IMG/VR virus record: IMGVR_UViG_3300030102_000958 | Location: 4,319-31,646 of that record | Source: a virus | Length of the DNA: 27,328 bases | Reading direction: 5' to 3' (one strand) | Part shown: piece after piece, positions 1 through 27,328 of the stretch | How the letters are laid out: the number at the start of each line of letters is the position of its first letter | Position numbering within the stretch: the first letter of the stretch is position 1 | Notes under the pieces: model-generated | Databases searched by the model: none | Seen by the model: only the letters and a program-made list of their open reading frames with translations | Told to the model about the DNA's origin: nothing | Made by a program: the position numbers and the translations under genes

Positions 1-10
1 CTGATACATG

Positions 11-220
11 TTATGGTTGCATTGCTTTTTCAGTTAGGTCTTCAATAACCAAGTCCATTAGAACTTCCATTGGAACATTAGTTGTCTTGATACCTACTTC
101 ATCACAATAGTTTAATAGGTCGAGGCAAGGCATTGCATTTACCTTGTCCTCGATACCAGCTAGTATGACATCATTAATTGGATGTGACATCATCACTACC
201 ATAATGAATAGTTCTACCAT
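11..220 (-). CDS. Hypothetical early protein, 69 aa
   Basis: Small leftward ORF at the window edge; I do not recognise the family. It is acidic in its second half (DLVIEDLTEK) and has no membrane segment or recognisable motif. The long start at 220 overlaps the preceding gene by 47 nt. The in-frame MMSHP start at 193/190 would reduce the overlap to about 20 nt and may be the real one, but neither start has a strong ribosome binding site (the 220 start follows only a purine-rich GAAGAAGAAA). It lies last in a tightly packed leftward series. One base after its stop another ATG (9-7 on the minus strand) may begin the next leftward gene, of which only three codons are visible. Confidence 0.55.
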   Translation of the reverse strand: MVELFIMVVMMSHPINDVILAGIEDKVNAMPCLDLLNYCDEVGIKTTNVPMEVLMDLVIEDLTEKAMQP

Positions 221-443
221 CTGTTTCTTCTTCGTTCGGTAGATTCAACTCGTTACGCATATCATCTACAAAGTTGAACTTATCAACTACACACTTCAAT
301 GATTTGTATATACCCCTCAAATCATAGCGTGTATCCCATGATGGGAATCGTTGCTCATCTTCATGCAATGACTCATAGAATAGCATGTCTGCTCTGAGTC
401 TTTCTTCAAGTGTTACCATTTGTTTTCCTCTAACTGTTTTCAT
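174..443 (-). CDS. Hypothetical early protein, 89 aa
   Basis: Leftward ORF of unknown function, hydrophilic and charged (EERLRADM, HEDEQRFPSWDTRYDLRG, PNEEETD), without membrane segments or a motif I know. Its ATG at 443 forms a TAATG junction with the stop of the previous gene and has an AAGGAA-like site about 8 nt upstream. A second in-frame ATG at 419 (MVTLEERL) also has an AGAGG site at good spacing, so the protein may be 81 residues. Its tight coupling with both neighbours suggests one early transcript. It is probably a soluble accessory or host-takeover protein, but nothing in the sequence proves that. Confidence 0.65.
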   Translation of the reverse strand: MKTVRGKQMVTLEERLRADMLFYESLHEDEQRFPSWDTRYDLRGIYKSLKCVVDKFNFVDDMRNELNLPNEEETDGRTIHYGSDDVTSN

Positions 444-766
444 TAGAATAGTTCCTTCTGTTGTGGCTCATCGCCTAGTGATTGTTTTATCCCAGACAGA
501 AACTCCTCATTGCTTGTTGCTTTATCACAATGAGTTGTACCGCCGTAATATTCTGACCTACGCGCCAGCATATACGAACGATACCCAGTTTCTGTCAGCG
601 GACTCTTTACTTTGTTACCATTTACATCAGTTACATTGAGTTCGAAGTGGTCAACTACATAGGGCATACCATGCTCTGAATAATTGAGATAGTCACGACT
701 CACTCGTACATCGTGTGTCAGTTTATTCCACACGAATGTTCCTACATGCTCATACTTCTTGTCCAT
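443..766 (-). CDS. Hypothetical early protein, 107 aa
   Basis: Leftward ORF; family not recognised. The protein is soluble-looking and rich in aromatic residues (YVVDHFELNVTD, GYRSYMLARRSEYYGG), with a charged C terminus ending QQKELF. It starts at 766, inside the last 17 bases of the upstream winged-helix gene, and ends in a TAATG overlap with the next gene, so translation is probably coupled across the trio. There is no signal peptide or membrane helix. The pattern of alternating hydrophobic residues between residues 35 and 60 suggests a small beta-rich domain, but this is only a composition argument. Confidence 0.65.
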   Translation of the reverse strand: MDKKYEHVGTFVWNKLTHDVRVSRDYLNYSEHGMPYVVDHFELNVTDVNGNKVKSPLTETGYRSYMLARRSEYYGGTTHCDKATSNEEFLSGIKQSLGDEPQQKELF

Positions 767-1073
767 ACTGCTTTCTATCTTTCATAAAGTAAGGCTTTGG
801 TATGGGCATATTGCTACCGCTGTTTGCTAGATTGAAGTTGACTGCTTGGTCATGTTCCTTCTTGAATCGTTCTTCCAGCCAATACTCTGCAAAGTGTGCA
901 TCGCCTTCTTGTCTTATCAATGTGACAATCCGAACTCCATCCTCTTTGATGTTGAGTATCTGTGCTGATAATCTCATACAGCCATACTGAAAGAGTGCTT
1001 CTTTTGGTGTGATACCACCATGCGTATTGAGATGGTGTAGTATCTTATCCTTCTGTGTTTTGTATCTGTCCAT
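750..1073 (-). CDS. Winged helix-turn-helix DNA-binding protein, 107 aa
   Basis: Residues 5-50 read TQKDKILHHLNTHGGITPKEA, then LFQYGCMRLSAQILNIKEDG, then VRIVT. This matches the pattern of the phage helix-turn-helix family that starts TQK..IL..L...G.ITP.EAL...GC.RLSARI..L...G (Pfam HTH_39 as I recall it). The first helix, the GITPKEAL turn and helix, the CMRLSAQI recognition helix and the G-V-R-I beta wing are all present. The C-terminal half is charged and lacks a known domain. The start at 1073 shares a base with the stop of the preceding gene (1073-1075, a TAATG junction). It is the only evident regulator in the window, so it may control the early operon or a middle promoter, although many HTH_39 proteins remain uncharacterised. 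Confidence 0.8.
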   Translation of the reverse strand: MDRYKTQKDKILHHLNTHGGITPKEALFQYGCMRLSAQILNIKEDGVRIVTLIRQEGDAHFAEYWLEERFKKEHDQAVNFNLANSGSNMPIPKPYFMKDRKQYGQEV

Positions 1074-1444
1074 TAGTTTGCCTCCTCGGCAGTTGTTGTG
1101 AATTGTAACTCTTGAACTGGTGAATCAGGTCCACTCTCGACGTGGATATCGAGAGTACGGCATAGCTCTGGTGCATATACACGCTCCAAAGTTTTAATGA
1201 CGTCGTTTTGTCTGTTATAAAATTTGATTGTGTAATCATCAGCCCAAGTTAGGTCGATGTCGACACGACCTTTATGCACTAATCCATTGGTCACCATCTT
1301 GATGCCAGCTCTGCGTTCTTTAGATTCCGGCAACGCAAAGCAGTTAAGACCGACAACTACTCCCCAGCAGTTCATTGCATTGGGGTCGGCATACTGAATT
1401 TGCTTCAGTATTTCTTTTGCATATGTGAATGTTACATCGTTCAT
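1073..1444 (-). CDS. Hypothetical early protein, about 123 aa
   Basis: Leftward ORF of a type seen in phage early regions but without a known function. It begins VTFTYAKEILKQIQ, and its middle contains GIKMVTNGLVHKGRVDIDLTWADDYTIKFYNRQ, a pattern of alternating beta strands in which I know no catalytic motif. I chose the ATG at 1444 rather than 1456: the region before 1456 is AT-rich with no ribosome binding site, whereas 1444 is preceded by GGAGAAAGCT, exactly the same leader that precedes the next gene upstream (start 1771). The C terminus (ELQFTTTAEEAN) is acidic and probably disordered. Confidence 0.7.
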   Translation of the reverse strand: MNDVTFTYAKEILKQIQYADPNAMNCWGVVVGLNCFALPESKERRAGIKMVTNGLVHKGRVDIDLTWADDYTIKFYNRQNDVIKTLERVYAPELCRTLDIHVESGPDSPVQELQFTTTAEEAN

Positions 1445-1486
1445 AGCTTTCTCCATTTATAATTTTATATTAATTGTTCAACTTAA

Positions 1487-1771
1487 TCAACTAGTTACTT
1501 GCAACACACCCATGGTCGAAGACCTGGGTTGCTTCTCCATGTAGTATAGAACACCCATAGCCATTGCGTCAGACAATCGAGAGTAAACTCGGCTGTCGCC
1601 ACACGCGACATCGACCAGTTCATACATGGTTTTCTGTGGGTCTTTACAGTATGTCATCCATATCTGTATGTCACCATTGTTTAGTAATCTGTGATACTGT
1701 ACGCTGTTGAGTTCGCTGTCGTATAGGTGGTCAACACCCCAGTATCTATTGACTTCACATAATTTAAGCAT
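1487..1771 (-). CDS. Hypothetical early protein, 94 aa
   Basis: Leftward ORF, not recognised. The open frame extends to 1816, but the start at 1771 (MLKLCEVNRYWGV) is preferred because AAAGGAGAAAGCT lies immediately before it, a near-ideal ribosome binding site; the extra 15 residues would run through that site and into a hairpin. The product is soluble, cysteine-containing (three Cys) and aromatic-rich (NRYWGVDHLYDSELNSVQYH, IQIWMTYCKD). Its 5' leader contains the long 1795-1881 hairpin, so expression could be influenced by RNA structure or by RNase III-type processing, which is known for T7 early mRNAs but is only inferred here. Confidence 0.65.
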   Translation of the reverse strand: MLKLCEVNRYWGVDHLYDSELNSVQYHRLLNNGDIQIWMTYCKDPQKTMYELVDVACGDSRVYSRLSDAMAMGVLYYMEKQPRSSTMGVLQVTS

Positions 1772-1794
1772 AGCTTTCTCCTTTAAAACAACAT

Positions 1795-1881
1795 CCGAAT
1801 AACACGGCCTTTCCAAGCGTCAAGGTCGGCGAAGCCGCCGAAGGGGAACCTTTACGCGAGATGGAAAGACTGTGTTATCGG
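1795..1881. other. 87-nt elongated hairpin, gene-free
   Basis: The outer arms 1795-1815 and 1862-1881 pair over 19 positions, with one bulge (1799), one G.T pair (1806/1871) and one mismatch (1808/1869). The inner arms 1817-1826 and 1848-1857 pair at 9 of 10 positions. A tip hairpin CGGC-GAA-GCCG sits at 1827-1837. On the minus strand it would be in the leader of the gene starting at 1771, ending about 12 nt before the ribosome binding site. The wobble positions do not decide the strand. It may be an RNase III processing site, an mRNA stabiliser or a small RNA; there is no T run to make it a standard terminator. Confidence 0.6.
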
Positions 1882-2048
1882 AACTGAAACACTTGGCAAT
1901 CTCAAATATATTTTCATTGGTGTGAAACGTAATCTCAACGGCGCAACACTCGCGCCGTGTCGACTGCCTTGACTTGGACGGCATCGCGAGAGCGTGAGCG
2001 TGAGCGATGGTTTACATTGCATGCGTAGCATGTAGATTACGCCGTAGG
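1882..2048. other. Gene-free stretch with several hairpins
   Basis: With its flanks this completes a gap of about 290 nt (1772-2058) with no supportable gene. It holds a strong 7-bp hairpin (1938-1944 with 1952-1958, ACGGCGC...GCGCCGT), an ATCGC/GCGAT pair (1983-1987 with 2004-2008) enclosing three copies of a GAGCGT-like hexamer, and CATGC-GTA-GCATG at 2020-2032. A 56-codon minus-strand open frame crosses it but has no ribosome binding site and an unnatural composition, so I do not call it. The stretch is visibly more GC-rich than the neighbouring genes. Confidence 0.5.
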
Positions 2049-2077
2049 CATACTGCTCTCATATAGAGAGCAGTATG
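2049..2077. repeat. Perfect 12-bp inverted repeat, 5-nt loop
   Basis: CATACTGCTCTC, ATATA, GAGAGCAGTATG: a perfect inverted repeat. Read on the minus strand it overlaps the last codons and stop of the 26-codon ORF (stop at 2059-2061), so it could act as a 3' stabiliser or a terminator for that message. There is no T run after it on either strand, so a classical intrinsic terminator is not supported. Confidence 0.75.
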
Positions 2078-2139
2078 TATGCGATGCTGTACAAAGTACA
2101 GCAAAGCATGATGAAATTTATGAGAGCGTAGCGAATCAT
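2059..2139 (-). CDS. 26-aa single-pass membrane peptide
   Basis: This ORF is too short for ordinary calling. On the minus strand a GGAG at 2147-2150, seven bases before the ATG at 2137-2139, opens a 26-codon frame reading MIRYALINFIM, then LCCTLYSIAYILLSI, stop. Residues 4-26 are almost wholly hydrophobic, enough for one membrane helix, with a basic residue at position 3 that favours N-terminus-in orientation. Two tight hairpins flank or overlap it (2159-2183 before the ribosome binding site, 2049-2077 over the stop). It could be a small holin-like, toxin-like or superinfection-exclusion peptide. That role is inference from size and hydrophobicity only, and chance occurrence is possible. Confidence 0.5.
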   Translation of the reverse strand: MIRYALINFIMLCCTLYSIAYILLSI

Positions 2140-2158
2140 ATGATATCTCCTGAAAGGT

Positions 2159-2183
2159 GAGCAGTACCCATTGGGTACTGCTC
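2159..2183. repeat. 11-bp perfect hairpin after the 257-aa gene
   Basis: GAGCAGTACCC, ATT, GGGTACTGCTC: a perfect 11-bp stem with a 3-nt loop, starting 12 nt beyond the minus-strand stop at 2195. Its position fits a transcript end or processing site after the leftward 257-codon gene. It lacks a T run on the minus strand, and what follows is a ribosome binding site for the small ORF, so attenuation or mRNA processing is more likely than full termination. Confidence 0.65.
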
Positions 2184-2194
2184 GAGTTGAAGGA

Positions 2195-2968
2195 TTAGCT
2201 GTCGATGCCATCGGCTTCGTCAGCTTGCTCTTTGAGCTTGGACTCAGTAACTTGATTACTGAGGACTTGCTGGGTCTTGGCATTAGCCTTGATTTGGTCA
2301 AGCAAGGCTTGTCCTTGCTCAGCAGAAGCTGTGTCAGCTTTTGCTTGCTTTTGCGACCAAGGAGTAAAAGCCTCTCCCTGAGTTGCCTTGTACCAAGCTT
2401 CGATAACAGACTGAATCTCGTAGATGCGATTAGCAGTCTGCGTGTTGATGTCAGACCTGAAGCTGTCATGTGCGATGCACTCGGCATCACGAGAACCAGC
2501 TCCCTTGTTGTGGAGGACTGCGTCTTTCAGAGCTTTTGCTTGCTGGTATCCAGCAACCTTTAGAGTGGAGGCGATAGCAGAGCTATCTTCTCCAGTCTTT
2601 GTCTTTCTGTGGAAAGACTCAAGAAGTGGTTGCAAGAACCGAAGTGTTCCAAGCTGTCCAGTAGGGACAGTTTCATCGGTGTCCTCCATGATGCGCTCGC
2701 CAGAAGCTGTCGTTCCGACTTGCTTCTGGTATCGATGCTCGCCAGCATCGATGTCAAAGTACATCTCATATGGATGACAGATGTTGCCATCTCCCATGAG
2801 GTACTCAATGACTTTCAGCATAGCCAACTGAGGGTCAAGCGAAGCATAGACATTGGCAGTCGACTTTTTGTCGAGTGCCTTCTGCATGTTCGACCATGTG
2901 CTATCCATATGGTCTTCTGTGATACGATATGTACTGATTACTGAATTGATTTTAGATTTGATGTCCAT
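2195..2968 (-). CDS. Hypothetical protein, 257 aa, first leftward gene
   Basis: First gene of the leftward module, with AAGGAG six bases before its ATG at 2968. I do not recognise the family. The N-terminal half has mixed helix and strand (SVISTYRITEDHMDSTWSNM; AMLKVIEYLMGDGNICHPYE). The C-terminal third, from about residue 205, is rich in Ala, Gln, Lys and Glu (SQKQAKADTASAEQGQALLD and onward) and is probably a coiled coil or flexible tail ending in an acidic DEADGID stretch. There are no membrane segments. Its position next to the large noncoding region suggests strong, perhaps immediate-early, transcription from a divergent promoter, though I could not identify convincing -35/-10 boxes. 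Confidence 0.75.
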   Translation of the reverse strand: MDIKSKINSVISTYRITEDHMDSTWSNMQKALDKKSTANVYASLDPQLAMLKVIEYLMGDGNICHPYEMYFDIDAGEHRYQKQVGTTASGERIMEDTDETVPTGQLGTLRFLQPLLESFHRKTKTGEDSSAIASTLKVAGYQQAKALKDAVLHNKGAGSRDAECIAHDSFRSDINTQTANRIYEIQSVIEAWYKATQGEAFTPWSQKQAKADTASAEQGQALLDQIKANAKTQQVLSNQVTESKLKEQADEADGIDS

Positions 2969-2998
2969 GATAGACTCCTTTTTTAAGTTAAGTTACAG

Positions 2999-3620
2999 AA
3001 CTCATACATACGAGTTCCCAATAACAGTTTTAGGCTAACAAGGGCGAACTCGAAAAGCAGACAAGGTCTGCTGGTAAAGATAGAAAAAAACAGCGTTTTA
3101 CGAGGAGACAAGCACCAGCGAGCTGGTGTGCAGACGAGGACATAAAACGGCTAAGCCCTGTTTTTTACTATCTTTATTCGATTTGTCCGTTACCAAACAA
3201 GGAGACGCGTGAGCGTGGCGACTATGTTTGCCCAATGCAAGATTACACCACAAGCTCATAGACTAGCAGACACCGTTATTCGGCTTGTCCGAATGACTGG
3301 CTGGTAGGCAATGTTCTTGTGGCGACCCTATCTCAACGCAGATAGGGGAGTCTTGCATGAAGTTGCTCGTAGCAGAGCGTTAAGCGAGCAATCTTGTAAA
3401 ATGGGAACTCGTGTGTGTGTGTCCTCTGTGCGCACTCGAGGTGACTGGAGTGAGGAAGGTAGCGACCAAGCTACACGAAACGTAGAGCAAGCAGTCGCTT
3501 GCCGTAGTGAAGTGATAGTGCGGAGGAGCGACTGACGAACGCAAGGAACTTCGCAGAGGATTTAGCACAGAGCAGATAGCTTGCATGCGTCAGCATGAAG
3601 AAAACGTGCCTGTGGCACAA
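2999..3620 (+). ncRNA. Candidate large, highly structured noncoding RNA
   Basis: This gap of about 620 nt has no credible gene but many nested helices that I traced by hand. 3003-3020 pairs with 3402-3419 (18 continuous pairs, two of them U.G). Inside are 3056-3062/3066-3072; a long arm 3075-3093/3158-3176 (18 of 19) continuing as 3094-3100/3143-3149 and 3113-3118/3123-3128; 3194-3199/3225-3230 enclosing 3205-3208/3213-3216 capped by a GUGA tetraloop; 3235-3242/3351-3358 enclosing 3248-3254/3316-3322, 3276-3283/3289-3296 and 3326-3333/3340-3347; and 3363-3369/3385-3391. A second domain spans 3422-3572 and two small hairpins follow. The U.G pairs (3005/3417, 3009/3413) would become A.C on the other strand, so the RNA is plus-strand. 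Size and style recall the GOLLD and ROOL phage RNAs or other marine RNAs; I cannot assign it to one. Confidence 0.7.
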
Positions 3621-3632
3621 TTAACATATTGA

Positions 3633-3674
3633 CAAGTGTGCTGAAGATTGGCAACAATCGAGGCATGACACTTG
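3633..3674 (+). promoter_or_regulatory. Hairpin with GCAA tetraloop over the terS start codon
   Basis: CAAGTGT (3633-3639) pairs perfectly with ACACTTG (3668-3674), and inside it GATTG (3646-3650) pairs with CAATC (3655-3659) across a GCAA (GNRA) loop. The ATG at 3665-3667 and the only Shine-Dalgarno-like GAGG (3660-3663) lie between the two stems. This could hide or present the start site of the small terminase gene, or be the 3' element of the large upstream RNA. Seen in sequence; the regulatory role is inference. Confidence 0.5.
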
Positions 3675-4033
3675 TGAAGATAACCGAGAAACAGAAGAAG
3701 CTGGTTGATACGTTAGTAGCAACTGGCGATTCGATAAAGAACTGTGCAAAGATTGCTGGTTACGCTGACGGCGAAGCTGGAAGGGTAAGTGCCAGCAAGG
3801 CTTTGAAGACACCACATGTGCAACAGTACATGATGACAGCGATAGCAGACAGCATGTCTGTGCATGCTACGAAAGCATTGAGTAGGATTGTAACTCTGAG
3901 CAGTAATGCGAAGAGTGAGTATGTGAGCCTTGAAGCGAGTAAAGACTTGCTCGATAGAGCTGGCTTTCGAGCGCCTGACAAGGTGATGCATAGTCATGTA
4001 GGTAATGTCAATGTAAAGATTGATTTGTCTTGA
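3665..4033 (+). CDS. terS: Terminase small subunit, DNA-recognition protein (122 aa)
   Basis: Residues 6-56 (ITEKQKKLVDTLVATGDSIK, NCAKIAGYADG, VSASKALKTPHVQQYM) show the usual pattern of phage small terminase subunits: an N-terminal helix, then a helix-turn-helix of the type aA..AGY......ASk.L..P.V..yl. The rest (ALSRIVTLSSNAKSEYVSLE, ASKDLLDRAGF) is the expected helical oligomerisation region, ending in a short polar tail. The subunit binds the packaging site and hands the DNA to the large subunit encoded at 6472. I chose the ATG at 3665; the longer TTG-initiated frame from 3629 would run through a GNRA-capped hairpin and has no ribosome binding site. The first gene of the rightward module, it is separated from terL by a cluster of small basic genes, an arrangement I associate with marine podoviruses. 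Confidence 0.75.
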   Translation: MTLVKITEKQKKLVDTLVATGDSIKNCAKIAGYADGEAGRVSASKALKTPHVQQYMMTAIADSMSVHATKALSRIVTLSSNAKSEYVSLEASKDLLDRAGFRAPDKVMHSHVGNVNVKIDLS

Positions 4034-4056
4034 GCTTCTCTGTATACCATACAAGC

Positions 4057-4092
4057 GTAGTTGTCTGCGATGCTTGCAGAGCGTACAACTAC
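4057..4092. repeat. 8-bp inverted repeat after terS
   Basis: GTAGTTGT (4057-4064) pairs with ACAACTAC (4085-4092), and CTGC (4065-4068) with GCAG (4076-4079) inside. It lies 24 nt after the terS stop and is followed by an AT tract (ATATATATAC), not a T run. It may be a transcript-processing hairpin or a weak terminator. Confidence 0.5.
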
Positions 4093-4119
4093 ACAGATAT
4101 ATATACGTCAGGCTTGACA

Positions 4120-4193
4120 GCAGTTATGACCCCGTGGGGGGTCAAAAACTGCACAGGCATGACAATGCGATGGTCTTGCCCTGACATTTTTTT
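4120..4193 (+). terminator. GC-rich hairpins followed by a T run
   Basis: GCAGTT (4120-4125) pairs with AACTGC (4147-4152), and inside it TGACCCC (4127-4133) with GGGGTCA (4138-4144) over a GTGG loop. A second, imperfect stem (about 4154-4158 with 4178-4183) is followed by ACA and seven T (4187-4193). In addition GTCAGG (4107-4112) can pair with CCTGAC (4180-4185), enclosing both. This is compatible with an intrinsic terminator or attenuator between terS and the gene cluster starting at 4213. It is not a textbook terminator, because the stem nearest the T run is weak. Confidence 0.5.
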
Positions 4194-4212
4194 CTAAAAA
4201 AGGAGTTTACAC

Positions 4213-4542
4213 ATGAGAGTTGGAGTAATGATGGCTGGTCTACTTAAAAAGTTATTGCAAACAAAACAGAACGTAGATAGTCTTTCTGAAGAGGAGATAG
4301 TTGATGTCAAAGACACCACTCTGGCAACGCAAGGGGGGGAAGAATCCAAAGGGAGGGCTAAACGCGGCAGGCCGCGCCTCAGCTCGAAAGCAAGGAATGA
4401 ACCTCAAAGCGCCAGTAAAGTCAGGAGACAATCCTCGAAGAGCAAGCTTTCTAGCAAGGATGGGGAACGCAAAAGGTCCAGAGTACAAGGACGGAAAACC
4501 AACAAGACTTCTTCTAAGTCTAAGGGCATGGGGAGCAAGTAG
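4213..4542 (+). CDS. Overlapping ORF, 109 codons, basic, uncertain
   Basis: The ATG at 4213 has an excellent site (AAAGGAG, 8 nt spacing), so ribosomes very probably start here. The first 30 residues (MRVGVMMAGLLKKLLQTKQN, VDSLSEEEIV) look like a normal protein. From 4304 the frame overlaps the better-supported gene 4304-4624 for 239 nt, and the rest is Ser/Lys/Arg-rich low complexity. That part includes KRGRPRLSSK, which resembles an AT-hook core (RGRP), though it may be a frame-shifted shadow. Options are a true overprinted DNA-binding protein, a short leader that couples translation to the next gene, or a frameshift leader. No family is recognised. Confidence 0.4.
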   Translation: MRVGVMMAGLLKKLLQTKQNVDSLSEEEIVDVKDTTLATQGGEESKGRAKRGRPRLSSKARNEPQSASKVRRQSSKSKLSSKDGERKRSRVQGRKTNKTSSKSKGMGSK

Positions 4543-4624
4543 TAAGGCTGATGCTCGAGCAAAGGCAAAAGCTATTAGTAAGCGTAACGAGAAGGCGAAG
4601 AGTTCAAATAAAAACGTTGGGTGA
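4304..4624 (+). CDS. Small basic phage protein (DUF6321-type), 106 aa
   Basis: Begins MSKTPLWQRKGGKNPKGGLN, then AAGRASARKQGMNLKAPVKS, GDNPRRASFLARMGNAKGPE, and ends with a Lys/Ala-rich tail. The WQR..GKNP.GGLN..GR....... .LKAPV......... RR.SF.ARM.G..GP...... PTR...... W pattern is a conserved family of very small phage proteins that I recall as DUF6321; its function is unknown. The ATG at 4304 has GAGGAG seven bases upstream, so it is preferred to the TTG at 4301. It occurs, as here, close to terminase genes, and its strong basicity suggests nucleic-acid or virion association (inference). Confidence 0.8.
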   Translation: MSKTPLWQRKGGKNPKGGLNAAGRASARKQGMNLKAPVKSGDNPRRASFLARMGNAKGPEYKDGKPTRLLLSLRAWGASSKADARAKAKAISKRNEKAKSSNKNVG

Positions 4625-4649
4625 GAATCCAGAACCAAAGGAGAAGTAA

Positions 4650-5429
4650 ATGGCTGAAGAAGATAAGAACGTACCAGCACGACCAAAGATAACTTATCAT
4701 GTAAATTATTTAAAGTCTCGAAGAGCTGCAAAAGCTTGGGATAAGAAATATAAGAAGACCCATAAGCCTGACGGCTCACCAAAGAAATCAAAGGATGAAA
4801 AGAGAGCTGATATAAGAGCAAGGCTAAAGACCAGCAAAGAAAGTGGTGGTATTGGCAAGGAGGCGAAGAGACGATATTCCGGTGAGGGAGAGGTCGATAA
4901 CCAAGCTAGAAGAACTCTAAAAGGCTCTGCTGAAAGAGCAAAGAGAATGACTGAGGTAGCTAAGTCTACAAAGTCAGATGCTAGTAAAAAATTAACTCAG
5001 GTAGGCAAAGCAAAGAGTACCATGTCAGATGCTCAGAAGATGAACTTAACAACTAGGAGTTCTATGTCTGATGCACAGAAAAGGGGACAAGTTCCTAAAT
5101 CAACTTCATCTATGTCGGATGCTCAGAAGAGAGGAGCTGTTCGAAGGTCTAAGGCAACGATGTCTGATAAACAAAAAGCTAGAGCCGATAGTAAACCTAG
5201 CTCAGATACATCTTCTTCTACAACCTCTAGCAAGAAAGACATGACGTTTAAAGAAGCGTTTAGGCAAGGTGTGAAAGATAGGAAAGCTGGAAAGGGTATG
5301 AACTTTACTTGGAGAGGAAAGTCTTATGCCGCCGTTACTCAGGATGAAATTGACAAAGCACAGAAAGCTGGCAAGATAAAAAAGAATACCTTGAGAGCTT
5401 TCTTAAACATGAAAAGGAAAAAGAAATAA
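4650..5429 (+). CDS. Lys-rich repeat protein with WRGK C-terminal motif, 259 aa
   Basis: Very basic, almost without hydrophobic core. Residues 1-60 are Lys/Arg-rich (YLKSRRAAKAWDKKYKKTHK). Residues 123-178 carry four spaced copies of an octamer (S/A)(T/S)MSD(A/K)QK at about 123, 137, 153 and 169, with a decayed copy near 106. A Ser/Thr linker (182-196) leads to a C-terminal module FKEAFRQGVKDRKAGKGMNF, TWRGKSYAAVT (about 200-230) of a type common at the C termini of small phage proteins. It is likely a disordered nucleic-acid-binding or virion-internal protein; the function is unknown. AAGGAG precedes the ATG. Its stop overlaps the next start (TAATG). Confidence 0.75.
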   Translation: MAEEDKNVPARPKITYHVNYLKSRRAAKAWDKKYKKTHKPDGSPKKSKDEKRADIRARLKTSKESGGIGKEAKRRYSGEGEVDNQARRTLKGSAERAKRMTEVAKSTKSDASKKLTQVGKAKSTMSDAQKMNLTTRSSMSDAQKRGQVPKSTSSMSDAQKRGAVRRSKATMSDKQKARADSKPSSDTSSSTTSSKKDMTFKEAFRQGVKDRKAGKGMNFTWRGKSYAAVTQDEIDKAQKAGKIKKNTLRAFLNMKRKKK

Positions 5430-5548
5430 TGCCTGGACTTACTGACAAACAAAAAACTTTACCTGAATTTCTTAAGAAAAAAATTATGAAGTCTAAGATG
5501 AAGAAAAAGAAACCTTTGTATGATAAGGGGAAGATGAATGGCAGTTAA
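5429..5548 (+). CDS. 39-aa basic protein, MPGLTDKQKTLP family
   Basis: Too short for the usual ORF threshold but well supported. The ATG overlaps the preceding stop (TAATG), and the product reads MPGLTDKQKTLPEFLKKKIM followed by KSKMKKKKPLYDKGKMNGS. I recall near-identical MPGLTDKQK.LP..LK.KI proteins in marine phage genomes, always tiny and next to terminase or small basic genes. Eighteen of 39 residues are Lys, mostly C-terminal. Function unknown. It overlaps the next gene by 11 nt. Confidence 0.75.
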   Translation: MPGLTDKQKTLPEFLKKKIMKSKMKKKKPLYDKGKMNGS

Positions 5549-5705
5549 CGCGGCTGGTAATTATACGCGACCAAGAATGCGTAAAGCCTTATTCAACTCT
5601 ATAAAGAATAGAGCTGTTCAAGGTACTGCCGCTGGCAAGTGGTCTGCTCGAAAGGCACAGTTGTTAGCAAAGCAGTATAAACAAAAAGGTGGTGGGTATA
5701 CCTAA
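5538..5705 (+). CDS. 55-aa WSARKAQLLAKQY protein (DUF5872-like)
   Basis: Another gene below the usual length threshold. The product MAVNAAGNYTRPRMRKALFN SIKNRAVQGTAAGKWSARKA ends QLLAKQYKQKGGGYT. The W-S-A-R-K-A-Q-L-(L/V)-A..Y...GGGY ending is a conserved signature that I associate with the DUF5872 family, which also occurs in bacterial proteins. In phages it appears as a stand-alone domain, as here. It is basic and probably a small helical nucleic-acid-binding module; the function is not established. It starts inside the previous gene and its stop overlaps the next ATG (TAATG), so all three are coupled. Confidence 0.75.
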   Translation: MAVNAAGNYTRPRMRKALFNSIKNRAVQGTAAGKWSARKAQLLAKQYKQKGGGYT

Positions 5706-6046
5706 TGGAGCTTATTCAAAGACTTTTAGGTAAAAGAAAAGGTGAGATAAAGCGTCTTCGCGATAAGAAAATAAAAGCAAAGCGTGATAAAGCACTTGCT
5801 ATAAAAGATATCAAAAGAGATATCGATTTTCGTAAGGACATGATGACTGCTAAAGAAAATTTTAGTTATAGAATGCGTCCTTCTGAAAAAAATATAGATA
5901 AACAAATATTAAAAAATCAAAAAAGAAATCTTCTAAGAGTTCGTATGGGAGGTAAAGCAAAAGATATATTTAATATTGATATGCCTCGTCCAGACGTTCC
6001 AAAACCTTTTTCATCTAAAACAGCTTTGTGGAAACTAATTAAATGA
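5705..6046 (+). CDS. Hypothetical basic coiled protein, 113 aa
   Basis: Highly charged: LIQRLLGKRKGEIKRLRDKK then IKAKRDKALAIKDIKRDIDF in the first 50 residues gives a long basic amphipathic helix, followed by a polar region ending in PFSSKTALWKLIK. No membrane span and no recognised domain. It is fixed between two coupled genes (TAATG on the left, 4-nt ATGA overlap on the right). Codon use is more AT-rich than in the neighbouring structural genes. It probably shares the unknown role of the other small basic proteins in the terS-terL interval. Confidence 0.6.
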   Translation: MELIQRLLGKRKGEIKRLRDKKIKAKRDKALAIKDIKRDIDFRKDMMTAKENFSYRMRPSEKNIDKQILKNQKRNLLRVRMGGKAKDIFNIDMPRPDVPKPFSSKTALWKLIK

Positions 6047-6285
6047 AGAAGTCACAAAGAAGTTTGAAAGCTTGGGGAGAACAAGATTGGCAAACCAAAA
6101 GTGGCAAGAAGTCTTCAGAGACTGGGGAAAGGTATCTACCAAAGAAAGCAATCCAAGCTCTGTCATCAGAAGAGTACGCACGAACCACAGCAGAGAAAAG
6201 AAAAGCAAAGAAGAAAGGGAAACAATTTTCTTCTCAACCAAAGCAAATAGCAAAAAAGACAGCACTCTATAGGAGATTTGCATGA
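6043..6285 (+). CDS. Small basic conserved phage protein, 80 aa
   Basis: Reads MKKSQRSLKAWGEQDWQTKS, GKKSSETGERYLPKKAIQAL, then SSEEYARTTAEKRKAKKKGK, QFSSQPKQIAKKTALYRRFA. The pattern KS.KSL..W....W.TKSGK.S..TGERYLP..AI..LS..EYA.T...KR....KGKQFS.QPK.IA.KTA.YR is one I recall in many marine and other aquatic phages. It is encoded near terminase genes and has no known function. The residues that recur (W, TGERYLP, EYA, QFS, QPK) are intact, so the gene is not degenerate. It has 4-nt overlaps with both neighbours. Confidence 0.8.
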   Translation: MKKSQRSLKAWGEQDWQTKSGKKSSETGERYLPKKAIQALSSEEYARTTAEKRKAKKKGKQFSSQPKQIAKKTALYRRFA

Positions 6286-6485
6286 GTTTTATAAACAACC
6301 TCAAACCAGAAGAGCATAGATATTTAAGACGTGTAGTAAAAGAAATTCACTTTCAATACTTTGATGAGAAACATGGAGCTTCTTTCGTTACTAATAAAAT
6401 GCTTGATAATGTCATTGAGAACATTGGACCTGAGGTTGCAGAAGCAATGATTAGAACTGGTGTAGATAAAGGTGACAGACTTTAA
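6282..6485 (+). CDS. Conserved small protein upstream of terL, 67 aa
   Basis: Reads MSFINNLKPEEHRYLRRVVK, EIHFQYFDEKHGASFVTNKM, LDNVIENIGPEVAEAMIRTG, VDKGDRL. Unlike the preceding cluster it is not strongly basic and looks like a compact all-helical domain. A small protein with this pattern commonly sits directly before the large terminase gene in marine podoviruses; its role is unknown, perhaps an accessory to packaging (inference from context). The ATG overlaps the previous stop (ATGA) with AGGAG upstream, and its last 14 bases overlap terL. Confidence 0.7.
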   Translation: MSFINNLKPEEHRYLRRVVKEIHFQYFDEKHGASFVTNKMLDNVIENIGPEVAEAMIRTGVDKGDRL

Positions 6486-7992
6486 GTACAAACCTGATGG
6501 GGATGTTCTCAAAGGGTTTATGAAAGATGATAGTTTCTTCCGTGGCATCCGTGGCCCAGTTGGTTCTGGTAAATCTGTTGGATGCTGTGTTGAAGTATTC
6601 AGAAGGGCATTAGAACAGAAACCAAATGAAGATGGAGTCCGTAAATCACGCTGGGCAATCATACGAAATACAAACCCACAACTTAGAACTACAACAATAA
6701 AGACTTGGTTAGACTGGTTTCCAGAATCAGACTGGGGAAACTTTAAGTGGTCAGTTCCTTATACTCATCACATAACTGTGAATGACTTAGACCTTGAAGT
6801 TATCTTTCTTGCTCTCGATAGACCAGAAGATGTTAAGAAGCTTCTATCTCTTGAGCTAACTGGCATATGGGTGAATGAAGCAAGAGAGATACCAAAGAGT
6901 ATTATTGATGCTTGTACTATGCGTGTTGGTAGATACCCAAGTATGAGAGAGGGTGGCGCAAGTTGGTCTGGTGTTATCTGTGATACCAACGCACCAGAAG
7001 AAGACCATTGGTGGGCAATCATGTCAGGAGAGGTTCCTATACCTGACCATATTCCTCGAGAACAAGCAACAATGTTAGTGAAGCCAGATAACTGGAGGTT
7101 CTTTGTCCAGCCTCCAGCTATGAAAGAACACATAAATGAAAGAAAAGAAATAACTTCTTATTCTCTGAATAAAGATGCAGAAAATCAAAAAAATATTTTA
7201 GCAACATATTATCCGAATCTTATTCGAGGCAAGACTAAGAACTGGATAGATGTTTATGTTATGAATAGGTTGGGTCTTATTCAGGAAGGTAAACCAGTAT
7301 ATCCTGACTTTGTAACTGAGACACATCTTGCTGAAGAAGAAATACCTATTGCTATTGGTGTCCCATTATATGTTGGCATAGACTTTGGTCTTACTCCTTC
7401 TGCTGTCTTTGGGCAAAAGGTTAGAGGTCGATGGCTGGTGCAAGCTGAGATAGTTGCTATTGATATGGGTGTTGTTAGATTCGCTGAGTTATTGCGGCAA
7501 GAAATAGCTACACGATTTAGTGGACTCGATGTTTATATATATGGCGACCCAGCTGGTGACTTCCGAGCGCAAACAGATGAATCAACTCCTTTTCAAATAC
7601 TTAGAGGTGCTGGGCTGAAAGCTGTACCAGCTCCTAGTAATAGTGTAGACCTACGACTTGAAGCTGTTGCTTCTCAGCTAACTAAGATGTCTGAAGGACA
7701 GCCAGCTTTCTTGATAGATAGAAGATGCCAAACATTAGTAAAAGGTTTTCAAGGTGGTTATTGCTATAGACGGATGCAAGTATCTGGTGAGAGATATGAT
7801 GATAAACCTGATAAGAATATGTACTCTCATATACATGATGCCTTACAATATATGATGCTTGGTGCTGGTGAAGGACGTAGTTTAATAGCTGGTCAGAAGC
7901 CAGTTAAAGCGTTCAATGCTAGAAAAGGCTTTGATATTTTTAAAAGAACGGCTAATGTTAGAAAAAGTGGTTCATTCTGGAATAGACTATAA
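6472..7992 (+). CDS. terL: Terminase large subunit (ATPase-nuclease), 506 aa
   Basis: The packaging motor. The Walker A motif is GPVGSGKS at residues 28-35. The Walker B-like segment is LTGIWVNEAREI (129-140, with E137 the likely catalytic glutamate), and the coupling motif is CDTNAPEEDHW (170-180). The C-terminal RNase H-fold nuclease shows the expected acidic residues in GIDFGLTPS (D304), IYGDPAGD (D359) and HIHDALQY (D456). Length and motif spacing are normal for a podovirus terminase, and no key residue is missing. The start is GTG at 6472, overlapping the upstream gene by 14 nt; the next ATG is at residue 17 and would cut close to the conserved FRGIRGPVGSGKS segment. It uses DNA selected by the small subunit (3665) and works on the portal encoded at 8297. 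Confidence 0.95.
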   Translation: MTDFKYKPDGDVLKGFMKDDSFFRGIRGPVGSGKSVGCCVEVFRRALEQKPNEDGVRKSRWAIIRNTNPQLRTTTIKTWLDWFPESDWGNFKWSVPYTHHITVNDLDLEVIFLALDRPEDVKKLLSLELTGIWVNEAREIPKSIIDACTMRVGRYPSMREGGASWSGVICDTNAPEEDHWWAIMSGEVPIPDHIPREQATMLVKPDNWRFFVQPPAMKEHINERKEITSYSLNKDAENQKNILATYYPNLIRGKTKNWIDVYVMNRLGLIQEGKPVYPDFVTETHLAEEEIPIAIGVPLYVGIDFGLTPSAVFGQKVRGRWLVQAEIVAIDMGVVRFAELLRQEIATRFSGLDVYIYGDPAGDFRAQTDESTPFQILRGAGLKAVPAPSNSVDLRLEAVASQLTKMSEGQPAFLIDRRCQTLVKGFQGGYCYRRMQVSGERYDDKPDKNMYSHIHDALQYMMLGAGEGRSLIAGQKPVKAFNARKGFDIFKRTANVRKSGSFWNRL

Positions 7993-8003
7993 GGAGATTG
8001 AAT

Positions 8004-8297
8004 ATGTGTTTTGGTGGTGGAGGCTCTGGCCCTGAGCCAGTAAGTGATACTGTTACTGAAGAGCAGAAATCAAAAGAAGCTGAAGAAAAGAAAAGAACTA
8101 TCGAGCGAAGGCAAGATGAGAAAGAAGAAACTATTGCACAAGAGCAACCAATAAAAACATCATTAACTTACGAGACTGGGAAGAAAAAAGGTCAAACAGT
8201 TATGAGAGGCAGTAGAGGTCGCAGAGCTTTGTATACTTCTAATCGTGGTGGTATTGGTTATAGAAGTCCACTTGGTGGTTCAGGAATGTTTGGCTAA
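8004..8297 (+). CDS. MCFGGGG small virion-associated-type protein, 97 aa
   Basis: Starts MCFGGGGSGPEPVSDTVTEE; an alternative TTG at 7998 is less likely because AAGGAG is spaced seven bases from the ATG at 8004. After the Gly-rich start comes a charged helix (EEQKSKEAEEKKRTIERRQD), then a basic, Gly/Arg-rich tail ending GGIGYRSPLGGSGMFG. Small proteins starting MCF/MCG plus glycines and lying next to the portal gene are frequent in T7-like phages; T7 gp6.7, an internal virion protein, begins MCFS. Similar placement and size suggest a minor virion protein, but this is an analogy. The stop overlaps the portal ATG (TAATG). Confidence 0.7.
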   Translation: MCFGGGGSGPEPVSDTVTEEQKSKEAEEKKRTIERRQDEKEETIAQEQPIKTSLTYETGKKKGQTVMRGSRGRRALYTSNRGGIGYRSPLGGSGMFG

Positions 8298-9871
8298 TGA
8301 AGTCTGATGAAGAATTAATAAATTCATTCTTAAAAAAGTATGAAAGTGCAAAATCAGTACGACAACGCTGGGAAAGTTTATTTGATGAGTGCTATGAGTA
8401 TGCACTCCCTATGCGTCAGACATTTGCCACACAATCAATAGGCGAAAGAAGAGATGATAAAATCTTTGATGAGACTGCTGTCGTTGGAGTACAGGAGTTT
8501 GCGTCGCGATTACAAGCTGGTCTTGTTCCTAACTTTGCTCGTTGGGCTGACTTTACTGCTGGTAGCGAGGTGCCTAAAGAACAACGTGATGGTGTAAACA
8601 ACGAACTCGAAGAGGTTACTGAATATGTCTTTGAGGTTATTCAGAACTCAAACTTTGGTCAGGAAGTTCATGAATCATTTATGGACTTGGCACTTGGTAC
8701 TGGTGTTCTTCATGTCGAGGAGGGTGATGCTATTAATCCTGTTAATTTTACAGCTCTGCCTCTTCCTCATGTTGTACTGGATGTTGGTCCTGACGATAGG
8801 ATTGACCATGTATATAGGGAAAGGGATGTTCGGTATTCTGATATAAAGATACTGTATCCAAAGGCAAAGATTAACCCACGGCTTCAAAATCAAATGATAT
8901 CAACTCCAGACGGTAGAACAAAAGTTCTTGAGATAATTTGTCGTAATTACACCAAGCCAAACGAAGATGCGTATTACTGCATAATTTTTGATATAAGCAC
9001 AAAGTGTTTACTTAAGTATGAAGAGTACAAAGGAACTGGTAGTAACCCATTTATATGTTTTCGCTGGAGTAAAGACCCCGGTGCGGTCTATGGACGAGGT
9101 CCACTTATCAACGCATTGAGTGCAATTAAAACTACTAACCTGACAATAGAGCTGATATTAGAAAATGCACAGATGGCAATATCTGGTGTATATCAAATGG
9201 ATGATGATGGTGTTATCAATCCTGATACAATTAATCTTGTTCCAGGGACAGTTATTCCAAAAGCACCAAACTCTGCTGGACTTCAGCCAGTTAAGGCGGC
9301 TGGGTCATTTGATGTAGCAAATATTATTCTTTCTGATATGAGGCTGAATATTAAGAGAGCATTGTATAATGATATGCTCGGTAACCCTGACAGAACGCCA
9401 GCAAGTGCAACTGAGATAGCAGAACGTATGGCAGATTTATCAAGACGTATTGGTTCTGCGTTTGGTCGATTACAAGCTGAGTTGGTACAGCCAGTTCTTC
9501 AGCGTGTTGTATACATATTGAAGAAGCAAGGTCGTATCAATATACCAACAATCAATGGCAGACAAATCAAAGTTCGTTCTGTTTCACCACTTTCGCAAGC
9601 GCAATCAAATCAAGATATAACATCAATCAATAGGTTCTTAGAGATGGTTGGTGTGCGTTTCGGACCTGAGTTAGTAAACATTCTTATCAACTCAGAAGAG
9701 ACAGCTGTTTACCTAGCGAAGAAGTTTGGTGTTCCTGATTATCTTCTAAGAGATTTAGAGGAGCGTAAACAGATTGTAGCTATGGCGCAACAGCTTCAAC
9801 AACAACAAAGCATGATGCAACAACAAGGCATGATGCCACAAGAAGGAACTATGGATGAACAAGCAAACTAG
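8297..9871 (+). CDS. Portal (head-to-tail connector) protein, 524 aa
   Basis: Matches the T7-type portal family. The N terminus FLKKYESAKSVRQRWESLFD, ECYEYALPMRQTF corresponds to the (R...W..LW.E.AEY.LP.R) signature. The middle contains SRLQAGLVPNFARW and, near residue 260, SKDPGAVYGRGPLINALSAI, the GxxYGRGP motif typical of the family. A long helix region (LNIKRALYNDMLGNPDRTPA, SATEIAERMADLSRRIGSAF) corresponds to the channel and crown. The C terminus is a Gln/Met-rich tail (about 495-524). Length is as in T7 (536). It forms the dodecameric ring through which DNA is packaged and ejected. The last 17 bases overlap the next gene. Confidence 0.95.
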   Translation: MKSDEELINSFLKKYESAKSVRQRWESLFDECYEYALPMRQTFATQSIGERRDDKIFDETAVVGVQEFASRLQAGLVPNFARWADFTAGSEVPKEQRDGVNNELEEVTEYVFEVIQNSNFGQEVHESFMDLALGTGVLHVEEGDAINPVNFTALPLPHVVLDVGPDDRIDHVYRERDVRYSDIKILYPKAKINPRLQNQMISTPDGRTKVLEIICRNYTKPNEDAYYCIIFDISTKCLLKYEEYKGTGSNPFICFRWSKDPGAVYGRGPLINALSAIKTTNLTIELILENAQMAISGVYQMDDDGVINPDTINLVPGTVIPKAPNSAGLQPVKAAGSFDVANIILSDMRLNIKRALYNDMLGNPDRTPASATEIAERMADLSRRIGSAFGRLQAELVQPVLQRVVYILKKQGRINIPTINGRQIKVRSVSPLSQAQSNQDITSINRFLEMVGVRFGPELVNILINSEETAVYLAKKFGVPDYLLRDLEERKQIVAMAQQLQQQQSMMQQQGMMPQEGTMDEQAN

Positions 9872-10121
9872 CATATCTGGTCTTGATGGATTTCCAAGGG
9901 GAACATCTGATGAACAAAACATATCATTAACTTTTGCTTCTCTGTTTTCATCACCAGCTGGTGCAGAGGTACTCAAGTATTTAAGAAGTGTAACAATAGA
10001 GGCTGTGCATGGCTCAGCTGTTACTAACGATACCCTTCGACACGCAGAAGGTCAGCGATATATTGTTGGCTTAATTGAAAGACGTATTCAACATGGACAT
10101 AAGGTAAAATCAAATGAGTGA
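9855..10121 (+). CDS. Bbp19-like small phage protein, 88 aa
   Basis: Short protein between portal and scaffold. The core LTFASLFSSPAGAEVLKYLR followed by GSAVTNDTLRHAEGQRYIVG LIERRIQHG matches the small family I recall as Bbp19-like, in which a helix with the pattern F..LF.S..G..VL..L and then a HAEGQR..V..I...I segment are conserved. The function is not established; its fixed place after the portal gene suggests a role in head assembly or a minor virion component. It overlaps the portal gene by 17 nt and the scaffold gene by 8 nt. Confidence 0.75.
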   Translation: MNKQTSISGLDGFPRGTSDEQNISLTFASLFSSPAGAEVLKYLRSVTIEAVHGSAVTNDTLRHAEGQRYIVGLIERRIQHGHKVKSNE

Positions 10122-10827
10122 AGAACAATCTGAAACACAAGAACAGCAAACAATAGAAGTTCCCCAAGAGTATGCTGATGCTCGACCTGAGTGGCTTCCT
10201 GAAAAGTTTAACAGTCCTGAAGATTTAGCTAATAGCTATACTAATCTGGAATCTAAGATTGGTCAGAAAGAAGAAGAAATACGCAATGCTGTTATGGAAG
10301 AAATACAAGCAGAAGCATATTCTGAAAGACCAGCAGAGGTAGGCGATTATGTCTTGCCTGATGTTATAGATGATGAAGCGGCGAAAGATAATGACCTTCT
10401 TAATTGGTGGGCTGACCATTCTTTTGAGAATGGGTTTAGTCAGAAAGAATTTGAAGAAGGCATTATGATGTTTCATGAAGCTGTCAATGATGGCTATGAT
10501 GTTGACTATGAGATGCAAGAACTTGGTGACCACGCTGAAGAACGTGTAAGTGCAGTTGGTTCTTTTGTTGAAATGAACTTCCCAGAAGAGTTACGACCAG
10601 CTATTGATGACCTTTGTGCAACAGCAGAAGGAATTAAGGTTGTTGAGTTCATGATGGAGTCTCTCAAAGAGAATCCAGTATCTGGAACTGGTCAACCAGT
10701 AGCTGTTCTCACAGATGATAAGCTGAAAGAAATGATGCAAGACCCAAGATACTATAGTCCAAACCAACGCGACCCAGCCTTTGTCAAAATGGTTGATGAA
10801 GGATTTAAGAAAATGTATAACAGATGA
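10114..10827 (+). CDS. Capsid assembly scaffolding protein, 237 aa
   Basis: Acidic, helical protein immediately before the capsid genes. Residues 22-50 (DARPEWLPEKFNSPEDLANS, YTNLESKIG) carry the WLPEKF.SPEDLA..Y..LE.K.G signature common to scaffold proteins of many podoviruses. The rest is Glu-rich with predicted helices, and the C terminus (SPNQRDPAFVKMVDEGFKKM) is basic and amphipathic, as expected for the capsid-binding helix of scaffolds. It organises the procapsid shell with the major capsid protein (11468) on the portal and is then removed. The final TGA overlaps an ATG (10824) that probably starts the next gene. Confidence 0.85.
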   Translation: MSEEQSETQEQQTIEVPQEYADARPEWLPEKFNSPEDLANSYTNLESKIGQKEEEIRNAVMEEIQAEAYSERPAEVGDYVLPDVIDDEAAKDNDLLNWWADHSFENGFSQKEFEEGIMMFHEAVNDGYDVDYEMQELGDHAEERVSAVGSFVEMNFPEELRPAIDDLCATAEGIKVVEFMMESLKENPVSGTGQPVAVLTDDKLKEMMQDPRYYSPNQRDPAFVKMVDEGFKKMYNR

Positions 10828-11383
10828 CCAAAAAAAAAGTAAAAAAACCGATAAAATATTGACATATATTACGAGAGGCAACCTTGAGTTCAGACCATGT
10901 GTTGTATCTGACGTTGATATTATTGTCGATAACATGCGCTTACCTGATATCAGGGAGTGTGCATTAGTTGGAGTAACTCCAATGATTGCAGTTAGCGTTC
11001 CATTTGAAGAAGATGGCGCAAGAGGTTTTACTATTTGTCATAATAAAAAACCAATAGCTATGTGTGGTGTTACTTCAATGGATAAGTATATGCATACTGG
11101 AAAGATTTGGTTTCTCGGTACTGATGAAGTAGATGATATCTGGAAATCATTCTACAAACATAGCAAACTTATACTTAGTTTTCTCGCTATTGGTTATGAT
11201 ATCGTAGAAAATTATGTGCCAGTTGACCATGAAAAAACTATTAGATGGCTTAAATGGATAGGGTTTCAGGTAGAAAATCAGCAGTATTTTATTAATGAGC
11301 ATGAGTTTGTGCGAGTTTTCTATTGCAATTTAAACAAATTTGAGTCTAATAATAGATTAAGCGAAAGACCCGTACTGCATTAG
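10824..11383 (+). CDS. T7 gp13-like GNAT-fold protein, -1 shift or TTG start
   Basis: The body reads LEFRPCVVSDVDIIVDNMRL PDIRECALVGVTP..., then KPIAMCGVTSMDKYMHTGKI WFLGTDEV and, near the C terminus, IVENYVPVDHEKTIRWLKWI GFQVEN. This parallels T7 gp13 (internal virion protein A family, a GNAT-like fold): the ASEC/REC segment, the .PLAIGG/KPIAMCGV strand, WF.T.D.VW, and HIRFLK.IGA. The ATG at 10824 overlaps the scaffold stop but is in the wrong frame: it gives MTKKKVKKPIKY then TGA at 10860. A -1 slip in the nine-A run 10830-10838 would join it to the GNAT frame (MTKKKSKKTDKILTY...). Otherwise translation starts at TTG 10859 or at the in-frame ATG 10796. A missing A in the sequence is also possible. 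Confidence 0.75.
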
Positions 11384-11467
11384 AGAAGCCCTTCATGGAT
11401 AACTTCGTTGAAAATAGCAAAGGACAATCGGAAGCGTAAACTGAAACTTAACTTATGAGGTGCTAAT

Positions 11468-12283
11468 ATGGCTAACACGATTGACACAGCCTTTATTAAG
11501 CAGTTCGAATCTGAAGTTCACCTTGCTTATCAGCGTATGGGTTCTAAGCTTAGAAATACTGTACGAATGGCAAACAATGTGACTGGTAACGTAGTACGTT
11601 TCCAGAAGATTGGAACTGGAAGTGCGAGTACCAAGTCCAGAAATGGTCTTGTGACTCCAATGGAACTAGCGCATACAACTGTTGAAGCGACAATGAGTGA
11701 CTTCTATGCCGCAGAATACATCGACAAGTTGGATGAACTAAAAACAAATATCAATGAGAGACAAGCAGTTGCGACTTCAGCGGCGGCGGCTCTTGGTCGT
11801 AAGACTGATGAGATTCTGTATACAGCAATGGATGCTGGTGCTAACTCAACTCAGATTCATGACACAAGTAGTGCTGTTGAGAAGGCTGACTTGCTTTCAC
11901 TCTTTGAAACCTTCGGTACTGCAAACATCCCAGAGGATGGTGGCAGATATCTTGCAATGCATCCAAAGGGTTTTGCAGACTTATTCAATATAACTGAGTT
12001 TGCATCATCTGACTTTGTGGGTGAGCAGAATCTACCATTTGCTGGTGGTATGACAATGAAGTCCTTTCTTGGATTTCAAATCTTTTCAACTGCGGCTATC
12101 ACAGCTGGAAAGAATATGGCATATCATACTACATCCGTAGGTCTTGGTATTAACTCTGATGTTCAGACAGAACTTAATTATGTTGCTGAACGAGCGTCAC
12201 ATCTTGCAACGTCTATGATGTCCATGGGTGCTGTTGTCATTGATGACAATGGTATCTATGAAGTCTTAGACAACAACTCATAG
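11468..12283 (+). CDS. Major capsid protein, 271 aa
   Basis: Starts MANTIDTAFIKQFESEVHLA, then YQRMGSKLRNTVRMANNVTG NVVRFQKIGTG. This is the typical N terminus of the HK97-fold capsid proteins of marine podoviruses (a long N-arm helix, then the K.........G...F...G strand). Downstream come YAAEYIDKLDELKTNINERQ AVATSAAAALGRKTDEILYTA (the spine-helix region) and FVGEQNLPFAGGMTMKSFLG F in the P-domain. At 271 residues it is shorter than T7 gp10A but within the range of this capsid group. There is an 84-nt gap before it and GAGGT upstream of the ATG, so it may have its own strong ribosome binding site, consistent with the most abundant virion protein. Confidence 0.9.
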   Translation: MANTIDTAFIKQFESEVHLAYQRMGSKLRNTVRMANNVTGNVVRFQKIGTGSASTKSRNGLVTPMELAHTTVEATMSDFYAAEYIDKLDELKTNINERQAVATSAAAALGRKTDEILYTAMDAGANSTQIHDTSSAVEKADLLSLFETFGTANIPEDGGRYLAMHPKGFADLFNITEFASSDFVGEQNLPFAGGMTMKSFLGFQIFSTAAITAGKNMAYHTTSVGLGINSDVQTELNYVAERASHLATSMMSMGAVVIDDNGIYEVLDNNS

Positions 12284-12294
12284 GAGGTATTGAC

Positions 12295-12558
12295 ATGGCT
12301 TATAGTGCTAGTGGATTATCTCGATTAGCTGGTGCATCAAATTTAAACTTGTGGGCTTACACAACTACAGACGCTATTGCGGCTGTAAACTCTGCTGGTT
12401 ATTTTAATGATGCCGCGAACATGCTAGCTGTTAGAGATGTTATTCTTGTTGCTGACACAAACACTCCTACGACTCACTTTGTGACTGTTTTGTCAAATAC
12501 TGGGACTGTAGTAGATGTATCTGATGGTACAGCTATTGCTGAAACAGACGGCGACTAA
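12295..12558 (+). CDS. Small structural-type protein after capsid gene, 87 aa
   Basis: Reads MAYSASGLSRLAGASNLNLW AYTTTDAIAAVNSAGYFNDA ANMLAVRDVILVADTNTPTT..., a Ser/Thr/Ala-rich, beta-predicted protein without charged clusters. Small proteins with the pattern L.........LW.Y...D....V...GYF.......L..GD.I.V.D are common in marine phages, both near capsid genes and as domains of fibre proteins. It may be a capsid decoration protein, inferred from its position 11 nt after the major capsid gene and its GGAGG ribosome binding site. Its stop overlaps the next start (TAATG). Confidence 0.65.
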   Translation: MAYSASGLSRLAGASNLNLWAYTTTDAIAAVNSAGYFNDAANMLAVRDVILVADTNTPTTHFVTVLSNTGTVVDVSDGTAIAETDGD

Positions 12559-13145
12559 TGACTTCAACTGCGGCAGATAGCGCAATAGATATATCGAGTC
12601 GCGCTCTTATCTTGATAGGAGCTGAACCGATAACTTCTTTTACTGATGGTACAACAGAATCATTGGTAGCTGGAAGTCTCTATGAAGATATCTGCCGTAG
12701 TGCTTTATCGAACACACGCTGGAGATTTGCAACAAATCAAGCTGTTCTAAACAGATTGACAGATGCTCCAACTGGTCGATATGATTTTGCATATCAGCTT
12801 CCATCAGATACATTGTTGGTTCATGCTGTTACTGTAAATGATGGACAGATAAATTATCAGATATATGGTGACATGGTATATGCTGATACCTCAACACAAG
12901 ATACTGTAATAGCCGATTTTACATTCCGAGCAACAGAAGAAAACTTTCCTAGTTATTTTACTATTGCTCTTGAGTATGGGTTGGCATCTGCATTTGCTAC
13001 ATCGATTGCTAGAGATGCTCAGTTGATGCAGTTAATGTCTACAATGGCAGACCGAGCAATGTTAAAAGCAAGAAACATTGACTCACAACAACAAACAACA
13101 AGGACTATACCTCAAACAAGATTTAGTGCTTTTAGGAGAAGCTAA
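12558..13145 (+). CDS. Tail tubular protein A (T7 gp11-like adaptor), 195 aa
   Basis: Size equals T7 gp11 (196). Features of the adaptor family are visible: an N-terminal helix region IDISSRALILIGAEPITSFT, DGTTESLVAGSLYEDICRSAL (the A...L..LGE..I.S..D.T..A..... y......L...RW pattern) with SNTRWRFAT, then YDFAYQLPSDTLLVHAV (the Y.LP.D.L.. motif), and a C-terminal helix YFTIALEYGLASAFATSIAR DAQL. It forms the dodecameric ring that joins portal to nozzle. The last base is shared with the ATG of the nozzle gene. Confidence 0.85.
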   Translation: MTSTAADSAIDISSRALILIGAEPITSFTDGTTESLVAGSLYEDICRSALSNTRWRFATNQAVLNRLTDAPTGRYDFAYQLPSDTLLVHAVTVNDGQINYQIYGDMVYADTSTQDTVIADFTFRATEENFPSYFTIALEYGLASAFATSIARDAQLMQLMSTMADRAMLKARNIDSQQQTTRTIPQTRFSAFRRS

Positions 13146-15409
13146 TGCAAAAAGCAAAAGTAGCTCTAACTAACTTTCAGTTTGGTGAAGTAAGTCCTAG
13201 TTTAATATCAAGAACAGATACAAGAGTATACAATAACTCAGCTCAAAAGATTGAGAACTTCTTTCTAAGAGCAGAAGGCGGTGTTATCAAACGCGCTGGT
13301 CTGAAAAAGATATATGAGTTCGATACATCTATTGATACCGCAAAAGTTCAGCAACATAGGCTTGTTCCATTTATATTTTCTGATGATGAAAGATATATTG
13401 TTTCTCTGGAACATCAGAAGATAAGAGTATTTCAAATCGATACAAGCAACAATGTAACGTTAGCGGCAACCCTTACAGCTGACTCAAGTGGGGCAACAAT
13501 ACCAATAACTAATTTAAATATGCATGAAGTAACTTATGCGCAAGCTGGTGATGTCATGTTTATTGCTCATCAAACATTTATGGTGCGTAAGCTTGTGCGT
13601 ACTGGACTTACATCATTTCAAATGGAGACAAAGACATTTGATACACAATCTGCTGGTGCAAAGATTTATCAACCATATTTTCAGTTCCAAGACTTAGGTG
13701 TTACTCTTGACCCGTCGGCTAGTTCTGGCAATGGCATTACTCTGACAACAAGTGAAGCGTATTGGGATTTGACTGGTTCACAGTCAGGTGGGAATTATCC
13801 TGATTCTAAGCATGTTGGTCTAACAATAAAGTATCACGACCAAGAAATAACAATTACATCTGTACAATCAGCAACGCAAGCAACAGGAAATGCATTAGCT
13901 ACTCTTAAGAAAAAACTAAAGGTTGACTCTTTTCGGACAGACAATGGTGTGGCTACAGTAGAAGTAACATTAGTAAATCATGGATTTTCTGCAAGTGATG
14001 CCTTTACTATATCAAATGCAAATACAGTCGGTGGTATTTCGGCAAGTAATTTAAATGGAGCAAGAACTGTTTCAGAGGTAATTGATGATAATACATTTAC
14101 ATTTACTGCTGGTGGTAATGCAAATGACTCTGTAGCTGGTGGTGGTACTCCCTTCCTTGAAACTCATGCACCAGCTACGAACTGGTCTGAGCAATCTTAC
14201 TCTGTGCTGAGAGGATTCCCTGGAGCTGTTACCTTTCATCAAAATAGATTGTGGTATGCTGGTACTATATCTCAACCTGATGGATTGTGGGCAAGTAAGT
14301 CAAATCAGTTTTTTAACTTTGATATTGGCGATGCAAGTGACAATGACTCTATTGATATTCGTGCCGCTATTGGAGAGGTGAATACAATTAAACATCTTGT
14401 ATCGAATAGAGATTTGCAAGCATTTACGTCTACTGATGAATTTATTGTACCAGCTTTTGTTGAGAAGCCTACAACTCCTACAAATGCTACAATAAAAAGA
14501 CAAACACCTTTTGGTTCTTCTTTCGTTAGACCTTATGTGTTTGATGGCGCTACTGTTTATGTTCAGGGTTCTGGTGAGATAGTACGAGAAATGCTATTTG
14601 ATGATGGACAAAATGCTTATACTGGGCAACCGATATCAAGCCTTGCCTCTCATTTGATACAGAATCCAATACAAGCCAGCACTCTTGCTGGTGGTATAGA
14701 CCGAGCTGAAAGCTATTATTTTCTCGTAGATTCAAATGGAACACTTGGTGTATTTAATTCTAATAGAGGTGAACAGCGATATGGCTGGACACAGTTTACA
14801 AGTCAGGGTTCTTTTCATTCTATTTGCACAGTTGATACAAGAGTGTATGCTGTAGTTAAGTTTGATAAAGGGGATGGTACAAATAAATATATTCTCTGTG
14901 AGTTTGACAGTAGCTTTAATACTGATATGGCTAAAACATATTCTGGCTCTAGCGGAGTCTTCGATGTCAGCGCTGATTTTGCTAACGGTGCAGTCCTCGA
15001 TGTGGTCTCTGGCACTCATTATCTTGGTCAGTTTACTGTGGCTGGTGGGAACATCGATGTGTCAGCTGTGGACAACTCTCTTTCATCAGCAGAAATAGGA
15101 TTTAAGTTTGATGTTACTCTTACAACAAATCCAATAGATACTATGTCTCAATCAGGTCCAATGACTGGAGAGCCAAGAGGAATGAACAAAGTAATATTAG
15201 ATTTATCAAATACATTATCAGTATCTGTAAATAACAAGAATCTTATTATTCGTCAGGTTACTGATGATTTAAGTTTGGCAAGGCAAGCTGTGACTGGCAA
15301 AAAAGAATTTAGATTGTTGGGATATTCTAAAGACCCACAAGTAACAATTAGTCAGTCAGCTCCATTGTCATTACAAGTCAACTCATTGATAGCAGAGGTA
15401 ACATTTTAA
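13145..15409 (+). CDS. Tail tubular protein B (T7 gp12-like nozzle), 754 aa
   Basis: The N terminus LTNFQFGEVSPSLISRTDTR, VYNNSAQKIENFFLRAEGGV IKRAGLKKIYEF is the signature of nozzle proteins (NF..GEvSP.l..R.D...y...a....Nf.p..qGg..rRpG). The middle has an inserted beta module (about 275-335: VEVTLVNHGFSASDAFTISN ...GARTVSEVIDDNTFTFTAGG), a pattern often seen as an Ig-like or carbohydrate-binding insertion. The NRLWYAGTISQPDGLWASKS segment is also family-typical. Size is close to T7 gp12 (794). It forms the tail tip to which fibres attach. The stop overlaps the next ATG (TAATG). Confidence 0.9.
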   Translation: MQKAKVALTNFQFGEVSPSLISRTDTRVYNNSAQKIENFFLRAEGGVIKRAGLKKIYEFDTSIDTAKVQQHRLVPFIFSDDERYIVSLEHQKIRVFQIDTSNNVTLAATLTADSSGATIPITNLNMHEVTYAQAGDVMFIAHQTFMVRKLVRTGLTSFQMETKTFDTQSAGAKIYQPYFQFQDLGVTLDPSASSGNGITLTTSEAYWDLTGSQSGGNYPDSKHVGLTIKYHDQEITITSVQSATQATGNALATLKKKLKVDSFRTDNGVATVEVTLVNHGFSASDAFTISNANTVGGISASNLNGARTVSEVIDDNTFTFTAGGNANDSVAGGGTPFLETHAPATNWSEQSYSVLRGFPGAVTFHQNRLWYAGTISQPDGLWASKSNQFFNFDIGDASDNDSIDIRAAIGEVNTIKHLVSNRDLQAFTSTDEFIVPAFVEKPTTPTNATIKRQTPFGSSFVRPYVFDGATVYVQGSGEIVREMLFDDGQNAYTGQPISSLASHLIQNPIQASTLAGGIDRAESYYFLVDSNGTLGVFNSNRGEQRYGWTQFTSQGSFHSICTVDTRVYAVVKFDKGDGTNKYILCEFDSSFNTDMAKTYSGSSGVFDVSADFANGAVLDVVSGTHYLGQFTVAGGNIDVSAVDNSLSSAEIGFKFDVTLTTNPIDTMSQSGPMTGEPRGMNKVILDLSNTLSVSVNNKNLIIRQVTDDLSLARQAVTGKKEFRLLGYSKDPQVTISQSAPLSLQVNSLIAEVTF

Positions 15410-15852
15410 TGGACCCATTTTCAGTATTAGGTTTTGCTGGTTCCCTTCTAAGCGCAAGCGCAACGATTGCTCGAGGTAAAGAGATAAAGCGACAAAAAGA
15501 AATGGAAGCGGCACAGCTTGAGCAAGAACGAGTACAGCGTAAGATACAAACTATGGAAGCACACAATGATATTCTTGACCAGCTTGATGAAGCAGAAGAA
15601 GTAAATGAAGCACAGTTTGCTTTTATGAATAGAGATGATGATAGGTCATTGAAAGCATTTAAGGATTCTCAAAAATCATTAGCCAGTTCTGATATCAAAA
15701 GGCTTGACTTTCAAGGTCTTGCACAAATGGAACAGCTACGATTGAGAAGACTAGGAGCTTTGCGTGCTGGTGATGCGGCATTGAGAGCATCTAAATTGAC
15801 AGCATTAAGTCAAGTTGTTGGTGGAGCTGGTGATTTTTATAGAAGCATGTAG
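15409..15852 (+). CDS. Internal virion protein, T7 gp14-like, 147 aa
   Basis: Begins MDPFSVLGFAGSLLSASATI ARGKEIKRQKEMEAAQLEQE, that is, a short hydrophobic N-terminal helix followed by a long Ala/Gln/Glu-rich coiled segment (Q..Q...NA.. pattern), as in T7 gp14-type ejection proteins. The C terminus (RLGALRAGDAALRASKLTAL SQVVGGAGDFYRSM) resembles the family's end. T7 gp14 (196 aa) forms the outer-membrane pore used in DNA delivery; this one is shorter. It is coupled to the nozzle gene (TAATG), and gp15- and gp16-like genes follow, preserving T7 order. Confidence 0.75.
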   Translation: MDPFSVLGFAGSLLSASATIARGKEIKRQKEMEAAQLEQERVQRKIQTMEAHNDILDQLDEAEEVNEAQFAFMNRDDDRSLKAFKDSQKSLASSDIKRLDFQGLAQMEQLRLRRLGALRAGDAALRASKLTALSQVVGGAGDFYRSM

Positions 15853-15858
15853 GTTATT

Positions 15859-18705
15859 ATGGTTGCAAAATATAGAAGACAAGTAAGAACTGGTGAGATA
15901 GGAGTTATCCGAGCTGACATGAGTGTCGCTAATTCTCTTGGTGAGATATCAAATGCTGTAAGTAAAATGTCAAACGAAGCATTTAAGATGGCGGCAGATA
16001 CTGCTGAAGAACGTGGTCGTGATTATATATCAAGCAAAAGTGATGATGAAATATTTGGTATTGACCCTGAGACTGGTAAAGCAAAAAATTTAATGACAGA
16101 GTTGCTGGCAGATTTGCCAGCCAAAGGTTATGGTATGATTGCTCAAAACGCTATCAAGTCAGAAGCCGCTAAAAGATTTGGTCTTATTCTTGAAACAAAG
16201 TTTCGTGAGCAAGGAGCTAATGCTCAAGCTAAGTTCCCACTCAATCCGGGCAAAGCAAGTGCAATGCTCGAGGAGTTTACAGATGAGCTAGCCTCGAAGT
16301 ATGAAGGCGAATATAAAAATAAAATAGTTTCTTATGGAACTTCTTATGCTTCTGGAGTTCGGAATACTTTACTAATACGTCAAGCAAATAATCAAATGCA
16401 GATTGCTGCGATGAATAATTCTCGTATTAAAACAAGCTATCTTCAAAATGAACAATCTATTGCTGAAACAAGCAATCATTCTACAGTTCAGAAACTTCTT
16501 CAAGAAGCTGAAAATCCAAATGGTGATAAACTAAAAGACATTCATAGCACATCAAATAGTGACCATCAGTTTACTGGTGGTAAGGCAGAGAACGCAAATC
16601 AATTTAAGAAACGTCATCAATCAAATCTAGCTGTTGCAAGAATTAAAGGTATATTGCGTGAGTATAGTGATAAAGACTTAAAGCCTCACATGAGAATAGT
16701 TCAGATTGCTAATGGCGCTGAGTTTAAAAATATAGAAGGTGTATCTGAGGTACATAATAAGCAAATAAAAGAAATGCTTAGCTATGTAACTTCTTATGAA
16801 GAGGGTCGTAGTGATTTGAACTCAGCTGTTAAAGGTATGGTAGCAAATCAAAATGCTATTAATAATTATGTAAATCAGCAAACTGCAACGAACGAATCCG
16901 AACTCATAGCATCTCTTGGTCAAGAAGCATATAATCAAAGAGTTGATTATCTGTCTATACTTGGTGGCAAAAGACAAGATGAGTTTGTAACAGACCTAAG
17001 TGTTCTTACAAACATACCTTCAAAAATTGAATTTGCTCAACAACTTAAGAATGAAATTAGAACAAAAGGTTCAGAGTTTGTTACAAAAACTGTTAATGGT
17101 GAGACTGTCAGGTCATCAAAGCCAATTCTTTCTCAACCAGAGATAGACAAGATTGATGCACAAATAAATAAGATTGTTGCTTCTTCTGTTGGCAATAACC
17201 TTATAGAATCTTTTACGGAGAACGGCAGACTCAATACAACTGAAATGAGAAGAGTAATGTCAGCTATTAAGTCTGGAAAGATGCCAGACATTCCAAGCAT
17301 GACATCTGGACAAAAAAAAGCTCTTGAAAGTATTGTTCCCCTATTTGCAAAAGATAGGGCTGTTGGACCTGGGGGTATGGAGACAGTAGAAGGAGGCAAA
17401 CCTAATCTCGACTTTGATGCTCGAACAATGGTAAATAATTATCTTGAGCGTGAGATAGGCAATGCAAACCAGCTTGCAAGTGCTGAGAAACAGCAAATAA
17501 AACTTGAACAATTTGCAATAGCTATACGCTCAAAAGAACCAATAGATAAAAGTAAAGAGAACGAAGATAACGCTGACTTATATCTACTTGCAGAAGCACA
17601 AAATAATCCAGCATTAAAAGGAATGACTCTCCGACAAATATTATTGAGTCCTGAGTTTGCTAATCCAGAGAGTAATATAAGAAAAACTGTAGATTCAATG
17701 TTAAAGAATAATCAAATTGTATCTACAACCATTAAGGAATTAACAAAAGAAATACGCAAAGGTCTTGTTGCAAGTGAGCCAGCAAATATGTTTTTAGATT
17801 TTATTGTAAAAGGTACTACGCTTATGGCTGAACAAGACAGAGATGGTGCTTTTAGATATACAGAATATAACTTGTTTTCTTTTGATGAAGACTTAGAGAA
17901 TGATGTGGTTGCAATCCAGAACGCTTTTAAGATAAGTCAAATTTCTGGTGGCACTCTTACTATAGCCCAAGTGCTTGCTAATGAAAGAGAGTATCGCAAT
18001 AGTGATGCATACAAAATGAAGGTAAGAGATATTACTGGTGAAGATACTTTTGCGAAAGCAGAAAATGCATTGAAAGACAGTATTGCAGAATATACTGGTG
18101 GTAAAGATACAATTTTTTACAATCGTATTCTCAATGCAATGCCTCATATTATTTATAGAAATAGAAATGCAACAGTTAGTTTAAGTGAGCTAGAGCAAGA
18201 AACACAAGCAATAATGACAGAGTTCTTTCCTAAAACAGAAGACTTTGTTCTTGACCCTCAGTCGGTACGTTTCGATGGTAATATAAGGTCTACTTTTGCT
18301 TTGAATAGGTTGTTTAACACACCTGAAATGAAAGATAGTTTTCTTCAGTATGTTCAAGAGAAGCTACAAACTTATGGAGACTACAGTATAACAGATGGAG
18401 ACCGTGATGGTATCGAATCTCAAGATGCTGGATTTTTTGCTGGGCTAGTTTCTGGTTTTAATTTTCGTGGAGATAGAGGAGATACTGTTGGTAGAAAGAA
18501 AGCTTGGCTTACTCCTTCACAATTTGCTTCAACTGACCCTTTTCAGGAAAGTGTTGAAAAGCAAAATGTTACTTTCTTCTTAACTACTGGAGTAAATAGT
18601 GAGTTAAGTTTTATTGTGAGCGAACAAGAGGTTGCCCAAGTTTCAATGAAAGAGTTTAGACATTGGCGAAAAACTGGCAATTTTCTTAAAGAGAAAGATA
18701 AATGA
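15859..18705 (+). CDS. Internal virion protein, T7 gp15-like, 948 aa
   Basis: Large, mainly helical soluble protein in the position of T7 gp15 (747 aa). The N terminus (VAKYRRQVRTGEIGVIRADM, SVANSLGEISNAVSKMSNEA FKMAADTAEERGRDYISS) and repeated helical segments (FREQGANAQAKFPLNPGKAS AMLEEFTDELASKYEGEY) are typical of the gp15-like ejection proteins, which are weakly conserved. I see no catalytic motif and no membrane span. Inside the capsid it should belong to the core on the portal, and during infection it crosses the envelope to help form the DNA conduit. It shares an ATGA overlap with the next gene. The identity rests on position, size and composition more than on motifs. Confidence 0.7.
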   Translation: MVAKYRRQVRTGEIGVIRADMSVANSLGEISNAVSKMSNEAFKMAADTAEERGRDYISSKSDDEIFGIDPETGKAKNLMTELLADLPAKGYGMIAQNAIKSEAAKRFGLILETKFREQGANAQAKFPLNPGKASAMLEEFTDELASKYEGEYKNKIVSYGTSYASGVRNTLLIRQANNQMQIAAMNNSRIKTSYLQNEQSIAETSNHSTVQKLLQEAENPNGDKLKDIHSTSNSDHQFTGGKAENANQFKKRHQSNLAVARIKGILREYSDKDLKPHMRIVQIANGAEFKNIEGVSEVHNKQIKEMLSYVTSYEEGRSDLNSAVKGMVANQNAINNYVNQQTATNESELIASLGQEAYNQRVDYLSILGGKRQDEFVTDLSVLTNIPSKIEFAQQLKNEIRTKGSEFVTKTVNGETVRSSKPILSQPEIDKIDAQINKIVASSVGNNLIESFTENGRLNTTEMRRVMSAIKSGKMPDIPSMTSGQKKALESIVPLFAKDRAVGPGGMETVEGGKPNLDFDARTMVNNYLEREIGNANQLASAEKQQIKLEQFAIAIRSKEPIDKSKENEDNADLYLLAEAQNNPALKGMTLRQILLSPEFANPESNIRKTVDSMLKNNQIVSTTIKELTKEIRKGLVASEPANMFLDFIVKGTTLMAEQDRDGAFRYTEYNLFSFDEDLENDVVAIQNAFKISQISGGTLTIAQVLANEREYRNSDAYKMKVRDITGEDTFAKAENALKDSIAEYTGGKDTIFYNRILNAMPHIIYRNRNATVSLSELEQETQAIMTEFFPKTEDFVLDPQSVRFDGNIRSTFALNRLFNTPEMKDSFLQYVQEKLQTYGDYSITDGDRDGIESQDAGFFAGLVSGFNFRGDRGDTVGRKKAWLTPSQFASTDPFQESVEKQNVTFFLTTGVNSELSFIVSEQEVAQVSMKEFRHWRKTGNFLKEKDK

Positions 18706-21700
18706 GACAGCTCGAAGGTAGGATATATGCTCATGAACCTGAGTATCAATTTAATACAAGACCAATCGATAGAGTTGTTTCTGCTCCTACATGGACTGAA
18801 ACCTTGCATGCAAGTATTGGATACAACTATAAATCTTTTTTGAACGCGGCATATCTGCAATCAAGATATGGAGATGTTGATTTTGATGATTCTCTGAATG
18901 TTATGGATGAGATAAAAGGAACTCAGTATGAGCAGTATTATAATGATTTTAAGGATGCAAAAAACATTAATCATCTAAATGATTTGAAAGCACAGGTCGA
19001 TGCTATGCAGAGAAGAAGGCAGACATTAGCAAACTCTTCTTTATTTTCACAGTTTACTGTTGGTTTGTTTGACCCACTTAATTTAATTGCTTTGCCTTTT
19101 GGTGGCCCAGCGTTGGGTGTTTTGCGTTCTGCTGGAAGGGTTGGTCTTGGTGTTGCGGCAATCCAAGCTCCACTCGAGGTTGGTCGTCAGCTGTTTGACC
19201 CTTCAGCAACTGGAGTTGAATCAGCTGTTAATATTGGTGCTGGTTTTTTTGTCGGTGCAACTCTTGGTGGATTAACTTCTGTTGCTGGCAATGTAAGAGT
19301 AAACGCAATATTTAAAACTCAAGAGGAGATATCTGAGATGGCAAGAGTAACAAATGCTGTTGACGCTGAACAGATGGCTCTTGTAGGTCAGCGTTCTCAA
19401 CGTATAACTACACCTGAGTTTTTTAGTTTACGAATGGATGAGCTGTCTGATGCTGATGTCAATAAACTTTCTACACGCAATGGTGCTATTGATTATCTGC
19501 GGTCACAAAAACGTAAAGATGGTACAGCTTTATATACTGAAGCTGATTTGCGTGGTCGTCTAACAAAAGATAATTTATCTGCAATGAATAAATATTTTGC
19601 TGGAGAAAAACAATTACGAACTCTTGAAGATACAAAAGGTAATATAAAAAATAATTTTAATTTAGCAGAAAATCTATTTACTAAAAGTTGGTTTTATAAG
19701 GGTGTAACAAATCCATACAAAAGAGTCTTGCAGTCAAAAGAATATTCTCAAGAGTCTAAGTTAGCTATGATACGTTTGATTGGTGACCACGGCACAGCAC
19801 TCGAAGCTCAACAGAATGGCATGAAAGCTCCTGATAGTGTATATATAAATGCTTCTGCATACGAGGGAGAATGGGTCAGAAGGTATGATGAACTGCTAGA
19901 CATCTATGGTCAGATAACTGGCAAGGGTAAACCAGTTGAGGCAAAGTTTGATTATTTATTTAGACGCAAAGGTTTTGAAGGTTGGCTAGAAGATACTTGG
20001 AAAAAGAGTCTAGCAGACCCAAAAGGTTTGAGCATGACAGAACTTGAAAAAAAAGCTGTGCGTAGTTGGAACGAGTTCTTTGAAACATGGGAAGATAGAC
20101 TAAAGAAGACAGGACATCTTGCGACGAAAGAAAATCTTATGGCAAGAAATCAAACAGCGGCAAGACGTATTGAAAGCATAAATGAACGACTTGCAAAAGC
20201 TGGTAGCAATAAAGACTTAATAGAAGAACTTAATTTCCAAAAAGATAAGTTAACAAAAGAAATACAAAAGAATGATAGTGCTATGGAGATTACACCAAGC
20301 GAAGCAACATACAATACACAAGCTGGTAAAGATAGTTTTTTCCCTAGATTTTGGAATAAAAATAAAATTAAAGAACAGCGTCAGGCTTTTAAACAAATAC
20401 TTATAAATGAATTTCGTAAGAACCCAGAGCAAATATCTTATGTAAAACGTTATGCAAAAGATGGCAAAAAAGTACAGCGTGAAGAATTATCAAGCACACA
20501 AGCAAGAACATTTATGAGTAAAGAATATGTAAAGTTAGCTGTAAATGAAGCTGATTTAGAAAAGAGAGCTGATGAAGCTATCGAGGCTATACTTGGTGAG
20601 GGCGACCCATTCCAAACTATGTCCTATGGTTTTGGTCAGTCCAAGCATTTTAAACATAGGAATATTGATGTACCAAATGAAGTTGTAAAAGATTTTATCA
20701 TTACAAATCCTGTACAAGTTATGATGGCATATACAAACAGGACTGCATCACAGTATGAGTTCTATAAAGCATTTGATTTTGAAGACCCTGAGATTGTTAT
20801 TAGTGAGCTAGTATCAAAAGAACTAGCACGAGGAGTGAGCAAGAAAGCAGTTAATAAACTACGAAGAGATTTTTTGCATAGTTATGATAGAGTTGCTGGC
20901 GTTGTTCTACAGAACCCAGAAGCTCTTAATCTTAGAATAGCAACTGTTATGAAAGACCTTGCTACTCTCAACTATCTTGGAAGTGCTGGCTTCTCGACTT
21001 TACCTGATGCCGCTGTTGTAATGATGACGAATGATTTAAAGCCTTTGTTTAAACAGCTTATTCGTGTTCTCGATAATCAGAAGGTACGAATGAATGCAAT
21101 GGAGGCTCGTTTATCTGGTGAAATGCTAGAGATATTAAAAGGTGATGTACACTTGCGTCTTATGGAAGACATGCTTAACAACCCATTTCAAAGCACATGG
21201 ACATCAAAAGCAAAGAATGTTTTTTTCCAGCTTAACTTGCTGGGTCCAATGACGCGTACATTTAAAATGTTTTCATCAATGGCAAACAGCCATACAATCA
21301 TTGACTACTCTATTAAATTAGCTAATGGTACTGCAAAAGATAAAGAAATAAAATGGTTGTTAAAAAATGGAATTAACAAAAGAGATGCAACAAAAATTAA
21401 CAACATGCGTAAAAAAGAATTCATCGAAGATTCTGATGGTTTTTATCTTGCTAACTCAGAAGCGTGGGATGACCCAGAGGCTACGCAAATATTTAGAAGA
21501 ACACTAAATGCTACTGTGAAGAATACAGTCTTGATGGGTTCACCAGCGGATAAGCCTGTTGCTGTTGATGGTGTCTTCTACGTTCCAATGTCTATTGGAC
21601 GATTGATGAGACTTACTGAAGACCAAAGAATAAAAGGTTATGCTCGAATTGAAAACGCAATGCTTGGATTGCCATTCCAATTTTATTCTTATTCTTTCGC

Positions 21701-22196
21701 CGCTCTTAACAAGATAACAACGCTGTACGCTCAAGACCAAGTAACAAACAGATTGACCGGTATAGTTGCCGCTATGGGATTAGCGTATATGGGTATGCAA
21801 CTCAAGTATCGAAGCAATCCTTTTGTTCTCGAGCAGATGACTCTTGAAGACAAAATGGCTAGAGCATTTGATATGTCTGGTCTTGCCGCATTATATTCTG
21901 ACACATTCTATACTGCTATGCATACATCAATGGCTCTTGGTGGACCTGACATTGGCATGGGTATGATAAGTCCTAAGTTTCCACAAGAAGAAAGTTATGT
22001 TGATGCTGTTGCTGGTCTTGGTGGAAGTGGCGTTAGCATTACTGCTGACTTATTGAAGTCTATGAAAATGTTTATGGATGGCGATTATGGAGAGGGTACA
22101 AAAGAATTTATTAGCAATTTACCTGGAGCTAGGTTATGGTTTCTAAGAGACTATGTAAACGACATGAGCCGAGGTATTGCTGGAAGATTGGGGTAA
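18702..22196 (+). CDS. Large internal virion protein, T7 gp16-like, 1164 aa
   Basis: In the place of T7 gp16 (1318 aa). Residues 111-197 hold two hydrophobic, Gly/Ala-rich stretches (FTVGLFDPLNLIALPFGGPA, LGVLRSAGRVGLGVAAIQ, then SAVNIGAGFFVGATLGGLTS V), a pattern of the large ejection proteins that insert in membranes. The middle is charged and helical, with long Lys/Glu helices (ESINERLAKAGSNKDLIEEL). A further hydrophobic segment (LTGIVAAMGLAYMGMQL) lies near residue 1020. T7 gp16 carries an N-terminal lytic transglycosylase; I see no such E-S.(F/Y)...A.S..GA.GLMQ motif here, so this member seems to lack it. It is the last gene of the ejection module before the fibre genes. Confidence 0.8.
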   Translation: MRQLEGRIYAHEPEYQFNTRPIDRVVSAPTWTETLHASIGYNYKSFLNAAYLQSRYGDVDFDDSLNVMDEIKGTQYEQYYNDFKDAKNINHLNDLKAQVDAMQRRRQTLANSSLFSQFTVGLFDPLNLIALPFGGPALGVLRSAGRVGLGVAAIQAPLEVGRQLFDPSATGVESAVNIGAGFFVGATLGGLTSVAGNVRVNAIFKTQEEISEMARVTNAVDAEQMALVGQRSQRITTPEFFSLRMDELSDADVNKLSTRNGAIDYLRSQKRKDGTALYTEADLRGRLTKDNLSAMNKYFAGEKQLRTLEDTKGNIKNNFNLAENLFTKSWFYKGVTNPYKRVLQSKEYSQESKLAMIRLIGDHGTALEAQQNGMKAPDSVYINASAYEGEWVRRYDELLDIYGQITGKGKPVEAKFDYLFRRKGFEGWLEDTWKKSLADPKGLSMTELEKKAVRSWNEFFETWEDRLKKTGHLATKENLMARNQTAARRIESINERLAKAGSNKDLIEELNFQKDKLTKEIQKNDSAMEITPSEATYNTQAGKDSFFPRFWNKNKIKEQRQAFKQILINEFRKNPEQISYVKRYAKDGKKVQREELSSTQARTFMSKEYVKLAVNEADLEKRADEAIEAILGEGDPFQTMSYGFGQSKHFKHRNIDVPNEVVKDFIITNPVQVMMAYTNRTASQYEFYKAFDFEDPEIVISELVSKELARGVSKKAVNKLRRDFLHSYDRVAGVVLQNPEALNLRIATVMKDLATLNYLGSAGFSTLPDAAVVMMTNDLKPLFKQLIRVLDNQKVRMNAMEARLSGEMLEILKGDVHLRLMEDMLNNPFQSTWTSKAKNVFFQLNLLGPMTRTFKMFSSMANSHTIIDYSIKLANGTAKDKEIKWLLKNGINKRDATKINNMRKKEFIEDSDGFYLANSEAWDDPEATQIFRRTLNATVKNTVLMGSPADKPVAVDGVFYVPMSIGRLMRLTEDQRIKGYARIENAMLGLPFQFYSYSFAALNKITTLYAQDQVTNRLTGIVAAMGLAYMGMQLKYRSNPFVLEQMTLEDKMARAFDMSGLAALYSDTFYTAMHTSMALGGPDIGMGMISPKFPQEESYVDAVAGLGGSGVSITADLLKSMKMFMDGDYGEGTKEFISNLPGARLWFLRDYVNDMSRGIAGRLG

Positions 22197-22199
22197 AAC

Positions 22200-23723
22200 A
22201 TGACAATATCAGTTTCAAATAACACACCGAGAGTATCGTATGCTGTATCTGAGGGTGCAACACAAACATCGTTCACAGTTAATTTTGAGTTCTTTGCGGA
22301 TGCAGACTTAAAAGTTTTTGTAGATAATACGCTCAAAACAATAACTACTCACTACACCGTATCAGGGGGTAATGGCTCGACTGGGACAGTAACAATGAGT
22401 GTGACTGGAGCAAGTGGTGGTTCGACTGTTGTGATTATAAGAGCCATAGCTCTTGAGAGAACTACTGACTTTCCTACTTCTGGTGCTTTTAATATTTCTT
22501 CTCTGAATACAGAACTGGATAGAATCATAGCAATTCATGCTGATGTTGATGATACTGCTGATAGAGGATTAAGATTACAAGAATCTGATACAGCTGTATC
22601 TACACAGTTGCCTCTTCAAGATGCGCGAAAAGGTACAGTTCTTGCGTTCAATGCTACGACTGGTGTTCCAGAAGCTGGACCAACTATTACTGCTGTTCAG
22701 AGTGTAGCTAATGTAGCAACATCTATAAACTTATTAGGAACTTCAGCTGTAGTAGAAGACATGGGATTACTTGCAACAACAGCAGTTATAGAAGACATGG
22801 GGTTACTTGGAACAAGTTCTAATGTAAGCGCAATGGCTTTACTTGGAACAAGTACAGTAATAGCTGATATGGCATTGCTGGGTACATCTGCTGTTGTAGA
22901 GGATATGGGATTACTTGGCACATCATCTAATGTAACGGCAATGGCAAACTTAGGAACATCTACTGTCATAGGTCACATGGCGACACTTAACGCATCAGGT
23001 GTTATATCAAATATATCAACTGTTGCTACTGATATTTCTAATGTAAATACAGTTGCATCTAATGTATCAGGCATAAATGATTTTGCCGCTCGATATAGAG
23101 TAGCGTCATCTGAACCAAGTTCTTCTCTCGATGTTGGTGATTTGTTGTTTGATACAACAGCTAATCAATTAAAGGTATATAAGTCTGGTGGTTGGGAAGC
23201 CGCAAGTGCATTTGGTAATTTATCATCAGATACTACACCAGAATTAGGTGGTAATTTAGATGTATTAACTCATAGTATTGTATCATCAAGTGATAGAAAC
23301 ATAGCCATAACACCAAATGGTGCTGGTGTTGTTAGAATAGATGGCAATGTAGATATATCAACTGGTGCTATAGATTTAAAAAATGGTGGTACACAATCTT
23401 ATATTAGATTTTATTGTGAGAGCTCTAATGCTCATTACGCACAACTACAAGCACCAGCTCACTCTGCATTTAGTGGTAACATTACTCTTACTATGCCAGC
23501 AACAACTGGTACATTAGCTCTTACATCGCAACTTCCAACATCAGGAATATCAAGTGGTAATGTTGCTACATTTACATCTGGTGTAGCTGACGATGATTTC
23601 TTAAGAGTAAATGGCACTTCTATTGAGGGTAGAAGTGCATCAGAATTATTGAGTGATATTGGAGCAACTACTGAAGCAACTGCTGAAGCTAATAGTGTTG
23701 CATTGGCTATAGCTTTGGGGTAA
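22200..23723 (+). CDS. Tail fibre protein with T7-type anchor, 507 aa
   Basis: Residues 1-120 (VSYAVSEGATQTSFTVNFEF, FADADLKVFVDNTLKTITTH YTVSGGNG, ...VVIIRAIALERTTDFPTSGA FNISSLNTELDRIIAIHADV) match the N-terminal anchor domain of T7 gp17-like fibres that bind the tail. Residues 178-273 are a 12-residue repeat array (separate entry). Then comes a linker SNISTVATDISNVNTVASNV SGIN, a module with VGDLLFDTTANQLKVYKSGG W (about 310-335), and a module with ITLTMPATTGTLALTSQ, a strand pattern common in marine phage fibres. It probably attaches to the tail near nozzle and adaptor and carries other fibre parts. Trimeric assembly is expected from the family. Confidence 0.85.
   Translation: MTISVSNNTPRVSYAVSEGATQTSFTVNFEFFADADLKVFVDNTLKTITTHYTVSGGNGSTGTVTMSVTGASGGSTVVIIRAIALERTTDFPTSGAFNISSLNTELDRIIAIHADVDDTADRGLRLQESDTAVSTQLPLQDARKGTVLAFNATTGVPEAGPTITAVQSVANVATSINLLGTSAVVEDMGLLATTAVIEDMGLLGTSSNVSAMALLGTSTVIADMALLGTSAVVEDMGLLGTSSNVTAMANLGTSTVIGHMATLNASGVISNISTVATDISNVNTVASNVSGINDFAARYRVASSEPSSSLDVGDLLFDTTANQLKVYKSGGWEAASAFGNLSSDTTPELGGNLDVLTHSIVSSSDRNIAITPNGAGVVRIDGNVDISTGAIDLKNGGTQSYIRFYCESSNAHYAQLQAPAHSAFSGNITLTMPATTGTLALTSQLPTSGISSGNVATFTSGVADDDFLRVNGTSIEGRSASELLSDIGATTEATAEANSVALAIALG
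22731..23018 (+). repeat. 36-nt repeats coding a 12-residue motif, 8 copies
   Basis: Eight in-phase 36-base units in the fibre gene encode LLGTSAVVEDMG, LLATTAVIEDMG, LLGTSSNVSAMA, LLGTSTVIADMA, LLGTSAVVEDMG, LLGTSSNVTAMA, NLGTSTVIGHMA and TLNASGVISNIS. The units diverge toward the end and blend into a 12-residue periodic linker. Periodicity and the spaced L-x-T-S-x-V-I pattern suggest a regular rod, such as a beta-prism or coiled section of a trimer. Copy number could change by recombination. The units are shorter than most repeats reported in fibres. Confidence 0.85.
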
Positions 23724-23735
23724 AGGAGATTTATT

Positions 23736-24083
23736 ATGGCAAATACTTTTAAAACAGTCACAAAAGCTGGGGTAACATCGGAAGATGTTATTTATACTGT
23801 AGCTAGTTCTACAACTACAGTCGTTCTTGGCTGTATGTTAGGGAACACAACTACAGGGCAGATTACAGCAACAGTAACATTGAACTCAGATACAGCGGCA
23901 AGAGCTGGTGCAAATAATGAAGCAAACCAAGCTGTCGAGCTAGTTACAAACGCACCTATACCAGCTGGTTCATCACTTGAATTATTAGCTGGTAACAAGG
24001 TTGTATTAGAAACAACTGACGAAATAAAGGTTACTGCAACTGGTGCAACGGATGTAGCTCTCAGTATAATGGAGATAACATAA
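23736..24083 (+). CDS. Conserved small phage structural protein, 115 aa
   Basis: Reads MANTFKTVTKAGVTSEDVIY TVASSTTTVVLGCMLGNTTT..., then PIPAGSSLELLAGNKVVLET TDEIKVTATGATDVALSIME IT. The pattern T.Y.V...T..VV.G...AN.......T.T......... L....PIPAG.SL....G.K.VL..GD...V........D...S..EI is a beta-sandwich protein very common in phages with short or other tails, near fibre genes, where I recall it as a likely virion component of unknown role. All the recurrent residues are present. AAAGGAG is spaced before the ATG. The final A of its TAA is shared with the next ATG. Confidence 0.75.
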   Translation: MANTFKTVTKAGVTSEDVIYTVASSTTTVVLGCMLGNTTTGQITATVTLNSDTAARAGANNEANQAVELVTNAPIPAGSSLELLAGNKVVLETTDEIKVTATGATDVALSIMEIT

Positions 24084-24865
24084 TGCCATATTTAGGCAAT
24101 AATCTAGCCACACAGTTTCAAGCGTTTACGACACAAACAATAACAGGTGATGGTAGTACAGGCTATACACTCGATAAAGCTGTAGCAAACGGCAAAGAGC
24201 TTCTCGTTTATATCAACAACGTAAAACAAGAGGAAGGCTCTGGTAAGTCTTATACAGCTACTGGTACAACAATTACATTCTCTGAAGCAGTAGCAAGTAC
24301 AGACACATGTTATGTAGTGTATTTAGGTTCCGCTGTTCAGACGGTAAAACCTCCTGATGCAAGTGTTGGGTCATCACAACTAGCATCAAGTATAGACTTC
24401 CAAAATACTACTATTAAGGGTGGCTCAACTACAGCTTTAACGGTTGATAGTAGTGGGCGTGTTCTTACTCCAGCTAGACCAGCTTTTATGGCTAGAAAGA
24501 CAAGTCTTCAAAGTGCTGGAGTAATAATTTTTGATACTGCTATGGTAAATATAGGCTCTCATTATAACACAAGCACAGGTATATTTACTGCTCCTGTTGC
24601 AGGTCTTTATAGTTTTTCTCCAGTTGTTCTGAGTGACATGGATGGTACTGACCAGTTTTTTGTAACTCAACTACTAGTAAATGGTTCTTCTTATGCTCAA
24701 GAGCAAGTTCATACAGATTTAGATAATGACTTTGGGGCTAGTTTTACTGTGATTGCTTCTCTTTCAGCAAGCGATGAGGTTAAGGTGTCTACAAATTATA
24801 AGATTTACGGAACTTCATCAGCTACTGCAAACTTTACGTTTTGGTCAGGATATTTATTAGGATGA
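24083..24865 (+). CDS. Fibre/adhesin with C1q-like C-terminal domain, 260 aa
   Basis: Residues 1-88 form a beta module starting MPYLGNNLA with the TGDGSTGYTLDKAVANGKEL LVYINNVKQEEG.SYTATGTTI TF pattern, which is T7-fibre-like and common in marine phage tail proteins. Residues 100-130 (SQLASSIDF... TIKGGSTTALTVDSSGRVL) are a linker. Residues 133-260 match the C1q/TNF-type jelly roll: PAFMARKT, IIFDTAMVNIGSHYNTSTGI, FTAPVAGLYSFS, and the ending FTFWSGYLLG (C1q: F....N.G..Y....G.F..P..G.Y.F... F.G.L). C1q domains trimerise and bind varied ligands, so this is probably a host-binding tip. It is translationally coupled to the preceding gene. Confidence 0.8.
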   Translation: MPYLGNNLATQFQAFTTQTITGDGSTGYTLDKAVANGKELLVYINNVKQEEGSGKSYTATGTTITFSEAVASTDTCYVVYLGSAVQTVKPPDASVGSSQLASSIDFQNTTIKGGSTTALTVDSSGRVLTPARPAFMARKTSLQSAGVIIFDTAMVNIGSHYNTSTGIFTAPVAGLYSFSPVVLSDMDGTDQFFVTQLLVNGSSYAQEQVHTDLDNDFGASFTVIASLSASDEVKVSTNYKIYGTSSATANFTFWSGYLLG

Positions 24866-24877
24866 GAGGATAAAGAA

Positions 24878-26002
24878 ATGCCATACATAGGGAAAAGTCC
24901 ATCATCAGGTGTTAGACAACGCTATCAGTATACAGCGACTGCTGGACAGACTACATTTAGTGGTACTGACTTAGGCAATCTCACATTAACCTATACAGAT
25001 AATAACTTCTTAGATTGTTTTCAGAATGGGGTCTTGTTGAAAGGTGGTGGCACAGACTATACAGCTACCTCTGGTACATCTGTTGTATTAGCTACTGGTG
25101 CATCTGTAAATGATGTCATTGAGATAATAGTATATGATGTGTTTTCTGTTGGTAACTTTTACAATAGAACAGATAGTGACTCACGATATGCTCTGACTAC
25201 AGGTGCAACAATGTCAGGCTCTCTTGACCTAAATGGCACAGAGCTTATTCTTGATGCTGATGGAGATACGTCTATTACAGCTGATACTGATGACCAAATA
25301 GACTTCAAGATTGGTGGAACTGATAGATTAACTATTGATAGCAGTGGAAATTTAACTGTTGATGGAGTAGTTACAGTAGATAGAATTATTAATGCAACCA
25401 CAAGTTCCGACCCATGGTTAAAAGGTGTAGACTCAGGTAATACAGAAACATTATTTGTAAAACCAAATGGCGATATGAGTAATGCCCGTGAATTTTTTAA
25501 TGGCTGCAATACAACTCCTAGTTCTAGTGTCTCAGGAAATTTATTAAGGAATATTTTTAGTCGGGGTGCTTGTATTTTTTCTGTGGGCAATTATTCGTCA
25601 TCAGTTCAGATGCTAATATTTATGAACTCAAATGGAAACGTAGGAAATATTGTTACTAGTGGTTCTGGAACTTCCTACAATACATCTTCCGACTATAGAC
25701 TTAAAGAAAATGTGGTTACAGATTGGGATGCAACTACAAGACTAAAACAACTCAAGCCATCAAGGTTTAATTTCAAGGCAGATAAAGACACAACAGTAGA
25801 TGGTTTCTTGGCACATGAAGTTGCAAGCATAGTGCCAGAAGCTATTAGTGGGGAAAAAGATGAAGTCGATAAAGAGGGCAACCCTGAGTATCAAGGTATA
25901 GACCAAAGCAAACTTGTGCCACTTCTTACAAAAGCACTACAAGAAGCAGTAGCTAAGATTGAAACACTTGAAGCTAAAGTAACAGCATTGGAGGGCAACT
26001 AA
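24878..26002 (+). CDS. Tail fibre with S74 self-cleaving chaperone, 374 aa
   Basis: The N terminus MPYIGKSPSSGVRQRYQYTA TAGQTTFSG is related in pattern to the start of the preceding gene. Residues 105-170 (TTGATMSGSLDLNG, ...ILDADGDTSITADTDDQIDF KIGGTDRLTIDSSGNLTVDG) are the repeated beta module of marine fibres. The C terminus from 271, SDYRLKENVVTDWDATTRLK, QLKPSRFNFK ... DGFLAHEVASIVPEAISGEK ... QGIDQSKLVPLLTKALQEAV, is a complete Peptidase S74 intramolecular chaperone with S271 and K276 of the catalytic dyad. It folds the trimeric fibre and then cuts itself off before S271, removing about 104 residues. It ends in a coiled coil (KIETLEAKVTALEG). Confidence 0.93.
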   Translation: MPYIGKSPSSGVRQRYQYTATAGQTTFSGTDLGNLTLTYTDNNFLDCFQNGVLLKGGGTDYTATSGTSVVLATGASVNDVIEIIVYDVFSVGNFYNRTDSDSRYALTTGATMSGSLDLNGTELILDADGDTSITADTDDQIDFKIGGTDRLTIDSSGNLTVDGVVTVDRIINATTSSDPWLKGVDSGNTETLFVKPNGDMSNAREFFNGCNTTPSSSVSGNLLRNIFSRGACIFSVGNYSSSVQMLIFMNSNGNVGNIVTSGSGTSYNTSSDYRLKENVVTDWDATTRLKQLKPSRFNFKADKDTTVDGFLAHEVASIVPEAISGEKDEVDKEGNPEYQGIDQSKLVPLLTKALQEAVAKIETLEAKVTALEGN

Positions 26003-26535
26003 TGACACGAAGCATAATAACACATGGAGCATTGCCTTCTGGCTCAGTTTTACAGGTACAGAGAACAAGACTCACAAGCGTTAGCACACAAGCTCTTGCC
26101 CAAAACACAGTTGTAGCTATAAGTGGATTATCTGTTAATATTACACCAAAGTTTTCAAATAGTTTAATTCGTTTAGATGCTCATTTTTTTGGCGAACTTG
26201 GAGAAGAGGGTAATACATTCAATAACATGGTTTCTTTTATGAGAGATAGTACCGAATTGCATGAATCAGCAGTAGGCAGTAGAAACTATGGGTATGGTAC
26301 TTTAACAAGAACATATGAAGGGTCGGATGTAGGCACTTCTGGAGAATCAGGTTGCTTTTTTGATTACGACTCACCAAACACTACAAGTCAAGTCACATAT
26401 AAACTAGCTATTAGGGTATACAGCGATGGTTCTGGTACAGATACTCTTACAATTAACAGAGTAAATACGGATTCAGACGCACCTTACGTTGAATATGGGA
26501 TTTCACAGATATCAGCAACAGAGATAGCGGGATAA
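26002..26535 (+). CDS. Fibre-cassette protein, first of a paralogous pair, 177 aa
   Basis: Beta-rich protein with VNITPKFSNSLIRLDAHFFG, MVSFMRDSTELHESAVGSRN, ...TYKLAIRVYSDGSGTDTLTI NRVN and an ending EYGISQISATEIAG. The I.ITPK...S.I.L......... .F..RDST....... Y.L...........L..NR........ .S.ISATEI pattern is a common type in marine phage fibre regions and I believe it is a receptor-binding or tip domain. The function is not proven. It is coupled to the S74 fibre (TAATG) and is followed 4 nt later by a paralogue. Confidence 0.75.
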   Translation: MTRSIITHGALPSGSVLQVQRTRLTSVSTQALAQNTVVAISGLSVNITPKFSNSLIRLDAHFFGELGEEGNTFNNMVSFMRDSTELHESAVGSRNYGYGTLTRTYEGSDVGTSGESGCFFDYDSPNTTSQVTYKLAIRVYSDGSGTDTLTINRVNTDSDAPYVEYGISQISATEIAG

Positions 26536-26539
26536 GAAC

Positions 26540-27061
26540 ATGAGCAAAGCATCAGACTTAGCAAAACTTATTGGAGTTCCTGGTCATATTATTCAGATAA
26601 AATATTTTCAACTTACGACTAATCAAAGAGAAACTATTTCAAGCGCAAATGCTGACCAAGCAATAAGTAACTTTACTGTAAACATAACGCCAACAAGTAC
26701 ATCTTCAATTATAAAACTTGAAGCGCAAGTATTGTTAGAAAGTTCCAATTCACCCCATGATACTGTGTTCTTCTTTTTTAGAGATAGCACGAAGTTAGCA
26801 AACACAGAAACGGCTGGAAGTAGAAGAATAGGAATTGTTGTACCAACAGTAAGTTTTCATAATGAAACTTCTTCTACTGCTGAGATGGCTCACTTAGGAT
26901 ATTTTGATGCTCCAAGTAGTACGTCAGCAATAGCGTATAAATTAGGAGTAAATACAAACGCAACTAATGATTTATTAATAAACAGAACAAAAGACGATAC
27001 TGACAATGGAAGTCATGAAAGAGGTGTGTCTTTTATTTCAGCAACAGAGATAGCACAATGA
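26540..27061 (+). CDS. Fibre-cassette protein, second paralogue, 173 aa
   Basis: Aligns with the preceding product over most of its length: VNITPTSTSSIIKLEAQVLL, FFFFRDSTKLANTETAGSRR, AIAYKLGVNTNATNDLLINR TKDD, and the ending ERGVSFISATEIAQ. The two share RDST, YKL, NR and SATEIA at matching spacing but little in the variable stretch between, which points to an old tandem duplication followed by divergence of ligand-contacting loops (inference). The N terminus differs (KLIGVPGHIIQIKYFQLTTN in place of GALPSGSVLQVQRTRLTSVS) but both retain a VLQVQ/IIQIK strand. Confidence 0.75.
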   Translation: MSKASDLAKLIGVPGHIIQIKYFQLTTNQRETISSANADQAISNFTVNITPTSTSSIIKLEAQVLLESSNSPHDTVFFFFRDSTKLANTETAGSRRIGIVVPTVSFHNETSSTAEMAHLGYFDAPSSTSAIAYKLGVNTNATNDLLINRTKDDTDNGSHERGVSFISATEIAQ

Positions 27062-27062
27062 G

Positions 27063-27328
27063 ATGCTCGATCCATTAACAATTAGTGCGGCTGTCGCAAC
27101 AGCAAATACGGCATTTAATGGGTTGAAGCGTGCCTTTCAGGTTGGCAAAGATATTCAGAGTATGGGGAATGACCTATCCAAATGGATGAGTGCCGCATCA
27201 GATATCGAGAACGCACAGAAAAGAGCTAAGAATCCTTCTTTCATTACTAAACTCACACGCAAAGATAGCATTGAGCAAGAAGCTGTTGAAGCATTGACTG
27301 CTAAGAAACAGCTTGAAGCACAGCGATA
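27063..27328 (+). CDS. MLDP-type conserved phage protein, partial
   Basis: Open to the window end; 88 codons visible. Reads MLDPLTISAAVATANTAFNG, LKRAFQVGKDIQSMGNDLSK, WMSAASDIENAQKRAKNPSF, ITKLTRKDSIEQEAVEALTA, KKQLEAQR. The MLDP.T..AA..AFN..K.....G..I........ W..A.SDI......KNPS...KL....S.E.EA.E....KK....QR pattern is a conserved protein in cyanophages and other marine phages, usually near tail and lysis genes, of unknown function. The start ATG lies 2 nt after the previous stop; an overlapping ATG at 27058 leads only to a six-codon frame. The C terminus is missing. Confidence 0.75.
   Translation, partial: MLDPLTISAAVATANTAFNGLKRAFQVGKDIQSMGNDLSKWMSAASDIENAQKRAKNPSFITKLTRKDSIEQEAVEALTAKKQLEAQR

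Follow-up and report, generated by a model that had tools for sequence, protein, structure and literature searches.

What occupies the long spacer in front of the terminase genes of this virus is the question raised by the locus described here. The window, by which we mean the whole stretch of 27,328 nucleotides analysed, comprises bases 4319-31646 of IMG/VR record IMGVR_UViG_3300030102_000958, a viral contig of 31,646 bases. It encodes TerS, TerL, a head-tail adaptor, and capsid and tail proteins, and therefore derives from a tailed phage. As the closest annotated phage is Pelagibacter phage EXVC031P Hodr (OQ414635; 64.5% identity in TerL and 52.5% in TerS), this is likely a marine phage with a SAR11 (Pelagibacter) host. 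Leftward genes are followed by the spacer and then by rightward structural genes. The spacer is noncoding, spans 660 nt, and separates a leftward gene of 257 aa with no assigned function (2195-2968, minus strand, start at 2968; ORF list and homologues) from terS (3665-4033, plus strand), for which homologue comparison favoured the start at 3665 over a TTG at 3629. Its GC content is 49%, compared with 39% for the window, and its purine skew agrees with the rightward genes and disagrees with the leftward ones. We refer to the structured RNA of this spacer as RNA-1 (2985-3610, plus strand, inferred limits). RNA-1 borders the leftward gene 2195-2968, starting immediately upstream of its RBS, and is located at the early/late switch.

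The first-pass annotation had seen no credible gene in this region, and comparison with related loci bore this out. In L002, L004 or L107, stop codons or frameshifting indels interrupt every reading frame open for at least 45 codons, the single exception being a 50-codon open frame at 3155-3304 that holds no start-to-stop ORF of 50 aa. With the frames broken in homologues, no conserved protein was found to run through the region, and protein coding was rejected.

Folding of the spacer gave a minimum free energy (MFE) of -244.6, compared with -188.6 +/- 6 for dinucleotide shuffles (z = -9.3 on the plus strand); the z on the minus strand was -6.4, also against dinucleotide shuffles. A search with TerS recovered 80 IMG/VR loci with a related terS. 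Most of these have a spacer of 350-1300 nt at the equivalent place, usually strongly structured, and folding z of the spacers of at least 350 nt ranged from about -1 to -21 (rough values, from 12 shuffles each). The groups compared were g1 (the window, L001, L052, L002, L004, L107 and L163; seven sequences), g2 (L003, L010, L013 and L020), g3 (L012, L018 and L019), g4 (L007, L008, L009, L011, L015, L016, L017, L021, L022, L023 and L027) and g5 (L024, L025, L026, L029, L030, L032 and L033); L014 was left ungrouped.

The collection of homologues and the covariation test that had been proposed for this region were carried out as a comparison with column and letter shuffles. The structure tested was the minimum-energy fold of the window alone, projected onto the seven g1 sequences. 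Doubly changed cells exceeded shuffles (20 versus 7.6 +/- 1.8, with none of 500 shuffles reaching 20), a count that is supportive rather than a formal p-value, as are those below, because the shuffle controls ignore phylogeny. The signal was lost when partners were slid by one to three columns, the covariation score being 0.071 in register and 0.009-0.036 when slid. Further standard pair types were not above shuffles (497 of 500 reached the observed value), and the signal therefore lies in double changes and not in variety. Consensus folds compared with column shuffles gave 30 compensated pairs for g1 (13.8 +/- 4.0 in shuffles) and 75 for g4 (32.2 +/- 5.7). For g5, compensated pairs were not separated from shuffles (26 versus 22.2 +/- 3.1) and consensus energy was (-178.8 versus -129.6 +/- 3.9). 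Selected secondary structure, as judged by covariation, and the lack of a conserved encoded protein both characterise large structured noncoding RNAs, and both were found here. We conclude that RNA-1 is very probably a genuine selected RNA structure.

The anatomy of RNA-1, with all coordinates on the plus strand, is dominated by a long closing helix, P1, whose 24-nt arms (2997-3020 and 3402-3425) are 83% complementary by repeat search. The 18-bp helix described earlier at 3003-3020/3402-3419 is perfect and includes two U-G pairs (3005/3417 and 3009/3413), and a C-G to U-A double change occurs at the inner end of P1 (3019/3403). The helix is real, but the structure runs past 3419 into a less conserved 3' domain with indels (3426-3610; g1 alignment and shuffle test). 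Inside P1, a long arm pairs 3033-3053 with 3178-3194 (g1 alignment), with double changes from A-U to G-C at 3038/3190 and from A-U to C-G at 3047/3183. It encloses a hairpin, GCAGAC/GUCUGC, that is invariant in the g1 alignment (3056-3072) and an arm pairing 3074-3093 with 3158-3177 (repeat search and g1 alignment), in which C-G changes to U-A at 3091/3160. The latter arm, previously given as 3075-3093/3158-3176, is indeed present, and its single mismatch at 3084/3167 is a proper pair in six of six homologues. Above it, an apical hairpin (3112-3129) forms part of a module of about 40 nt. The capped stem at 3205-3216 was also recovered, its GUGA cap being a GNRA loop; it changes from A-U to G-C in two homologues and is broken in one. 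The core domain is closed by a stem of 3235-3242 with 3351-3358, supported by the fold and invariant in g1, and contains the core hairpin (3248-3322) and an adjoining hairpin (3323-3350) with three doubly changed pairs. A further hairpin (3360-3395) shows A-U to G-C at 3360/3395.

The core hairpin is the most conserved part and is common to g1, g2 and g3. Its inner residues are almost all invariant across these groups, and every pair of its outer 7-bp stem is replaced between groups with pairing kept. Nine pairs are doubly changed, and 97.7% of cells are paired compared with 85.2% in shuffles. A covariance model of the core found no member beyond the g1-g3 loci in 591 kb from 78 sources. The gapped pattern CATAGNCTA...TAGGCAATG gave 81 matches in viral contigs, with the hairpin present only in the known family and the remaining matches chance-like; in genome contigs the same pattern occurred in one Prevotella MAG contig, where the hairpin is not formed. 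A search for a kissing-loop partner of the core loop found none.

P1 is found again in g3, L014, L024/L026 and L030, where its base is a CA-repeat/UG-repeat and its distal half has changed. Across five sequences, pairing holds in 98.8% of its cells and three pairs are doubly changed. When the upstream partner strand was compared with 300 shuffles, at most 4 reached its complementarity in each of the 11 loci tested. The 3' strand, identified by repeat search, pattern scan and pairing counts, carries the conserved UCGUGUGUGUGUGU. A protein-blind DNA scan with the 3'-strand pattern GGANNTCGTGTGTGTGTGT returned 12 contigs, namely known members together with the more distant L168, L169, L170 and L171. 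L169 and L171 encode a TerS homologue, and in both the P1 motif lies immediately before terS; L169 additionally encodes a TerL homologue. L168 and L170 have the motif with no recognisable terS alongside. Additional common sequence was found inside the domain of L168, L170 and L171, which appear to represent a further related RNA group with GGAUGUCGUGUGUGUGUGU and internal segments such as GGGCUUUACGGA in common.

Arms are gained, lost and swapped among phages, and the core and P1 persist. The module at 3110-3149 is missing as a unit from L002, L004 and L107, the window lacks an 87-nt 3' hairpin that L001 has, and loop motifs including CGUCUAUCAG and CCCUCUUGGG recur across several groups. Even at 95% identity, L018 and L019 have a swapped core loop and paired changes in the hairpin CGAGGCAAAGCCUCG/CGAGCCAAAGGCUCG. 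The RNA of L163 is mosaic-looking when its 3' half is compared with L107 and L052, being L107-like around window positions 3195-3235 and L052-like elsewhere. This turnover of arms around a persistent core and P1 fits a scaffold better than a small regulator.

The strand was assessed using only helices predicted identically on both strands. Pairs with G-U outnumbered pairs with A-C by 43 to 17 in the RNA-1 groups, and by 58 to 20 with the inclusion of RNA-2, a neighbouring structured RNA described below (binomial p = 2e-5 for the latter). The invariant pair of the core hairpin is U-G on the plus strand and would be A-C on the minus strand. The plus strand is thus preferred, if on indirect evidence, and we hold with good confidence that RNA-1 would be made from it; together with covariation, the strand test backs the large ornate noncoding RNA that the first-pass annotation had placed there. 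Both observations run counter to reading the region as a 5' leader made from the minus strand and controlling the leftward gene 2195-2968. Such a leader would be in keeping with the structured region abutting the RBS of that gene, with the like placement of RNA-2 relative to the next leftward gene, and with the long stem over the RBS in the cultured relative Hodr, but given the strand counts and the invariant pair we consider it quite improbable. Even less likely is a DNA element such as a pac site, an origin or a cruciform. Inverted repeats are present in the spacer and pac sites often lie near terS, but the excess of G-U over A-C pairs, the helices spanning 380 nt and the multi-arm topology point to RNA.

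Other alternatives turn on the relation of RNA-1 to terS. A promoter, TTGACA-N18-AACAAT (3629-3658, plus strand), lies directly before the ATG. Its -35 is conserved ahead of terS in about 30 loci; these have TTGACA and a downstream element near the ATG (3665 in the window), and an AT-rich AAATTAA-like element precedes. The -10 of this sigma-70-like promoter (window 3629-3664) ends six bases before the ATG, which suggests a leaderless terS mRNA. In the L036 group, TerS is 70% identical and the promoter is kept, with a spacer of only 138 nt that is unstructured. Spacer size across relatives ranges from 138 to more than 1300 nt, and the RNA is therefore dispensable in some of them. As the L036 group keeps the promoter without the RNA, it is the promoter rather than the RNA that consistently accompanies terS, and this argues against both a terS leader and an obligatory packaging RNA. 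A cis-acting plus-strand leader might alter RNA polymerase while nascent, as the put RNA of HK022 does, or control read-through into the late operon; RNA-1 opens the rightward late region in the matching orientation, and in g1 no terminator stands between it and terS. We nevertheless regard this as unlikely, because the conserved terS promoter is downstream of RNA-1, so that late transcripts need not contain it, and because members of the class are 400-1300 nt, much longer than the put elements of about 70 nt, and some relatives have no RNA. The earlier suggestion of a packaging-related RNA, working with the terminase in the manner of phi29 pRNA, draws on its position directly upstream of terS in many relatives; like that pRNA, it is a phage RNA tied by position to packaging genes. 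RNA-1 is far larger, however, and is absent or replaced in phages with homologous terminases. A pRNA would be present wherever its cognate packaging motor is, whereas 138-nt spacers precede homologous terS genes here. The terS promoter intervening between RNA and gene and the P1 motif of L168 and L170, which has no recognisable terS adjoining it, likewise speak against a packaging role, which we think very unlikely.

Rfam searches (4227 families, including GOLLD, ROOL, OLE and IMES) gave no match at gathering scores in the window, none meaningful up to E = 10, and none in 16 related loci either. ARAGORN found no tRNA genes in the window or in ten related loci, and BLAST of the spacer against phage records gave no match. 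A group I intron, considered for CAUAGACUA, was dropped as there was no Rfam match and this motif pairs within one hairpin. The phage RNAs GOLLD and ROOL frequently occur close to tRNA islands and form RNA-only cages (PMC12286853). Like GOLLD, RNA-1 is carried by phages, noncoding, large and built of many helices, and it combines a conserved part with a variable one; like ROOL, it is a large ornate phage RNA without a known protein partner (PMC12286853). It differs from GOLLD in its placement before terS and in having neither an Rfam match nor a tRNA in the window or the ten related loci, and from ROOL in the lack of an Rfam match, and the membership in either family that had been entertained earlier was not supported. 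To our knowledge, a (CA)n/(UG)n closing helix and a core hairpin as in RNA-1 have not been described for ROOL. The cage is an RNA-only 14-mer nanocage in GOLLD and an RNA-only multimeric nanocage in ROOL. OLE RNA, found for the most part in Bacillota that are Gram-positive extremophiles or anaerobes (PMC12054373), is similar to RNA-1 in its length of about 600 nt and complex fold, but differs in its mostly Bacillota hosts, and RNA-1 gave no Rfam match to it. GOLLD, ROOL and OLE make up the known large ornate RNAs. RNA-1 is comparable to them in scale and likewise has both conserved and variable parts, but the membership tests run assigned it to none of them, and it is filed under none. The remaining proposal of the first-pass annotation, a new class, agrees with the lack of an Rfam match and with the covariation and strand tests supporting a structured RNA.

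RNA-2 (1794-2194, plus strand; folding z, covariation and strand counts) lies between two leftward genes, 800 nt upstream of RNA-1. Positions 1817-2194 of the window are noncoding, with folding z of -7.2 and -7.9. RNA-2 has 20 compensated pairs versus 10.7 +/- 2.5 in controls, and its ratio of G-U to A-C is 18:4 over all shared pairs. Its 5' domain (1795-1881) is conserved across g1-g5 as well as in L014, and a pattern scan matched it in 33 viral contigs. Covariation supports this domain strongly, with 11 pairs doubly changed versus 3.9 +/- 1.4 in shuffles. Comparison of RNA-2 with Rfam gave no credible match.

Structured spacers of other kinds were also observed. In L059 (about 3534-4797; also in L057, L061, L063 and L065), a 610-nt imperfect inverted repeat with arms about 73% identical lies upstream of terS, and its left arm contains a leftward ORF of 145 codons. 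Folding z of the L057-group spacers is about -30, and the repeat is kept in L065 despite a spacer only 74% identical. Hodr has the identical divergent gene layout and a structured spacer of 337 nt, but this folds as one long stem-loop covering the RBS of the leftward gene (4640-4813 of L087, the Hodr locus) and has no detectable similarity to RNA-1.

RNA-1 is best read as representing a new class of large noncoding RNAs of phages, modular in build, that would be GOLLD/ROOL-like in style and not a member of either. The long P1 with its CA-repeat/UG-repeat base closes a multi-armed domain of about 400 nt that holds the highly conserved core hairpin, with a looser 3' domain after it. RNA-1 would be made as its own transcript during infection, although no consistent or conserved promoter site of its own was found in the related loci compared, and its 3' end lacks an obvious terminator in g1. 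It may act in trans as a folded scaffold that binds protein or host machinery, or self-assembles like the GOLLD and ROOL RNAs. Its position upstream of the terS promoter and its architecture point to a discrete trans-acting RNA, and we judge the chances of such a scaffold to be even. More tentatively, RNA-1 and RNA-2 may be the first described members of a two-RNA system of marine phages. RNA-1, fast-evolving, modular and 400-1300 nt long, would sit at the early/late switch, and RNA-2 would be its smaller companion, whose 90-nt domain is deeply conserved; both would be produced together from the plus strand and would assemble into a machine of RNA, or of RNA and protein, whose function would be new among phage RNAs.

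Large structured RNAs without an assigned function are uncommon, and two that phages carry, GOLLD and ROOL, were recently shown to form RNA cages. RNA-1 would bring in a further class unrelated to these, together with a companion RNA, in relatives of a SAR11 phage. The virus group includes a cultured relative, Hodr on HTCC1062, and the turnover of arms around a fixed core constitutes a natural experiment on which parts of the RNA matter.

Follow-up and report, generated by a model that had tools for sequence, protein, structure and literature searches.

A predicted promoter conserved ahead of the small terminase gene of related marine phages, and a hairpin overlying it in one clade

At the start of the small terminase gene (terS) in the window, by which we mean the whole stretch of 27,328 nt of viral DNA analyzed here, we found a site that is very probably a sigma70-type promoter of terS, conserved among related marine phages. 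In the window and its closest relatives, a nested hairpin covers this promoter and the first codons of the gene. The conserved promoter beneath the hairpin is well supported by the sequence comparison and is the more solid finding of the two. An overall explanation in which terS has its own promoter, a leaderless mRNA and a hairpin acting as a clade-specific lock has, in our judgment, about an even chance of being right. The features on which the analysis rests are as follows:

2995–3428, + strand: large structured RNA candidate, separate from the hairpin, recognized by its fold z-score and by two-sided pair changes
3629–3634, + strand: -35 hexamer TTGACA, invariant in 27/27 segments, best promoter match
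3632–3639, + strand: 5′ arm of the outer stem (8 bp), overlapping the -35 hexamer and the spacer
3640–3642, + strand: 5′ side of the middle 3-bp helix, pair probability 0.89–0.91
3646–3659, + strand: inner 5-bp stem with GCAA loop, covering the -10 hexamer
3653–3658, + strand: -10 hexamer AACAAT, separated from TTGACA by an 18-nt spacer, with A 3654 and T 3658 invariant
3662–3664, + strand: 3′ side of the middle helix, pairing with 3640–3642
3665–3667, + strand: terS start codon and predicted transcription start, 6 nt past the -10 hexamer, with a conserved N-terminus
3668–3675, + strand: 3′ arm of the outer stem, within terS codons 2–4
3665–4033, + strand: terS, small terminase subunit, 122 aa (phrog_2538, Pfam Terminase_2)

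The small terminase gene and its promoter

The terS open reading frame matches phrog_2538 (E 3e-13, searched from 3629) and scores 25.6 bits against Pfam Terminase_2, slightly below the cut-off of 26.1. We place its start at the ATG at 3665 because the protein, which carries a conserved MTLVKITEKQKK at its N-terminus, is conserved from MTLV on and because many relatives have in-frame stops just upstream; on the same grounds we rejected TTG 3629 and GTG 3638, two upstream starts that are open in the window. Of the cultured relatives found, Pelagibacter phage EXVC031P Hodr is the nearest, sharing 64.5% identity in the large terminase and 52.5% in the small one, which makes a SAR11-type bacterium the likely host. 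A search of cultured-phage DNA with window positions 1700–4300 returned no match, and bacterial and archaeal genome contigs contained one relative (L176, 55%).

For comparison, a protein search of viral contigs provided the best 80 of 86 terS relatives. The alignment comprises 27 distinct segments of the closest group, each running from 52 nt before to 20 nt after the ATG; they were drawn from the window and 33 loci, with seven identical duplicates removed. Left out were L006 (fewer than 52 nt upstream; promoter as in L004), L028 (5′ end missing), and L034–L051, L053, L054 and L056–L080, among which L034 has no upstream sequence and the others show a different upstream region or lower identity. 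The window forms a clade with L001, L002 and L003 (support 100/100), and L004 is its sister (93/96).

TTGACA is invariant across all 27 segments and lies 36 nt from the ATG in 5 and 37 nt in 22 of them. Among the 29 window positions between TTGACA and CATG, the sole invariants (n = 27) are A 3654 and T 3658, which are the second and sixth base of the hexamer 18 nt past TTGACA; the spacer is otherwise mostly variable. The second and sixth bases are the positions of a -10 hexamer that are expected to be most conserved. When positions 1450–6500 were scanned for sigma70-like promoters, the top match fell at the terS site (10/12), while the scan overall returned 10 sites versus 7.3 in shuffles, a count that proves little. 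The -10 hexamer is weak (AACAAT in the window, CACAGT in many relatives). Out of 100 shuffles, 15, 17, 21 and 72 matched or beat the promoter scores of L008, L018, L020 and L026, respectively, and in L017 and L021 a different site outscores the predicted terS promoter. A phage-specific promoter motif was also considered and rejected, as AATTAANNTATTGACA occurs only once in the window as an exact sequence, and a search allowing 3 mismatches gave 9 matches versus 7.8 expected.

TTGACA came out as the top -35 hexamer in 28 of 39 representatives. In 22 representatives of the last group of excluded rows (L034–L051, L053, L054 and L056–L080), the top-scoring promoter site is in most cases more distant from the start or scores like shuffles. 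The start is found 19–21 nt past the -10 hexamer in L035, L036, L049–L051, L053, L057 and L065, and the best site in the L056/L060–L077 types is no better than many shuffles. Hodr carries TTGACA-17-TATACT (11/12) about 43 nt before an ATG, downstream of a long structured hairpin and upstream of terS. In this survey, TTGACA promoters ahead of terS are common, and the leaderless spacing was observed only in the window's group. A separate observation concerns L035–L042 and L044, in which another GNRA-capped hairpin (approximately GCTTAC-GNAA-GTAAGC) lies upstream of terS between TTGACA and TAGAAT (19-nt spacer).

The start of the terS message

Transcription normally begins 7–8 nt past the last base of the -10 hexamer. 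In all 27 segments this base lies 7–8 nt before the ATG, and the hexamer begins with A or C, not T. With the -10 hexamer placed so near the ATG, the predicted transcription start is the first base of the start codon (A 3665), and a terS mRNA that is leaderless and starts at the AUG is on this spacing rather probable.

Shine-Dalgarno (SD) pairing was weak in the window, where the terS duplex (-1.5 kcal/mol) is the third weakest among 29 genes. The GAGG at 3660–3663 is separated from the ATG by 1 nt and survives in 4/27 segments (the window, L002, L004 and L007); the others have GAAG, GACGG, GATCGG, GACCGA and further forms in its place. Given this spacing, the poor retention and the weak duplex, we rejected GAGG as an SD sequence. 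An SD-like stretch (-5.2 to -7.9) is present in six of the 27 segments (L012, L014, L018, L024, L025 and L026). In L012, L014 and L018 a further in-frame ATG precedes the start by 9 nt. The six may therefore not use a leaderless message.

A TANNNT motif about 12 bp before the start codon is described as a mark of leaderless bacterial genes (PMC3160421), and leaderless messages are common in some alphaproteobacteria, with 375 in Caulobacter crescentus and 171 in S. meliloti (PMC4117421). Going by excerpts of these two papers, the site studied here resembles such genes in its [A/C]ANNNT ending 7–8 nt before the ATG and in its weak SD in the window; it differs in belonging to a phage terS and in the start-region hairpin added in one clade. 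Among the papers listed, no title or abstract opening dealt with leaderless small terminase genes or with pelagiphage noncoding RNA near the terminase, and a literature search on Hodr gave no paper.

Structure, distribution and surroundings of the hairpin

An earlier note on this DNA had described a nested hairpin with a GCAA-capped inner stem, with the GAGG and the ATG of terS between its stems, and both parts of this description hold. The outer arms CAAGTGT (3633–3639) and ACACTTG (3668–3674) are perfect complements, extended to 8 bp by A 3632 and T 3675, and the inner stem pairs GATTG (3646–3650) with CAATC (3655–3659) around the GCAA loop (3651–3654). We additionally identified a middle helix, absent from that note, in which GCT (3640–3642) pairs with GGC (3662–3664) and joins the outer to the inner stem. 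As a consequence, pairing takes in the final GG of GAGG, and the three bases of the AUG bulge out where the outer helix meets the middle one.

The region 3600–3700 folds with -26.9 kcal/mol (z -3.68), which none of 200 dinucleotide shuffles equaled. When just the 30 nt between the -35 hexamer and the codons were shuffled, with both of these fixed, the fold of the window remained exceptional (p = 0.00035). Among 29 start-codon regions, selected by us from the open reading frames of the window, the terS start has the strongest fold (z -4.66; runner-up -1.51). By raw energy the hairpin ranks 13th among 46-nt places on the + strand and is not unique. It still forms within a longer RNA (2990–3760), where the outer pairs reach probabilities of 0.94–1.0 (0.54 for the innermost outer pair), the middle helix 0.89–0.91 and the inner stem 1.0. 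In the read-through RNA of the window, the AUG is mostly unpaired (0.47, 0.94 and 0.99) and the closed part consists of codons 2–4; in the read-through fold of L003, two bases of the AUG, its A and its U, take part in pairing. An RNA starting at 3665 leaves the AUG open (unpaired 1.0, 0.83 and 0.89; 0.43–0.99 for the following seven bases). No clear contrast emerged with relatives that lack the hairpin, among which L012 has a largely paired AUG in the leaderless RNA.

Across all 27 segments, hairpin cells were paired in 56.3% of cases versus 56.2% after shuffling, the covariation score was equaled by 43 of 500 shuffles, and RNAalifold returned no consensus pairs. Folded one by one, 23 of the 27 distinct relatives, including the sister L004, gave no significant fold. 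The full hairpin is missing from these while terS is kept, an outcome that the earlier note had named as speaking against its proposal. In view of the 23 unfolded segments and the lack of a signal of compensating changes, we rejected a family-wide conserved RNA element at the terS start. Three basal pairs (A-U, C-G and A-U) are seemingly kept in 23, 23 and 27 of 27 segments, which is not evidence of an RNA element because TTGACA and codons 3–4 already dictate these bases.

The four members of the window's clade all fold (z -4.7 to -5.2), in two sequence versions. The window's version recurs in five more contigs (L001, L002, L052, L148 and L156, the last cut inside codon 4), and the sole stem base varying among them is 3662 (G or A), with pairing kept. 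Because there is hardly any difference among these hairpins and the contigs have probably exchanged DNA, such agreement does not prove constraint; we likewise dropped the identity of the window and L002 spacers as evidence, since the downstream intergenic sequence of the two is also identical at 178/179 positions. The second version, in L003, has 12 of its 30 spacer bases changed and folds equally strongly (p 0.00015, with the -35 hexamer and codons fixed). Its outer arm CAAGTG is displaced by 4 nt, perhaps through a small duplication, and the distance from TTGACA to the ATG is still 36 nt. Two such folds within one clade of the 27 rows are unlikely to have arisen by chance, with the reservation that only one contig, L003, carries the second version and that the contigs have mosaic sequences. 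Codons 2 and 3 of terS use a single codon in 23/23 sequences, but 20 of 81 invariant degenerate codons do likewise, and we therefore make no claim of constraint for codons 2–4. The earlier suggestion that the hairpin regulates translation of terS thus fails as a trait of the family (lost in 23/27, with GAGG poorly placed and kept in 4/27) and survives as a lineage-specific possibility (4/4 clade members fold, L003 with a different sequence).

The large structured RNA candidate upstream (2995–3428) is noncoding, lies between divergent genes and has no Rfam match. Its fold is stronger on the + strand (z -8.71) than on the − strand (z -6.58), and 12 of 140 pairs are changed on both sides yet kept among 5 sequences (two nearly identical), with a covariation term of just 0.04. 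Its closing arm lies 262 nt from the terS ATG in the window, 349 nt in L001, 591 nt in L002 and 390 nt in L004, a variation which indicates that the hairpin is not attached to it. The scan listed no + strand terminator-like site between 2995 and 3664, so read-through from the large RNA toward the promoter is possible. In the window as a whole, Rfam gave no match above the gathering score, and at E up to 5 the only weak match (2050–2103) lies away from the hairpin.

Several observations on the surrounding noncoding DNA are reported for completeness. A small GTGCC/GGCAC hairpin (3605–3619) just upstream of the terS promoter is terminator-like on the − strand; it is kept, with a loop change, in contigs with the window's version of the larger hairpin and is lost in L003 and L004. 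The block 3255–3315 is matched separately upstream of terS in L003, L010, L012, L013, L018, L019 and L020. Downstream of terS, the noncoding stretch 4034–4212 is identical at 171–178 of 179 positions in L002–L004 and at 169/179 in L001, while the terS of L004 is only 81% identical; this stretch is structured (z -4.85), contains a long stem followed by seven T, and has matches in 20/81 loci searched. A second conserved block (1729–1883) covers the end of a leftward open reading frame and beyond, with up to 93% identity over 92 columns (L009). In Hodr (5640–5810), the same divergent junction contains a long hairpin that includes the annotated ribosome binding site of the leftward gene.

A possible fold-back lock and its alternatives

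In the window's clade, the hairpin overlies the predicted terS promoter, with its 5′ arm in the -35 hexamer and spacer and its 3′ arm in codons 2–4. Read-through RNA from upstream, for example from the large structured RNA, would carry both arms and close the start region, while RNA from the gene's own promoter would lack the 5′ arm and leave it open, so that the gene's own promoter would account for most of the terS made. The hairpin may in this way be a functional, lineage-specific fold-back lock that keeps terS quiet on longer upstream messages, a reading we hold tentatively. The hairpin, the conserved promoter pattern, the weak SD of the window and the restriction to one clade are seen directly in the sequences; the start site, leaderless translation, read-through and repression are all steps that we infer from them. 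A two-transcript switch, in which transcription of the large RNA through the junction keeps terS off and the own promoter supplies a hairpin-free leaderless message, seems unlikely.

Arrangements of this kind have been described elsewhere. In IS10 and IS50, read-through RNA folds over the transposase start and the element's own transcript does not, which protects against transcripts from outside. The likeness lies in a start region folded on read-through RNA and not on the own transcript; the transposase gene, unlike terS, sits at the end of an element and is SD-led. In phage T4, the SD sequence and/or start codon of genes e, soc, 49 and I-TevI is held in a helix on long upstream transcripts; gene e has its own late promoters in the region coding the 5′ strand and thus a transcript without that strand, repression by its hairpin has been measured, and some related phages have gene e without the structure (PMC3014915). 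Similarly, the predicted terS promoter overlies the 5′ strand of the hairpin, the terS transcript would lack this strand, and some relatives have the gene without the structure. T4, however, uses late promoters and ribosome binding sites, whereas the terS promoter is sigma70-like and its message is predicted to be leaderless; moreover, the gene here is terS, its AUG in the window is largely bulged out of the fold, and the arrangement is a prediction from sequence.

The main competing explanation accepts the promoter but takes the hairpin for an incidental product of the spacer and first codons, formed by chance in one small clade and without a role. It accords with the 23 of 27 relatives that share the promoter and are not significantly folded, with the mostly bulged AUG of the window, and with the consideration that ribosomes would in any case make little use of a start without SD on read-through RNA. 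Set against it are the shuffling results for the window (p 0.00035) and for L003, where the fold is kept with 12 of 30 spacer bases different (p 0.00015), and the rank of this start as the most strongly folded of 29. We regard an incidental fold as possible, though somewhat doubtful. The inverted repeat could instead act as DNA, namely as an operator spanning the promoter, with ACAAGTGT/ACACTTGT recognized by a regulator in dimeric form, perhaps TerS itself. The arms do flank and overlap the -35 hexamer and the predicted start, and ACACTTGT is kept in 23/27 segments, although it is coding; but in L003 the arms are spaced differently, most of the 27 segments lack the complete 5′ arm, and the alternation between G-U and A-U pairing at 3662 fits RNA at least equally well. 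An operator is therefore improbable.

Two further proposals can be given very little weight. If GAGG (3660–3663) were the ribosome site, hidden by the hairpin on the normal terS message, its place between the stems and its paired GG would make sense, but the 1-nt distance to the ATG, its retention in 4/27 segments and the weak SD duplex render such control highly improbable. The earlier note had alternatively proposed that the large RNA could have its 3′ end in this hairpin; this agrees with the presence of an upstream RNA candidate that folds better on the + strand, and is contradicted by the lack of a U-tract after the outer stem (past 3675), by the spacing of 262–591 nt and by the conserved promoter in between, making a terminator scarcely credible.

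With respect to the fold-back lock, it would, if real, extend the early/late start-region hairpin of T4 to a leaderless gene. If the two-transcript switch were also true, a fold-back lock and leaderless initiation would together govern when a phage, probably one of SAR11-type bacteria, begins to package its DNA. In conclusion, the terS start provides an example of a striking hairpin superimposed on a conserved promoter, and offers a testable rule for the possible timing of packaging in a marine phage group.
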